Positions 1 through 64,000 of a DNA stretch of 64,000 nt are shown here, piece by piece. A program made the translations under genes and the position numbers. The stretch is from positions 1 through 64,000 of the forward strand of contig CAJXQI010000022.1 in the NCBI GenBank assembly GCA_913058395.1, in the 5' to 3' direction. Source of the DNA: an uncultured Colwellia sp. GTDB lineage: Bacteria; Pseudomonadota; Gammaproteobacteria; Enterobacterales; Alteromonadaceae. Below the pieces are notes generated by a model. The model ran no database searches. It saw only the letters and a list, made by a program, of their open reading frames with translations, and had not been told where the DNA came from. Position 1 is the first letter of the stretch. Every line of letters begins with the position of its first letter.

Positions 1-193
1 TGATAGTATTGCGTTGATTGAACGTCAGAGCTTCATTTTGGTTACATAAGGTGATGATTTGTTCACTCATCTCCTCTTCTATTACTTCAAGAACACTGCT
101 GCTTTTTGCGGTGTTTTCACTGTTTTCGAAAAGATTTAAGTGTGCGGTTAGGTATTCAATTATGTGAATATAACCTTCGGTATCAGTAACCAT
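1..193 (-). CDS. Hypothetical protein, N-terminal part only
   Basis: An open frame reads from ATG at 193 down to the left edge without a stop, giving the first 64 residues of a protein cut by the window. It begins MVTDTEGYIHIIEY and is acidic, with a likely helical, glutamate-rich middle (VLEVIEEEMSEQ). I recognise no domain. The Shine-Dalgarno sequence is weak, so the start is not certain. It reads in the same direction as the DUF1338 gene, but a terminator hairpin at 337-368 separates them, so it is probably transcribed on its own. Confidence 0.5.
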   Translation of the reverse strand, partial: MVTDTEGYIHIIEYLTAHLNLFENSENTAKSSSVLEVIEEEMSEQIITLCNQNEALTFNQRNTI

Positions 194-330
194 TTAGTAT
201 AACTATATATTTAGGTTGGTGTACTACTTTACCTGTAAATTGAGGTTACGATCAAGTCGTAGAATCCGTATATAAATTTAAGGTACAAAAGTTAAGTTTA
301 TGACTTAAATGGAGGTGGGGCATTGAAGAA

Positions 331-368
331 TAAAAGCAGGCAACTATTTCTCTAGAAATGGTTGCCTG
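331..368 (-). terminator. Rho-independent terminator after the DUF1338 gene
   Basis: CAGGCAAC at 337-344 pairs perfectly with GTTGCCTG at 361-368, and an inner ATTTCT/AGAAAT stem extends it. On the minus strand the stem is followed by a T-rich run (CTTTTATT). It lies 15 bases past the stop codon of the minus-strand DUF1338 gene. Confidence 0.75.
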
Positions 369-382
369 TATTTAACTCTGCA

Positions 383-1180
383 TTAAGCGGCAGCGTTTGT
401 ACTTTCAAAAATTTTGTCGGCTGATGCAGCAACAAAACCTGTGTAAAGCTCACCATTTTCCAGAGGGTAGCGTTTTGCAAACTCGTAAAAACAGCTTGGA
501 ATAGCTACCGTTTTATCTGAAAACTCAACAAGTACGCTGTCGGCCATTGTTGATGATTGCTCTAGTTTCACGCCTTCATCACCTTTGATTTCACCGCCAG
601 CACTGTTTAATGTAAAACCACCGGCTTTGACGGCATCATTTACGGCTTCAATTGAGTCATAGCTTTCAAGGTGATTGATACTTACTGTGAAGTGGTTTGC
701 ACGGTAGCCCCATGCAGAAACCCATGCAGCATATTCGCTTTCTGCTAATAGGTCTAAGTATTCTTGATGACTTACTTTCCAGTGGGTACCAGAATATAAG
801 AAGCTTTCGACGTTAACATCGCCTTCATTGATACCAGCAACCATTTTTTCAATGATTTCTTGTACACGTGGTGAGAACTCTTCAACAAGTAATTCACTGA
901 TAAATACTTTTGGTAAGTTTGTATCGGCATGCTCAAAGTGTTTTGCGTATAATTTTTTTGCTTCAAAGTGGTATTCACCACATTCGGTGTAACCTAAGTT
1001 AAGTAAGTGAGCTGAAATTTTCTCAATGTTAACTTTTGCGATGTTAAAAGTACGGTAAGCAACGTGATCGTTTATCAAATCACTACCTGTACCTAAAAGC
1101 TGATGAACTTTATCAGCGGAAGGAGTTACTTCTAAATAGTTTTGCCAAATGTTGTTAAATAAATTTTTAACTGGAGTCAT
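383..1180 (-). CDS. DUF1338 family protein (HglS/YdcJ-like metal-dependent dioxygenase)
   Basis: This 265-aa protein belongs to the DUF1338 (VOC-like) family. Its characterised member HglS is an Fe(II)-dependent 2-oxoadipate dioxygenase/decarboxylase of lysine catabolism. The sequence shows His39 in NDHVAYRTF, His163/His170 in NHFTVSINHL and a Glu near residue 219 in LVEFSD, the kind of residues that form the metal site. It is shorter than HglS or YdcJ (about 450 aa), so substrate identity should not be assumed. An AGGA ribosome-binding site lies a few bases before the ATG. It follows the ast genes but is separated from astD by a terminator at 1371-1390, so it probably has its own promoter in 1181-1360. 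A role in a 2-oxoacid step of amino-acid breakdown is inferred. Confidence 0.85.
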   Translation of the reverse strand: MTPVKNLFNNIWQNYLEVTPSADKVHQLLGTGSDLINDHVAYRTFNIAKVNIEKISAHLLNLGYTECGEYHFEAKKLYAKHFEHADTNLPKVFISELLVEEFSPRVQEIIEKMVAGINEGDVNVESFLYSGTHWKVSHQEYLDLLAESEYAAWVSAWGYRANHFTVSINHLESYDSIEAVNDAVKAGGFTLNSAGGEIKGDEGVKLEQSSTMADSVLVEFSDKTVAIPSCFYEFAKRYPLENGELYTGFVAASADKIFESTNAAA

Positions 1181-1370
1181 GTTAAATTCCTAAATGCATA
1201 AAATAAAATTTGTGTCGACGTGCGGTCTTAATGTGTAGAGTCGATTGAATGGTATGCAAAAGCTATTTAGCTAGGTATTCAGTGAATAAAGCTATTCAAC
1301 AAATATTTAGGACAAACGTGTTTGATAACCACTCAGAACGGCAGTTATATTTGGTCGATATTTTTAAAAA

Positions 1371-1390
1371 AGCTGGGACGTATCCCAGCT
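1371..1390 (-). terminator. Rho-independent terminator of the ast operon
   Basis: AGCTGGGA at 1371-1378 pairs with TCCCAGCT at 1383-1390 around a 4-base loop. A/T runs on both sides make it potentially bidirectional. It sits about 45 bases beyond the astD stop codon. Confidence 0.85.
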
Positions 1391-1434
1391 TTTTTTATTG
1401 GGCAATGAAACTTCATACGATTAAATGATAAAGA

Positions 1435-2907
1435 TTATTTAATCGTTAAGCCTGGGCTTAAGGCTGCAGGTAGTGCAACTTTTTCAGCCTCTACTGATGC
1501 TACAGGGTATGCACAGTAATCAGCTGCATAGAATGCGCTAGCTCTGTGGTTACCACTGGCACCAATACCACCAAATGGGGCAGCACTGCTTGCGCCAGTA
1601 ATTGGCTTGTTCCAGTTTACGATGCCGGCACGAATACGACGGAAGAAGTGGTTATATAACTCCTCGCTATCACTTAGTAAACCAGCAGATAAACCAAATG
1701 AAGTATTGTTCGCTTCGTCAATTGCCGCATCAAAATCAGTGTAACGATACACTTTTAATAATGGACCAAAATGCTCGTCATCAGGCATATCAGTAATGTT
1801 AGTTACATCAACAATACCCGGAGAGATAAAGCCAGTGCCTACTTCAAGATGCTTCATCATAACGATTGATTCACCACCAAGGTCAAACAATTGCTGTTGA
1901 GCGGCAACTAAGCCTAACGCTGCTTTCTCAGAAATCATTGAACCAATAAATGGCTGTTCTTCATCGTCATAGTAACCAATTTTAATCGCTTGTGTGCTAG
2001 CCACTAACTTAGCTAAAATTGCATCGCCTTTCTCGCCAGCTTCAATAAATAAACGACGAGAACAAGTACAACGTTGACCTGTAGTAATGAATGCAGATTG
2101 TAAAATGTCATGTACTACAGCATCAATGTCAGTCACATCTTTAACAACTAGTGGGTTATTGCCACCCATTTCAAGCGCTAAAATTTTACCTGGCTGGCCA
2201 CCAAACTGTTCATGTAAGAAATGACCCGTTGTTGAACTACCCGTAAAGAATAAACCGTCAATTTGTGGATGACTTGCTAATGCTTTACCTGTTTCAACTT
2301 CACCTTGAACCATGTTGATTACGCCAGCCGGTAAGCCTGCTTGTAACCATAGTTTTAAGGTTTCTTCAGCAACCATAGGGGTTAATTCACTTGGCTTGAA
2401 AACCACGGTATTACCAGCGATAAGTGCAGGAACAATATGACCGTTAGGTAAGTGACCAGGGAAGTTGTAAGGGCCGTATACCGCAACAACGCCATGTGGC
2501 TTGTGACGAATAAAGGCTTTTGCACCCGGCATAGGGTTTTCAACTGTTCCTGTACGTTCTTCATTAGCACGTACAGAAATAGCAATTTTTCCAACCATAG
2601 CGCCAACTTCAGTACGAGTTTCCCAAAGTGGCTTACCCGTTTCAAGGGCGATTGTGGTAGCAAATGCTTCTTTGTTTTCAGTTAGCAATTCTGCAAACTT
2701 TGCCGCTATAGCAATACGCTCTTCAATAGGCATATTAGACCAAGTTTCAAAAGCAGTACGCGCAGCCATAACAGCTTCATCAACCTGTGCTGGAGATGCT
2801 GTATTACCCTGCCAAACTACTTCGTTTTTAGCGGGGTTTTTAGAAAATATTTCATGGCCTAAACCGGTTGCCCAGTTGCCATTAATTAATTGTACATTGT
2901 GTGACAT
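1435..2907 (-). CDS. astD: Succinylglutamate-semialdehyde dehydrogenase AstD
   Basis: AstD is the fourth enzyme of the arginine succinyltransferase pathway and oxidises N-succinylglutamate semialdehyde to succinylglutamate with NAD+. The 490-aa protein has aldehyde-dehydrogenase hallmarks: the NAD-binding FFTGSSTTG, the glutamate motif [10 protein letters not shown] and the catalytic cysteine in [11 protein letters not shown]. An in-frame ATG exists 30 bases upstream (2937), but the one at 2907 follows a strong AGAGGAAG ribosome-binding site and gives the usual family length, so I chose it. It is the last gene of the astC-astA-astD set, 58 bases after astA. astB and astE are not adjacent. Confidence 0.95.
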
Positions 2908-2965
2908 TGTTTCTTCCTCTGCGCGTGTATCGCTCATGAGTATCGTAATAAATTAAGACTATTGA

Positions 2966-3982
2966 TTAATTAGCAACTAGGCGAACCCAGTCTCCTTCAT
3001 TAACCATTAGTGCATCGGCAACCGCTTGTGATACCACCACTTGATTGGCAGTTTCACGTAATAATACTGGCGCTTGTGTTGCTCTAAAGTCTGCTACTTT
3101 GCTATTACAAATAATATATTTATTATCATTAGCAACATCGCCAATTAATACTTGGCATTTTTGGCTTTGACGTACAGTTTTAACTAACGCTGTTTGCGTT
3201 TCAACTGTAGGGCCGCCATCAAAAATATCAACGTAACCGCGACGAGAAAATCCTTCCGCTTCAAGTAATCTTAAGGCAGGCACCGTTTTTGGATGTACCT
3301 TGTTAATCACTTGTTGTGCTTCAGGGCTCAACAAACTGACGTAAATTGGGTATTTAGGCATTAATTCTGCAATAAACTCTTTTCTACCTATGCCGGTTAA
3401 GTAATCGGCTGTAGGGAAGTCCAGTGAGAAAAAGTGCTCTTCTAACCATTTCCAAAATGGTGATGAACCGTCTTCGTCTGAAACACCACGCATTTCTGCA
3501 ATAACGGTTTCTGAAAAGCGTTCAGTATGTTCAGCCATAAACAGAAAACGAAAGCGTGATAAACAACGTCCGTTACTATTTTTACGATGGCTTTCGCTCA
3601 AAAATAAAGTACAAATTTCTGAAGCGCCAGTATAGTCGTTACACAAAGATAACGTTTCCACTGTATTGTAGATATTAAGCTCACGAGAGCTATGCACAAC
3701 TTTACCTAAATGGTAATGATAAAATGCATCGTCTAGACCAACCGCAGCTTCAATGCCACTAGTACCAACAACTTCACCTGTTGTCGTATCTTCCATAACG
3801 AATAAATAGCCTTCATTACCTGCTTGAGTAACTGAGCTATTAAAAGATACTTCTGCATGAGAAATACGTTTTTTCAACAAATCTTCGTTGACCGGTAGTG
3901 ATGTAAAACCGTGTCCTGACTCAACAGCAATACGATGAAGTGCATCATAATCACTGTTTTGTATAGGGCGTATAATAATCAT
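2966..3982 (-). CDS. astA: Arginine N-succinyltransferase AstA
   Basis: AstA transfers succinyl from succinyl-CoA to arginine, the committed step of ammonia-producing arginine catabolism. The 338-aa protein starts MIIIRPIQNSDYDALHRIA, a GNAT-like N-terminal strand. It carries the AstA signature stretches (LYNTVETLSLCNDY-like at about 115-130, FLSESHRKNSNGR, FRFLFMAEH), and the length matches the family. It lies between astC and astD on the same strand with 50-70-base gaps, so the three are probably co-transcribed. Confidence 0.95.
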   Translation of the reverse strand: MIIIRPIQNSDYDALHRIAVESGHGFTSLPVNEDLLKKRISHAEVSFNSSVTQAGNEGYLFVMEDTTTGEVVGTSGIEAAVGLDDAFYHYHLGKVVHSSRELNIYNTVETLSLCNDYTGASEICTLFLSESHRKNSNGRCLSRFRFLFMAEHTERFSETVIAEMRGVSDEDGSSPFWKWLEEHFFSLDFPTADYLTGIGRKEFIAELMPKYPIYVSLLSPEAQQVINKVHPKTVPALRLLEAEGFSRRGYVDIFDGGPTVETQTALVKTVRQSQKCQVLIGDVANDNKYIICNSKVADFRATQAPVLLRETANQVVVSQAVADALMVNEGDWVRLVAN

Positions 3983-4052
3983 AGAAAACTCTCAATGAGA
4001 CAACTAAACACCGCCATAATGAAAGTGTTTAGTTGTTTTTAATAATAGGTAC

Positions 4053-5730
<1,678 letters not shown>

Positions 5731-6876
5731 CTAATTAAAAATTAATTTAATGTGGTCAATATCACTTTTCTTAAGTAAAGCAATATCCTTAGTGCTCAAT
5801 TGGCCGGCAGTTAATAACGCTTTTGCTTCGTCACTGGTGATTAGATCTTCTTTGGCTAGGCTGCGAAACGCAATATAAGTTTTTGCTTTAGTCACTATTT
5901 TAGCGATTTGACACATGTGTTTAATATCTGTCGCATAAGCTAAGTCAAATAAGGTTTCGGTTATTTGTAAACGATCAAATCGCATTAGTTCAACCATATC
6001 AGCGGCAACTTTACTGCTACGTTGTACCAATTGTTCTAATAACAACTCTGGAGGTGCGCTAAGCTCGACTAAAACATCATGTAGCTTTTTGTCTTTACCT
6101 TCATAAGCACTTCGCAGCTCTTTAGTGTAAAGCTCAGTATAAGTATCAAGAAAACCGCGGGTGACCGCCAATAACCCTAAGTTACTTAGCATACCGGCAG
6201 CAAATGCAGTGAATTCATCTAAGCCTTGCTCTTTCGCTAATTTTTGTGAAGCTAATGCTACCGACAAACTGTCATTCCACATTTTTCTCTTCATTAACGG
6301 AAAAGGCGCTATGCTAGTTGGTAGCCAATGCTTTAACATAAATGTTGGCATGACCAATTTTAGGTTGTCTAAACCTACATAACTTAATGCAAGGCTGGGC
6401 TCGGTAACTTGAACTTCCGAACGCTTACGGTATTGCGGTTTATTGACTAAATTTATTAATTCACTGCACAACCAAGGTAGGGCTTTAGCGAGTGGGGTAA
6501 TTCGGTTTATTGAAGCCGCTTTTATCGCTAGAATTTCCATGATAGATGGTGCGGCATCTTCTATTTTTAAAACATTATTGTAGAGGTTTTCTTTGTTCTC
6601 AAAATCTTTATTAATTTGACCACTGACTTTATTGAAGAAGGTATTCATTACTTGAGCTTTAAAATGCTCGTGGCCATGGGCTTGAATAATTTTATTCTTA
6701 TTAGCTTCTTCTTCTATAGCAAGCAACTCGCGGCGACGATTCGACTGTTCGCTGTTTTGTTGTACCGAGTTTTGCACTTTACCATTTTTTTGATGCGCAA
6801 AATCTTTACTTATCGCTAAGCTTAGTGCGCGATTATAGATAGGGGAAACTAATGTGTTTTCTTCAAATATTTGCAT
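5731..6876 (-). CDS. HDOD domain-containing protein
   Basis: A 381-aa protein with a charged, Asn/Gln-rich N-terminal section (about 1-110) and an HDOD domain in the middle and C-terminal part (about 110-330). The HDOD domain is a relative of HD phosphohydrolases without a complete catalytic set and is usually linked to signalling. Visible features are SIMEILAIKAASINR, LSYVGLDNLKLVMPTFML and LGLDEFTAFAAGMLSNLG-like helices. Its position between the ast genes and pabA is common in Alteromonadales. No output domain is attached, so its target is unknown. It is separated from pabA by about 80 bases. Confidence 0.75.
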   Translation of the reverse strand: MQIFEENTLVSPIYNRALSLAISKDFAHQKNGKVQNSVQQNSEQSNRRRELLAIEEEANKNKIIQAHGHEHFKAQVMNTFFNKVSGQINKDFENKENLYNNVLKIEDAAPSIMEILAIKAASINRITPLAKALPWLCSELINLVNKPQYRKRSEVQVTEPSLALSYVGLDNLKLVMPTFMLKHWLPTSIAPFPLMKRKMWNDSLSVALASQKLAKEQGLDEFTAFAAGMLSNLGLLAVTRGFLDTYTELYTKELRSAYEGKDKKLHDVLVELSAPPELLLEQLVQRSSKVAADMVELMRFDRLQITETLFDLAYATDIKHMCQIAKIVTKAKTYIAFRSLAKEDLITSDEAKALLTAGQLSTKDIALLKKSDIDHIKLIFN

Positions 6877-6957
6877 CAGTGCTTAATTATAGGTTTGCTA
6901 ATGTTTAATGGCTAGTCAGGTTATCGACATGCTGGCTTATTTCATTAATATTATCAT

Positions 6958-7554
6958 CTATTTGATTGCTAAGTGATGATGATATTGCTTAATAAAATTT
7001 TCTAGTAATTGGTGACCTTGTTCCGTTAGAACTGATTCAGGGTGAAACTGCACACTAGCCAAAGCTAAATGCTTATGTTGCAAAGCCATAATTTCCATTT
7101 GATTATTGTTTGATAACCAAGCAGTAACTTCTAATTCATCGGGCAGAGTATCGCGATCAACAATTAACGAGTGATAGCGAGTAACCGTTAAAGGCTGTTT
7201 TAAGGTTTTAAATAACCCTTGCTCATTGTGTGATATTTCGCTGGTTTTGCCGTGCATGACTTTGTCGGCTTTAATCACTTTAGCGCCGAAATGTTGGGCA
7301 ATACATTGATGCCCAAGACAAACACCTAATATTGGGATAAGGCCTTTAAATTTTTCAATAACCGTTAGGGAAAGGCCGGCAGCATTCGGATCACATGGGC
7401 CAGGTGATATGACAATATATTGTGGCGCTAGCTTTGTTATTTCATCTATGCTGATTTCATCATTTCTGACCACCAACACTTCTTGACCAAGCGCTTGAAA
7501 ATAATGCACTAAGTTAAAAGTAAAAGAGTCGTAATTGTCGATCATTAATAGCAA
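6958..7554 (-). CDS. pabA: Aminodeoxychorismate/anthranilate synthase glutamine amidotransferase subunit
   Basis: A 198-aa class-I glutamine amidotransferase that releases ammonia from glutamine for PabB (folate) and/or TrpE (tryptophan). It shows [16 protein letters not shown] at the N terminus, the oxyanion motif ISPGPCDPN, the nucleophile in [10 protein letters not shown] and the His/Glu pair in QFHPESVLT. Because the gene stands apart from trp genes, pabA is the better name, though this protein may serve both synthases. No partner subunit is in the window. Confidence 0.9.
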
Positions 7555-7685
7555 AGGGCACCTGTAAAAATTTCAAGCTAGAAAGCGGGCGCTATTCTAA
7601 GCTTTATTTTCTGACCATTCTACCCCTAGACTTGGCCTTAACAAATTTGAGGTTGAAATTTAACAGGTACTGCCACTCTTTCATA

Positions 7686-7820
7686 TTCAGTGACAGCGAC
7701 ATATCGTACATCGACGTGCACGGATACACTAATGTCTCGGAAGATAGGAAGTCTGAGAGAGGCCTGTACATATACGCTCTCTCACATCCATGTGATCGCG
7801 ATATACCGTACATCCTGTAC
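7686..7820. repeat. Unusual intergenic block with imperfect 24-bp direct repeat
   Basis: Between pabA and the porin (7555-7893, no supported gene) lies a stretch visibly richer in GC and in GTAC/TGTAC words than its surroundings. The 24-base segments at 7690-7713 and 7792-7815 match at 19 positions (shared core CGTACATC), 102 bases apart. Open frames of about 70 codons on both strands look non-coding: no ribosome-binding site and odd composition. Confidence 0.4.
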
Positions 7821-7824
7821 ATAA

Positions 7825-7853
7825 AAAGGGCTTAAACATTGTTTAAGCCCTTT
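7825..7853 (-). terminator. Rho-independent terminator after the porin gene
   Basis: A 13-base perfect stem, AAAGGGCTTAAAC at 7825-7837 with GTTTAAGCCCTTT at 7841-7853, has a 3-base loop. It lies 40 bases beyond the porin stop codon, with A/T runs on both sides. Confidence 0.85.
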
Positions 7854-7893
7854 AGAGTAGTTTTCTAGGAAACTAGGTTATTGCAAATTCTCT

Positions 7894-9096
7894 TTAGAAT
7901 TTAGCAGCAACTTGTACCCAAAGTTTATCAGTGTCTGTACCGTGGTCGTCAGCGCTGTAGCTAGCTAATTTAACTAAAACACTGTAGTTTTTGTTAAATG
8001 CATAACCAGCAGCAACGTCGATTTCTGAACCGTAGTCAATGCCATCAACATCTGATGATAAATCATGGTAAGTCGCAGAAAGCTTAATGCCGTTTACTTT
8101 GGTTTTAGCTGTGAAGTAAACATCTTCAACGCCTTGTGCTGGAGTGCCTAAGAATTTATCAGCAAAACCTTGGAATTTGTGTAATGTTGCTAAAGGTGTT
8201 GAAAAAGCAACACCGTTATCGCTACCTAGAGACTCGATACCGGCCAATAATGTTACTGAACTTACTTTGGTGCCTACTTCAAAGTTGTAGTAGTCAGCAC
8301 TAAAGTCAGCAGCATTGTCACCAGCTTCACTTTGTGTAGCGTAAGCAGCGTTAACCATTACTGGGCCAAACTTACCGTTGTAGCTCACACCGTATGTGTC
8401 AGTTGATAAAGCTGCTGCCGTGTCAAAATCAAGTAAGTATGCGTAAGCATTAATTTTATGTTCTTTATTGATTTTGTAACCGGTATTTAATAAATGGAAT
8501 TGGCCGTGTAAGTCAGCCTTAGGGCTGTCTGGGCCAAAGATACGGTTTACGTTATAGATGTAGCTGTAATCTGCTGAGAAACCTTTTGCAGGGTTAATTT
8601 GGAAACGGTAACCATCGTAAGTTTGCTCATTTTGTCTCCAACCTACGCCGCCAACAAAACGTTGGTTGTTGTGTAAAATGCGTTGACGACCAGCAGTTGC
8701 TGAAAAGTTATCAGCTGTGTACTTTAAGAAAAATTGGTTTACATCAGTACCTGTTGGATCGGCAACTACAGGGTAATCAGTTTCGCCATTGGTTGTGCTG
8801 TTGTAGTTGTCGATGATGTCAGTAACGTTATCAACTTCAACGCCTGCAGAGAAACCTTCAAAGCTACCTGTATTTGCAGTGATACGGCTTTTTAATGTTA
8901 ATGCGCTTGCAGTGTCATCAATACCGTCTTGATCTACGCCTTCGTAACGAGCACGGAAGCTAAGTTTAACAGTGCTATCTGAAAGTGCTTTTTTAACACC
9001 TGAAGCAACGGCATTTTCTTCTGCGAATGCTAATGGCGCGCTTAAAAGTGAAGCTGAAAGTAGAGCTAGAGAAGTGTATTTTATGTTAGTTTTCAT
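7894..9096 (-). CDS. Outer-membrane porin (alginate-export-like beta-barrel)
   Basis: The 400-aa protein begins with a signal peptide (MKTNIKYTSLALLSASLLS, cleavage after AFA near residue 25) and ends in the aromatic AAKF typical of outer-membrane barrels. In between, alternating polar and hydrophobic strands end in aromatic residues, with the repeated type YSYIYNVNRIF and FSATAGRQRI. The architecture fits the alginate-export/OprD-like porins common in Alteromonadales; the substrate is unknown. It is monocistronic: a strong terminator follows it and a 464-bp spacer with two dyads precedes it. Confidence 0.8.
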   Translation of the reverse strand: MKTNIKYTSLALLSASLLSAPLAFAEENAVASGVKKALSDSTVKLSFRARYEGVDQDGIDDTASALTLKSRITANTGSFEGFSAGVEVDNVTDIIDNYNSTTNGETDYPVVADPTGTDVNQFFLKYTADNFSATAGRQRILHNNQRFVGGVGWRQNEQTYDGYRFQINPAKGFSADYSYIYNVNRIFGPDSPKADLHGQFHLLNTGYKINKEHKINAYAYLLDFDTAAALSTDTYGVSYNGKFGPVMVNAAYATQSEAGDNAADFSADYYNFEVGTKVSSVTLLAGIESLGSDNGVAFSTPLATLHKFQGFADKFLGTPAQGVEDVYFTAKTKVNGIKLSATYHDLSSDVDGIDYGSEIDVAAGYAFNKNYSVLVKLASYSADDHGTDTDKLWVQVAAKF

Positions 9097-9560
9097 AATA
9101 TCAAACCTTAATGTTTTAAACTTGAGAGAGTTTATTTTTTAATCAACTGTAGTAATAAGTTAGTCAAAATTCCAGCTTGTTTAAGGCAGTTTTTAATAAT
9201 TATAATTTGTCATAACAAACAAAATTTTTATTTAATTACATATTGTTACATAACAATTTTGAATTGCAAAATAGTGCTTGGCAATTGCTCATGCTAATTT
9301 ATGCTTTGCAGAGCTGTTCAAAAAACGAGTAACTTTTTAATGCGCTAAAATTAGCACTACTCTGGTCGAATGAGAATGATAAAAAGCGAAAAATTCATGA
9401 TTAGTGTCGCAAAGCTGATCTGGAACAATAAATGAGTGCATTTTTAGGGGAACTAATCGAAAATTGAGCCTTTGAAACAGCGTAAATGTTGTAAGTTTGT
9501 AAACGAATGATAACTATTATTAACTGCACTACGGGGTGTTTTGGCGGGTGAAATGTAAAT
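9097..9560 (-). promoter_or_regulatory. Porin upstream region with two related dyads
   Basis: No gene is supported in this 464-bp gap between pxpC and the porin. Two inverted repeats lie 110-160 bases before the porin ATG: TTTGT-CATA-ACAAA at 9206-9219 and ATTGTTA-CA-TAACAAT at 9242-9257. Their shared TTGT...ACAA halves suggest paired binding sites for one regulator, but I cannot name it. I saw no clear terminator hairpin for the pxp operon. Confidence 0.4.
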
Positions 9561-10610
9561 TTATACGAATTTTTTATAGAAGGCTTGTAATTGTTGTTGA
9601 GCTTGTTGGTGGCTCGTTAGTGAAAACTTAATACCTTGACCTGGGCGCATTTGGCTTAATCGAAACAAATCTGTTTGCATGACACTGCCTAATACCGGGT
9701 AACCTCCCATGGTTTGGCGTTCTTTCATTAAGATGATCGGTTGTTCATTCGCTGGAAGTTGTATCATGCCGTAGGTTACCGGTTTTGATAACACACAGCT
9801 TGCACGTAATTTATCAGTCAGTATTTTATTCTTTGGTATAGATTCATTTTTTAATGTTAAGCGATAGCCCATACGGTTACTGTCTGGCGATATAACATAG
9901 TTGGTTGTTAAAAAAGCGTTTTGCTTTTTAAGGGGTAATTGTAAAAACAGGGCGCTGGCAATAAAGCGCAACGTGATTTGTGATTGAGGGTAGAACAGTT
10001 CAGGCGCATTAGGTTCAAAGAAGGTAACTTGTTTGGCGCTTTTTAAGCGTTGCTTTTGTGCTGTCGTAGCCGTCAAGAGTTCCTGTTTTGGGAAAAATAG
10101 CTTACTTCTTACTTTTAGTTTGTTGCCAGTAACATTTAACGCCATTTCGTTTTCAGTTTGAGCAAAACTGCCTAGCCAAGCTTGCTGCATTTCATCACCT
10201 TTAACGCCGCCTAGTACTGCTAAATAACTATGCAAACCAATTTTTGGCATGGCAAAGTCGATAATATCGTCGGCTTGTAATTGATAGCATTGCCAATTAC
10301 TGATCAGGGTTTCATTTAATTTTACTTGGCAGTCAGCTCCTGCGATAGCAATAGTGCAGGCTGTATTTGCGCGTAAGGTAATTTGACCTAGTGTGATCTC
10401 TAACGCCGGACACGTTTCTTGCGTACTTTCATTGCAAGCTGTTATTTTTCTGTAATGATCCGTAATGAGTTTATTGGCATAAAGGTAAGCATGTTCATCG
10501 GCAGCGCCACTGACGCTAAAACCTAAATGTTGGGTATTGAGGCGGCCAAGATCTTGAATACTTGCTTTACCATTTAATGTCAGTATTTCTAAGTAGTTTG
10601 TTGTCATCAT
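9561..10610 (-). CDS. pxpC: 5-oxoprolinase subunit PxpC
   Basis: PxpC (KipA/biotin-dependent carboxyltransferase-like family) forms the ATP-dependent 5-oxoprolinase with PxpA and PxpB, opening 5-oxo-L-proline to L-glutamate. The 349-aa protein has the family N terminus (KASIQDLGRLNTQHLGFSVS, then GAADEHAYLYANKLI) and, further on, YVISPDSNRMGYRL and a late MGGYPVLGSVMQTDLFRLSQ. It follows pxpB by 7 bases and is the last gene of the operon. Confidence 0.92.
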   Translation of the reverse strand: MMTTNYLEILTLNGKASIQDLGRLNTQHLGFSVSGAADEHAYLYANKLITDHYRKITACNESTQETCPALEITLGQITLRANTACTIAIAGADCQVKLNETLISNWQCYQLQADDIIDFAMPKIGLHSYLAVLGGVKGDEMQQAWLGSFAQTENEMALNVTGNKLKVRSKLFFPKQELLTATTAQKQRLKSAKQVTFFEPNAPELFYPQSQITLRFIASALFLQLPLKKQNAFLTTNYVISPDSNRMGYRLTLKNESIPKNKILTDKLRASCVLSKPVTYGMIQLPANEQPIILMKERQTMGGYPVLGSVMQTDLFRLSQMRPGQGIKFSLTSHQQAQQQLQAFYKKFV

Positions 10611-10617
10611 TTTCTAC

Positions 10618-11370
10618 TCATAGTGTGGCACTTTGTTCGAGTGCTAAAAATTCTGTTTTTGAAATTGCATAAAACTGCACGCGCTGTCCGACGGTTATGG
10701 TTGGAATGAACTTGCCATTTTTACATTGGTACATAGGTAATGGGGTTTGGCCAATAATATGCCAACCGCCAGGGCTTTCGTTAGGGTAAATAGCGGTTTG
10801 TTGCTCAGCAATGGCGACAGCGCCTTTAGGCACTTTGGTGCGTGGCGACGACATACGGGGAACTGACAATACTTCGGGTAAACTAGCCAAGTAACAAAAG
10901 CCGGGGGTAAAACCTAAAGCATAGCTGCGGTAAATCGTTGAACTGTGCTGTTTTAGCACTTCTTCGGCTGAAATATCACAATGCTGAGCAACTTTCTGTA
11001 AATCCCATTGCTGTAGGGTATCGTAGTAAACAGGAATTTGAATACAGGCTTGGGGTTGTTGCTTATTGGAAAAATTGTCATCAGGATTATTTAGGACATA
11101 ATTGGTGTCAGTCGAAATTGTGGTTATTTTTTCAATTAATGCCTCAGTAGAAATAAGCTGAAATTGGTAGTAAATCATCAAGCAATGATAACTTGCCACA
11201 GAGTCTACTATTAATGATGAAAGCTTCTGTTTGAGCGCTGACTGCAACACGATAATGTTGTTGTGCTGCTCAGCTGATATTTGCTGTGGCCAACTTAGCA
11301 GCACAGCGTTTTCTGAGACAACTTCAATGCTAAACGTTGCACTTAATTGATGATTTTTTTGTGTCGTCAC
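10618..11370 (-). CDS. pxpB: 5-oxoprolinase subunit PxpB
   Basis: A 250-aa PxpB/KipI-family (allophanate hydrolase subunit 1-like) protein, partner of PxpC. Diagnostic stretches are IQIPVYYDT, YALGFTPGFCYLASLPEVL, VPRMSSPRTKVPKGAVAIA and QTAIYPNESPGGWHIIGQTP. The N-terminal 100 residues are less conserved, as usual. It lies 17 bases after pxpA and 7 before pxpC, so the three subunits are co-transcribed. Confidence 0.92.
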   Translation of the reverse strand: MTTQKNHQLSATFSIEVVSENAVLLSWPQQISAEQHNNIIVLQSALKQKLSSLIVDSVASYHCLMIYYQFQLISTEALIEKITTISTDTNYVLNNPDDNFSNKQQPQACIQIPVYYDTLQQWDLQKVAQHCDISAEEVLKQHSSTIYRSYALGFTPGFCYLASLPEVLSVPRMSSPRTKVPKGAVAIAEQQTAIYPNESPGGWHIIGQTPLPMYQCKNGKFIPTITVGQRVQFYAISKTEFLALEQSATL

Positions 11371-11387
11371 AGTGTTAACCTTAACTG

Positions 11388-12122
11388 TTAAGCATTTATA
11401 GTTGCGCGTAATGCTTTAAGCATGGCTAAGGCATTTGGCGTATCGCCGTGTACGCATAGCGCATCAAGTTGAAACTCAAGTGGTTGGTTATTTATACTTA
11501 ATAGTGGCTGCTTGTTGATAAGTTTTTGGCAACGCTCGACAACGGCAGCATTGCTGCTTAATACCGCACCGGCTTCGCTGCGAGGTACTAAAAGTCCGTT
11601 ATCTTGGTAGGCGCGATCGGCAAAGGCTTCAAAATAAAGCGTGATGTTTTTTGCTTTGGCTATTTGCTCAAAAGGTTGTGTATTCTTCAACGCTTGAATC
11701 ATCAGCGCTAATGGTGGTGAACTACGCTGATTTAGTTGGGCAATGGCACGGCAAGTGTCTTTGAATATGGCTAAATTCTTCATCATGTCATTATATAGCG
11801 CGCCATGGGGTTTAACATAAGTCACCAAAGTGTTTTCGGCATGACACAATGCCTGTAAAGCACCCACTTGATACTGAATAACGGCAATTAACTCATCAGA
11901 AGGTAAAGCCATTGATTGACGACCAAAGTTTTCAACATCAGGGTAGCTGGGGTGAGCACCAATAATAACTTGATGTTTTACCGCAAGTTGCACGGTTTTT
12001 TTAATAGTTAAAGCATCAGAGCCATGAAAACCACAGGCAATATTTGCCATATCAATGTAAGGCATGATCTCTGCGTCGTTGTTTTCTTTAAATTCACCTA
12101 AATCGCAGTTTAATTTCATCAT
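11388..12122 (-). CDS. pxpA: 5-oxoprolinase subunit PxpA (LamB/YcsF family)
   Basis: A 244-aa LamB/YcsF family protein, the third subunit of the PxpABC 5-oxoprolinase. It starts MMKLNCDLGEF and shows IDMANIACGFHGSDALTIKK, IGAHPSYPDVENFGRQ, YVKPHGALYNDM and the C-terminal LCVHGDTPNA, all family signatures. It lies 9 bases after ycbX and first among the pxp genes. Together the three recover glutamate from a metabolite that forms spontaneously from glutamine. Confidence 0.93.
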   Translation of the reverse strand: MMKLNCDLGEFKENNDAEIMPYIDMANIACGFHGSDALTIKKTVQLAVKHQVIIGAHPSYPDVENFGRQSMALPSDELIAVIQYQVGALQALCHAENTLVTYVKPHGALYNDMMKNLAIFKDTCRAIAQLNQRSSPPLALMIQALKNTQPFEQIAKAKNITLYFEAFADRAYQDNGLLVPRSEAGAVLSSNAAVVERCQKLINKQPLLSINNQPLEFQLDALCVHGDTPNALAMLKALRATINA

Positions 12123-12131
12123 GCTTCTTAC

Positions 12132-13328
12132 CTAGTCGTTACGCACATTGCGGCGCTTTCTTTCTGGGTGGCTGATAACAACATTAGTAATTGGTGTACA
12201 ACTACAGCTTAAAATAAAGTTTTGCTGTTGCTCTTCATCAGATAAACCGTCTTTGCAATGTTGTTCTACTTCACCTTCAAGCAATTCAACTTTACAACGA
12301 CCACACATACCTGCTCGACAAGAATACGGTAATATTAGACCCGCATCTTCACCTTGCTCTAATAAAGTTTGTTTGTTATTGCCTTTAATGGTTTTATTAA
12401 AGCTATTAAAAGAGAGTGTAGGTTTTGCCTTTTTCACTATCGTGGCTGAAGCTTCATTGTTACCAAGTGAAAGATCAACTGCTTTTACGGGAGCTTTTTT
12501 GACAATAACTGGCGGAGATTGGCGTTTTAATACTTCGACCTGATCGCCTTGTTTTATCTGTCCTTGATTAAGTGCGACAAGGTTTTGACCGAAAATGACA
12601 TCACCACTTTCAATCTGGCGATAGCTCATTAATGTTTTCAGTGGCTCTTGTTGTTGATGCTTTTCACCCGTTTGTGGGTTAATAGTAGTGAAAATACAAC
12701 GTGTGCAAGGCTTTACTATTTCAAATTCAACTTCGCCAATACGAATGTGTTGCCAAGTATCTTCTGCAAAAGCGTCACAGTTGTTTACTACAATATTAGG
12801 TCTAAATTGCGCCATGCTAATGGCAGCTTCACTGGCTTGATAATGAGTATTTAAATCATCAAGTGAGGCTTGTGAAATTAACAACAATGGGTAGCCATCA
12901 GCAAAGCTTACTGGTGATGTTTTATTTTTTACTAAGCGCTGAGAGTCACTACCATAAAATAACAGCTGACACGGCAATTGCAGGTATTCGCTAAACCATT
13001 GATTAATGTCCGCCAGGCATTGCTGGGCATTAATGCTATCGTCCCATACATTTACGGCAACATAGTTGTTGGTTAGCTTTTGGTAAGTAATGACTAAAGC
13101 AGGCATATCCGGCGCTGTTAACACCATGCCTGAGGCGGTAAGGTTAGCTTGAATAAGGCATAAACGAGGTTGTGTTCGAGCAGTGAAAAACTCACCGTTT
13201 AAATCGGCAACGACAAAGCGACGGTCAAAGGCTAGTCCAAGTTCTTCAACCCAACTAGAAGATAGTTCGATGCCAGCGCTGGATTTGATTGGATAAACAT
13301 TAATATTTTGTAGAATAGCCTTGCTCAT
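12132..13328 (-). CDS. ycbX: YcbX-like MOSC-domain protein with C-terminal 2Fe-2S ferredoxin
   Basis: A 398-aa protein with an N-terminal MOSC beta-barrel (about 1-95, NVYPIKSSAGIELSSSWVE), a MOSC domain (about 110-265; the likely molybdenum-cofactor Cys is in VKPCTRCIFTTI), a linker, and a plant-type 2Fe-2S domain (about 305-385) with CRAGMCGRC and a final Cys in LSCSCTP. E. coli YcbX has this layout and detoxifies N-hydroxylated bases with molybdenum cofactor. The basic tail HPERKRRNVRND looks like an extension. It is the first gene of the pxp operon; the functional link to 5-oxoprolinase is not evident. Confidence 0.88.
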   Translation of the reverse strand: MSKAILQNINVYPIKSSAGIELSSSWVEELGLAFDRRFVVADLNGEFFTARTQPRLCLIQANLTASGMVLTAPDMPALVITYQKLTNNYVAVNVWDDSINAQQCLADINQWFSEYLQLPCQLLFYGSDSQRLVKNKTSPVSFADGYPLLLISQASLDDLNTHYQASEAAISMAQFRPNIVVNNCDAFAEDTWQHIRIGEVEFEIVKPCTRCIFTTINPQTGEKHQQQEPLKTLMSYRQIESGDVIFGQNLVALNQGQIKQGDQVEVLKRQSPPVIVKKAPVKAVDLSLGNNEASATIVKKAKPTLSFNSFNKTIKGNNKQTLLEQGEDAGLILPYSCRAGMCGRCKVELLEGEVEQHCKDGLSDEEQQQNFILSCSCTPITNVVISHPERKRRNVRND

Positions 13329-13362
13329 GAATTCCCTTATATGTTGTGAATAGCTAAACCAC

Positions 13363-13381
13363 CTGAAATAGCATCTTCAAG
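13363..13381 (-). repeat. Inverted relic of the 266-bp element's end
   Basis: Nineteen bases here match the left end of the downstream element (13496-13514) in inverted orientation at 18 positions, sharing CTTGAAGATGC and ATTTCAG. The outermost CCCGT part is degenerate. It is probably what remains of another copy or an earlier insertion. A short minus-strand open frame that covers it is not considered a gene. Confidence 0.5.
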
Positions 13382-13482
13382 AGGATTGGCTATATGCTTA
13401 GTCGCATTGATAGTGGGCAAAATGCCTTGATTTTGCAATATGTATTTTCGTTATATTAAGGTATATTGAGCGCATTCTGATT

Positions 13483-13748
13483 TATACCCGTCTCACTTGA
13501 AGATGCAATTTCAGAGTTAAGCTAGGACATCAGATCAAGACGCGGTACGTAGATAATGGTTATTCCCTTGTCAAGTATCGCAACGCAGAACTGATTTTCT
13601 AGCTTAGCTCCCTAGGGGCAAGCCGATAAAGGGTCATCTCCGGTGTTATTGATTTTGACAATAGAATAACTATTATCTTCAATCAATGCCTTGGTGCTAA
13701 CCCTTTCTCTACTTGCTGAAACCTGCATCTTCAAGTGGGACGGGTATA
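13483..13748. mobile_element. MITE-like element with 25-bp terminal inverted repeats, flanked by TA
   Basis: The left end (13483-13507) and right end (13724-13748) are inverted copies of a 25-base sequence, TATACCCGT...AAGATGCA, with one mismatch. Read as TACCCG...CGGGTA, the element is flanked by TA on both sides, as in IS630/Tc1-mariner insertion. Inner inverted repeats are visible too: GATAATGGTTATTC near 13554 with GAATAACTATTATC near 13664, and AGTTAAGCTAG near 13515 with CTAGCTTAGCT near 13598. There is no open frame of note. It lies 60 bases before mpl, so it sits in that gene's promoter region. The IS630 parentage is inferred. Confidence 0.75.
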
Positions 13749-13807
13749 CAACTTAGTTCGGGCTTGCATACGCAGCGCGGGCGTTATGACTATTTAAATA
13801 GGCTTTT

Positions 13808-15175
13808 ATGCATCTTCATATATTAGGTATTTGCGGCACCTTTATGGGCGGAATCGCGGCCATCGCCAAGCAAATGGGTTTTCGAGTGTCCGGTTGTGAT
13901 GCCAATGTTTATCCACCAATGAGCACGCAGTTAGAACAGCTAGGTATAGAACTAAAGCAAGGTTATAAAATTGAGCATTTGGATGATGAGCCAGACTTAG
14001 TCATTGTCGGTAATGCAATGGCACGTGGTAACCCTATGGTTGAGTACGTACTTGACCGAAAAATAGCATACACCTCTGGACCACAATGGCTATTAGAAAA
14101 TGTCTTAAAAGACCGCTGGGTACTAGCTGTATCAGGCACACATGGTAAAACCACTACCAGTTCAATGCTGACCTGGATATTAGAATATGCCGGTATGAAG
14201 CCAGGTTTTTTGATTGGTGGTGTACCGCAAAATTTCGATTGTTCTGCACGTTTAGGCTCTGCACCGTTTTTTGTTATCGAAGCTGATGAGTACGATACCG
14301 CTTTTTTTGATAAACGCTCTAAGTTTGTTCACTACCGTCCGAATACGTTAGTGATCAACAATATGGAGTTTGATCATGCCGATATTTTTGACGATATCAG
14401 CGATATTCAGCGCCAATTTCACCACCTAATTCGTATGGTGCCTAATAATGGCTTAATACTGTCGCCAAAAAATGAAGCGGCAATTAATGAAACACTTAGC
14501 ATGGGCTGTTGGACACCTTCTGAACTCAGCGTTGATGGCAATGATAAAGCTTTAGGCTGGCATGCAGAAAAGTGTATTGCTGATGGCAGTGAATATGTTG
14601 TTAGTTTTAAAGGTGTGATTCAGGGTACTGTAAAGTGGAACTTAATTGGCGACTTTAATATTGAAAATGGTTTGATGGCAATTGCTGCCGCTCGACACGC
14701 TGGCGTTACAACAGCCGTCGCTATTGAAGCCTTAGCTGAATTTATTAATACCAAACGTCGACTAGAATTAAGAGGCGACGTGAATAACGTACGAGTGTTT
14801 GATGATTTTGCTCATCATCCAACAGCTATTACTAAAACGTTAGCGGGTGTGCGAGCTAATGTTGGCAAAAATCGCGTTATTGCCGTACTTGAACCGAGAT
14901 CAAATACCATGAAGTCAGGCGTACATAAAGATACGCTGGCAAAGTCATTAACAGATGCTGATGTAGTTTATGTTTACCAAGGCGACCAGGTGAAGTGGTC
15001 AGTTGATGCATTAATTGATGACTGCACGCAGCCTTGTTTTGTTGAGCAAAGCTTAGATAAGCTTGTTAGCGATATTATTTCCAATAGCCAATCAGGCGAT
15101 ACCATTGTTGTGATGAGTAACGGTGGTTTTGGCGGCATTCATGAAAAATTATTATCAGCGCTTGCTGATGTATAA
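13808..15175 (+). CDS. mpl: UDP-N-acetylmuramate:L-Ala-gamma-D-Glu-meso-DAP ligase
   Basis: Mpl re-attaches the tripeptide recovered from old peptidoglycan to UDP-MurNAc (murein recycling). The 455-aa Mur-ligase protein shows the N-terminal Rossmann start HLHILGICGTFMGG, the ATP P-loop in SGTHGKTTTSS, the central FVIEADEYDTAFFDKRSK, and the Mpl-specific VFDDFAHHPTAI and SNTMKSGVHKDTL. Length matches E. coli Mpl (457 aa). ubiX follows after 36 bases on the same strand, so they may be co-transcribed. Confidence 0.96.
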   Translation: MHLHILGICGTFMGGIAAIAKQMGFRVSGCDANVYPPMSTQLEQLGIELKQGYKIEHLDDEPDLVIVGNAMARGNPMVEYVLDRKIAYTSGPQWLLENVLKDRWVLAVSGTHGKTTTSSMLTWILEYAGMKPGFLIGGVPQNFDCSARLGSAPFFVIEADEYDTAFFDKRSKFVHYRPNTLVINNMEFDHADIFDDISDIQRQFHHLIRMVPNNGLILSPKNEAAINETLSMGCWTPSELSVDGNDKALGWHAEKCIADGSEYVVSFKGVIQGTVKWNLIGDFNIENGLMAIAAARHAGVTTAVAIEALAEFINTKRRLELRGDVNNVRVFDDFAHHPTAITKTLAGVRANVGKNRVIAVLEPRSNTMKSGVHKDTLAKSLTDADVVYVYQGDQVKWSVDALIDDCTQPCFVEQSLDKLVSDIISNSQSGDTIVVMSNGGFGGIHEKLLSALADV

Positions 15176-15211
15176 TGCATTAGAACAGTTTAATTAAATA
15201 AAGGCGAATAC

Positions 15212-15889
15212 GTGCAACAGCAACAAAACAATTCAAAGAGTTCGGTAGAGCAAAATAATATTGAAAACAGTGTTAACTTTACTAAAAAAATAACTTTGGC
15301 GATCACTGGCGCTTCAGGTTCGGCTTACGCTTTACGTTTGTTAGAGTGTTTAGTTGCCGCTAACTATCAAGTATTTGTTTTGTGCTCTAGTGCTGCTCGT
15401 ATTGTTTTTGATACAGAAGTTGGGTTGAAATTGCCAAGTTCTCCTAGTGCAGCAAGTGAGTTTTTAACGGAAAAATTTACTGCTAAACCTGAACAAATTA
15501 TCGTTTTTGGTAAAGAACAATGGTTTTCACCGGTTGCATCGGGTTCAGCTGCGCCAAAAACCATGGTGGTTTGTCCATGTTCAACAGGAACATTAGCGGC
15601 CATTAGCCAAGGTATGAGTGATAATTTAATTGAACGTGCTGCCGATGTGGTGATTAAAGAACGTGGGCAATTGATATTGGTGCCACGTGAGACACCATTT
15701 TCAACCATTCATTTGCAGAATATGTTGTCGCTTTCACAAATCGGCGTGACTATTATGCCGGCGGCACCAGGGTTTTATCATCAGCCACAATCGATTAATG
15801 ACTTGATTGATTTTATGGTTGGGCGCTTGCTAGATCACCTTAATATTGAACAAACCATTATGCCGCGTTGGGGCTATCAAGCAAACTAG
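15212..15889 (+). CDS. ubiX: Flavin prenyltransferase UbiX
   Basis: UbiX makes the prenylated FMN cofactor used by the UbiD decarboxylase of ubiquinone biosynthesis. The 225-aa protein has the flavin-binding [15 protein letters not shown] after a 27-residue polar N-terminal extension, [20 protein letters not shown], and the signature [20 protein letters not shown]. The start is GTG with an AAGG ribosome-binding site. A later start would remove the unusual Gln/Asn-rich leader, so the exact N terminus is uncertain. Confidence 0.93.
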
Positions 15890-15938
15890 CCTAATACTTA
15901 GCGTGATATATTAACGTGTTCGTGACCAACATTGAAAA

Positions 15939-16226
15939 CTAACTCGTGGACACTTTGTTTTGAGCTTTGATGGCTTTGATATCAACACCGTCAAGCAACA
16001 ACATAACATCGGCTAGTAATCTTTTTAGTTCGCCAACTTCGCTAGGTATGCTTTTTTTTACTTTTTGCACATAAGCGATTGCTTCGCGATTTTGAACTAC
16101 TTCTAATAATGCCTTTAGTGTTTCTGTGTCATTGGCATCAATGGCAGGTAGTTTTTTTTCACTTGCCGCATTATAAAGTGAGTAAATGGCGACTAAACTC
16201 GCCTGTGCTTCTGCTAATCTTTCCAT
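15939..16226 (-). CDS. Small hypothetical protein
   Basis: A 95-aa protein starting MERLAEAQASLVAIYSLYNA. It appears all-helical, has no cysteines, no signal peptide and no membrane segment, and is rich in Ala, Leu and Lys. I do not recognise the family. It is convergent with ubiX (49 bases apart) and divergent from the propeller/amidohydrolase gene (233 bases apart). Coding potential looks reasonable, but I can assign no role. Confidence 0.55.
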   Translation of the reverse strand: MERLAEAQASLVAIYSLYNAASEKKLPAIDANDTETLKALLEVVQNREAIAYVQKVKKSIPSEVGELKRLLADVMLLLDGVDIKAIKAQNKVSTS

Positions 16227-16459
16227 AAAAATCCATCCATGTTTTTATTTTAATTGTCTTTCTACCATACTTAAAAATTGGACATTGTCTATGTTTTAAC
16301 GCACTTTTTATTATCAAAAAGTTATATTTACAGATGGTTAACATTTGGCGCTGAACGGCAATTAGCGACTATTTGTCGCATTAAGCTTAAATTTTTATTG
16401 CTGATGTGTTTTAGTAGACAGATAATAATAATTTTTATATCAAATTAGGTTAATAAATA

Positions 16460-19400
16460 ATGTCTAAATTTACTTCCCGAATTTCTTCGGTAGCATTCAG
16501 CGTTGCGCTAATTTTAGGTACTGGGCAGCATGCCTTTGCTGAAGATAATGTTGCTAAAGCTGCAGAAAAAGCAAAAGCTGAAAAGTGGTCTGTGAACAAC
16601 CCTCAGGGCGAATTTACCACGGCAAAAATTGATGTTCGCCAAGGTACTTGGATGAATGTGGACATTAGTCCTGATGGTGAAACCTTAGTTTTTGATTTAC
16701 TAGGGGATATTTATACTTTGCCGATTGAAGGTGGTGAAGCAACCGCGTTAATGACGGATATTGCATGGCAAATGCAACCACGTTTTAGTCCTGACGGTCA
16801 GCACATTGCGTTTACTTCTGATGAAGATGGTGGTGACAACCTTTGGATAATGAAAGCAGATGGTAGTTCGGGTAAAGCGGTAAGTTCAGAAACATTTCGT
16901 TTGTTAAATAGTCCTGCTTGGTCACCAGATGGAAATTACCTTGTTGGCCGTAAACACTTCACTGGTTCTCGCTCTTTGGGTGCAGGTGAAGTTTGGATGT
17001 ACCACAAAACCGGTGGTAATGGCGTTATGTTAACCAAACGTCCAAATGAACAAAAAGATTTAGGTGAGCCAGCTTTTTCACATGACGGCAAGTATGTTTA
17101 TTTCTCTCAAGATGCTACGCCAGGTAAAACCTTTCATTACAGTAAAGATTCTGAAAAAGGCATTTACAAAATTAAGCGTCTTGATTTAGCTACCGGTGAA
17201 ATCAAAGTGGTTATCTCAGGTAAAGGTGGCGCTATTCGCCCAGTACCTTCACCAGATGGCAAGTTCCTTGCCTATATTAGTCGTGATGATTTCCAATCAA
17301 ACTTGTACTTGTATGACTTAAAAAGTGGTGAAGAAAGCCTAATTTATTCAGACTTAGACCGTGATATGCAAGAAACTTGGGCGATTCATGGCGTTTACCC
17401 TAACATGGCTTGGCTACCTAACAGTGAAGGCATGGTGTTCTGGTCAGGCGGTGAAATTAACAAGTTAGATATTGAGAGTAAAAAAACAACGGTTATTCCT
17501 TTCCACGTTAAAACTGAAAAGAAAATTCAAACAGCGTTGCGCTTTCAACAAGATATCGACCAAGATAATTTCGATGTGAAAATGTTGCGTGATGTTGAAA
17601 TTTCACCTGATGGTCGTAAGGTGGTTTATGAGTCAATGGGGCATATTTATGTGCGCACTATTGCTGATGGAAAAGTTAAAGGTAAAGCAAAGCGTTTAAC
17701 CAAACAAAAATCTCACTTTGAATTAAACCCGAGCTTTTCTCGTGATGGAAAATATGTAGTTTATAGTACTTGGGATGATAATAAATTAGGCGAAATTCGC
17801 TTAGTTTCTTCCCGTGGTGGTAAAAGCCGTTCGTTAACAAAAGAGCCTGGAAAATATATTGAACCAAGTTTTTCTCCAGATGGTAAAACGGTAGTTTTCC
17901 GCAAAGTGCAAGGCGGTTATATTACTGACCCAACTTGGGGGCTAAACCCAGGTGTTTATACTGTTAATACCAAAAAAGGCGGTTCACCGACATTAGTCAC
18001 TGAATCTGGTTTATTACCTCACTTTGGCGCTCATAATGACCGCATTTATGTTTTGCGTGATGGTAAAATACCGCAATTGGTAAAAGTTAGTTTGAGCTCA
18101 TCAGCAACTGCTGAAAAAGAGCAGGCTATATACCAAGGTAAGTTTGCTACTGAATATAAAGTATCTCCTGATGGTAAATACCTTGCCTTTGCTGAGCGTT
18201 TTAAAGTATTTGTAACGCCATTTGTTGAGCGTGGACAAGTGATCGATATTGGTCCTAAAGCCTCTAATTTACCGGTTAAAAAATTATCTGCACGTGCAGG
18301 TGAAAGTATTAACTGGAACGGTGAATCAAATGAACTTTATTGGAGTTTAGGCCCTGACTTATATCAAGCAAGCGTTAGTGGCTTGTTTGAAATAGCTGAC
18401 GTTAAGGCTGATGAAAAAGATGATGCAAAAAAAGATCAGCAGCCAAAACCATTAAAAACCTACTTAGGTTTTAAAGAAAAAGCTGATAAGCCATCTGGTC
18501 GTGTCGCCTTTGTTGGCGGTAAAGTGATCACAATGGAAGGTCAACAAGTTATTGAAAACGGTGTTGTGGTTGTAGAAGGCAATAAAATTGTTGCTGTTGG
18601 CAAACAAGGCGATGTTGATGTGCCAGCCGATGCGAAAGTTATTGATGTTACTGGTAAGTCAATTATGCCAGGACTCATTGACGCGCATGCACATGGTCCG
18701 CAAGGGAGTAATGAAATTATTCCACAGCAAAACTGGAAGAACTATGCCGGTTTAGCGTTAGGCGTAACAACGGTTCATGATCCATCAAATGATACCACTG
18801 AGTTTTTTGCCGCCAGTGAAATGCAAAAAGCCGGCGACATTGTTGGCCCACGCTTATTTTCTACCGGCAGTATTTTATACGGCGCGACAGTAGCAGGTTA
18901 TACCTCGCACGTTGATAGCTTAGAAGATGCCAAGTTTCATGTTGAACGTTTGAAAAAAGCCGGTGTTTTTAGTGTTAAAAGTTATAACCAGCCGCGTCGT
19001 AATCAACGTCAACAAATGATCCAAGCAGCCCGTGAAGCTGAAATTTTAGTAGTGCCTGAAGGTGGTTCATTACTACAACATAACTTGTCGATGATTGTTG
19101 ACGGCCATACTACGCTAGAGCATTCAATTTCGACCGCGAAAATATATGATGATATTAAGCAGTTATGGTCACAATCTGAAATGGCCTATACACCGACAAT
19201 GGGCGTAGCATACGGCGGAATTTCAGGTGAACATTTTTGGTATGATACGACCGATGTGTGGAAGCACCCGCGTTTAAGTCAATATGTACCAAGTGAATTT
19301 TTAGACCCGCGTTCAATGCGTCGTCCGAAAGCGCCACATCATCATTACAACCACATTAATGTTGCGAAAGTGGCTAAAGAGTTACAAGACTTAGGCGTTG

Positions 19401-19732
19401 AAGTGAATTCGGGTGGTCATGGTCAGCGTGAAGGTTTAGCAATGCATTGGGAAATGTGGATGATGGCACAAGGTGGTATGACGCCACTTAATGCTATTCG
19501 GACAGCTACTATGTCGTCAGCAAAAACTTTAGGCTTAGATAGCCAATTAGGCTCATTAAAAGCCGGTAAACTTGCTGATATTTTAGTGGTAGATGGCGAT
19601 GTAAGCCAAGACATTCGTTTATCAGACCGCGTGATTTACACTATGATAAATGGTCGTTTGTATGATGCAAGTAGCATGAATGAAGTAGGTAACTACGATA
19701 AAAAGCGTGAAAAATTTTATTTTGAAAAATAG
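16460..19732 (+). CDS. Secreted amidohydrolase with N-terminal TolB/PD40 beta-propeller
   Basis: A 1,090-aa protein with a signal peptide (cleavage after HAFA near 28). Residues about 45-640 hold many PD40/WD40-like repeats of the form FSPDGQHIAF, WSPDGNYLV, PSPDGKFLAY and FSPDGKTVVF (TolB-type propeller). Residues about 680-1075 are a metal-dependent amidohydrolase: GLIDAHAHG (HxH), metal-site candidates in TTLEHS and NSGGHGQREG, and the C-terminal LKAGKLADILVVDGD. The domain order is known for periplasmic amidohydrolases of Alteromonadales; the substrate (peptide or cyclic amide) is unknown. A strong terminator follows at 19758-19780. Confidence 0.88.
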   Translation: MSKFTSRISSVAFSVALILGTGQHAFAEDNVAKAAEKAKAEKWSVNNPQGEFTTAKIDVRQGTWMNVDISPDGETLVFDLLGDIYTLPIEGGEATALMTDIAWQMQPRFSPDGQHIAFTSDEDGGDNLWIMKADGSSGKAVSSETFRLLNSPAWSPDGNYLVGRKHFTGSRSLGAGEVWMYHKTGGNGVMLTKRPNEQKDLGEPAFSHDGKYVYFSQDATPGKTFHYSKDSEKGIYKIKRLDLATGEIKVVISGKGGAIRPVPSPDGKFLAYISRDDFQSNLYLYDLKSGEESLIYSDLDRDMQETWAIHGVYPNMAWLPNSEGMVFWSGGEINKLDIESKKTTVIPFHVKTEKKIQTALRFQQDIDQDNFDVKMLRDVEISPDGRKVVYESMGHIYVRTIADGKVKGKAKRLTKQKSHFELNPSFSRDGKYVVYSTWDDNKLGEIRLVSSRGGKSRSLTKEPGKYIEPSFSPDGKTVVFRKVQGGYITDPTWGLNPGVYTVNTKKGGSPTLVTESGLLPHFGAHNDRIYVLRDGKIPQLVKVSLSSSATAEKEQAIYQGKFATEYKVSPDGKYLAFAERFKVFVTPFVERGQVIDIGPKASNLPVKKLSARAGESINWNGESNELYWSLGPDLYQASVSGLFEIADVKADEKDDAKKDQQPKPLKTYLGFKEKADKPSGRVAFVGGKVITMEGQQVIENGVVVVEGNKIVAVGKQGDVDVPADAKVIDVTGKSIMPGLIDAHAHGPQGSNEIIPQQNWKNYAGLALGVTTVHDPSNDTTEFFAASEMQKAGDIVGPRLFSTGSILYGATVAGYTSHVDSLEDAKFHVERLKKAGVFSVKSYNQPRRNQRQQMIQAAREAEILVVPEGGSLLQHNLSMIVDGHTTLEHSISTAKIYDDIKQLWSQSEMAYTPTMGVAYGGISGEHFWYDTTDVWKHPRLSQYVPSEFLDPRSMRRPKAPHHHYNHINVAKVAKELQDLGVEVNSGGHGQREGLAMHWEMWMMAQGGMTPLNAIRTATMSSAKTLGLDSQLGSLKAGKLADILVVDGDVSQDIRLSDRVIYTMINGRLYDASSMNEVGNYDKKREKFYFEK

Positions 19733-19757
19733 AGAACTAGTTTCATAATTACTTTGA

Positions 19758-19780
19758 AAACCCGGATTTATTCCGGGTTT
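19758..19780 (+). terminator. Rho-independent terminator after the amidohydrolase
   Basis: AAACCCGG at 19758-19765 pairs with CCGGGTTT at 19773-19780 around a 7-base loop and is followed by a T-rich run. An open frame of the next gene that starts inside this hairpin (19754) is therefore not the real start. Confidence 0.9.
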
Positions 19781-19903
19781 TTTATTTTTAAAAGTATGAA
19801 AATTAATGCCTTAATAGTAAATGCCGTTATACTGGAGTTAATTGAAAACATAGTGCTGATTTGGCATTGCTTGACTAATTTTAACCTAAAGGATCGCTTG
19901 CTT

Positions 19904-20878
19904 ATGGATAATCTAAATATGGAAAAGCTAGATGCTGAACATAAAATATCCATTGGTATTAGCAGTTGTTTGCTTGGTCACAAAGTTCGATTTGATTCTG
20001 GTCACAAGCAAAACTCTTATATTAATAATACCTTAAGCGAATATTTTGATTTTGTGCCTTTCTGCCCTGAAGTTGATATTGGTATGGGCACACCTCGCGA
20101 AGCTATTCGTTTAGTCTTGATAGATGAAAAAGTGCATTGTGTTGGTTCGAAAACCGTTGACTTAGATGTAACCCAGCAACTTAAAGAAAGTGCTAAACAG
20201 CAGAATCAGTGGCTGCAAAATCTTAGTGGCTATATTCTGAAAAAAGACTCGCCAAGCTGCGGCATGGAACGTGTACGCTTATACAAAGGCAGTATGCCTG
20301 ACCGCATTGGTGTTGGTATTTATGCACAGGCGTTGATGGAGCGGTTTCCTAATTTACCTGTTGAAGAAGAAGGGCGACTGGGTGATGCGGTATTGCGAGA
20401 AAACTTCATTCAACGGGTGTTTATTTATGCACGTTGGCAAAAAATGTTAGCACAGCCTTTTTCAATGCAAGCGCTAACGCAATTTCACGCACAACATAAA
20501 TATATCTACATGAGCCATAATCAAAATTTGGCTAAAGATCTAGGTCGTTGGCTTGCAGATGCGCATAAGTTAGAGGGCGATGAAATTCTAGAGTATTACC
20601 TAAGTAAAATGATGGTGATGTTAAAAACTAGAGCGAGTCGAAAAAACCACGTCAATACCCTTCAACACCTGCAAGGTTACCTAAAAAACTTTATTAGTAG
20701 TGATGATAAAGCTGAGTTAGTTGAAATTATTACTCAATATAATGATGGCCTATTGCCACTTATTGTTCCTATTACCTTATTACGCCATCATTTTCGACGT
20801 TTCCCGAATGAGTACATTATGGACTCTTACTATATGAAACCTCACCCAAAAGAGTTGATGTTATTGAATAGTTTATAA
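19904..20878 (+). CDS. DUF523 (TudS-like) and DUF1722 (YbgA-like) fusion protein
   Basis: A 324-aa two-domain protein. The N-terminal DUF523 (about 15-160) is the TudS thiouracil-desulfurase family, with its three cysteines: C22 in ISSCLLGHKVRFDSGHK, C54 in FCPEVDIGMGTPREA and one near 121 in KKDSPSCGM. These would hold an Fe-S cluster. The C-terminal DUF1722 (about 195-310, YMSHNQNLAKDLGRW and the late RRFPNEYIMDSYY) is of unknown function. This fusion is common in gammaproteobacteria. I chose ATG 19904 (AAAGGAT upstream) over 19754, which lies in a terminator. Desulfurisation of tRNA- or base-derived thiopyrimidines is inferred from the family. Confidence 0.85.
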   Translation: MDNLNMEKLDAEHKISIGISSCLLGHKVRFDSGHKQNSYINNTLSEYFDFVPFCPEVDIGMGTPREAIRLVLIDEKVHCVGSKTVDLDVTQQLKESAKQQNQWLQNLSGYILKKDSPSCGMERVRLYKGSMPDRIGVGIYAQALMERFPNLPVEEEGRLGDAVLRENFIQRVFIYARWQKMLAQPFSMQALTQFHAQHKYIYMSHNQNLAKDLGRWLADAHKLEGDEILEYYLSKMMVMLKTRASRKNHVNTLQHLQGYLKNFISSDDKAELVEIITQYNDGLLPLIVPITLLRHHFRRFPNEYIMDSYYMKPHPKELMLLNSL

Positions 20879-20927
20879 GTGGTTTATTGGCAATAAAAAA
20901 TTAATCGTAGAGAAAAAATTTACCAAC

Positions 20928-21344
20928 ATGAATATTGAAATTATAGACGAACCAAGTGCTGAATTTGTCTCATTTTTAGATGAAAAAATTGCTGAATTCA
21001 ATTGGGCTCGTTGGGAAGTAAGCGAACGTAAAGCCATTGCGGTTAAACTAAGCGATAAAAATGGTGATGTTATTGCCGGCGCAGCAGGGCGTACTTTTGG
21101 TGACTGGCTGATGATAAATACCTTGTGGGTTTCTGAAACCTTAAGAGGTCAAAAAATGGGTAGTCAATTACTTGAAAAAATTGAATTAGCAGCGCAAGCT
21201 CGAGGCTGCAATAAAGCCTTGTTAGATACCTTAAATTTTCAAGCGATGCCTTTTTATCAAAAACATGGCTATCAAGTACAGTGGACACAGCAAGGCTATC
21301 CGAAAATAGGCTGTAAGTATTATATGGTTAAGCAGCTAACTTAA
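20928..21344 (+). CDS. GNAT family N-acetyltransferase
   Basis: A 138-aa GNAT protein. The acetyl-CoA pyrophosphate-binding loop is SETLRGQKMGSQLLEKIE, preceded by the beta-4 strand LMINTLWV and followed by ALLDTLNFQAMPFYQKHGY, the usual C-terminal motif. The substrate is not predictable. It starts 49 bases after the DUF523 gene and 28 before the GFA gene, in the same direction, so these may form one transcript. Confidence 0.85.
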   Translation: MNIEIIDEPSAEFVSFLDEKIAEFNWARWEVSERKAIAVKLSDKNGDVIAGAAGRTFGDWLMINTLWVSETLRGQKMGSQLLEKIELAAQARGCNKALLDTLNFQAMPFYQKHGYQVQWTQQGYPKIGCKYYMVKQLT

Positions 21345-21372
21345 TAAAATTATTATGAATGGACGAGATAAA

Positions 21373-21783
21373 ATGTATTCAGGAAAGTGTTTGTGTGGCG
21401 ACGTAGTTATTCAGGTTAAGGGGGAAATAAGCGATATTATTCATTGCCATTGTTCACTCTGCCGAAAAAATTCAGGTACGGCGTATGCTACTAATGGTTT
21501 TGTTAATAGCGAAGATTTTGTTATTGAAAAAGGCAAAGGGCTATTAAGCACTTTTTCGTTTAAGCCTGGCAGAACTCGACATTTTTGTAAAAACTGTGGC
21601 AGCCCTGTTTATAGTAGTAATGCACAAGATAAATCACGGATAAGAGTGCGTTTAGGTATTTTTGACTCTGACTTAATCGAACGTCCGATGTCGCATAATT
21701 TTGTCGACTCGAAAGCGAATTGGGAAAATTTGGATGCTGATTTACCACGTTATTCAACGTTTGAGCCGAGTCGGTTGAAGTAA
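21373..21783 (+). CDS. GFA family (glutathione-dependent formaldehyde-activating) protein
   Basis: A 136-aa zinc protein of the GFA/CENP-V fold with the full cysteine set: CLCGD near the start, CHCSLCRKNSG and FCKNCGSPVYSS, ending in WENLDADLPRY. Proteins of this fold are rarely true formaldehyde-activating enzymes, so substrate is open. An ATG six codons upstream (21355) is in frame, but GGACGAG lies at the right distance from 21373. Confidence 0.85.
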   Translation: MYSGKCLCGDVVIQVKGEISDIIHCHCSLCRKNSGTAYATNGFVNSEDFVIEKGKGLLSTFSFKPGRTRHFCKNCGSPVYSSNAQDKSRIRVRLGIFDSDLIERPMSHNFVDSKANWENLDADLPRYSTFEPSRLK

Positions 21784-21811
21784 AAAAGAATATAAACAGG
21801 GATAAATTAGT

Positions 21812-22636
21812 GTGAATATTGTTCTATTGCTAAATAGTGATGTTGCTAGTAACTTGGCGCTAAATTTATTGCTGCCAACACTAAGCTTACATAAAGTTTC
21901 GGTGTTCTTATCAAGTAAAGTGGGAGGAAACGCTACTCGTCCAGAAGCTTTACAACGTTTGGCTATATTTGAGCAACAAAACGTTTTTCAAATGCTCAGC
22001 GAAAAGTCAAAAAATAGCGGTGACGGCGACTTTAAAAACTTTTCAGAAATAGCGACTGAGCATAGCCTCGCTATTGAAATTCTTAATGATATAAATAGCC
22101 CTGTAGGTGTTGATAAAATTCGTTCATTGTCACCTGATGTTATTATTTCAATTCGTTATGGCGTGATATTGAAAAAACCGATCATTGACTTGGTTAAGCA
22201 TGGTGTTATCAATTTGCATTCTGGAGCATTACCGGCTTATCGTGGTGTTATGGCTACATTCTGGGCGCTGTTGAATGATGAAAAAAAATTGACCGCAACA
22301 TTACATACTATTACTGATAGCACAATAGATACGGGCGGCGTTATTGCTACTGCTACTATCAACGTACAGTCGGAAAAGTCTTATTTATGGCATGTACTTT
22401 CTTTATATGTTGGCGGCTGTCGGCTTATTGAACAAGCGATAAATAATTTAAGTGATGGTTGTATTTTAGATGCGGCCGAACAAAGGCAAGGTGGTCATTA
22501 TTATTCATTTCCGAACACTGAACAAGTTACTGATTTTGTGACGCGATATGGCGATTTGTATCAATCACATGAAATCATAAGCTTACTCAATACCCTAATG
22601 CCGCAAAATAGCATAAGTAACCTGAACTCTGGATAG
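21812..22636 (+). CDS. Formyltransferase family protein with element-derived C terminus
   Basis: A 274-aa protein of the formyl_trans_N fold (Fmt/PurN relatives). The active-site trio is visible: Asn and His in GVINLHSGALPAYRG and Asp in STIDTGGVIATATI. The C-terminal Fmt domain is absent and I cannot name the acceptor. The start is GTG. The final residues NLNSG and the stop codon lie inside the mobile element at 22620-22848. Removing it and one target copy restores an ending of SISKK and a TAA, so the insertion swapped only the last few residues and the enzyme is probably intact. Confidence 0.82.
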   Translation: MNIVLLLNSDVASNLALNLLLPTLSLHKVSVFLSSKVGGNATRPEALQRLAIFEQQNVFQMLSEKSKNSGDGDFKNFSEIATEHSLAIEILNDINSPVGVDKIRSLSPDVIISIRYGVILKKPIIDLVKHGVINLHSGALPAYRGVMATFWALLNDEKKLTATLHTITDSTIDTGGVIATATINVQSEKSYLWHVLSLYVGGCRLIEQAINNLSDGCILDAAEQRQGGHYYSFPNTEQVTDFVTRYGDLYQSHEIISLLNTLMPQNSISNLNSG

Positions 22637-22848
22637 GCAGCACTTGCTCAATTCTCCCTTTTAATCGATTTTCTACGTTAAAACGTCGATAAATAGCGTA
22701 CTATTCATAAACGTTTTGCCTTGAAACTGGCATAAAATGAAGCATTGATGGTGTCTATTAGTGATGTTCACCTTGCTATAGCATTTACTTTGCCATCTAA
22801 GCTTTTGATTTACTTGAGTATCAATCACTCATTATCCAGAGTTCAGGT
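22620..22848. mobile_element. 229-bp MITE-like element with 16-bp inverted ends and 6-bp target duplication
   Basis: ACCTGAACTCTGGATA at 22620-22635 is perfectly inverted at 22833-22848. The 6-base TAAGTA occurs directly outside both ends (22614-22619 and 22849-22854), a clean target-site duplication. No transposase is encoded, so it must be moved in trans by a related insertion sequence. It lies between the formyltransferase and the convergent hydrolase gene and overlaps the former's last codons. Confidence 0.85.
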
Positions 22849-22869
22849 TAAGTAAAAAATAAGCTTATC

Positions 22870-23520
22870 TTAACGCTTAAGCCATATTTTTAAAGGTTTT
22901 ACCCATTCAGGCATTGGCCTATAAAAAGCGCCGTGTTCTTTTCCTGTACTAATTGAAATTTCACTAAAAGAAGCAATAGCTTTACTTTGGTCGTTTAAGA
23001 ATTGGCACGAACCTACCATGTCCGACGTTTCGTAAATTGAATAGATATCACCATAGACTTCAAAATTATTATTGTTTTTCATAAAGCTTGGGCAACTTGC
23101 CAATAACGCAATTTTTACCTTTTGTGATTTTAAATAATTTGAAGCTATTATGGTTATTTCACCACCTCGAGAGAAACCAACTAAGCTAATGTTTTCTGGC
23201 TTTACGCCTTTATTTATTAAACGATTAACATCATTGGCTAACTTAATTGCGAACGTTTTAGGGGTGGTGTTTATCGGGCGATGATAAGCAATTAAATTGT
23301 AGTTGCTGTCTGCTAGTGCGGCTTTTATCTTTGGGAATTCATATTTGCCCCAGCGCGGATGAATAGGCGTAGGGTTTACACCTTCAACAATTTGGCCGTG
23401 AGAATAAAATACATATTTTTCATGAATATGTATTTCTTGTGGAAACTTGTCGAATACTTCGCCTGCAAAGCTAACTGAAGAGTAAAGTAGAAATAGTGTG
23501 ATAAGTAACTTGATGTGAAT
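22870..23520 (-). CDS. Secreted alpha/beta hydrolase-like protein, apparent ATT start
   Basis: Reading the minus strand from 23520 gives 216 residues: a signal peptide ((M)HIKLLITLFLLYSSVSFA, cleavage before GEV), then an alpha/beta-hydrolase fold with YSHGQIVEG, the nucleophile elbow LVGFSRGGE (G-x-S-x-G) and a possible catalytic His in KEHGAFY. No ATG, GTG or TTG lies in frame between an upstream TAA and the signal peptide. The only sensible start is ATT at 23518-23520, just after a strong AAGGAAGG site. The first in-frame ATG is about 140 residues in, beyond the nucleophile. Either the gene uses a rare start or its start codon is mutated. Confidence 0.72.
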   Translation of the reverse strand: MHIKLLITLFLLYSSVSFAGEVFDKFPQEIHIHEKYVFYSHGQIVEGVNPTPIHPRWGKYEFPKIKAALADSNYNLIAYHRPINTTPKTFAIKLANDVNRLINKGVKPENISLVGFSRGGEITIIASNYLKSQKVKIALLASCPSFMKNNNNFEVYGDIYSIYETSDMVGSCQFLNDQSKAIASFSEISISTGKEHGAFYRPMPEWVKPLKIWLKR

Positions 23521-23558
23521 TTTCCTTCCTTGAAAAGTTGATGTTTACCCTAAGGTCA

Positions 23559-23867
23559 TTAGCCTAATATAACGATCGGTATTGCTCTTTCTGTAATGCA
23601 TTCATACGAAGCCATTTCAAATTCTCTACAATTCCACGGACGATTTTCATAAATAGTGCATAAATAGGTTTCACGATCTAATGCTGAGCACCAACCATCA
23701 TCTAAACGTCGCATAGTTTCGCCACCCCATTCATCGAACTCAATGTGCTGTTCTGGCACGCCGGTGTCTGAAATAATCATTACTTCTAATCGACAGCAGC
23801 TTGCCTGACAAGTTGAACAGGTCACTTCCGTTTTTGGTTGGTCTTTAATATTGATGGCCATGTGCAT
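23559..23867 (-). CDS. YkgJ-like cysteine-cluster protein
   Basis: A 102-aa protein of the YkgJ/UPF0153 zinc-or-iron-chelating type, with TCSTCQASCCRLEV near the start, WCSALDRETYLCTIYENRP and the closing WNCREFEMASYEC. These cysteines probably hold a metal cluster; the function is unknown. Three closely spaced possible starts exist (TTG 23873, ATG 23867, ATG 23861). It lies 38 bases upstream of the ATT-start hydrolase, in the same direction. Confidence 0.82.
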   Translation of the reverse strand: MHMAINIKDQPKTEVTCSTCQASCCRLEVMIISDTGVPEQHIEFDEWGGETMRRLDDGWCSALDRETYLCTIYENRPWNCREFEMASYECITERAIPIVILG

Positions 23868-24065
23868 TGTCAAAGAGAATAATTGCGCATTTTACCCTAA
23901 AGCAGAGCATCTTCGGAGTTTATTTGGTTTTTGTTTGATATGTTGGGTTATTGAAACTTATGCATTTAAGCAAGCCAAATTTCTCAGCCGCTTAGCTATT
24001 GTTTTTAATCAAGCTTAATGTTTTGATAGTAAACCATATAGGCATTTATATTTTAAGAGATGATT

Positions 24066-24350
24066 ATGACAATAGTAAGAGTTAATGAGTTTACTGCTGC
24101 AGAAGGTAAATCTGTTGAGTTGTTCAATTTTTTACAAGAACTTATGCCTTATATTTCAGGCGCTGAAGGTTGCCTTTCATGCGAAGTATTAAAACATCAA
24201 GAACACTCAGATCAGTTTATGATTATTGAACGTTGGAATAGTATTGAGAACCATCAGCTTGCTATTACAAATTACCCACAAGAAAATATGCAAGCGGCAA
24301 TGAGTTTGTTTGGTGCTCCGCCAAAAGGCAGTTATTACACACAGCCCTAA
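24066..24350 (+). CDS. ABM-family monooxygenase-like protein
   Basis: A 94-aa antibiotic-biosynthesis-monooxygenase (dimeric alpha-beta barrel) protein: IVRVNEFTAAEGKSVEL, EGCLSCEVLKHQ, MIIERWNSIENHQLA. Such small proteins act on quinols or reactive electrophiles or serve as sensors; the substrate is unknown. ATG 24066 has AAGAG at proper spacing; ATG 24060 overlaps that site. The next gene starts 24 bases on. Confidence 0.78.
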   Translation: MTIVRVNEFTAAEGKSVELFNFLQELMPYISGAEGCLSCEVLKHQEHSDQFMIIERWNSIENHQLAITNYPQENMQAAMSLFGAPPKGSYYTQP

Positions 24351-24374
24351 TTTAAAATATTCACGGTATTTCTT

Positions 24375-24746
24375 ATGGTATTTATAGTGATTTTTGGCTT
24401 GCTAATGGTGTTATTAAGCCTGCAAATGATGAGAAATCCGGGTGAATTTTCAGCGGCGATTATTAAATTTAGCAACCATTCATATTTTCATGTTTTTGAG
24501 ATCTTAAGCCGCTTAATATTTGGTTTGATTTTTATTTATTATGCACCGTCGACTAGTGCCGTGATGATCAATACGGTACTTGGTTATTTGATGTTATTTA
24601 CTTCAATCCTGCTCGTTTTTCTTGGCGCACAGAAGCATCGAAAATTTGCTTTATGGTCGGCGACAAAGTTTCGCTCAATGTTTCGTTTTTCTGGTGTTTT
24701 CTCATTTGTCTTTGGTATTTATATTGTTTATTCAGTAATTTATTAG
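24375..24746 (+). CDS. Small inner-membrane protein, unknown function
   Basis: A 123-aa hydrophobic protein with about four membrane spans: near 2-17 (FIVIFGLLMVLLSL), 40-58, 62-83 and 100-121. A charged hinge AQKHRKFALWSATKFRS lies before the last span. I recognise no family. It sits just after the ABM gene, likely in one transcript, and about 150 bases before the sensor kinase. Confidence 0.65.
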   Translation: MVFIVIFGLLMVLLSLQMMRNPGEFSAAIIKFSNHSYFHVFEILSRLIFGLIFIYYAPSTSAVMINTVLGYLMLFTSILLVFLGAQKHRKFALWSATKFRSMFRFSGVFSFVFGIYIVYSVIY

Positions 24747-24899
24747 CGGTTAAGTATTTAGTTATTCGCCTTGTTTTGTTTACTTTATTCAACAAAAGTA
24801 CCTTAAATGAGGAAAAAATGTGCAAATGTTATTGAAGATAAGACATTCATTTTGTTTCGCGCTATAACTGTTCTATAAGCGGATAAAAAATATAACCTC

Positions 24900-26495
24900 A
24901 TGCGAATTTTTCCTAAGTTACTCTTAGTGTTTTTACTAACCAGCTTCGCATTGCTCCTGATTTTATATGGGCTAATGCAGTGGGGGCTTGACCGTGGCAT
25001 GCTCAATTATGTTAATCAGCGGCAAGTGCAAAGTTTACAGTTAGTTTCTGATAATTTGGCTGCGGTTTATCAAGAACAAAATGGTTGGCAAGCAGTTGTC
25101 GCTTCAAGCGCAAAGCCACGTGAACGTGAATTAAATAAAACTGCTCGTCGTGCAGGCTTTAATGAGCCGCCAAGAAGAACCTCGCTTAGAGGAGAAAATA
25201 GAAATAGAGCAAATCGCTCTGATCGAGAAAGCTCTTCAAGGCCGAAGCGAAATTATTCTGGCATAGAGTATTGGCGCATTGTGTTGCGGCTATCAGAGCA
25301 AGGGTTACGTTACCCTGATGGCATCGATCAGCTACATGATGATTATGCTCCTAGATATCAACGCAAAGATCGTTTTGATGAACCCTCATTAACGTTAAGA
25401 GAAAATAGCCCACGATTAAGACCTAAATTTAGTTTACTTAATGCTGATAAGCAGGTGCTAATTGGCAGATTTACAGCCAACTTTGTTAAAAAATCGATTT
25501 TATCTAACGGTGAAATTGTTGGCTATGTAGCACTGCCGCCAACCGAGCAAATAACCGATAAGTTTGACTTGCAATTTGTGGAGGATATTAACCAACAAAT
25601 TCTATTAATATTAGCGGGGATTTTTATCGTTATTATTATTATCACTATTCCACTCTCCCGACATTTTGTTGGTCCAATTACCCGCTTGAAGCACGCTGTT
25701 ATTCAGGTTAACCAAGGCGAATTGTCAACACGTTTACCTATTGTTGGTCATGATGAATTAGCGACCTTGGCAATAAATTTTAATGATTTAGCGGCTACGT
25801 TAGAGCAAAATGAAACATCAAGAAAACGTTGGCTTGCTGATATATCTCATGAATTAAGAACACCTTTGGCGATTGTTAAAGGTGAATTGGAGGCTTTGGA
25901 AGATGGAATTCGTCCGCTAAGTATTGAAAACATTAGTTCCATTTCAGAAGAAGTTAACCACTTACAAAGTTTAATAAATGACCTAAATGAACTTAACGAG
26001 GCTGAAATTGGCGCAATGCGCTACCAAAAGTCAGCATTAAATATTACTGAATTAATAAGACTTAATGCTGAAAGACATAGATCATTACTACAAAACCAAG
26101 GGTTAACGCTGACAATAGATATTCCGAATAAAGAAATATCGGCCTGGGGCGATGCAAAAAGGTTAAATCAATTATTGGATAATTTATTTGCTAATAGCGC
26201 GAAGTATACCGATGCACCAGGCCAGATTTATTGTCGATTAATTGAAAAAAGTAATGACTTTGATATTTATATTGAAGATAGCAAGCCAGGGGTTTCTCGC
26301 GAAGATACTGCTAAACTTTTTGAGCATTTATTTCGGGTAGAGAGTTCTCGCAATAGAAAAACCGGTGGTAGCGGGATCGGCTTAGCATTATGTAAAAATA
26401 TTGTTTATGCTCATCAAGGAAAAATATCTGCTCATCAAGCTGAAAGTGGTGGTTTGATGATAAAGATTACATTACCGAAAAATACCCTTAGATAA
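24900..26495 (+). CDS. Sensor histidine kinase, BaeS-like
   Basis: A 531-aa membrane kinase. Order: TM1 (about 5-25), a large periplasmic part (about 30-230) with an unusual Arg/Ser-rich stretch near 88-120 (ENRNRANRSDRESS), TM2 (about 233-252), HAMP (about 253-305), HisKA with the phospho-acceptor in ADISHELRTPLAIV, and HATPase with N box LLDNLFANSAKYT and G boxes DSKPGVS and GGSGIGLALCK. The BaeS/CreC-type layout and the adjacent OmpR-type regulator suggest envelope-stress sensing. The arginine-rich segment may bind a polyanion or respond to charge; that is speculation. Confidence 0.9.
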   Translation: MRIFPKLLLVFLLTSFALLLILYGLMQWGLDRGMLNYVNQRQVQSLQLVSDNLAAVYQEQNGWQAVVASSAKPRERELNKTARRAGFNEPPRRTSLRGENRNRANRSDRESSSRPKRNYSGIEYWRIVLRLSEQGLRYPDGIDQLHDDYAPRYQRKDRFDEPSLTLRENSPRLRPKFSLLNADKQVLIGRFTANFVKKSILSNGEIVGYVALPPTEQITDKFDLQFVEDINQQILLILAGIFIVIIIITIPLSRHFVGPITRLKHAVIQVNQGELSTRLPIVGHDELATLAINFNDLAATLEQNETSRKRWLADISHELRTPLAIVKGELEALEDGIRPLSIENISSISEEVNHLQSLINDLNELNEAEIGAMRYQKSALNITELIRLNAERHRSLLQNQGLTLTIDIPNKEISAWGDAKRLNQLLDNLFANSAKYTDAPGQIYCRLIEKSNDFDIYIEDSKPGVSREDTAKLFEHLFRVESSRNRKTGGSGIGLALCKNIVYAHQGKISAHQAESGGLMIKITLPKNTLR

Positions 26496-26521
26496 ATTTT
26501 GTCGTTTAAGTTGGAGTCTCA

Positions 26522-27193
26522 ATGGCCCGTATTTTAGTAGTAGAAGACGAGATTAAAATTGCCCAGCTATTGCATGACTACATGGTGCAAGCGCAATTTA
26601 ATGTCACTATGTTGCATGATGGCGCTGCAGTTATTGAAGAATTGCAAAGTCAGACTTACGACATGGTGCTACTTGACTTAATGTTACCGGTAAAAGATGG
26701 CTTAACTTTATGTAAAGAAATTCGCGAATTTTCAAATATCCCAATTATTATGATCACCGCACGGGTTGAAGAAATTGATCGCTTAATTGGCTTAGAATTA
26801 GGTGCCGACGACTATATTTGCAAACCTTTTTCGCCGCGTGAAGTTGTTGCTCGTGTTAAAGCAACGTTGAGACGCTATAAAAGCCCTGATACTGAAACAA
26901 TTAAAAAGCCTATTTTTTTAAATGAAGAAAAGTATCAGGCAACGGTTTACGGTCAAGCAGTTGAGTTAACAGCTATTGAGTTTAATTTATTAAAAGTGCT
27001 ATCCAAAGAGCCAGGGCGTATTTATTCTAGAGCACAACTAATTAACCAAGTTTACAATGATCACCGTGTGGTGAGTGAGCGTACTATCGACAGCCATATC
27101 AAAAAACTGCGTAAAAAAATTAATTGTCTGAATGCTGACAGTGAAATCGTTCAGTCAGTATATAGTGTTGGCTATAAAGTAGAATTAGGTTAA
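26522..27193 (+). CDS. OmpR/PhoB-family response regulator, BaeR-like
   Basis: A 223-aa regulator: receiver domain (about 1-118) with acidic pocket VVEDE, phospho-acceptor Asp in MVLLDLMLP, the Thr in MITARVEE and the Lys in YICKPFSP, then a winged-helix DNA-binding domain (about 135-222) ending SERTIDSHIKKLRKKI and VYSVGYKVE. It lies 26 bases after the kinase, its evident partner. Targets are not shown; no repeated operator was found nearby. Confidence 0.92.
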   Translation: MARILVVEDEIKIAQLLHDYMVQAQFNVTMLHDGAAVIEELQSQTYDMVLLDLMLPVKDGLTLCKEIREFSNIPIIMITARVEEIDRLIGLELGADDYICKPFSPREVVARVKATLRRYKSPDTETIKKPIFLNEEKYQATVYGQAVELTAIEFNLLKVLSKEPGRIYSRAQLINQVYNDHRVVSERTIDSHIKKLRKKINCLNADSEIVQSVYSVGYKVELG

Positions 27194-27248
27194 ATTAACC
27201 ACAATTCAGCAGCAAAAAAATAGAATATTGTATTTACAGGGAAGAGAA

Positions 27249-27683
27249 ATGCAACTTGCACAATTGAACATAGCGCAGGCGAAGTATCCGCTTGATGATG
27301 CCAGAATGAAAGAGTTTACCGATAACCTTGAACCGATAAATGCGATAGCAGATGCCAGTGAAGGCTTTGTTTGGCGCTTAATTGGAGAAAGTGGTAACGC
27401 TACTGATATTCAAGTCTTTAGCGACCCAAATATTATTGTCAATATGTCCGTTTGGTCTTCCATTGAAAGCCTGAAAGATTTTATGTTCAAGACCCATCAT
27501 CGTGATTACTTACGACGCAAGCAAGAATGGTTTCATACTATTGAAAACGCTAACTATGTATTATGGTGGGTAGAAGATGGCACTATTCCCTGTGTAAATG
27601 ACGGCATTGTGCGATTGGAGCATTTGCGCAGTTATGGCGACTCTCCTTATGCTTTCTCATTTAAAGTCCCCTTTAGTGCATAA
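27249..27683 (+). CDS. DUF3291 domain-containing protein
   Basis: A 144-aa DUF3291 protein (dimeric alpha-beta-barrel-like): LAQLNIAQAKYPLDDARM, SEGFVWRLIGESGNA, MSVWSSIESLKDFMF, HRDYLRRKQEWF and YVLWWVEDGTIP are typical. Function unknown; relatives are weakly similar to ABM monooxygenases. ATG 27249 follows GGGAAGAG; an upstream TTG (27228) is less likely. It is 55 bases after the response regulator and could be part of its operon. Confidence 0.85.
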   Translation: MQLAQLNIAQAKYPLDDARMKEFTDNLEPINAIADASEGFVWRLIGESGNATDIQVFSDPNIIVNMSVWSSIESLKDFMFKTHHRDYLRRKQEWFHTIENANYVLWWVEDGTIPCVNDGIVRLEHLRSYGDSPYAFSFKVPFSA

Positions 27684-27725
27684 AGAAAGTTGCTATGAAA
27701 ATGTGCCTGCGTTTAGGTTGTTAAT

Positions 27726-27905
27726 ATGGATAAAATAAAGCGCTTTTCAGCGTTGATAATAATGTTGGCTTTACCTGCTTGTAGTTCATTATCGATAGGG
27801 ACAAAAGTAGGTGATATTAGGGTTGATGGTAAAGCTGAACAACCAAGCGTTATTGTAAATAGCGATGAAAAATCGGTTCTGAAAGCGCTCAACATCCATC
27901 GCTAA
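27726..27905 (+). CDS. Small lipoprotein, unknown function
   Basis: A 59-aa open frame with a lipoprotein signal: basic start MDKIKRF, a hydrophobic core and the lipobox LPAC with Cys near 19. A 40-residue polar tail follows, SSLSIGTKVGDIRVDGKAE to LKALNIHR. TTAGG lies 8 bases before the ATG. It is probably membrane-anchored in the periplasm. It comes 42 bases after DUF3291 in the same direction. No family recognised. Confidence 0.55.
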   Translation: MDKIKRFSALIIMLALPACSSLSIGTKVGDIRVDGKAEQPSVIVNSDEKSVLKALNIHR

Positions 27906-27948
27906 CATCATCTTCAACTGCTCATAAGTTAGAAACTAGGAAAAGGTC

Positions 27949-27973
27949 AGTAGGGAGTTTTATTCTCCCTACT
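27949..27973. terminator. Terminator-like hairpin between convergent genes
   Basis: AGTAGGGAG at 27949-27957 pairs perfectly with CTCCCTACT at 27965-27973 around a 7-base loop. On the minus strand a CCTTTT run follows a few bases later, so it mainly serves the minus-strand reductase gene. Confidence 0.55.
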
Positions 27974-27983
27974 AGTCGCAACA

Positions 27984-28523
27984 TTATTTTAATAAGTCTG
28001 CTGCAGCTGCAGATAACTGTTGCTGATATTCTTCATTGCTTAATCGAGAGTTTTCCATGTCAAAATTATCATAAAAGCTTGGAATAGAAAGTGATGCTTT
28101 GACGTCACCGGCAAAGTAAGGTGCTGAGCCTTTTGCCGCAGCCAATACACTACCTGCACCACCAGGTCCTGGCGAGGTTGCTAGTAATAACATAGGTTTG
28201 TTTTGAAAAACCTTTTGGTCAATACGAGAAGCCCAATCAAATAAATTCTTATAAGCGGCAGTATAACTACCATTGTGTTCGGCGAATGAAATAATAATGG
28301 CATCGCTTTCACCTAGTTTTTTGAAAAAGGTTTTTGCGGCTTCTGGTTGGCCTAATTCTTCTTCTTTGTCTTGGCTGAATAGTGGCATTTCAAAGTCGTT
28401 TAAATCAAGTACTTCAATGTCAGTACCTTCATTGCTTTGAGCTGCTAGGTTAGCAGCATGTGCAGCCAATTGTTTGTTAATTGATTTACGGCTTGAACTT
28501 GCGCCAAATGCAATTACTTTCAT
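27984..28523 (-). CDS. NADPH-dependent FMN reductase family protein
   Basis: A 179-aa flavodoxin-fold protein. The FMN phosphate loop is in FGASSSRKSINKQLA, the middle shows IISFAEHNGSYTAAYKNLFDW and the third loop LLATSPGPGGAGSVLA. Such enzymes (ChrR/YieF-like) reduce quinones or other electrophiles with NAD(P)H. It overlaps the pirin gene by 4 bases (ATGA), so the two are translationally coupled. Confidence 0.88.
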   Translation of the reverse strand: MKVIAFGASSSRKSINKQLAAHAANLAAQSNEGTDIEVLDLNDFEMPLFSQDKEEELGQPEAAKTFFKKLGESDAIIISFAEHNGSYTAAYKNLFDWASRIDQKVFQNKPMLLLATSPGPGGAGSVLAAAKGSAPYFAGDVKASLSIPSFYDNFDMENSRLSNEEYQQQLSAAAADLLK

Positions 28524-29233
28524 GATAATGCCTCATTTTGTTGGTCTGTTTGATAAATGAATATAGCTTGTCCTTGTGTCAACGCTGTAAAGTTAACTCC
28601 TTGCTGACAATGCACTAAACTGCGCGCATTAATTTTTTCACCGTTAATTTCTGCATCCCCTTTACTCAAATACACCATTACTTCATCAGACAAAGTAATG
28701 TTCTGCTCAACTACGGTATTACTCACCGCAATAGATATTTGACTATTAAAAGTATTTTTCTGGCTTTTATTACCACCGTAGACTTGAGTTAATTGTCCAA
28801 GTTTAGGTTGATAAACCTTATAGCCTGCTTGTTCACCTAATTCGTCTGGTAGCACCCAAAGTTGGATCATTTGGTTCTGCTGATTATTTGGGTTTACTTC
28901 ATTGTGACGAAAACCTTCAGCGCCCGCACGTTGCACTTGTACAGAGCCTGCTGGTAAATTTTCACCATGACCTAAACTGCCGTGGTGTTCAATTTCACCT
29001 TCAACCATTACCGAAATAACATCAACTTCTTTATGTCCGTGCATGTGGGTTTCACCATGAGGAAGAAAGTTAGCATCAGCGAGGTAAACAAAGTTGCCTA
29101 AACCCGGAAATGCAATGGTTTTTGAACGGCCAAATAGTGCTTGGTTAATGACAAAATGTCGTTCAATTAAGCCTGCAAAGCCACTTTGTGGTAGTTGCTC
29201 GAAAGTTAAGGTTTTCATTTTTTTCGTCATCAT
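28520..29233 (-). CDS. Pirin family protein (YhhW-like)
   Basis: A 237-aa bicupin. The metal-binding N-terminal cupin shows FLPHGETHMHGHKEVDVIS with several His and MVEGEIEHHGSLG, followed by VQVQRAGAEGFRHNEVNP and IQLWVLPDE. E. coli YhhW has quercetinase activity; the true substrate here is unknown. It is the first gene of a two-gene unit with the FMN reductase, a pairing consistent with redox or electrophile handling. The start could be any of three near-by ATGs. Confidence 0.88.
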   Translation of the reverse strand: MMTKKMKTLTFEQLPQSGFAGLIERHFVINQALFGRSKTIAFPGLGNFVYLADANFLPHGETHMHGHKEVDVISVMVEGEIEHHGSLGHGENLPAGSVQVQRAGAEGFRHNEVNPNNQQNQMIQLWVLPDELGEQAGYKVYQPKLGQLTQVYGGNKSQKNTFNSQISIAVSNTVVEQNITLSDEVMVYLSKGDAEINGEKINARSLVHCQQGVNFTALTQGQAIFIYQTDQQNEALS

Positions 29234-29465
29234 TTTTGCTTCTTTAGTAAACTATAGCCAGTGTATGCTGATGTTTCACAATGATAAATACCAGTTTGAG
29301 TAAATGATTATTACGCTTATCGTAATAACACGTGTTTTTATGTGATTATTGTTAATAATGTTGATTTATAAATATCATCACTCTACATAGCGGCGAAACT
29401 TCGCTAAAATAGCGCAACTATCTTTATATATGCAGTTTTACACTGCGTTTGTTTTAGGAAAATTA

Positions 29466-30416
29466 GTGTCTACTAACGAAAAACGCCTTAATAAATACAT
29501 TAGTGACTCAGGTTATTGTTCACGTCGATTTGCTGATAAATTGATTGAAAAAAATCGAGTGACTATTAATGGCATAGTACCTGAGCTAGGCACTAAAGTA
29601 GTGCCGGGTGACAAGGTTTGTGTTGATGGCATGGAAATTAAGGCCAGTGATAGTAACCATGCTGACCGAGTTTATATTGCCTATAACAAGCCTATCGGCA
29701 TTACTTGTACCACTGAGCTTCAGGTTCGAGGCAATATTATTGATGCTATAGGTCATCCCAAACGTATTTTCCCCATTGGTCGCTTAGATAAGCCGTCAGA
29801 AGGTTTAATTTTTCTAACCAGTGATGGTGACATTGTTAATAAAATTCTACGTGCTGAAAATGCCCACGATAAAGAATATGTTGTCACGGTAGATCAACCG
29901 ATCAGTGAACGCTTTGTTGAAAGAATGTCAAAAGGGGTGCCTATTTTAGGTACGATCACTAAGCCGTGTATTGTTACTCCTGAAAGTAAGTATGTTTTTC
30001 GTATTATTTTAACTCAAGGTTTAAACCGACAAATTCGCCGTATGTGTGAATATCTCGGTTATGAAGTCACGAAGCTTAATCGCTCGCGCATTATGAATGT
30101 TGAGCTAGGGCAATTACGTCCAGGACAATGGCGTGATTTAACTGAGAATGAAATGGCGGAAATAAATGCTGCTGTAGCTGGCTCGCGTAAAACCGCCATG
30201 GGTGATGACTTTACAGAGCCTAAAATGGAAGCAAAAGCAGAAGCCGTTGAAGTACCGAAAAAGATCGATATAGCAGCTGACATTAAACACGCTAATAAAG
30301 TGATAACGTCAAAGGCTAATAAGTATTCTGAGAAAAAACTAACACGCATTGATGTAAAAAAGCCTGCTGCAACGTCATCAGGTAAAAAACGCTTAAGCCT
30401 GAAAAAGAAAAGTTAA
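29466..30416 (+). CDS. rluF: 23S rRNA pseudouridine synthase RluF
   Basis: RluF converts U2604 of 23S rRNA to pseudouridine. The 316-aa protein has an N-terminal S4 RNA-binding domain (RLNKYISDSGYCSRRFAD, KNRVTINGI) and a catalytic domain with the Asp in PIGRLDKPSEGLIFLTSDGD and LTQGLNRQIRRMCEYLGY. The last 80 residues are Lys/Ala-rich and low in complexity. I chose GTG 29466 (AGGA 7 bases before) over an in-frame ATG at 29430, which gives an odd hydrophobic leader. Confidence 0.92.
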   Translation: MSTNEKRLNKYISDSGYCSRRFADKLIEKNRVTINGIVPELGTKVVPGDKVCVDGMEIKASDSNHADRVYIAYNKPIGITCTTELQVRGNIIDAIGHPKRIFPIGRLDKPSEGLIFLTSDGDIVNKILRAENAHDKEYVVTVDQPISERFVERMSKGVPILGTITKPCIVTPESKYVFRIILTQGLNRQIRRMCEYLGYEVTKLNRSRIMNVELGQLRPGQWRDLTENEMAEINAAVAGSRKTAMGDDFTEPKMEAKAEAVEVPKKIDIAADIKHANKVITSKANKYSEKKLTRIDVKKPAATSSGKKRLSLKKKS

Positions 30417-30443
30417 TTAAGGCGTCACGCTTTAGTTAACTAG

Positions 30444-30477
30444 CTTACCTGTATGCCTGAGCTGGCTTACAGGTAAG
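30444..30477. terminator. Terminator-like hairpin between rluF and the spermidine-synthase-like gene
   Basis: CTTACCTGTA at 30444-30453 pairs perfectly with TACAGGTAAG at 30468-30477; inner bases extend the stem after a mismatch. It lies between convergent genes. The T-run is weak on both sides. Confidence 0.5.
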
Positions 30478-30529
30478 ACTTATTAATTTAACCTTCTCAC
30501 CTTTAATTAAATCAATTGCAGTTAACTTT

Positions 30530-31447
30530 CTACTTCAAATTTAATAAGTTTGCTGGCGAGTATTGATCGGTTAATAATCGTGTATCTTTGGGCCAATCTT
30601 GTTGTATCGCCGTAGACTTCATATAACGGCTTATTTCCGTAATATTTACATCAAAAGGTCGCAATATTGTAGTAAGCGCTTTCGCACGCTCGGCAATAAC
30701 ACTGTCTTGTGGTAAAGGCTTCTCACTGGTTAATATAATGCGATTACTGTTTTTCTTGTTTCTAACATTGAAAAAGTCACCAAATACTGATTTATAAGTG
30801 GCAGATTCAACATCGTATAAATCACTTATCGAAAATGTATTTGCTGCTAACACGCCATTATCGCTAAGTAGTGCTTTGGTTTCCTGTAAGAATTCTTGCG
30901 TCATCAGGTGCTCAGGAATATAGTCGCCATTGAAGGCATCAAGAATAATCCAATCATATTTCTGCTGTTTTAAAACTGCGCGTTTAACAAAAATGCGGCC
31001 ATCTTGTACCACTGAAGTTACTTTTTCATTTTCGAAAAAGCCAAAATAATTTCTCGCCACTTTAATCACCGCAGGATCAATTTCAACATTAGTAATAGTG
31101 GCATCAGGGAAAATTTGATGTAGAGAATTCGACATAGTACCGCCGCCTAAGCCAACAATTAAAATTCGCTCTGGGTTTGGGTTAACCAATAAACTGGCAA
31201 ACAGCATTTTAGTATAATTAAATACTAAGCGTTGAGGATCGTCGACTAGCATGCAGCTTTGTTGGGTTTTAGCACTTTTAACGTTGAATTTTAAACAACG
31301 TAAGCCGCGTTTTTCTTCTACCAATATATTGCGATATAACGAACGTTCGCTGTGAATAGTCTCGGCACTTGCTTGAGTATTTAAAGCGGCACTAATCAGC
31401 ACATTACTTAGTACTGATATTAAAAAAGTGATTAATAATTTATTCAT
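30530..31447 (-). CDS. Spermidine-synthase-like protein with signal peptide
   Basis: A 305-aa protein with a clear signal peptide (MNKLLITFLISVLSNVLIS, cleavage after ASA near 31) and then a SpeE-type Rossmann methyltransferase fold: LIVGLGGGTMSNSLHQIFP, TNVEIDPAVIKVARNYFGF and ILDAFNGDYIPEHLMTQ. Export of this fold is unexpected because S-adenosyl substrates are cytoplasmic. ATG 31447 follows AAGGAG and overlaps the stop codon of the upstream membrane gene by 8 bases. In many bacteria the two are one fused protein; here they are separate. Confidence 0.82.
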   Translation of the reverse strand: MNKLLITFLISVLSNVLISAALNTQASAETIHSERSLYRNILVEEKRGLRCLKFNVKSAKTQQSCMLVDDPQRLVFNYTKMLFASLLVNPNPERILIVGLGGGTMSNSLHQIFPDATITNVEIDPAVIKVARNYFGFFENEKVTSVVQDGRIFVKRAVLKQQKYDWIILDAFNGDYIPEHLMTQEFLQETKALLSDNGVLAANTFSISDLYDVESATYKSVFGDFFNVRNKKNSNRIILTSEKPLPQDSVIAERAKALTTILRPFDVNITEISRYMKSTAIQQDWPKDTRLLTDQYSPANLLNLK

Positions 31448-32111
31448 TAGTCGCTCCTTGACTGTTAATACTTTCACTGTTGCCAGTTGGTTGATTTAGG
31501 CGATTAAAAACCATTGCACTTAGGCCAAGTAAAATCAAAATGCTGCTAAATACGGTGATAATATTGTTAACTTCAAACAGCAATACTAAATAGAATGAGG
31601 TAATAATAGTACCTAAGGCACTACCTAATGTTGAAACAAAATACAGAAAGCCTGCAACTTGGCCACTTTTATTTTTATCGGTGACCAACAAGCGCACCGA
31701 GTATGGTGAGATCATGCCGAGAATAACAGTAGGAATAAAGAATAGCGCCATTGAAGCCAATAGTGAGCCATACCGTGTGTCTTCTATGGCAAGAAAAATA
31801 GCTTCCATTAACCATTCTGATGAAAAAGCTACTGGTAAAATGGCAATACCAGCAAAAATAAAAATCAAGCCATAACGATTTAAAGACGCTGCTTTTGTGG
31901 AAAGTTTGCCACCGGCCAAATAACCGAAAGATAAACTCAACATAAATACCGTGATGATACTGCCCCAGATATGAACGCTACTGCCAAAAAATGGCGCTAG
32001 AATTCGTCCACCGAGTAATTCGATACCCATGATGCAAAAGCCACTAGAAAAGGCCAGTAAATAGATTAAAGGGTTTTGCCACTGCTGCATTTTATTATTT
32101 TTATTAGTCAT
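31440..32111 (-). CDS. Membrane partner of the spermidine-synthase-like protein
   Basis: A 223-aa integral membrane protein with about six spans. It matches the N-terminal half of fused membrane/spermidine-synthase proteins: FCIMGIELLGGRILAPFFGSS, WGSIITVFMLSLSFGYLAGG, FIPTVILGMISPYSVRLL and FVSTLGSALGTIITSF. Its stop overlaps the start of the synthase-like gene, so the two are translationally coupled and probably form one complex with the soluble part outside the membrane. What it moves or modifies is unknown. Confidence 0.82.
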   Translation of the reverse strand: MTNKNNKMQQWQNPLIYLLAFSSGFCIMGIELLGGRILAPFFGSSVHIWGSIITVFMLSLSFGYLAGGKLSTKAASLNRYGLIFIFAGIAILPVAFSSEWLMEAIFLAIEDTRYGSLLASMALFFIPTVILGMISPYSVRLLVTDKNKSGQVAGFLYFVSTLGSALGTIITSFYLVLLFEVNNIITVFSSILILLGLSAMVFNRLNQPTGNSESINSQGATNE

Positions 32112-32199
32112 TTAGCATACTACTTTAGTTATTAGATTGAATTGATAACGGTTTGTTAATTTATCTTACAACGGAAGTGAACTTGGATGCTAGACAGAA

Positions 32200-32229
32200 A
32201 AAAGGCTTGTTACAAAAAACAAGCCTTTT
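32200..32229 (-). terminator. Rho-independent terminator after uvrA
   Basis: AAAAGGCTTGTT at 32200-32211 pairs with AACAAGCCTTTT at 32218-32229 around a 6-base loop. T-run follows on the minus strand. It lies 23 bases after the uvrA stop. Confidence 0.88.
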
Positions 32230-32251
32230 GGCAGAACATCAGAACTGATGC

Positions 32252-35092
32252 TTAGTTTTTAGTTGCGTTGGCTAATAAAGGCTTTAAGAATCTCGCGGTA
32301 TGCGAGCCTTTATGTTTAGCAACTTGCTCTGGTGTACCTGTTACTAATATTTCACCACCGCCTGAACCACCTTCAGGACCTAAGTCGACAACCCAATCAG
32401 CGGTTTTTATGACATCAAGGTTATGCTCGATAACGACAATGGTATTGCCGTGGTCACGTAAACGATGGATCACTTGTAGCAATTGCTTAATATCGTGAAA
32501 ATGTAAGCCAGTGGTCGGTTCATCAAGAATATAAAGCGTTTTGCCGGTATCTCGCTTTGATAGCTCTTTCGATAACTTAACCCGCTGCGCTTCACCGCCT
32601 GAAAGCGTTGTCGCTGATTGACCTAATTTGATATAGCTTAAACCAACATCCATTAAGGTTTGTAGTTTACGTTTTACCGCAGGAATAGGACCGAAGAACT
32701 CTAGCGCATCTTCAATGGTCATATCCAACACTTCATGAATGCTCTTACCCTTGTATTTCACTTCTAACGTTTCACGGTTATAGCGTTTACTCTTACAAAC
32801 GTCACAAGGCACATAAACATCAGGTAAAAAGTGCATTTCAACTTTAATTAAACCGTCACCCTGACAGGCTTCACAACGACCGCCCTTGACATTAAAGCTA
32901 AAGCGACCTGGTTTGTAACCACGTGAACGTGATTCTTGCGTGGCGGCAAAAATTTCACGTATAGCGGTAAAAATACCGGTATAGGTTGCAGGATTTGAGC
33001 GTGGTGTTCGCCCAATTGGGCTTTGGTCGATATCAATAACTTTATCGAGTAAATCTAAACCGGTAATTTCTTTGTGTGGTGCAGGCTCTTGTGTCGTTGC
33101 CCCGTTTAATTCGATATGAGCAAGCTTGTACAAGGTATCGTTGATCAGGGTTGATTTACCTGAGCCAGAAACCCCCGTAACACAAGTCATTAGGCCATTT
33201 GGAATAACCAAGTCAACATTTTTCAGGTTATTACCTGTTGCACCTTTAAGTTTAACAACATTGTTTTTATCAAATGGTGTTCTAGTTTTCGGTATTTCAA
33301 TACACTCTCTTCCTGACAGATACTGGCCAGTAAGTGAGTCTTCACATGCTAAAATGTCATTTACATCGCCTTCAGCAATAATATTACCGCCATGAACACC
33401 AGCACCAGGGCCAATATCGATAACATAGTCAGCCGCGCGAATGGCGTCTTCATCATGTTCCACTACGATCACGGTATTTCCTAAATCACGTAAATGGATC
33501 AAGGTTTCAAGTAAACGTTCATTGTCGCGTTGATGTAAGCCAATTGAAGGCTCGTCAAGCACGTACATGACACCGACTAAACCAGCGCCAATTTGACTAG
33601 CTAAACGAATACGTTGTGCTTCACCACCTGATAACGTGCCTGAAGCGCGAGATAAGTTAAGGTAATTTAAACCAACATTAACCAGGAAACCTAAACGGTC
33701 ACAAACTTCTTTAAGAATTTTTTCTGCAATTTGAGCTTTTTGGCCTTCAAGTTTTAAGCCTTGGAAAAATGCCAGAGCGTCGGCAATGGCATATTCAGCA
33801 ACTTCAGGTAATGGCGTGTCAGCAATAAAAACATTGCGAGCTTCTAAGCGCAGTCGACTACCGTCACAATCTGGACAGTGTTGGCTATTTAAATATTTTG
33901 CTAGCTCTTCACGTACCGCGTTAGACTCTGTTTCACGGTAACGGCGATCCATATTATTTAAAATACCTTCGAATGGGTGTTTGCGAATAACAATATCACC
34001 GCGATCATTCATGTATTTAAATTCAATTTCTTGTTTACCGCTACCACGTAGAATTAATTCCTGTGTTTTCTCCGCTAATTCATTGAACGGTAAGTCTAAG
34101 GCGAATTGATAATGGTCAGCCAACGCTTGTAACATTTGAAAGTAATAAAAATTTCGCTTATCCCAGCCACGAATTGCACCGCCAGCCAAGCTCAACTCAG
34201 GATTTGAAATAACGCGACTTGCGTCGAAATATTGTTGATTACCTAAACCATCACAAGTTTGACAAGCACCAGCAGGGTTATTGAAAGAGAACAATCGTGG
34301 CTCTAATTCTTGCATGCTATAGCCACATTTAGGACAGGCAAAATTAGCCGAGAAAACCAATTCTTCTTTGCTTGGTTCGTCCATATAGGCAACTTTCACG
34401 GTACCTGAAGTCAATGAAAGGGCAGTTTCAAATGATTCAGCAAGGCGTAATTGGATGTCTTCACGCACTTTTAAGCGGTCAACAACCACTTCAATGGTAT
34501 GCTTTTTATGTAATTCTAAGGTTGGTGGATCAGAAAGATCACAAACTTCTCCATCAATACGAGCACGAATATAACCTTGGGCAGCAAGGTTATCTAATAA
34601 TTTAACATGCTCACCTTTGCGGTCTTGCAATACAGGCGCAAGTACCATCACTTTAGTGCCTTCATCTAGCGCTAAAACTCGGTCAACCATTTGTGAAATA
34701 GTTTGTGCGGTAAGTGGTAAGTGATGATCTGGACAACGAGGCTCACCTACACGTGCATAAAGCAAACGTAGATAATCATAAATCTCAGTAATGGTACCAA
34801 CCGTTGAACGAGGGTTATGTGATGTTGATTTTTGTTCAATGGAAATGGCTGGCGATAAACCTTCAATGTGATCAACATCGGGTTTTTCCATTAATGATAA
34901 AAATTGGCGTGCATAAGCGGAAAGTGATTCAACGTAACGTCTTTGACCTTCAGCGTATAAAGTATCAAAGGCTAATGAAGACTTACCTGAACCAGAAAGG
35001 CCAGTAATAACAACTAACTTGTCGCGTGGAATATTTACATTAATATTTTTTAAGTTGTGAGTGCGAGCACCCCTGACTTCAATTTTTTTCAT
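32252..35092 (-). CDS. uvrA: Excinuclease ABC subunit UvrA
   Basis: UvrA is the damage-recognising ATPase of nucleotide-excision repair. The 946-aa protein (E. coli: 940) starts [17 protein letters not shown] and has two ABC ATPase units: Walker [13 protein letters not shown] and [10 protein letters not shown], signatures [11 protein letters not shown] and [11 protein letters not shown], and Walker [12 protein letters not shown] and [11 protein letters not shown]. Zinc-finger cysteines are visible in CPKCGYSMQ and CEACQGDG...CDVCKSKRY. The 370-base divergent region with yajR shows no convincing LexA box. All domains are intact. Confidence 0.97.
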
Positions 35093-35462
35093 AATGACAT
35101 TGTGACCAGTTTAACGCCCGTCATCCCTATGCGAAAATTTTCCACAGATGAAGTGATGGACTGATTGCAAATTACCTTATGCTATATCAACACTTGAAAT
35201 AATTATTGGCGGTAAAATACTAACCTATTAAGGCTGTTTTTACGGCAAAAGTTACTAAGTATTATTTCGACCTGAACATAAAGTTAGAACCAAATATTAT
35301 CGCACAGATTTTAATCCGAATTCATCTTAAATCTCTGTTTTTGTTCATTCGGTGACCGTGGTAAGATACGCGCGTTTTTCTAGCTTTATGATTGCTGTAT
35401 TGGCAGCTAGTAACAGCTAGGTTTAAAGTTTACTATCCAGTTTAAGTAGAGTTAACATTTTC
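35093..35462. promoter_or_regulatory. Divergent promoter region between uvrA and yajR
   Basis: No gene is supported in these 370 bases. The region must hold promoters for both genes. A possible yajR promoter is TTTGTT near 35339 with TAAGAT at 35362-35367. I looked for a CTGT-N8-ACAG LexA site and found none that fits. Confidence 0.3.
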
Positions 35463-36827
35463 ATGAGCGCATCCGGTTTAAATAGTATTGAAAAAAAAGC
35501 AGCATTTTCGCTAGCCTCTGTGTTTGGCTTGCGGATGTTAGGTCTGTTTATGATTTTGCCCGTATTTGCCATTTACGGTGAACAACTTATTGGCTATAGC
35601 CCAATTTGGATCGGTTTAGCTATTGGTGCTTATGGCTTAACTCAAGCGTTATTACAAATTCCGATGGGAATTTTATCAGACAAATTTGGACGCAAACCAG
35701 TAATTCTGACAGGGTTAGTGGTGTTTTTCATTGGTAGTGTTGTGGCGGCAATGTCAGAGACTATTTATGGTGTAGTTGCTGGTCGAGCCTTACAAGGTAC
35801 CGGTGCTATTGCCAGTGCAATACTGGCCTTAGCTGCTGATTTAAGCCGTGAAGAACAGCGACCTAAAGTCATGGCGACTATTGGTATGTTTATCGGTGTT
35901 TCATTTACTATTGCGATGATTATTGGCCCTATCGTCGCACAGGCTTTTGGCTTGAGTGGTCTATTTTGGTTCATTGCCATTTTAACCATTTTTGCCATGT
36001 TAACCATTCAATTCATCGTACCAAATTCAATTAATACTGCACCCAAAGGTGACAATGTTGCCTTACCGTCGAAGCTTGGCAGCTTAATATTTGACGGGCA
36101 ATTATCGCGTTTAAATTGCGGCGTATTTATCCTTCATATGGCGCTAACAGCGTGTTTTGTTACCTTGCCAAAACAATTTGTTGCTAGCGGTTTAGCGCTT
36201 GAACAACATTGGCAACTTTATTTACCAACCTTAATTGGCTCATTTTTCTTGATGGTGCCGTTTATGATCATCGGTATGAAAAAGCAAAAAGAGAACCAAA
36301 TGTTCACCGCTGCTGTTGCTTTACTGACATTAGCATTGTTACTACTTTGGTATTTACCAATGGGCATTACAACATTAGTGATATTAGTGATGATGTTTTT
36401 TACAGCCTTTAATTACCTAGAAGCGACAATGCCTTCAATATTATCTCGCATTGCTCCTGCCGGCGTTAAAGGTAGTGTGATGGGAATATATTCTAGTAGT
36501 CAGTTTTTAGGAGCATTTGCTGGCGGTATTTTAGGTGGTTTTATTGCCAGTGAATTTGGCGAGCAGTCTATTTTCTTAGTGATGTCGCTATTTGGAATGG
36601 TTTGGGTCGTACTCACTTTGGGGATGAAACCATTGAAAAAGTCTAAGGCTTATAGTTTTAAAACTAACATTTCCAGTGACGAAAAAGCTTATGAAGTTGC
36701 CCAACAACTGAGTGAAATGCCCGGTGTTATTGAAGCAACTATTATGCATGATGAAGCTGTTGCCTATTTAAAAGTTGATGATAAAACTGCTGATTTAGTC
36801 AACATCAAAGCGTTATTAAATAGCTAA
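35463..36827 (+). CDS. yajR: MFS transporter YajR
   Basis: A 454-aa major-facilitator transporter, exactly the length of E. coli YajR. Twelve membrane spans occupy about 10-395, with the motif A loop GILSDKFGRKPVI after the second span and the extra drug-exporter-like motif GRALQGTGAIASAILA. The C-terminal 70 residues (DEKAYEVAQQLSEMPGVIEA to LKVDDKTADLV) form the ferredoxin-like soluble domain of YajR. The substrate is unknown. The stop codon abuts that of the convergent GreA/B-like gene. Confidence 0.88.
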   Translation: MSASGLNSIEKKAAFSLASVFGLRMLGLFMILPVFAIYGEQLIGYSPIWIGLAIGAYGLTQALLQIPMGILSDKFGRKPVILTGLVVFFIGSVVAAMSETIYGVVAGRALQGTGAIASAILALAADLSREEQRPKVMATIGMFIGVSFTIAMIIGPIVAQAFGLSGLFWFIAILTIFAMLTIQFIVPNSINTAPKGDNVALPSKLGSLIFDGQLSRLNCGVFILHMALTACFVTLPKQFVASGLALEQHWQLYLPTLIGSFFLMVPFMIIGMKKQKENQMFTAAVALLTLALLLLWYLPMGITTLVILVMMFFTAFNYLEATMPSILSRIAPAGVKGSVMGIYSSSQFLGAFAGGILGGFIASEFGEQSIFLVMSLFGMVWVVLTLGMKPLKKSKAYSFKTNISSDEKAYEVAQQLSEMPGVIEATIMHDEAVAYLKVDDKTADLVNIKALLNS

Positions 36828-37343
36828 TTATTTTATATCCGTGATGAAGTCACAGAGGGTTTTATTACTAATTGATAGTTTGACTTCATCATCAAGTTCT
36901 TTGCCTAGCAATGCCGCCCCCATTGGTGATTGCGGGGTGATCAAAGTAATACTCACTAATATGTCTTGCTCAGTTATCTGACAACGATGACCGCCAGCTG
37001 CAGGGGTAATAAAAAACCACTGCTGCTTGGCAATATCCTGCTCCATTTGCACTAATGATCCCAGCACAATATTTGTTTGTTTTTCAGCTAAGTTAGCTGG
37101 AAAATCCTCAAAGCTTTTAATCGCTTGACGAATTTCGGCAACACGTCTTGATTGCCCTTCAGCCAAGTAACTTTGCTCAATGGCCAAGGTGTCATATTGC
37201 GTTTCTGCCACGGACTGATCATCAGTTGCCGCTTTGTGCGCATTGTCTGCAGCAACCAGCGCCAGTGTTAATTCTTGTTGTAGCTGCGAGATAATTTCAG
37301 CAATGATAATGTTTTTGTCGATGTTAATAACGCTTTCTCGCAT
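36828..37343 (-). CDS. GreA/GreB-family-like protein
   Basis: A 171-aa protein with an N-terminal coiled coil (about 10-75; LQQELTLALVAADNAHKAA) and a C-terminal FKBP-like GreA/B domain (about 90-165) with VSITLITPQSPMGAALLGKE and DDEVKLSI. Gre factors bind RNA polymerase through this domain. The coil tip here (DDQSVAETQYDT) has acidic residues as in GreA, but the protein is not a canonical GreA or GreB, so transcript-cleavage activity is uncertain. Convergent with yajR with no intervening base. Confidence 0.75.
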   Translation of the reverse strand: MRESVINIDKNIIIAEIISQLQQELTLALVAADNAHKAATDDQSVAETQYDTLAIEQSYLAEGQSRRVAEIRQAIKSFEDFPANLAEKQTNIVLGSLVQMEQDIAKQQWFFITPAAGGHRCQITEQDILVSITLITPQSPMGAALLGKELDDEVKLSISNKTLCDFITDIK

Positions 37344-37462
37344 AGGTTCTAAATGTTAGGTACTAAAAATTAGCTGCTAAAGATACGCAGCATACTCAGA
37401 TTACAAGGAAAGTAAATTACCATCTGTTAATGAGATTTTATCTGACGAATAAAAAACTAATC

Positions 37463-37534
37463 TGACAGGTGTCAAATTAAGCTTGAATTTTACTAAAAAT
37501 GCAGATACTTTAGTGGTAACTGGTTCGACCAAAA
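37463..37534 (+). promoter_or_regulatory. fadH upstream region with FadR-like operator and a second dyad
   Basis: AACTGGTTCGACCAAAA at 37518-37534 resembles the FadR operator (ANCTGGTCCGACCAGNT), differing at three fixed positions. FadR controls fatty-acid breakdown in gammaproteobacteria, matching the function of fadH 56 bases on. TGACA-GG-TGTCA at 37463-37474 is a second dyad of unknown use. Confidence 0.45.
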
Positions 37535-37583
37535 AAACTGAACTAGCTTTAAATGCAACTTAACATGACAACTAAAAAAGTGA

Positions 37584-39620
<2,037 letters not shown>

Positions 39621-39644
39621 ATTAATCTGTTTTAATCACTGTAG

Positions 39645-39680
39645 TTACCTGACAAGTTAATAAAATAGCTTGTTAGGTAA
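39645..39680 (+). terminator. Terminator hairpin after fadH
   Basis: TTACCTGACAAG at 39645-39656 pairs with CTTGTTAGGTAA at 39669-39680, with one G-U pair. A short TTTAT run follows. It lies 25 bases after the fadH stop codon. Confidence 0.6.
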
Positions 39681-39777
39681 TTTATCACAGCCATAAGCCA
39701 CAGCCATAAACTACCAAATAGTCAATTCAACTATAAATTAAATTGAAATAATCGTTAACTTATCGAGGTCAAATGGT

Positions 39778-41772
39778 ATGCTGCTTAAAGCTAGTAATAC
39801 CAGTTTGTTGATAATAATAAAGATAAGAGTGACCATGACGCTAATATTTAAACTCGCGATTGCCATATCCAATTCATTACGATTTAAAGCCAAATTTTCT
39901 CTTTTGGCGTTAATGTTTTATATTCCGCTGATTGCGAGTTTCGTTTGGATTGTTAAACAACAATTTCATGATTTAAGCCAATATCAACAAGAGCTTAACG
40001 GCCGAAGCCAAATACTTACGGTAAGCCAGTTGGAACAATTGGTAGCTGAAAAACGCTTAAATATGTCTAACGGCGGTGATATTTCTGCGCAAATTGACGC
40101 GCTTGAAATAGTTACTGCAGAAAAGCAAATATTAGCCGACGGCTGGCAAGCAGTATTAGCAAGTGAAAAGCAATTTTCTGATTTTGCGATGTTTTATGAT
40201 AAAACCTTAGCGCTACGCGAGACTTTATCGGCTGTTAGTGGCTTATCACGCGAACCTGATCCACAGGTCTTTTATTTAGCTGAAGCGGCGGTCATTAGAA
40301 TGCCTGCTATGGTGGAGTACCTCAGCCGTATTAAAGACTTAACCTATTCAATTATCAGCAACGATGGCTTTAGCGCCGAAACTTATACTTTGCTGGTAGC
40401 GCTGGACAATCGGCTTGACGAACTACAACTGCAATATAAAAAAACCAATGAGCAACTAAAGCGTGTTGCGCCGAATATGTTTCCTGAATATCTCAATCAA
40501 TATGATGAATTAACCCTGTCACTAGATGAGTTCCAAGCACAATTGCGCGGCAAAGTGATTAATCCTGACCGTATCAGTTGGAGTGCGAATCAAGCGCAGA
40601 GCCTAGGAGATACTGAGTATCAAAAGCTATTAGCACTTATGTCTACGTCTGAAGAGCTTTTAGTGCAACGTATTGAAAAATTAAAAAATAGTAGTACGAA
40701 AACCTTATGGTTATTGTCGGTTATGTTGGTAGTGATCATGCTAGCGATTAGCTATTTATTAGTTGGTATATATCGTTCGCTGAGTGAAAACGTCAATAAA
40801 ATAAACCAAGCTGCTGAACGATTAGGTAATGGTGATTTTTCTCAAGAAATTACTCGAGATTCAAAAGATGAATTAGGCGATATAGCCGACCGTTTTAGCC
40901 AAATGCAGGGCAAAATTCACGATTTATTGATGAATGTTAATCATGATGTTTCAGTATTAAAATCAGCGGCAGTTAATATCAATGCCTTAACCGAGGCAAT
41001 GGAGCAAAATATTGCCCAGCAGCAGCAAGATACGCATCAGGTGGCTAGCTCAATTAACCAGGTTAATGATTCTGTTCAAGTTATTTCATCTAATACCACA
41101 GGCGCTCAAGAACTAACTGAGCAGGCTAGCGTTAATGTTAACCATGGTGAGCAAGTGATTAGTGATACTGCGAATGTTATCACAGCCATTTCTGCACAAG
41201 TGAATACTTCTGCAGAGGTGATTGATGAGTTAGCTGTGCATAGTTCTGAAATTGGTACTTTCGTTAATGTTATACGAGAAATTGCTGACCAAACCAATTT
41301 ATTGGCATTAAATGCTGCCATTGAAGCTGCTCGTGCCGGTGAGCAAGGCCGTGGTTTTGCTGTTGTTGCTGATGAAGTGCGTACCTTAGCAAGCAGAACA
41401 CAAGAATCAACCAGCGAAATACAGCGTATTATTGAACAGTTGCAGCTAGGCACAAGTCGTTCAGTCGCTGCAATGAAAACAGGTGTTGAGCAAGCAGAGC
41501 AAGGCGTTGAAAAAACCGCGCAAGTCGCTGAAACCTTCCAACAAGTTAGTCAAAATGTTAATGAAATTGTTATGGCGACAACAGAAATATCAAGCGCAGT
41601 AGAGCAACAGCGTGATATGGTAGTGGGCATTACCGGAAATACCCAAGATATCGCCGAAAGTACCGACAACTTATTGCAGTCTGCAGAAGATGCAGCCAGT
41701 GCCGGTGCGAATATTTCTCAACTCGCGGAAGAACTTGCGGTACAATTAGCCCAATTTACTTTGAAGAAATAA
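39778..41772 (+). CDS. Methyl-accepting chemotaxis protein
   Basis: A 664-aa chemoreceptor. TM1 lies near 41-61 ([18 protein letters not shown]), a periplasmic helical sensing part at about 62-305, TM2 near 308-328 ([19 protein letters not shown]), HAMP near 330-382, and the signalling domain to the end with the hairpin tip [20 protein letters not shown] and [13 protein letters not shown]. The ligand is unknown; the sensing part resembles helical-bundle receptors. Start is either 39778 (GAGG upstream) or 39835 (AAGAG upstream). No che genes are nearby. Confidence 0.93.
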
Positions 41773-41839
41773 TTAAACGCTTTAATGAATAATAATAAAA
41801 CTCTTTGTTGCGCCTTTACTTGTAAGGCTGGTCGCTAGC

Positions 41840-43159
41840 ATGGCGACATTTAAATCCTCAACGGGACTTGCTGTTCAAGACATCGAAATAGCGCCATCTG
41901 CGGCTGATTTTAAACAGTTATTACTTACTGAAATTTCACAAGCAACGTCACGTATCTATATTTCTGCACTGTATATCCAAGATGATGAAGCTGGGCGTGA
42001 AGTGCTAGCGGCGATATATCAAGCTAAAGCACAACAACCTCAGTTAGATGTGCGTTTGTTTGTTGATTTCCACCGAGCACAACGTGGTTTAATTGGTGAA
42101 AAAGAGCATGGTGGTAATCGTGATTACTACCTTGAACTTGAGCAGCAGCATTCTGTGTCAATTGAAATTTATGGTGTGCCAGTTAAGCGTAAGGAACTGC
42201 TAGGTGTTTTGCACCTAAAAGGTATGGTTATTGATGATGTGCTACTTTATTCTGGCGCCAGTATTAATGATGTGTACTTGCAGCAAGCAGATCGTTATCG
42301 ACTTGACCGATATTATCGTTTACAAAGCCAAGCCTTAGCCGATAATTTTTGTGACTACTTTCAGCGTTACTTTGTAGATTCAAAACTTGCCCCAAGATTA
42401 AATCAAGTGGGCTTGCCAGATAAACAAATTCTTAAGCGTAATATTATTCGCTTAACTAAATTGCTGAAAAAGTCTAAATATCGTGAATTTCCATTTAGTG
42501 AGTCTGCAGATATTCAAGCAGCTATGTTCGTTGGCTGTGGTCGTAGAGGCAATCAACTCAATCGAGTGATAAGAGACTTAGTGAAAAGTAGCCAAAATTC
42601 ATTGGTTATTTTCACCCCTTACTTTAATTTACCTAAACCGTTATTGCGCGACTTAGACGCGGCATTAAAGCGTGGTGTTAAGGTAACACTGACCGTTGGC
42701 GATAAAAAAGCTAATGACTTTTACAACGCCGATGAAGAGACTTTTTCAACCGTTGAAATAGTACCTTATATTTATGAACGCCTGTTAGTGGCATTTTTGT
42801 CGCGACGTCAAAAGTATTTAGATAATGGCCAACTAACACTTAGGCTTTGGCAAGATGGTTCAAACAGCTTTCACCTAAAAGGGCTAGTAGTTGACGAACG
42901 TTATCACATGCTAACGGGCAGTAACTTAAACCCTAGAGCTTGGGCATTAGATATCGAAAATGGTATTTTATTAGATGATCCGCAAGGCTTACTACTTGAA
43001 AAGTTTACTGAAGAATTTCAGAGAATAACCGCGCATACCCAAGTTATTACTAACTCGTCACAAATAGAAGGGATAAATAGTTACCCTGTTAAACCGAGAA
43101 AGTTACTGAAAAAAATTAAGATGACGCAAATTGATAGACTGTTAAAACGTTTTCTTTAA
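41840..43159 (+). CDS. pssA: CDP-diacylglycerol-serine O-phosphatidyltransferase PssA
   Basis: PssA makes phosphatidylserine, the precursor of phosphatidylethanolamine. The 439-aa protein (E. coli: 451) is of the phospholipase-D type, with two HKD motifs: HLKGMVIDDVLLYSGAS (about 132) and HLKGLVVDERYHMLTGSN (about 342). Other matches are LFVDFHRAQRGLIGE and VIFTPYFNLPKPLLRDL. It is a peripheral membrane enzyme. Single gene; a hairpin follows at 43190. Confidence 0.94.
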   Translation: MATFKSSTGLAVQDIEIAPSAADFKQLLLTEISQATSRIYISALYIQDDEAGREVLAAIYQAKAQQPQLDVRLFVDFHRAQRGLIGEKEHGGNRDYYLELEQQHSVSIEIYGVPVKRKELLGVLHLKGMVIDDVLLYSGASINDVYLQQADRYRLDRYYRLQSQALADNFCDYFQRYFVDSKLAPRLNQVGLPDKQILKRNIIRLTKLLKKSKYREFPFSESADIQAAMFVGCGRRGNQLNRVIRDLVKSSQNSLVIFTPYFNLPKPLLRDLDAALKRGVKVTLTVGDKKANDFYNADEETFSTVEIVPYIYERLLVAFLSRRQKYLDNGQLTLRLWQDGSNSFHLKGLVVDERYHMLTGSNLNPRAWALDIENGILLDDPQGLLLEKFTEEFQRITAHTQVITNSSQIEGINSYPVKPRKLLKKIKMTQIDRLLKRFL

Positions 43160-43189
43160 TACCCACTTACCTGTAGTTCTTTATGGCAA

Positions 43190-43225
43190 AATTGCTTTGC
43201 ATTGTTAATCTAATGCAAGGCAATT
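43190..43225 (+). terminator. Long hairpin after pssA
   Basis: AATTGCTTTGCATT at 43190-43203 pairs with AATGCAAGGCAATT at 43212-43225 (14 bases, one G-U) around an 8-base loop, 31 bases after the stop codon. There is no strong T-run, so it may act as an RNA 3' end protector rather than a classic terminator. Confidence 0.5.
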
Positions 43226-43411
43226 GCTGTTTGCTAGCCCTCTGATCAAATCAAAACTTTTTTGTTTCTAATTTGTTGCTAAAAACAACAAATATTTTCT
43301 GTTTATATTCTAATAACCTGTTATTTAACCGTGATTTAAGTTAATTTAGCGAGGTGGTTAATTAGGACGTAATTTACGTGTTTACACGAGATGAAATGAT
43401 GGAGAAGTATA

Positions 43412-45352
43412 ATGGCATATGATTTTGGTTCAAAGGGATTAGGCATTGGAAACCCTTTTAAACAAGAAGGCTTAATTCGGACTTTAGGCGGTTTAGCCAT
43501 TGCAGGGATCGGTTTATATAGCGTATTCAATGTTACCGATATTATTGAGCAAGACATGACCAAAGCATGGGTTTATGCGGCGGTTGGCTTAGTATTACTT
43601 ATTGCTGGTTTTAAGCGCGCAGGTAGTGGCTTATTTCAGTTATTCAAATTTTTTGTTGGTCGTTCTGTACCATCTTCGTTAGCCTATAACTTAACGAAAA
43701 GTGAAAAAGAGAATGCAGCACTAGAACGTAAAGAAAATGTACTCGCTTATAAGTCTGCCACGCTTGAATCGATGTTAATGGGGCGAAAAAATGCCACATT
43801 TACCGAACCATTAGGTTGGATGGGGCGTTTTGTGCATTCTATTTTCCCTAAGCTTATTTTTTTACCTTACCCGATTCGTAATATCTCGCAAGAAATTGTC
43901 TCGGTATTAACGACAACAGTTATTGCCTTCATTGCTTTTGGTTTGACTTACTTTGTCTCATCAAGCGGTTTAGCTGGTGAAGCTGGGCATATCATCATGC
44001 CTGTTTTCTCTATTTTTATTCTAATTTATCTCGTTGCTGCGTGGCGAAAGGCTGCTAACGCAGTAAGTTTAGACCGAGTTAAACAACTGAATAGTGCCGG
44101 AGCCGCTAGTGTTGCGAAAATCATCACTTTCTCTATTTTATTTCCTGTTGCAATAGGTGGCGGTTATCATTTTGTTAATCAAAATATTAACCCAAATAAT
44201 AGCTTCTACCAGGTTGCAGATAAAGTTACTGTATTTTCGGCATGGCCAAGTTTATTAACGTTAATCGGTTTAGGACTAGTTACTGCAGGCTTTGTTTTTT
44301 ACTTAGTGAATATACGTAGCCAGCAAAGTACAACTAACACTGAAGTGAGTGAATATCGTGAAAACTTGCAAGAATCTGTGCACCCTAACGAGATTTTCAT
44401 TAATATTGAAAATATTGTTTTAGCGAATCGTCGTTATAAAGAAATTCCGAATCGAACTTATATGAACTTTGATCCGGTATTAGAAGAGCAAAGCCAAGGT
44501 AAAGGTTCATTTGCGGGTGAGTTACTAATTGAAACTCAACCTGAGTTTTCTTCGGTAGAGCAGCCAGCAAGTTATAAAACTACACGTTTAGCTAGTACTA
44601 TATTGGCACAAGTACTGATGGTTATAGGTGCTTATTTATTCTTTAGCGTAGCACCGCAAATCGCTGCCGGCATTGAGTTTTTTCAATATTTTGCTGACAA
44701 TATCAGTAGAGTTTCTCGTGCTGCCAATAATGGCACTATTGAGCCGCTACAAACCTTGATGGCAGATACTTCAATCATCGTTGTTGCCTTTATTAGTACC
44801 TTATTTTTCTGGCAAATCGTGACGACCATTGGCCGAATGCTGGAAAACTTTTCTCATATATTTTGGGCTGAACTGCAATTTAACTCGTTACTAATGTATA
44901 TGAAAACAGAAGGCACATTTGCTGAGTCAAAAATATCAACAGGTATGTCTATGTACGATTCAACGCGAAGTGAAAATTTCATTGTTAAATCGTCTATTAC
45001 GCCATGGGTTGTAAGCTCTCGCATTAATACCAGTACTTTTGCAACAAGTGGCGCTCGCAATGTTGAAATGCCACGTTATGTTATGTCAATGTCGAAAAAT
45101 GATGATGAACTAACTAGTATTGTTGATGAAATTAAGTCGTTCTTGCGTGCACGTGAAAATATTGCAGGCTTCTCTAATACCGCTGATTTACAACATGCAG
45201 AGAATATTTTAAAAGTGAATAATGCTTCGCGCTATAACCCAAATCAAATTGCTAGTGCGGATGAAGAAGCGGCCGGTTTTTTGAGGAATGAACAACAAAA
45301 TAATGATGAAGCTAATGAAGATAAAGTAGCACCAGAGAAACTAACGGAGTAA
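43412..45352 (+). CDS. Large membrane protein of unknown function
   Basis: A 646-aa protein that I do not recognise. About eight membrane spans are visible: near 25-42, 52-68, 165-188, 196-216, 240-258, 285-306, 398-418 and 454-476. Between spans 6 and 7 lies a soluble stretch (about 310-395, NIENIVLANRRYKEIPNR), and a long cytoplasmic tail follows (about 490-646), ending in the acidic DEEAAGFLRNEQQNNDEA. A GGAG site precedes the ATG. It is flanked by pssA and a convergent oxygenase, with its own terminator, so it is a single-gene unit. Confidence 0.8.
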   Translation: MAYDFGSKGLGIGNPFKQEGLIRTLGGLAIAGIGLYSVFNVTDIIEQDMTKAWVYAAVGLVLLIAGFKRAGSGLFQLFKFFVGRSVPSSLAYNLTKSEKENAALERKENVLAYKSATLESMLMGRKNATFTEPLGWMGRFVHSIFPKLIFLPYPIRNISQEIVSVLTTTVIAFIAFGLTYFVSSSGLAGEAGHIIMPVFSIFILIYLVAAWRKAANAVSLDRVKQLNSAGAASVAKIITFSILFPVAIGGGYHFVNQNINPNNSFYQVADKVTVFSAWPSLLTLIGLGLVTAGFVFYLVNIRSQQSTTNTEVSEYRENLQESVHPNEIFINIENIVLANRRYKEIPNRTYMNFDPVLEEQSQGKGSFAGELLIETQPEFSSVEQPASYKTTRLASTILAQVLMVIGAYLFFSVAPQIAAGIEFFQYFADNISRVSRAANNGTIEPLQTLMADTSIIVVAFISTLFFWQIVTTIGRMLENFSHIFWAELQFNSLLMYMKTEGTFAESKISTGMSMYDSTRSENFIVKSSITPWVVSSRINTSTFATSGARNVEMPRYVMSMSKNDDELTSIVDEIKSFLRARENIAGFSNTADLQHAENILKVNNASRYNPNQIASADEEAAGFLRNEQQNNDEANEDKVAPEKLTE

Positions 45353-45375
45353 TTAGCTCTACACATTAATATCAG

Positions 45376-45401
45376 AAGGCATAATGACATCATTATGCCT
45401 T
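45376..45401 (+). terminator. Rho-independent terminator after the 646-aa membrane protein
   Basis: AAGGCATAATG at 45376-45386 pairs with CATTATGCCTT at 45391-45401 around a 4-base loop; a run of T follows. Confidence 0.85.
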
Positions 45402-45449
45402 TTTTATGTTCAGGACGAACGGTATTGAATTCAACGAGCCTATACAAAT

Positions 45450-46148
45450 TTAGCCAGTAGTATAAATTTGTTGCGCGGTGTTAAAACTAACCCATGAGGT
45501 TAAAACATACTTGCTCGATGAAATAGGAATATTGCCTCGGTGGGTATGGGTAAAGCCACATGGTGCAATGATCATTGTACCCGCCTTTGGTTTAATACTT
45601 TTATTTTGGTAGAAAAAGTCAGTTTCTCCACCTTCCTCAACATCATTTAAATAAATTATAAATAATAACACCCGATGCAGCGCTTTATTTTCGCCCGGCT
45701 GAGGGTATATTTCAGAGTGCCAATAACCGTAATTACCTTTACCTTGTTCATAACGTTGGGCATTAATAGGCGCCAAATTAAACAGATAACGCACTAAGTT
45801 AAATACATTAGGCTTACCGACTTCTTCAAAGTTATCAGCGGTTAGTACAACTGGCTCTTTAGTTTTTGGGTGTTGTACCGTCAGTGAAATACCACTGATT
45901 AAACTGAAGAAATATTTGCCAATATAATCGGTAATATTATCGCCACAGGCTTGTAATATGGTTTGTAGTGATGGTTGAAAATCAGCGTGTTGATTTAAAT
46001 AAATATCTTCACTGAGCTTCTTCGTGGTGTCTACCCCATTGCCTGTTCTGCCTGGAACTTTGTGCTTGCTGTTATCAAAGTCTAAAACGAATTTTTTACA
46101 AAACTCCGGACTTAGGGCATTTGGGTATACTTCTATGAAATCGGTCAT
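45450..46148 (-). CDS. 2OG-Fe(II) oxygenase (prolyl-4-hydroxylase-like)
   Basis: A 232-aa double-stranded beta-helix oxygenase. The iron site reads YWHSEIYPQ (His and an acidic residue, HxE in place of the common HxD) and THTHRGN for the distal His. Between them, LLFIIYLNDVEEGGETDFFY and GTMIIAPCGF are typical of P4Hc-domain proteins. It should use 2-oxoglutarate and O2 to hydroxylate a protein or small molecule; the target is unknown. It is convergent with the membrane protein gene. Confidence 0.82.
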   Translation of the reverse strand: MTDFIEVYPNALSPEFCKKFVLDFDNSKHKVPGRTGNGVDTTKKLSEDIYLNQHADFQPSLQTILQACGDNITDYIGKYFFSLISGISLTVQHPKTKEPVVLTADNFEEVGKPNVFNLVRYLFNLAPINAQRYEQGKGNYGYWHSEIYPQPGENKALHRVLLFIIYLNDVEEGGETDFFYQNKSIKPKAGTMIIAPCGFTHTHRGNIPISSSKYVLTSWVSFNTAQQIYTTG

Positions 46149-46276
46149 GGTTCTAGTGTCTTTTGATCTTATTATTAATCTGGCTCAAGCATACAACAAA
46201 GCGTAACGAATTTAATTACCTTATCGCAAAATCACTGTAGAATGTTTGGCAAAATTTTAATATATAAAGAGTTTTT

Positions 46277-46675
46277 ATGTTTAGTGAAGTGATAACGACA
46301 CGATTTAGCGATACTGATGCACTTGGGCACATCAACAATACAATGGTGCCTGTTTGGTTTGAAGGTGCACGAGACCCTGTTTTTAAATGGTTTATGCCAG
46401 AGTTAAATCTTAATGAATGGCGTCTTATTCTTGCTAAAATTGATGTTAATTTTCATGCGCAAATTTATTACGGCAAAGAAATAACCTTACGCACCTATAT
46501 TGGTCGAATTGGTGGTTCTTCGTTCGATGTTTATCAAGAGTTATGGCAGAACGATATTAAATGTGCGTCAGGCACCGCGGTGATGGTGCATTTTTGTTAT
46601 GAAAATCAGAGCTCTTTAAAAATTCCAGCTGATGTGCAAAATGAAATGAAAAAGCACCTATTTGTTGCTGAGTAG
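46277..46675 (+). CDS. Acyl-CoA thioesterase (4HBT hot-dog fold)
   Basis: A 132-aa hot-dog thioesterase with the 4HBT signature TRFSDTDALGHINNTMVPVW (catalytic Asp), then LAKIDVNFHAQIYYGKEITL and GTAVMVHFCYEN. The YbgC/FadM type is closest; chain-length preference is unknown. It stands before ssb in the same direction with a 178-base gap. Confidence 0.85.
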   Translation: MFSEVITTRFSDTDALGHINNTMVPVWFEGARDPVFKWFMPELNLNEWRLILAKIDVNFHAQIYYGKEITLRTYIGRIGGSSFDVYQELWQNDIKCASGTAVMVHFCYENQSSLKIPADVQNEMKKHLFVAE

Positions 46676-46853
46676 AAATTGATTTTTTATCGATAAAATA
46701 TTTTAGAAAAAGCGGGTAAATCTAGCGTAATTTTTTATCTGTAGTGATAGAATCTCTCATCGTTATTAAAAATTAATATTCTGAGCAAGTTGTCGCTTAG
46801 AGTAATGTTAAATCAGTAGAGCGCTGCTTTACTGCAATTATAGGATTTTGTTC

Positions 46854-47540
46854 ATGGCTGGTGTCAATAAAGTAATAATTTTAGGTAACTTAGGGAAAGA
46901 CCCTGAAGTTCGTTTCATGCCTAACGGTGGTGGTGTTGCTAACCTCACTATTGCAACTTCTGAAAGTTGGAAAGACAAGCAAACGGGTGAACAAAAAGAA
47001 AAAACTGAATGGCACCGTGTAGTTATGTTCGGTAAGTTAGCTGAAATTGCTGGCGAATACTTGAAGAAAGGTTCTAAAGTTTACATTGAAGGTGCTTTGC
47101 AAACACGTAAATGGCAAAACGCACAAGGCCAAGACCAATATACAACTGAAATTGTTGTTCAAGGTTTTAACGGCACAATGCAAATGTTAGATTCACGTGG
47201 CGGTAGCGGTGCTCAAGCTGGTGGCGGTTTCCAACAGCAGTCTTCTTCACAGCAAGGCGGTGGTTTCCAGCAACAGTCTGCTCCACAACAAGGCGGTGGT
47301 TTCCAGCAACAAGCTGCTCCACAGCAAGCTTACAATAAGCCAGCACAGCAATCAGGTGGCTTTCAACAGCAATCTGCACCACAACAAGGTGGCGGTTTCC
47401 AACAGCAATCTGCACCACAGCAAGGTGGCGGTTTCCAACAGCAGTCTGCTCCACAGCAAGGCGGTTACCAGCAACAAAATGCGCCTAAGGTAAACCCACA
47501 AGAGCCAACGATTGATTTTGATGACGATATTCCGTTCTAG
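46854..47540 (+). CDS. ssb: Single-stranded DNA-binding protein SSB
   Basis: SSB coats single-stranded DNA in replication, repair and recombination. The 228-aa protein has the OB-fold domain at about 1-112 ([52 protein letters not shown]), a Gln/Gly-rich linker, and the acidic tip IDFDDDIPF that recruits partners. The linker contains seven copies of a FQQQSAPQQ-like unit and is longer than in E. coli (178 aa in all). ATG 46854 is used; an upstream TTG (46848) is unlikely. Confidence 0.96.
47220..47490 (+). repeat. 36-bp tandem repeats coding the SSB linker
   Basis: The linker is built from units of 12 codons, [12 protein letters not shown], of which five are near-perfect; one spacer, AYNKPAQQS, breaks the array. 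Such repeats can change number by slippage or recombination. Confidence 0.8.
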
Positions 47541-47588
47541 GCTTACGGTTGTCTTTTTTGTAAAGACAGTTTAGCCTGATTAATATAT

Positions 47589-47614
47589 AGCCTCGTGTTT
47601 ACGGGGCTTTTTTA
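47589..47614 (+). terminator. Rho-independent terminator after ssb
   Basis: AGCCTCG at 47589-47595 pairs with CGGGGCT at 47602-47608 (one G-U) around TGTTTA and is followed by a T-rich run. It also lies beyond the 3' end of the convergent regulator gene. Confidence 0.75.
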
Positions 47615-47656
47615 TATTTTTTAAAACCTTTGCTTGATTGAAAAGTAGATGATTCA

Positions 47657-49081
47657 TCAACCTCTAGCCATCGAATTGTGAATTAACTGAGCGAGCTTCT
47701 TTATTGCTCTCTCTTCTACCGCAAAGCATTCGAATGAGGAGTTTATACGAAAACAATGGTTAAACTTCTTACTCACCGAAAACATTTTCCCCGGGGAAAT
47801 GCTTATATTTTCTTTCAAGGCTTGATGATACAAATCCATAGCGTCGATATTTTCTGGCAACTCAAGCCATAAAAAATAGCCACCTTCTGAATAATTCACA
47901 TTAACGGTAGCTGGCAGGTAAGTTCGTAGCATTTGCCACGTAGCGAACTTTCTCTGTTCTAGTTTTCTGCGCATCTGACGCAAATGATTTTCGTAATTGC
48001 GAGTAGAGAGGTATTTAGTTAGTGCCAATTGAATTGGCGCACTGGCCGATAATGTACTCATTAATTGAAGTTTTTGGATCGGCAGTGCCATTTTTCCTGC
48101 CGCTACCCAGCCAATACGGAACCCGGCGACTAAAGTTTTAGAAAAAGATGAGCAGTGCATTGTCATCCCTTGTTTGTCAAAGGCTTTTGCCGGTAATGGT
48201 TTTTTGCTACCGAAATACAATTCGCTATAAACATCATCTTCAATTAAGTAGACGTTGTGCTCAGCTAATAATTCTATCAACTGTGCTTTTTTCTCATCTG
48301 ATAAGGTGCAACCCAATGGGTTTTGGTGGTTAGTCATTAACCAGCAAGCTTTGACTGGGTGGGATTGTAGAGCCTCTTTTAATGAACCTAGGTCGATGCC
48401 ATCTCTTGGATGAGTGCTGACAGACAGTGCTCGCAAGTTCAATCTTTGTAGAGATTGTAGTGCACCGTAGAAAGTTGGAGACTCCACAATAACCCAGTCA
48501 CCGGGTTGGGTAACGGCTTGAAGACTTAAATTCAAAGCTTCTAGCGCACCAGCTGTGATAACAATTTCATCGGGATGAACATTTATGCCTTGCGCTGCAT
48601 AACGCTTAGAAATTATTTTCCGTAAATCTTTATTGCCTGGCGGTAGGTTATCTAAAGCACTTGATGTTGGCATTGTCTTCGCTGCTGCCATCAGTGACTT
48701 ATTGACTTGCAGGCGAGGGTATAACGTTGGATCAGGGTAAACTGAGCCAAAGTCGACAATATTTGGTGTTCGGCTCGCTTGTAAAACATCAAAAATTAAA
48801 TCATTAATATCAACATTTTCAGTGGTATGAATGGCGGTATCTGAATGATTTTGCTTTGCATTGGCGTATTGAATCTTTGGCGCAACAAAATACCCTGAAC
48901 GGGCATGCGAAACGATCCAACCTTGGCTTTCTAATATCTGGTAGGCATTTAATATCGTCATTAAGCTCATGTCTGAGGTTTCAGCTTGCTTTCGCAATGA
49001 AGGGAGTTTATCGCCGACCGCCCAAATTTCGCATTGAATTTGATGCCGAATTTGTTCTACTAAAATGTCATATTTTGCCAA
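47657..49081 (-). CDS. MocR-family regulator (GntR DNA-binding plus aminotransferase-like domain)
   Basis: A 474-aa protein with an N-terminal GntR winged helix (about 1-68: LVEQIRHQIQCEIWAVGDKL, then PSLRKQAETSDMSLMTILNA) fused to a fold-type-I aminotransferase domain (about 110-470). The PLP lysine is in SSFSKTLVAGFRIGW, with WLMTNHQNPLGCTLS and LIEDDVYSELYF also typical. MocR regulators sense PLP-linked amines or amino acids. It is divergent from the alternative oxidase gene across 374 bases, so it could control that gene, but the family gives no direct support for this. Confidence 0.9.
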   Translation of the reverse strand: MAKYDILVEQIRHQIQCEIWAVGDKLPSLRKQAETSDMSLMTILNAYQILESQGWIVSHARSGYFVAPKIQYANAKQNHSDTAIHTTENVDINDLIFDVLQASRTPNIVDFGSVYPDPTLYPRLQVNKSLMAAAKTMPTSSALDNLPPGNKDLRKIISKRYAAQGINVHPDEIVITAGALEALNLSLQAVTQPGDWVIVESPTFYGALQSLQRLNLRALSVSTHPRDGIDLGSLKEALQSHPVKACWLMTNHQNPLGCTLSDEKKAQLIELLAEHNVYLIEDDVYSELYFGSKKPLPAKAFDKQGMTMHCSSFSKTLVAGFRIGWVAAGKMALPIQKLQLMSTLSASAPIQLALTKYLSTRNYENHLRQMRRKLEQRKFATWQMLRTYLPATVNVNYSEGGYFLWLELPENIDAMDLYHQALKENISISPGKMFSVSKKFNHCFRINSSFECFAVEERAIKKLAQLIHNSMARG

Positions 49082-49455
49082 TGAAATAACACCTTTTTCA
49101 TCTTACATTTCGCTAACAAACTATAGCATAAACCCAATCTGTTATATCTAAAAACTACATTTCTGTATCTATTATAAATTCTATTCAGTTTTATAATATT
49201 GCCAGTTTCTCAGCATGGCAGAGAAACAAAAAAATTTTAATAGAAATGTATCGAACCTATTGGTTTTAAATACAACAATTAGCATGTATGAAATCGTTTA
49301 AGTAGCTTAATAAATACAGTGTAGTGACCCTACTTATAAATTGTGGGAATTGTTTATTTAGGCATTCGTTAATATCGCTGAGAATCAGCCTTAAACTTAT
49401 CAAAACTTAAGCAATATGTTGATGTTACTACCATTTGAAATTAAAAGGGTTAGAC
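49082..49455. promoter_or_regulatory. Divergent region between the MocR gene and the alternative oxidase
   Basis: No gene is supported in these 374 bases, which must hold both promoters. A small hairpin, TTTCTC/GAGAAA, lies near 49207-49227. Near 49392-49405 there is only half of an FNR-like site (TTATCAA). I found no NsrR-type palindrome. Confidence 0.3.
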
Positions 49456-50091
49456 ATGTCAAACTTTGAACTGAAACATAAAACCGCCTCGAAACTTTCT
49501 GAGCATATTGCTTACAAAATAACGCAGTGCCTCAAATTTCTTTTAAACATTTTTTATGGAAAAAAATACGCTAAACGTGCCGTGATTTTGGAAACGATTG
49601 CCGCCGTACCTGGCATGGTAGCTGGTATGTTTAATCATTTAAAAGCACTGCGACGCATGAAAGATGATGAAGGGTGGATACGTGAATTATTAGACGAAGC
49701 AGAAAATGAAAGAATGCACCTGATGATATTTTTAGATATTGCTAAACCAAGCTGGATTGAACGAACGTTAGTATTACTTGGCCAAGGTGTTTTCATTCTT
49801 GTTTATAGCCTAATTTATGTGTTGTCTTCAAAAATTGCGCACCGCGTAGTCGGTTATTTTGAAGAGGAAGCTTGTAAAAGTTACACAGAATACTTGAGTA
49901 AAATTGATACAGGTGAAGTCGACAATGTTACTGCACCTAAAATTGCTGTCGACTATTACAAATTACCGTCTGATGCGATGCTACGAGATGTTATTTTGCG
50001 AATTCGTGATGATGAAGCTAACCACCGTGATCGTAATCATTCATTTGCTGATGCTTATGAAAGCAAAAAGCTGCCAGCACATCAACACTAA
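49456..50091 (+). CDS. aox: Alternative (ubi)quinol oxidase AOX
   Basis: AOX passes electrons from ubiquinol to O2 without pumping protons and resists cyanide and nitric oxide. The 211-aa protein has the complete di-iron set: Glu in RAVILETIAAVPG, NERMHLMIF, GYFEEEACKSYTEYL and DDEANHRDRNH. It is an interfacial membrane protein; the hydrophobic stretch is LLGQGVFILVYSLIYVL. ATG 49456 (AAGGG upstream) fits better than 49435. Bacterial AOX is known from marine bacteria such as Vibrio fischeri, where nitric oxide induces it. NorE- and NorF-like genes follow after a 400-base gap. Confidence 0.93.
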   Translation: MSNFELKHKTASKLSEHIAYKITQCLKFLLNIFYGKKYAKRAVILETIAAVPGMVAGMFNHLKALRRMKDDEGWIRELLDEAENERMHLMIFLDIAKPSWIERTLVLLGQGVFILVYSLIYVLSSKIAHRVVGYFEEEACKSYTEYLSKIDTGEVDNVTAPKIAVDYYKLPSDAMLRDVILRIRDDEANHRDRNHSFADAYESKKLPAHQH

Positions 50092-50229
50092 ATTTTTAAG
50101 CGATTAGTAGCAGCTGTACAGCATTAACTATTTGCTTTTTAGCTACGGCTGCCAGTAAGAGCAATTCTTTTAACAATATTGATGTTCACAGGAGTATTAA
50201 TAAATCATTCATCAGCATTAAAGCGGGAA

Positions 50230-50243
50230 TTGATTTATATCAC
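50230..50243 (+). promoter_or_regulatory. FNR/DNR-type box upstream of norE
   Basis: TTGATTTATATCAC matches the FNR consensus TTGATNNNNATCAA at all fixed positions but the last. It lies in a 400-base gene-free gap (50092-50491) between aox and norE. Class-II placement would put the transcription start near 50278, leaving a leader of about 210 bases in which I see nothing coded. Confidence 0.55.
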
Positions 50244-50491
50244 TTAAAATTTTCATTAATTCTGTAAGCTATCGGCATGATATTGGGTTGTTTATTAATT
50301 TTGCACATAGCCCCGTAGGCAATAACAATTTACTTAATGAGAGCTCTATTTCAGCTGGCAATTGTAAGCTTAATTTTTACTGTTTTAGTGAACACTATGT
50401 TGATGAAATTTTCGGTGTAAGTACGCTTTTGAACTAGTCTTAACTAAATAGTATTAACGCTGATTTTAGCGATAATTTGAATAAGGTTGAT

Positions 50492-51109
50492 ATGAACACT
50501 TCATCACCAAATAAGTCACTGGGCATTTTTCCTCACTCGTGGAGTGAAGAAAGTGCAGGTAGAATTCCGGGTAATATTCCGATTTGGGTCGGTATATTAT
50601 CTGAGTTAACTGAGTTTGCGATATTTTTCGTCGCTTACTTTATTGCCAAATATCATTATCCCGAAGTGTTTGCCACAGGGCCACAAGGCTTGAGTACCAG
50701 TTTAGGTGTTGCAAATACTATCATTTTACTATCGAGTAGTTACTTTATGGCAAAAGCCATGATGAATATTCGACTCGATAATCGTATTAAGTGTGAACGT
50801 TATTTATGGCTAGCCGTTAGCTGTGGTGCTTTCTATCTGATCATTAAAACTTGGGAATTCTATTGGAATAACCTACAAGGGTTAAGTACCAGCACTAATG
50901 AGTTTTATACCGTTTATTACTATATGACTTTTAACCACTTTTTACATGTCGGCTGGGCGTCTTGCGCTATTTTATGGGTTATCTTTCGTTTACGTTCTGG
51001 TGAGTATTCAGCTGCTGAACACAGTGGTCTTGAAGCCTTAGCGGTTTATTGGCACATGATTGATTTAATGTGGATTTTAATCTTCCCATTACTTTACGTG
51101 TTACGTTAG
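50492..51109 (+). CDS. norE: NorE-like haem-copper oxidase subunit III family protein
   Basis: A 205-aa membrane protein of the cytochrome c oxidase subunit III superfamily with five spans: near 35-55 (WVGILSELTEFAIFFVAYFI), 70-90, 103-122, 143-165 and 182-203. NorE subunits support nitric oxide reductase activity. His in NHFLHVGWA and YWHMIDLMWI are typical. ATG 50492 follows AAGG. No norC or norB is in the window, so its partner oxidase or reductase must be elsewhere. NorE rather than a true CoxC is inferred from length and the NorF-like neighbour. Confidence 0.78.
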   Translation: MNTSSPNKSLGIFPHSWSEESAGRIPGNIPIWVGILSELTEFAIFFVAYFIAKYHYPEVFATGPQGLSTSLGVANTIILLSSSYFMAKAMMNIRLDNRIKCERYLWLAVSCGAFYLIIKTWEFYWNNLQGLSTSTNEFYTVYYYMTFNHFLHVGWASCAILWVIFRLRSGEYSAAEHSGLEALAVYWHMIDLMWILIFPLLYVLR

Positions 51110-51117
51110 AGGTTACT

Positions 51118-51372
51118 ATGAAAAAATTTACAAAATTAGAATGGTTTTGGGCAATATTGATATTCATTACGCTATTTAATACCTTCTTGGGTGAGCAGTT
51201 TGAGTCGACGGCGCTAGTTAGCATTATTGTTGCTTTAACGGTAATGTATAAAGGTATTACCGTTATCGATCATTTTATGGAATTAAAGCATGCCAATAGA
51301 AACTTACGCTGGCTAATGAGGATGTATTTAATCATATTTCCGTCATTGATTATTGCAACGGTGTTTTTCTAG
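51118..51372 (+). CDS. NorF-like / cytochrome c oxidase subunit IV family small membrane protein
   Basis: An 84-aa protein with three hydrophobic segments (WFWAILIFITLFNTFLG, ALVSIIVALTVMYKGI, MYLIIFPSLIIATVFF), of the prokaryotic COX4/NorF type. ATG 51118 has GAGG 6 bases before it and begins 8 bases after norE, so both are in one operon. It probably helps NorE assemble with a nitric oxide reductase or terminal oxidase. An earlier in-frame ATG at 51070 lies inside norE. Confidence 0.75.
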   Translation: MKKFTKLEWFWAILIFITLFNTFLGEQFESTALVSIIVALTVMYKGITVIDHFMELKHANRNLRWLMRMYLIIFPSLIIATVFF

Positions 51373-51492
51373 GGTAAGAGCAGACCCTAATATTGAGATT
51401 TGATGGTTACATAGCCAAACATACTGAAAGTGACTTTAAGTTGTTTGGCTATAAATATCTTAATTTAAGCAATCGAAAAAAGGTGGCTACCA

Positions 51493-51861
51493 GTGAACTT
51501 ACAAGCACGGATTCAAAGTAAAGAACAAATCAATCAGGCCTCAGTTATCGCCCTATGGTCGATACTCAACTTAACCTTTTTGCCAGGACTGGCATTTATT
51601 ATATTGCTGATGAAGCTGAATACATGTCAAGCCAATAGCTTGTCTGAATATCACTTAAAATTTGCTATCAAGTTAAATTTGATTGCGGCAGGTGCTTTGA
51701 TAGTTGTTAGTATTTTGATGATACTTTTAGGTGGCTTTAATTCAGGCTGGACTTGGGTATTTGTTATCACTTATTTTGTATTGGTTCACACCATTTTTAT
51801 TGTTTTAGCGGTATGGGCGCTGATTCGTTCGTGGTCAGGTAATAAGGTCTTTAAACAGTAA
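51493..51861 (+). CDS. Small membrane protein following norEF
   Basis: A 122-aa protein with three membrane segments near 20-40 (ALWSILNLTFLPGLAFIILL), 61-84 and 87-114, and a polar N terminus. I do not recognise it with confidence. It uses GTG with a strong AGGTGG site. It lies 120 bases after the NorF-like gene in the same direction, so it may share the FNR-controlled transcript. Confidence 0.6.
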   Translation: MNLQARIQSKEQINQASVIALWSILNLTFLPGLAFIILLMKLNTCQANSLSEYHLKFAIKLNLIAAGALIVVSILMILLGGFNSGWTWVFVITYFVLVHTIFIVLAVWALIRSWSGNKVFKQ

Positions 51862-51950
51862 GGTTACACTTTTAAAAGCTAAGTCTCTGTAATATAGATG
51901 GTAAGTATTAATTGCACTATAATTTTACCTAATTCAATAAGAGAATGTGA

Positions 51951-52028
51951 ATGAAAGATATATCAGGCATTGCGACTAATGTTTCTGGCTTAGTTTTGGC
52001 TGTGTTTTCTAACCTCTTTTCATATTAA
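51951..52028 (+). CDS. Possible 25-aa hydrophobic small protein
   Basis: ATG at 51951, with AAGAG upstream, opens a 25-codon frame, MKDISGIATNVSGLVLAVF then SNLFSY, that looks like one membrane helix. Size alone makes this uncertain. The rest of the 51862-52099 gap shows nothing. Confidence 0.25.
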   Translation: MKDISGIATNVSGLVLAVFSNLFSY

Positions 52029-52099
52029 TATTCTTCCAACTTAATAAATTACTTTGCAGATTATCCTTTAAAGTAAACCCTTCCAATTGTTTATATTGC

Positions 52100-53296
52100 T
52101 TAAAAGCTCAATAAGAAACCGATAACAAAAGAATTAGTAACATCGACAAAGAATGCAGCGACTAATGGTAAAATAATAAATGCCATTGGCGCTGGGCCGT
52201 GGGCTTTTGTTACTGCCGTCATGTTAGCTATTGCCGTTGGTGTTGCACCTAACGCGAAGCCGCCAAAACCTGCACTTAGTACCGCAGCTTGATAATTCTT
52301 GCCCATTAATGGAAATAATATCAGTAGAATAAAAGCGACAGCCGCTAAGGTTTGTAGAGTTAATATGATTAATAAAGGCCCTGCAAGGCTAGCAATTGTC
52401 CATAACTGCATACTCATTAACGACATGGTTAAAAATAAGCTCAATGAAAAATCGGAAACAATGGCTAATGAGCGTGTGCGGGCTGGCCACGCAACTTTAG
52501 GGAATAGCGCCATAATGTTTGATAGCACGATACCTGTCAGTAAACAGGTAACAAATAATGGTAATTTAAAGCCAAGTTCAGTAATGATGTTATTGAGTAA
52601 ATAGCCAATAATGATGCAAATATGCAGCACTAAAATGACTGACATAAAATTGAGGTGGTTAAAGGTTTCCGTTTTAACTTTGTCGTATGCAATACCGACC
52701 GAAGGATCAGATTTTTTAGTATTTGATAACTGATTTTTAGTTAATAGAAATTTAGCGATTGGACCGCCAATTAAGCTGGCGATAACTAAGCCTAATGTCG
52801 CACTAGCAACGCCAATTTCTAATGCGTTTTCAATGCCTAGGTTTTTAATTTCTGGCGCCCAAGCTATCGCGGTGCCATGACCACCAATAAGCGATGCAGA
52901 GCCAGCCAATACGCCAATACTTAATGGTAAGCCCAAGAACTTAGCTGTGCCCATACCAACCAAATTTTGCACAACAATAAAGCTAAGTGTCAGTAAAAGT
53001 AGTATGAACAAAGGTTTACCACCTTTTACTAAGTCAGAAAACCGCGCGTTTAAACCAATAGCAGTGAAAAAATACACCAGTAGGCGATCACGGGTTGATA
53101 GGTCAAAGCCAATTTCAATGCCGCTAAATATATAAAAACCATAAATAATTAATGCTGCTAGTAAGCCGCCAATCACTGGCTCTGGGATATTATATTCTTG
53201 CAGTGTTTTAAAGCGTTTAGTCAGCGTAACCCCGATGAAGAAAACAATGATGCCGATGGTGTAAGATAAAAAGCTGTCGATGGAAATGTTAGTCAT
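52100..53296 (-). CDS. gltS: Sodium/glutamate symporter GltS
   Basis: A 398-aa Na+-coupled glutamate importer (E. coli GltS: 401 aa) with about ten spans. It has the duplicated core with re-entrant Gly-rich loops: SASLIGGHGTAIAWAPEI and SAGFGGFALGATPTAIANM. The N terminus is SYTIGIIVFFIGVTLTKRF. ATG 53296 overlaps the stop codon of the ion-channel gene by 8 bases, so translation is coupled. A longer in-frame start (53341) would run into that gene. Confidence 0.92.
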   Translation of the reverse strand: MTNISIDSFLSYTIGIIVFFIGVTLTKRFKTLQEYNIPEPVIGGLLAALIIYGFYIFSGIEIGFDLSTRDRLLVYFFTAIGLNARFSDLVKGGKPLFILLLLTLSFIVVQNLVGMGTAKFLGLPLSIGVLAGSASLIGGHGTAIAWAPEIKNLGIENALEIGVASATLGLVIASLIGGPIAKFLLTKNQLSNTKKSDPSVGIAYDKVKTETFNHLNFMSVILVLHICIIIGYLLNNIITELGFKLPLFVTCLLTGIVLSNIMALFPKVAWPARTRSLAIVSDFSLSLFLTMSLMSMQLWTIASLAGPLLIILTLQTLAAVAFILLILFPLMGKNYQAAVLSAGFGGFALGATPTAIANMTAVTKAHGPAPMAFIILPLVAAFFVDVTNSFVIGFLLSF

Positions 53297-53729
53297 GCGA
53301 AATTCCGTGTTGTGCGGCTCTAATACGAGCAATAGCTTCAACCAGTACTGCAGTATTTAAACCAACAATAATTAAGCCATTAACTGCTGTTAAGCTGCCC
53401 AATAAGCGCCATTGTGCATCTAAAACAATGTCGCCATACCCTAGAGTAGAAAAGGTAACAATTGAAAAATACAACGCAGGTTCTAGATGGTTAAAAACCC
53501 CGATGAGTAGATAAACCCATGCCCATAAGGCCGCGCTAACGCTAAGTCCGGCAACCAACCAAAGCACCATAGCACTTAGTACTGTAATGGTTTTAATTTG
53601 AATTGGTGGTCTTGAAAGCCAGCTAGTCATATGTTGTAAGGAATGGGTTAATGTGCTGATGAAAGCAACTTGAATAATGACAGTGCCAACAATGAGTAAA
53701 GAACCGTAAATTAACTGGGTAATAATCAC
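53289..53729 (-). CDS. Two-span K+ channel-like protein
   Basis: A 146-aa protein of the ion-channel (Ion_trans_2) family. It has one N-terminal hydrophobic segment (about 8-30), a second near 50-78, the pore helix and selectivity filter FSIVTFSTLGYGDIVL (TxGYGD) and an outer helix LLGSLTAVNGLIIVGLNTAV. It has no RCK or cyclic-nucleotide domain. Potassium conduction is inferred from the filter. It is the first gene of a pair with gltS, which it overlaps. Confidence 0.8.
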   Translation of the reverse strand: MIITQLIYGSLLIVGTVIIQVAFISTLTHSLQHMTSWLSRPPIQIKTITVLSAMVLWLVAGLSVSAALWAWVYLLIGVFNHLEPALYFSIVTFSTLGYGDIVLDAQWRLLGSLTAVNGLIIVGLNTAVLVEAIARIRAAQHGISHD

Positions 53730-53962
53730 GATAATAATCCAATATTCTATAGCTTAATAGAGATATTTAATCATCAAACTTATTGTCTTTTAAGTCAATC
53801 ATTGTTCTTGTTATTAAGGACTTAACGTGGTGATTACTGTGTTTAATCAAGTTCTATTTTGCGTAAAGCTGAATATTGTTTAGGACGTTGATGCAATGAA
53901 AAAACTGATGAGTTGAATCGGCATTTTTTTAGGGGGCGGGAAAATGTAAGGTTGACGCACTA

Positions 53963-54358
53963 CTAAGTTAATTTAGTTCTCAACCATGCTTTTGCGCTCT
54001 CTGTTGATTCGAAATTTTGGTTGGCCAAGTTAGCTTGATCATAAATTTTTTTAAAAACGCTTTGTGTAATTGGTGCCGCATTGCTTAATGCAGAGTTGAG
54101 GGCTAGCGCTTTAGTTGGTCCTTTTCTAACAAGGTTTAGGTGGTAGTCTAAGCCTTCTTGCGTGGCAAAAGAGTCGCCTTTAAGCACAAGTAAAATTGCA
54201 AAATTATAGAAGTCGACGTCTCGTAAAATAATCTCTGATAAGTCACGGTGCATTTGCTGAAAAAATTCTAAATTCCACGGCCCTGTCGCATCGATGATAA
54301 TAATATTATCTTCAACGGTGAAGTTGCATTTTCCGTGTGCGATGAACTCTGCTTTCAC
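53963..54358 (-). CDS. Hypothetical protein (possible STAS-like fold)
   Basis: A 131-aa soluble protein, FTVEDNIIIIDATGPWNLEF near the start and ESTESAKAWLRTKL at the end. The alternation of strands and helices and the closing WL helix are reminiscent of SpoIIAA/STAS-like proteins, but no key motif is present, so this is only an impression. No signal peptide or membrane span. It follows the epimerase gene by 21 bases, in the same direction. Confidence 0.6.
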   Translation of the reverse strand: MKAEFIAHGKCNFTVEDNIIIIDATGPWNLEFFQQMHRDLSEIILRDVDFYNFAILLVLKGDSFATQEGLDYHLNLVRKGPTKALALNSALSNAAPITQSVFKKIYDQANLANQNFESTESAKAWLRTKLT

Positions 54359-54379
54359 ATATTCTCCCGAGGCGTTTAT

Positions 54380-55276
54380 TTATACTTTAATTAATAGTTG
54401 TTTTAACGCTATATGTAAAGAAGGGTATTGAAATTTAAAGTGATTATCGAGCAATTTTTGTGGAATAATATTTTGACCAAATAATACTAAATCGGCCGAT
54501 TCACCCATAATTAAACGAAGTATAACAGCAGGCACTCGAAATATGCAGGGACGATGGAGTACTGCGCTTAATGTTTGAGAAAATTCTTGATTAGTGACAG
54601 GCATTGGAGCGGTGGCATTGATTGCCCCCGACAATGACGGTTGATATATAGCAGCCAAAATTATTGCCACCATATCGTCAATATGAATCCATGACATATA
54701 TTGTTGACCACTTGCAATCGGTCCGCCTAGGCCTAACTTAAAGGCAGGCAACATTTTTTTTAATGCGCCGCCATTATCGGCTAACACGATACCAGTACGT
54801 AATAAGCATACTCGGGTTTTATCTGAACTGGCTTGTTGAGCTATGCTCTCCCATTTTTGACAGATTTGATGGCTAAATTCGTGGTTGATATCTTGGCAGC
54901 TTTCGTCAATAGCGTTTTCATTTTGTCGACCATAAAAACCAATAGCACTGCCGGATACAAAACAATGTGGTGGTGTATTAGCAGCTTGTATTTTCTCGAC
55001 AAGATTTTGTGTAATCAGCCAACGGCTTTGGCAAATACGTGCTTTTTGTGCGGTAGACCAACGTTTATCAACAATAGCCTCACCCGCTAAGTTAACTACA
55101 ACATCAAGGGTATTAAAATCAACTTGCTCAAGAGAGCTTACTAACGCTATGCCTTTGGGTAATAGTTTTGCTGTTTTTTCAAGGTTACGAGTAAGTACAA
55201 TAATACGATCGGCATGTAAGGCCTTAATAAGTGCTTGCCCGATAAGACCACTGCCACCGGTGATAAGAATATTCAT
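54380..55276 (-). CDS. TIGR01777 family epimerase/oxidoreductase (YfcH-like)
   Basis: A 298-aa short-chain dehydrogenase-like protein with the NAD(P)-binding start MNILITGGSGLIGQALI, VVNLAGEAIVDKRWS, VSGSAIGFYGRQ and the TIGR01777 C-terminal domain VTNQEFSQTLSAVLHRPCIF. E. coli YfcH is of this family; substrate unknown. ATG 55276 follows GGGGGAAG; an in-frame ATG at 55357 gives an unlikely leader. Confidence 0.88.
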   Translation of the reverse strand: MNILITGGSGLIGQALIKALHADRIIVLTRNLEKTAKLLPKGIALVSSLEQVDFNTLDVVVNLAGEAIVDKRWSTAQKARICQSRWLITQNLVEKIQAANTPPHCFVSGSAIGFYGRQNENAIDESCQDINHEFSHQICQKWESIAQQASSDKTRVCLLRTGIVLADNGGALKKMLPAFKLGLGGPIASGQQYMSWIHIDDMVAIILAAIYQPSLSGAINATAPMPVTNQEFSQTLSAVLHRPCIFRVPAVILRLIMGESADLVLFGQNIIPQKLLDNHFKFQYPSLHIALKQLLIKV

Positions 55277-55407
55277 ACTTCCCCCATTTTTTAGATTTTT
55301 TTTCTGTGGATATGAATTAATACCTAACGATTGAATACTTGGATCACTATTTAGCATAGCTTAAGGTGATGAATTACCGTGAAACAGTAAATATTTTGCA
55401 ATAAAAA

Positions 55408-55423
55408 AGCTCCCGTAGGAGCT
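55408..55423 (-). terminator. Short Rho-independent terminator after the 63-aa gene
   Basis: AGCTCC at 55408-55413 pairs with GGAGCT at 55418-55423 around CGTA and is followed on the minus strand by a run of six T. Confidence 0.75.
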
Positions 55424-55455
55424 AATTTATACTAAATATGTTGATATGATGAAGC

Positions 55456-55647
55456 TTAGTAGTAGGTGTCTTCTTTGTTGTGCGCTTGAGGATCTTCAAC
55501 GATCTCTTCAAATCCAACTTCAAAACTATTATTGTTATCAGTATTCGCCATATAAATAGTACGGGTTGAACCGTCTATCCAAGTAACGGTGCCGCTACCT
55601 TTTTTGCTGCCGCATTTCATACCAATATGAATATCGTTAAATTCCAT
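55456..55647 (-). CDS. Small hypothetical protein, 63 aa
   Basis: An acidic 63-aa protein: MEFNDIHIGMKCGSKKGSG, then VTWIDGSTRTIYMAN and an acidic, Asn-rich tail. The early part resembles a small beta-barrel, KOW-like turn, but no family is certain. A strong AGGAGGA site precedes the ATG and a terminator follows the stop, so this is a single, well-formed gene. Confidence 0.65.
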   Translation of the reverse strand: MEFNDIHIGMKCGSKKGSGTVTWIDGSTRTIYMANTDNNNSFEVGFEEIVEDPQAHNKEDTYY

Positions 55648-55815
55648 TGCTTCCTCCTCAATTGTTGTCGATTATCGAATCTGTTATTCGATTAAGCAAA
55701 CTACATATACTTAGAAACTCTTCAGCTTGAATAGTTCAAATATTCTGCATTTTCTGTGCTTTTTTTCGACTGGACGGTTTATTATAAAGAGAAAATTATT
55801 CAAATCTAGTGATTT

Positions 55816-56955
55816 TTATGGATTAACGCTGACACCTAAAACGGTTTGCTTGCTAGCCCCTGTTACCGCTGGAATGTTACCGAAAATATTTTTATCAAAA
55901 GCGAGTGCTAACCAAGCAAATGCCATCGCCTCTAATGAATCACTATTTATTTTTTTTGTATGAGTATTCATTACCGAATGCTTACTAAGCTTTTGATTTA
56001 ACAATGAAACTAAGTGACTATTTTCCACACCACCGCCACATAGGTATACGTCAGATTTCGTACTTAGTTGGCAAATATCATTCGCAATAGTTTCTGCGGT
56101 TAGGGCGGTTAATGTGGCTTGAATATCGGCTGATGGCAGGGATGTTTTTTCGGTAAAACTGGTTAACCATTGGCGATTAAAATACTCTCGACCGGTACTT
56201 TTTGGCGCGGATTGACTGAAATATTTATCATCGAGCATTTCTTGTAGTAATGGGACTGAAACAGTACCTGATTTTGCCCAACTACCATTTTCATCATACC
56301 GAGTACTATGGTGTTGCGAAAACCAATAATCCATTAACGCATTTCCTGGGCCAGTATCAAAACCAGTGGTTTGTTCGATAGCATTTTTAGGCAAAAAGGT
56401 AATGTTAGCGATACCGCCAATGTTAACAACAAATACGTCTTTTTCGGTTGAGCCAAAAATTGCTTGATGAAATGCAGGTACTAATGGCGCACCTTGGCCA
56501 CCGAGAGCGATGTCTTTGGTGCGAAAATCACCGATAACACGAATATTGGTTAATACAGCTAAGGTTTGCAAACAACCTATTTGCAGGGTGAATGGTGCGG
56601 AAATTTCAGCATTTTTAACTGGGCGATGACGAATAGTTTGGCCATGACAGCCAATTGCGTTGATATCGCTAGGGGAAAGTTGTTGCTGTGATAAAAATTG
56701 ATTAATCGCTGCAGCAAATTTTTCAGCTAGCTCTACATGCAAGCTACCAGCACGATCAATTTCATTATCGCTTGGATTATATAGCTCAGTAATTTTGTTA
56801 TGTGTTACGTCATCATATGCTTGATAATAACTGGCAATTAAATTTGCACCGTTGGCCTGTTCAGTTTCAATCGCATCAAACTCAACAAGTGCAAGGTCAA
56901 TGCCGTCAGCACTAGTGCCTGACATTAGACCAATATAAAGTGCTTTTTTACTCAT
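55816..56955 (-). CDS. anmK: Anhydro-N-acetylmuramic acid kinase AnmK
   Basis: AnmK opens and phosphorylates 1,6-anhydro-MurNAc during murein recycling, giving MurNAc-6-phosphate. The 379-aa protein has YIGLMSGTSADGIDLALVEF, IGCHGQTIRHRP, VVNIGGIANITFLP, FDTGPGNALMDYW and VYLCGGGVENSHLVSLL. Its reading frame begins inside the end of mepM; ATG 56967 overlaps that gene by 11 bases and ATG 56955 follows its stop. The adjoining endopeptidase gene and mpl at 13808 belong to the same cell-wall theme. Confidence 0.93.
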   Translation of the reverse strand: MSKKALYIGLMSGTSADGIDLALVEFDAIETEQANGANLIASYYQAYDDVTHNKITELYNPSDNEIDRAGSLHVELAEKFAAAINQFLSQQQLSPSDINAIGCHGQTIRHRPVKNAEISAPFTLQIGCLQTLAVLTNIRVIGDFRTKDIALGGQGAPLVPAFHQAIFGSTEKDVFVVNIGGIANITFLPKNAIEQTTGFDTGPGNALMDYWFSQHHSTRYDENGSWAKSGTVSVPLLQEMLDDKYFSQSAPKSTGREYFNRQWLTSFTEKTSLPSADIQATLTALTAETIANDICQLSTKSDVYLCGGGVENSHLVSLLNQKLSKHSVMNTHTKKINSDSLEAMAFAWLALAFDKNIFGNIPAVTGASKQTVLGVSVNP

Positions 56956-56956
56956 C

Positions 56957-58375
56957 TTAGTCTGCATTAATGGTTTTATCTTGCATTGACACTAATGCTT
57001 GTCGAGAGCCTGAAAGTTCAGCTAGGCGTTGTGATGCTAGCTTGTCGAATTCACGTCGATATTTTTTACTGATCGGTTTGGCATCAGGTAATTTTACTGT
57101 TCTAGGATTACGATGAACACCGTTAAGTAAAAACTCATAATGTAAATGTGCGCCTGCAGCTTGTCCGGTACTGCCAACATAACCAATTACCTGTCCTTGC
57201 TTAACACGTTGGCCTTTTTTAACTGCGCGTTTTGAAAAATGTAAATACTTAGTGACTATGCCATTGCCATGTTGAATGAAAACGTAGTTACCATTGTATT
57301 TACTATAAGTTGCATGGGTGACTTTACCATTACCTGCGGCAACTACCGGTGTACCAGTTTTTGCAGCATAATCTGTTCCACGGTGCGCTTTTATGCGTTT
57401 TGTAACCGGATGTCGGCGCTTACGTGTAAAATTAGAGCTAATATATTTAAAATTAACCGGTGCACGTAAAAAGGCTTTACGCATGCTTCTACCATCAGCT
57501 GAATAATATTCACCATCAGTAAAACGAATTGCTTGGAAAGTATCGCCTTGGTTAACGAATTCAGCTGCTAATATTTTACCAGTACCGATAAAGTCGCCTT
57601 CAATATATTGTTTTTCAAAGATTACATTGAAGCTATCGCCTTCACGAATATCTAAAGCGAAATCGATATCCCAGCCAAAAACATTGGCTAAGTTTATAAT
57701 TTGACCGTCATTTAACCCCGCAGTAGAAGCGGCATTCCAGAAGTTAGATTTAATAATGCCTTGGGCAAAAGCTTCACGAGTTTCGACACTTTTGCTTTCT
57801 TTATGTGATTGGTATTGCTGATTTTGCAGGTTGACGAATAAGGTTTCTGTTTTTGACATTGGGTATTCCAATGAAATAAGTGTGCCTTTATCGTCTTTAC
57901 CAATGCGTAGCGTATCGCCGACATTGAGTTTCTTCAGTAATTTGCTTTCTTGGCCTTTTGCCGTGATCACTTTGTGCGTAGTTGTGGCATTTAAGCCATT
58001 ACGCTTAAATATTTTTGCTAAGGAATCACCACTTCTTACTTTCACTGACTGCCAATTCAATTGTGCTGCGCTTTCATCAATGTCATTGATTTGATTTTCG
58101 GTCGTTGAGTTCTCATTATTTTGCTTAACGGTGATCGGCGCTAGCTGCTTGGCAGGTATTTGAATACTTGCTTCTACCGCTGACTTAGTGCCTTGCTCTG
58201 GCATGGCGACTTGGTATCTTTGCCCGGCTTTAAATTCGCCATTGGTATTCGACGTGAGTTGATTAGTACCTTTTAGCGGCACCATCAATAAGAATAACAC
58301 CATAGCAGCACAGGAGATGATAATTATTTGATGCTGTTTGGGTAAGGCAAAATATAAATTTTTTATATTTTTCAA
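56957..58375 (-). CDS. mepM: M23 peptidoglycan DD-metallopeptidase (MepM-like)
   Basis: A 472-aa periplasmic murein endopeptidase. An N-terminal membrane anchor (about 15-32) is followed by an OapA/LysM-like stretch (about 105-175; VRSGDSLAKIFKRNGLNATT) and a C-terminal LytM/M23 domain (about 320-440) with zinc ligands in HRGTDYAAKTGTPV (HxxxD) and AAGAHLHYEFLLNG (HLH). It is likely to cut D,D-cross-links and to allow cell-wall growth. It overlaps anmK at its 3' end and is divergent from tyrS across a palindromic site. Confidence 0.9.
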   Translation of the reverse strand: MKNIKNLYFALPKQHQIIIISCAAMVLFLLMVPLKGTNQLTSNTNGEFKAGQRYQVAMPEQGTKSAVEASIQIPAKQLAPITVKQNNENSTTENQINDIDESAAQLNWQSVKVRSGDSLAKIFKRNGLNATTTHKVITAKGQESKLLKKLNVGDTLRIGKDDKGTLISLEYPMSKTETLFVNLQNQQYQSHKESKSVETREAFAQGIIKSNFWNAASTAGLNDGQIINLANVFGWDIDFALDIREGDSFNVIFEKQYIEGDFIGTGKILAAEFVNQGDTFQAIRFTDGEYYSADGRSMRKAFLRAPVNFKYISSNFTRKRRHPVTKRIKAHRGTDYAAKTGTPVVAAGNGKVTHATYSKYNGNYVFIQHGNGIVTKYLHFSKRAVKKGQRVKQGQVIGYVGSTGQAAGAHLHYEFLLNGVHRNPRTVKLPDAKPISKKYRREFDKLASQRLAELSGSRQALVSMQDKTINAD

Positions 58376-58404
58376 AAAGCTAAGACCTATAGATGAGAGT
58401 TTGT

Positions 58405-58420
58405 AACGACAATTGTCGTT
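58405..58420. promoter_or_regulatory. Perfect 16-bp palindrome between mepM and tyrS
   Basis: AACGACAATTGTCGTT reads identically on both strands and lies 30 bases before mepM and 114 before tyrS, in their shared promoter region. It may be an operator. I do not recognise its regulator. Confidence 0.4.
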
Positions 58421-58533
58421 TACTATAACAAAATAATATCAACTGAAACAATGATAGGGTTTTCACCGCGGTTGAATTTGCAGTAGAATTCGGCAATTAA
58501 ATATTATTACCCCCCTTGTTTGGAGCCTAGTAA

Positions 58534-59733
58534 ATGTCAGATGTAAACCAAGCGTTTTTAGAAATAAAACGTGGTGCAGAAGAAATTCTGCTAGAAGATG
58601 AATTGTTGGAAAAGCTAAAAAAAGGCAAGCCGCTAAAAATTAAAGCCGGTTTTGATCCAACAGCACCAGATTTACATCTAGGCCATACCGTTCTGATAAA
58701 TAAGCTACGTCAATTTCAACAACAAGGCCATGAAGTCATTTTCTTGATTGGTGATTTTACGGGCATGATTGGTGATCCAACGGGTAAAAACGTTACTCGT
58801 AAGCCGTTAACGAAAGAAGATGTCTTATCTAACGCTGAAACTTATAAAGAACAAGTGTTTAAAATTCTAGACCCCGCAAAAACAACGGTGGCTTTTAACT
58901 CAACGTGGATGGAAAAGTTAGGCTCTGCTGGCATGTTAAAACTCGCCTCGCGCCAAACCGTTGCTCGTATGATGGAGCGTGACGACTTTAAAAAGCGTTA
59001 TGCTGGTGGCCAAGCCATTGCTATTCATGAATTTATGTACCCATTAGTTCAAGGTTGGGATTCAGTGGCGTTAGAAGCAGATGTTGAGCTAGGTGGTACC
59101 GATCAGAAGTTTAATTTACTGATGGGACGTGAGCTACAAAAGTCTGAAGGGCAACGTCCTCAAACAGTATTGATGATGCCGTTATTAGAAGGTTTAGATG
59201 GCGTGCAAAAAATGTCTAAATCGTTGAATAATTATATCGGTATTACTGATGCACCAAACGAGATGTTTGGTAAAATCATGTCGATTTCTGATGTATTAAT
59301 GTGGCGCTACTATGAATTATTGAGCTTCAAACCTATTGAAGTGATCAATGGTTATAAAGAACAAATTGCTGCTGGCTCGAACCCACGTGATGTGAAAATT
59401 GATTTAGCAAAAGAGTTGATTGAACGCTTTCACGACGCTGCTGCTGCAGAAGCGGCTCATCAAGAATTCATTAATCGTTTCCAAAAAGGCGCATTACCAG
59501 ACGATTTACCTGAAATGGATGTGGTTACTGAAAATGGTGAAATTGCCATTGCTAACTTGTTAAAAGAAGCAGGCTTAGTGACTAGCACTTCTGACGCAAT
59601 GCGTATGATAAAGCAAGGTGCGGCAAAAATTGAAGGCGAGAAAATTACTGATAATAAGCTGGTAATCAGCGCAGGCTCTACTGCTGTTTATCAAGTGGGC
59701 AAGCGTAAGTTTGCAAAAATTACCGTTAAGTAG
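58534..59733 (+). CDS. tyrS: Tyrosyl-tRNA synthetase
   Basis: Charges tRNA-Tyr with tyrosine. The 399-aa class-I synthetase shows the HIGH-type motif [15 protein letters not shown], the KMSKS loop [13 protein letters not shown], tyrosine-pocket residues in GYDP-like FDPTAPDL and [15 protein letters not shown], and a C-terminal S4 domain (about 335-399). Length fits the shorter TyrS type found in many gammaproteobacteria rather than the 424-aa E. coli enzyme. A terminator follows. Confidence 0.96.
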
Positions 59734-59791
59734 GCGCTTTATTAAGCACTAACTTTAGAATGTCGCATTGATTTCTTTGCGAATATTACAC

Positions 59792-59820
59792 AAAAAACCA
59801 GTATTGATTACTGGTTTTTT
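59792..59820 (+). terminator. Rho-independent terminator after tyrS
   Basis: AAAAAACCAGTA at 59792-59803 pairs with TACTGGTTTTTT at 59809-59820 around a 5-base loop, with further T. It could act in both directions. Confidence 0.88.
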
Positions 59821-60044
59821 TATGCCTTTTTTTCATGAAAAGTGTTTCGAACAACAAATATTAAATAAGCTTACGCATACTATTTTAAAATTAGTTCACA
59901 TTTTAGTGAATTAACTTTCCTTTGTTTTACTGCCTAATTGTCACCTATTTTTAAAAAGAAAATAGCAGTATATGGCATTGTTTTATTTGTAAATAATATG
60001 CTCATGCGGAGTTAAATTCATGTTCTAGAATTAAGTTCGCTTTA

Positions 60045-60103
60045 TTGATCTAAGTCAGTAACGCTAATTTCAATGGGCGTAATATATGCGACATATTGTC
60101 GCA
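60045..60103 (+). promoter_or_regulatory. nosR promoter: FNR/DNR box, -10 and 17-bp palindrome
   Basis: Within the 421-base gap after tyrS, TTGATCTAAGTCAG at 60045-60058 is a near-consensus FNR/DNR box. TAATAT at 60080-60085 fits a -10 for class-II activation, with transcription expected near 60093. Over that start lies the perfect palindrome TGCGACATATTGTCGCA at 60087-60103, which could bind a repressor. The rest of the gap shows nothing beyond the tyrS terminator. Confidence 0.6.
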
Positions 60104-60154
60104 GTTAGCTAAACTTGGGAATAATCTATTTTTCAGCTTTCGACGACTTAACTT

Positions 60155-62308
60155 ATGGACTTAAGGTACTACGCAATAATGCTACTTTTTTTGTCGCACA
60201 GTAAAAAACACTTAACACTGTTTGCCTTGTTAATTCTCTGGCTAGTCCAGTTCTCTGCGCACGCTTTATTTGTCAGTGAGCCAAGAGATCCTTTACCTCT
60301 TATCAACGAATTTTTCCCACAAGCGACAAAAGTATCAGATAAAGTCGGTGACCCGCTTATTTGGACTATCTACAAACAAGATGAAGTTATTGGTTATGCA
60401 TTTGAAACCAATGATTTAGCTAGAATACCAGCCTATTCAGGCGAACCGGTTAATATGTTAGTAGCGATGGACCCTAAAGGTGTTTATCTGGGTGCAAAAG
60501 TGCTTGAGCATCACGAACCTATTATTTTAGCAGGCATTCCAGAAAGTAAATTGTGGGCGTTTACCGACCAATATGCAGGCCTTAATGTTAGTGACCGTCT
60601 TAAAGTTGGTGGTAAAACCAAAGGTGAAATGATTCATCTAGATGGTTTGTCTGGCGCAACAGTTACCGTGATGGTGATGAATGTTGGCATCACTAAATCG
60701 GCAACTAAGGTTGCTCGCTCATTAGGTATTATTGACGAAGACCAAGAAATTAAACAGCCAATGGCAACCGTGTTGCCAGATGTATATGAAAAAGCTGACT
60801 GGCAAACATTGGTTGGTGACGGCTCTATTCGAAAATTGTATTTGAATCGCAAAACGGTAGACGAAGCTTTTGTTGGCACAGAAGCTGAGCTTATTGAACA
60901 AGCTTCACCAGAGCAAAAGTCGGATATGTTTGCTGATATCTATTACGCGCAAGCTGATATTCCAACTATCGGCCGTAATATCTTAGGCGATAGCGAATAT
61001 GAATGGATGATGAAAGCACTACAACCAGGAGAGCATGCCATTATTATGCTTGGTAATGGTTATTCATTTAAAGGTTCAGGTTATGTCCGCGGTGCTATAT
61101 TCGACCGTATTCAAATTTTACAAAATGATAGTGCATTCACCTTCCGAGACTTAGATCATACTCGCGTAACCGACCTATTTATTGATGGCGCTCCTCGTTT
61201 TCAAGAAATGTCTTTATTTATTGTTCGTGAACATCAAGATTTTAACCCTGGCGTTGATTGGGAATTTGAACTGTTAGTACGTCGCCAAATAGGCGCTGTA
61301 GATAGTGTTTTTACCAATTTTAGAGCTAATTACCACGGGCTAGAGCGCTATTTAGACCGTCCGCCGATTGTTTTACCTGAGCCTGAACTTACGCTTACCC
61401 AACAGGTTTGGCAGGAGAAGAATACTGAAGTGGTGATTTTATCAATATTGATGATATTGCTACTGGCGACGTTATTTTTCCAAGATATATTAGTTAGACA
61501 CCCAACTTTCATGCATAACTTCCGTCATGGTTTTTTAGTGGTTACTGTGGTCTGTATCGGTTGGATGTGGGGCGGACAGTTATCAGTAGTGAATGTGTTT
61601 ACTTTCCTACAAGCCTTTATGTCTGATTTCTCGTGGGATTTATTCTTACTGGACCCAGTTATATTTATGTTATGGGGCGCTGCTGCCGTCACTATGTTGT
61701 TATGGGGCCGCGCAGTTTACTGTGGTTGGTTATGCCCATTTGGTGCATTACAAGAGTTGATCAATGTTTTTGCTCGCTACATAAAAATTCCTCAATTTGA
61801 ATTACCTTGGGCTGTACATGAGCGCTTATGGGCAATTAAATATTTAGTACTGCTAGGGTTATTCGCCTTATCACTGGATTCATTAGCCTTAGCAGAGCAA
61901 TTTGCTGAAATCGAACCTTTTAAAACCACGTTTTTATTGAAGTTTGACCGAGAATGGCCGTTTATTCTTTACGCAGCTATATTGTTAACGATTAACATAT
62001 TTAATCGTAAGTTTTTCTGTCGCTATTTATGTCCATTGGGCGCAGCACTTTCAACCAGTAATAGTGTGCGCTTATTCAGCTGGTTACGCCGTCGTAAAGA
62101 ATGTGGTCAGCCATGTAAAACCTGTGCGAAAGAATGTGAAATACAAGCGATTAATCCTGATGGTGAAATCAACATGCGTGAATGCCACTACTGTTTAGAC
62201 TGTCAGGTAACCTATTTTAATGATGATAAATGTCCACCATTAAAAAAACAAAAATATAAAAATAATAAGTACAAAGAACAAGAGATTGCGGCAGTAAATG
62301 TCGGATAA
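60155..62308 (+). CDS. nosR: NosR-type membrane flavo-iron-sulfur protein
   Basis: NosR is needed for nos expression and supplies electrons to N2O reductase. The 717-aa protein has a signal-like N terminus, a periplasmic FMN-binding domain (about 90-190) with the FMN-linked Thr in [11 protein letters not shown], a middle domain, and membrane spans from about 425 on. These carry the two polyferredoxin motifs [13 protein letters not shown] and [12 protein letters not shown], and the C-terminal 4Fe-4S sets [13 protein letters not shown] and [12 protein letters not shown]. The ribosome-binding site is poor, so ATG 60155 is tentative. nosZ follows after 46 bases. Confidence 0.93.
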
Positions 62309-62354
62309 AAATTTTTCTATTAACACCAAACGAATAAATCAACGGAGAACGTTA

Positions 62355-64000
62355 ATGAGTAACAACGAAGAAAATGCAAATAAGAATGAGTTGGAGAATG
62401 CCGACAGACGTAAATTTTTCGGCAAAACAGCATTAGTTGGCGCTGGTGCCGTTGCGGCTCCAATGACTGCAGCTATGTTCGCTTCAACAGCGCAAGCAAA
62501 TGCAAAAGAATATGCTAATAGCCCAGTAGTTCACCCAGGTGAATTAGATGAGTACTATGGCTTCTGGTCAGGTGGTCATTCTGGTGAAGTTCGTATTATG
62601 GGTATCCCATCAATGCGTGAATTAATGCGTATTCCAGTATTTAACACTGACTCAGCAACAGGCTGGGGCTTAACTGAAGAATCTAAGCGTGTTAAAGGCG
62701 ACAGTGCTGATATCATGATGGGTGATTCTCATCATCCTCATATGAGTATGACTGATGGTAAGTATAACGGTAAGTATGTATTTATTAATGATAAAGCTAA
62801 CTCCCGTGTAGCACGTATTCGTTGTGACATTATGAAATGTGACAAAATGCTTACGGTACCAAACGTACAAGCAGTTCACGGTTTACGCGTGCAAAAAGTA
62901 CCGTATACTAAATATGTTGTTTGTAATGGTGAATTTGAAATTCCAATGAATAACGATGGTAAAGATGGCATGAAAGATGTCAGCACTTACCGTTCTTTAT
63001 ACAACGTAATTGACGCAGAAACTATGGAAATGGCTTTCCAAGTTATGGTTGATGGTAATTTAGATAATACTGATGCTGATTTTGATGGCAAATACTTTGC
63101 GTCTACATGTTATAACTCAGAAATGGGCATGAACTTAGGCGAAATGATCACTGCAGAGCGTGACCATGTTGTTATATTTAGCTTAGCTGCTTGTGAAGCT
63201 GCACTTAAAGCCGGTAAATTTAAAACTTACAACGGTAACAATGTACCAGTATTAGACGGTCGTAAAGGCTCTGAATTAACGCGCTATATCCCAGTACCAA
63301 AATCACCTCATGGTTTGAATACTTCGCCAGAAGGTAAGTACTTCATGGCAAATGGTAAGTTATCACCAACAGTAACGGTAATTTCAATTGCTAAATTAGA
63401 CGATTTATTCGCTAATAAAATTAAGCCACGTGACACTGTTGTAGCTGAGCCTGAGTTAGGTTTAGGTCCATTGCACACTGCGTTTGATGGCCGCGGTAAC
63501 GCTTACACTACTTTATTCCTAGATAGCCAAATTGCTAAATGGAATGTTGAAGATGCGATTAAAGCTTACAAAGGCGAAAAAGTTAACTACATTCGTCAAA
63601 AATTAGATGTTCATTACCAACCAGGTCATAACCATACAACACAAGGTGAATCTCGTGATGCAGATGGTAAATGGTTAGTTGTTCTATGTAAGTTCTCTAA
63701 AGATAGATTCTTACCAACAGGACCACTTAAACCAGAAAATGATCAATTAATTGATATTTCTGGCGATGAAATGAAACTTGTTCATGACGGACCAACATTT
63801 GCTGAACCGCATGACTGTATCATGGTACACCGCAGTAAATTGAAGCCTAAGAAAGTTTGGACTCGTGATGATGCTATGTTCGCTGAAACATTAGCAATTG
63901 CGAAGCGTGATGGCGTTAATACTACAACAGACAATAAAGTTATTCGTGATGGTAACAAAGTACGTGTATATATGACGTCTATTGCACCAACTTACGGCAT
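62355..64000 (+). CDS. nosZ: Nitrous-oxide reductase NosZ (C terminus beyond the window)
   Basis: NosZ reduces N2O to N2 in the periplasm. The visible 548 residues start with a Tat signal ([16 protein letters not shown]) and cover the seven-bladed propeller. CuZ-ligand histidines are visible in [62 protein letters not shown] and [10 protein letters not shown]. The Tat signal and this pattern fit the clade I type. The C-terminal CuA domain lies past 64000. A GGAG site precedes ATG 62355. It follows nosR as in the usual nosRZDFYL order and is likely under the same FNR-type control. Confidence 0.95.

Follow-up and report, generated by a model that had tools for sequence, protein, structure and literature searches.

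MITEs that write the ends of genes are already known. In Coxiella burnetii, QMITE1 and QMITE2 overlap the 3' ends of functional genes and give them either a stop codon or a short new tail, with 0 to 16 residues conferred in the cases of that paper's Table 2, and it is proposed there that such insertions are tolerated because C termini accept change (PMC5896051). In enterobacteria, the repeat units of the small mobile sequences RU-1, RU-2, and RU-3 form in-frame fusions with the C-terminal ends of genes (PMC2759123, PMC2229807). MITECca01 of Cardinium cOegibbosus is a MITE of about 240 bp that carries the ends of the IS982-family element ISCca4 (PMC9769881).

The locus described here shares features with all three systems. 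As with QMITE1 and QMITE2, a MITE writes the last residues and the stop of a gene, but the Colwellia element is flanked by 6-bp duplications of the form TANNTA and its IS982-type end confers a single fixed tail, NLNSG, whereas the direct repeats of QMITEs are variable and of 2 to 3 or 7 to 11 nucleotides (PMC5896051). As with RU-1/2/3, a mobile sequence joins the C-terminal end of a gene, although those sequences have other ends and longer fused peptides, and the accessible portions of those reports mention no IS982 link (PMC2759123, PMC2229807). MITECca01 is similar in length and also has IS982-family ends, but it resides in an endosymbiont lineage whose genome also contains the parent insertion sequence, and the available sections of its description report no C-terminal rewriting (PMC9769881). 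Our literature search returned no description of this MITE family in Colwellia, and the combination of IS982 with Colwellia returned nothing; for the widespread family of IS982-type MITEs to which the element belongs, present in Colwelliaceae, Pseudoalteromonas, Shewanella, and Catenovulum, the search likewise gave no description. With a probability of roughly 90%, we favor the reading that an IS982-mobilized MITE inserted near the stop of the gene before this strain and Cognaticolwellia mytili diverged, exchanging about two residues for five. The locus is a clean example, supported by a sister species, of a protein end that was written by a mobile element.

The element and the gene end that it supplies

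The window, by which we mean the whole 64,000-nucleotide stretch of DNA analyzed here, contains a 229-bp element (22620 to 22848, plus strand) with IS982-type ends and no transposase gene. Its left inverted end, ACCTGAACTCTGGATA (22620 to 22635, plus strand), is matched by an identical 16-mer at the right end (22833 to 22848, minus strand), and copies of TAAGTA flank it at 22614 to 22619 and 22849 to 22854 (both on the plus strand); the target duplication is 6 bp long. Positions 22618 to 22635 and 22833 to 22850 are complementary at 18 of 18 bases, 16 of which belong to the element, while the outer TA on each side belongs to the target duplication. The terminal 16-mer, allowing up to three mismatches, occurs twice in the window, both times exactly, against an expectation of 0.29 in shuffled windows, so the inverted ends are not a product of chance. 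Terminal inverted repeats, a target duplication, short length without a transposase gene, and the existence of several copies identify the element as a MITE, and the description in the earlier note of a 229-bp element with perfect 16-base ends and a TAAGTA duplication is borne out.

The interrupted gene starts with GTG and encodes 274 amino acids (21812 to 22636, plus strand). Residues 100 to 189 match the Formyl_trans_N domain (PF00551; E = 6.3e-15), and no NCBIfam equivalog cutoff is reached, with ArnA, Fmt, and related formyltransferases matching below cutoff only. The open reading frame ends in SIS-NLNSG-stop: the AAC codon spans the junction (22619 to 22621), the left end is read as (A)AC, CTG, AAC, TCT, GGA, and TA(G), and the present stop, TAG (22634 to 22636, plus strand), combines the last two bases of the inverted repeat with one internal base of the element. 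Gene and element thus have this stop in common, and the element supplies the last five codons together with it, as had been proposed from the sequence.

The element lies between convergent genes. The convergent neighbor (22870 to 23520, minus strand) is a hydrolase-like frame with a signal-peptide-like start, in which no ATG, GTG, or TTG occurs until approximately codon 140; a Shine-Dalgarno-like AAGGAAGG stands directly upstream of an ATT (23518 to 23520) that is also present in C. mytili. This neighbor possibly uses a rare ATT start that ordinary open reading frame callers overlook.

When one TAAGTA is kept and the flanks are joined, the old frame reads AGT AAA AAA TAA and the protein ends SISKK at 271 amino acids, the remainder of this former gene end being stranded at 22855 to 22862 (plus strand), where it is now noncoding. 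The earlier note had taken SISKK as the original ending and two or so residues as replaced. Both statements hold for this genome, but C. mytili has one additional base in the A-tract just downstream of the element, and its joined flanks, read by eye, would give SISKKISLS. Since the tract differs between the two carriers and lost its coding role with the insertion, either version may be the drifted one, which makes the ancestral last residues uncertain; the exchange would be of about two residues for five, with a loss of two applying to this genome's reading and not being certain.

The protein was clearly matched in 13 of the 17 genomes of the genus. In C. mytili KCTC 52417 it is 93% identical, the element is inserted at the same base, and the protein likewise ends NLNSG, with AAT in place of AAC as the first codon of the tail and TAA in place of TAG as the stop, both changes being silent. 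None of the 11 other relatives of the protein (265 to 275 amino acids, 44 to 62% identity) ends NLNSG, in keeping with the earlier expectation that the tail would be missing where the element is missing. These relatives are distant and their tails vary, so that they show the tail not to be ancestral without giving the residues that were lost, and no empty site in a close relative was found among the 17 genomes.

In the course of events that we propose, an IS982-family transposase would have acted in trans on the 229-bp MITE, recognizing its ACCTGAACTC...GGATA ends, and would have inserted it at a TANNTA site, with duplication of 6 bp, about three codons upstream of the stop of the formyltransferase-domain gene. 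The shared insertion would place the event before the divergence of this strain from C. mytili. Translation entering the element would then have read N-L-N-S-G-stop, with the loss of about two poorly conserved residues and the gain of five, and the insertion would have survived because the C-terminal tail is outside the conserved domain. The altered protein is presumably made and working.

Copies in the family and their placement

The earlier note had anticipated other copies of the ends, and this genome contains a second full copy (locus L002, C1:132315-132541; 87% identity), a 195-bp sister with the end variant ACCTGAACTCGGGATA (C5:46051-46245), and a lone element end (C7:80218), whereas the reversed control pattern gave no match in this genome. 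The whole element as a query matched 23 of 196 genomes of the GTDB family (E ≤ 0.001). The end pattern is present in 47 of the 196, with none for the reversed control among the matches listed. Among the matches listed for the 18-bp end (at least 119 stretches) are Colwellia, Cognaticolwellia, Pseudoalteromonas, Shewanella, Catenovulum, Paraglaciecola, and others, and the few single-end matches in distant taxa may be due to chance. A blastn search of plasmid records with the element returned no match. We collected 116 element copies with both ends within two mismatches and no more than 300 bp apart, 55 of which measure 227 to 230 bp and 26 of which measure 193 to 195 bp. Cognaticolwellia aestuarii carries four 44-bp versions that comprise scarcely more than both ends (L114, 5853 to 5896; L248, 1501 to 1544; L220, 1220 to 1263; L190, 4505 to 4548). 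Each of the four sites has a 6-bp duplication, which in one case matches at 5 of 6 positions, and two of the versions are identical in sequence; either the transposase needs no more than 44 bp, or full copies have repeatedly undergone deletion between CACT repeats near their two ends.

The position of the element raises the question of whether it was recruited and kept by selection, with a hairpin below the new stop stabilizing or terminating the formyltransferase mRNA or with the tail tagging the protein. The element RNA folds better than its shuffles (z = −4.7), none of 200 of which reaches its stability, it sits between convergent genes, and two species have retained both the insertion and the NLNSG tail with only silent changes in the tail and stop. 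However, any perfect inverted repeat folds well whether or not it has a role, and a comparison of two species over about 17 coding bases is too small to demonstrate selection. The placement of 95 copies, counted against TANNTA sites in the same loci, also argues against recruitment. Three copies lie deep in open reading frames (55.7 expected), 16 in the last 30 bp of one (6.3), 42 between codirectional genes (16.5), 21 between convergent genes (9.0), 12 between divergent genes (7.0), and 1 at an edge (0.4); the open reading frames were called crudely, with a minimum of 100 codons, and one ancestral insertion is counted twice, as L001 and as L016. With deep sites and edges set aside, the share in the last 30 bp (16/91) matches expectation (6.3/38.8), as does the convergent share of sites outside open reading frames (21/75 versus 9.0/32.5), so that a preference for gene ends or convergent sites through selection is unsupported. 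The deficit lies in the deep sites, while the other shares are as expected, and insertions into gene bodies were thus purged and gene ends merely tolerated. We consider recruitment improbable, and the C-terminal change looks like one that was neutrally tolerated.

A still smaller likelihood attaches to the gene being in decay, with the insertion as one step in its loss. A C terminus altered by a mobile element would suit this reading, as would the weak protein matches (E > 1e-9 only) in 4 of the 17 genomes of the genus (G163, G198, G007, and G203), but the frame is intact over 274 codons, the formyltransferase domain is intact, identity to the C. mytili protein is 93%, and the change affects only the tail, whose sequence varies freely from one relative to another.

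Target duplication and probable link to IS982 transposases

The flanking hexamers are identical in 73 of the 116 copies and have the form TANNTA in 71 of the 116; two perfect hexamer pairs, TTATTA and TAACAA, depart from it. The weakest alternative, that the duplication is of 2 bp (AG) around an 18-bp-ended element such as another transposon family would leave, draws on the inverted repeat being perfect over 18 bp and the inner TA being almost invariant, but we reject it as hardly credible given the identical hexamers, including a TTATTA/TTATTA pair whose right inner TT mirrors the left outer TT as a 2-bp duplication does not predict, and given the 6-bp duplications that flank full-length IS982 elements.

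One of these full-length elements, in genome G138, is bounded by the same end and by TAAATA duplications, measures 1,013 bp, and encodes a 299-amino-acid transposase that matches the IS982 model NF033520 (E = 1e-75; 254.5 bits against a cutoff of 130) as well as PF13612. The IS982 element at locus L082 has a left end identical to that of the MITE over 16 bp and a right end matching at 13 of 16 positions. Relatives of the transposase are present in 18 of the 196 family genomes, and related ends with perfect 6-bp duplications were found at 5 of 26 transposase loci (TAAATA, TTATTA, TAAGTA, TAATTA, and TATCTA), no such pair of end and duplication being recognized at the remaining 21. This answers in part the suggestion of a parent insertion sequence: the IS982 class exists in the family, but the transposase had no match in this genome, an assembly of 43 contigs in which an insertion sequence collapsed at contig ends might escape, nor in seven other members of the genus in the searched set.

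The MITE and the insertion sequence have only their terminal 16 bp in common, with different subterminal sequence. We accordingly rejected an origin of the MITE as a simple internal deletion of that insertion sequence, and the IS982 link rests on the ends, the target, and the duplication; from this agreement, the MITE was most likely moved by IS982-family transposases. Multicopy IS982 relatives (61 to 62%) were also observed in G186 (L226, L241, and L245) and G022 (L225, L240, L244, L246, and L247); their ends are missed by the end pattern, though G186 has 66 matches to this pattern.

Recurrence of the NLNSG tail

The element end together with the target's final TA reads TAA CC TGA ACTCTGGA TAA. 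A frame that enters it meets an immediate stop, a stop after T, or a stop after NLNSG, and the same applies from the opposite side; it is this three-frame arrangement that makes the NLNSG tail recur. Among 210 distinct ends, 18 are entered by an open reading frame no shorter than 80 codons; the immediate-stop frame accounts for 12 of these, the NLNSG frame for 5, and the T frame for 1. Where both ends were found for the immediate-stop cases (n = 8), the protein is unchanged in seven and has lost 42 residues in one, with three of the eight having imperfect duplications that make the joins approximate.

In addition to the formyltransferase-domain gene of the window, the NLNSG frame is entered by four others. 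Two are an MFS transporter gene at L002 in this genome, which lost 10 residues and whose duplication copies differ at one base, and an open reading frame of G009 that has no Pfam match and lost KIGF. C. aestuarii contributes the remaining two, an Mntp gene that lost SKAA and a DUF2956 gene for which the far element end was not found. Five unrelated genes, two of them in this genome, end NLNSG through independent insertions. The event in the window is confirmed, but it is not the only one, as the same tail arose independently in at least four other genes. One transposon end thus writes an identical five residues into unrelated genes, and annotators should not mistake an NLNSG tail common to unrelated proteins for a motif, since it is a transposon end.

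A broader speculation, which we regard as unlikely, is that IS982-group ends joined to TANNTA form a compact stop cassette, acting in all three frames from either side with at most five added residues, that this arrangement was perhaps favored because it makes insertions at gene ends harmless, and that NLNSG recurs across marine gammaproteobacteria as a C-terminal tag written by transposons. Of the 18-mer shuffles, 2.7% contain a stop in each of the three frames, a figure of little weight since the pattern was seen first and tested afterwards, and TGA is absent from some IS982 ends. About 35 bp beyond the L002 copy that ends the MFS gene, we observed a further gene, starting MKNIAVILSGCGVYDGAEIHES, which we take to be ElbB-like.
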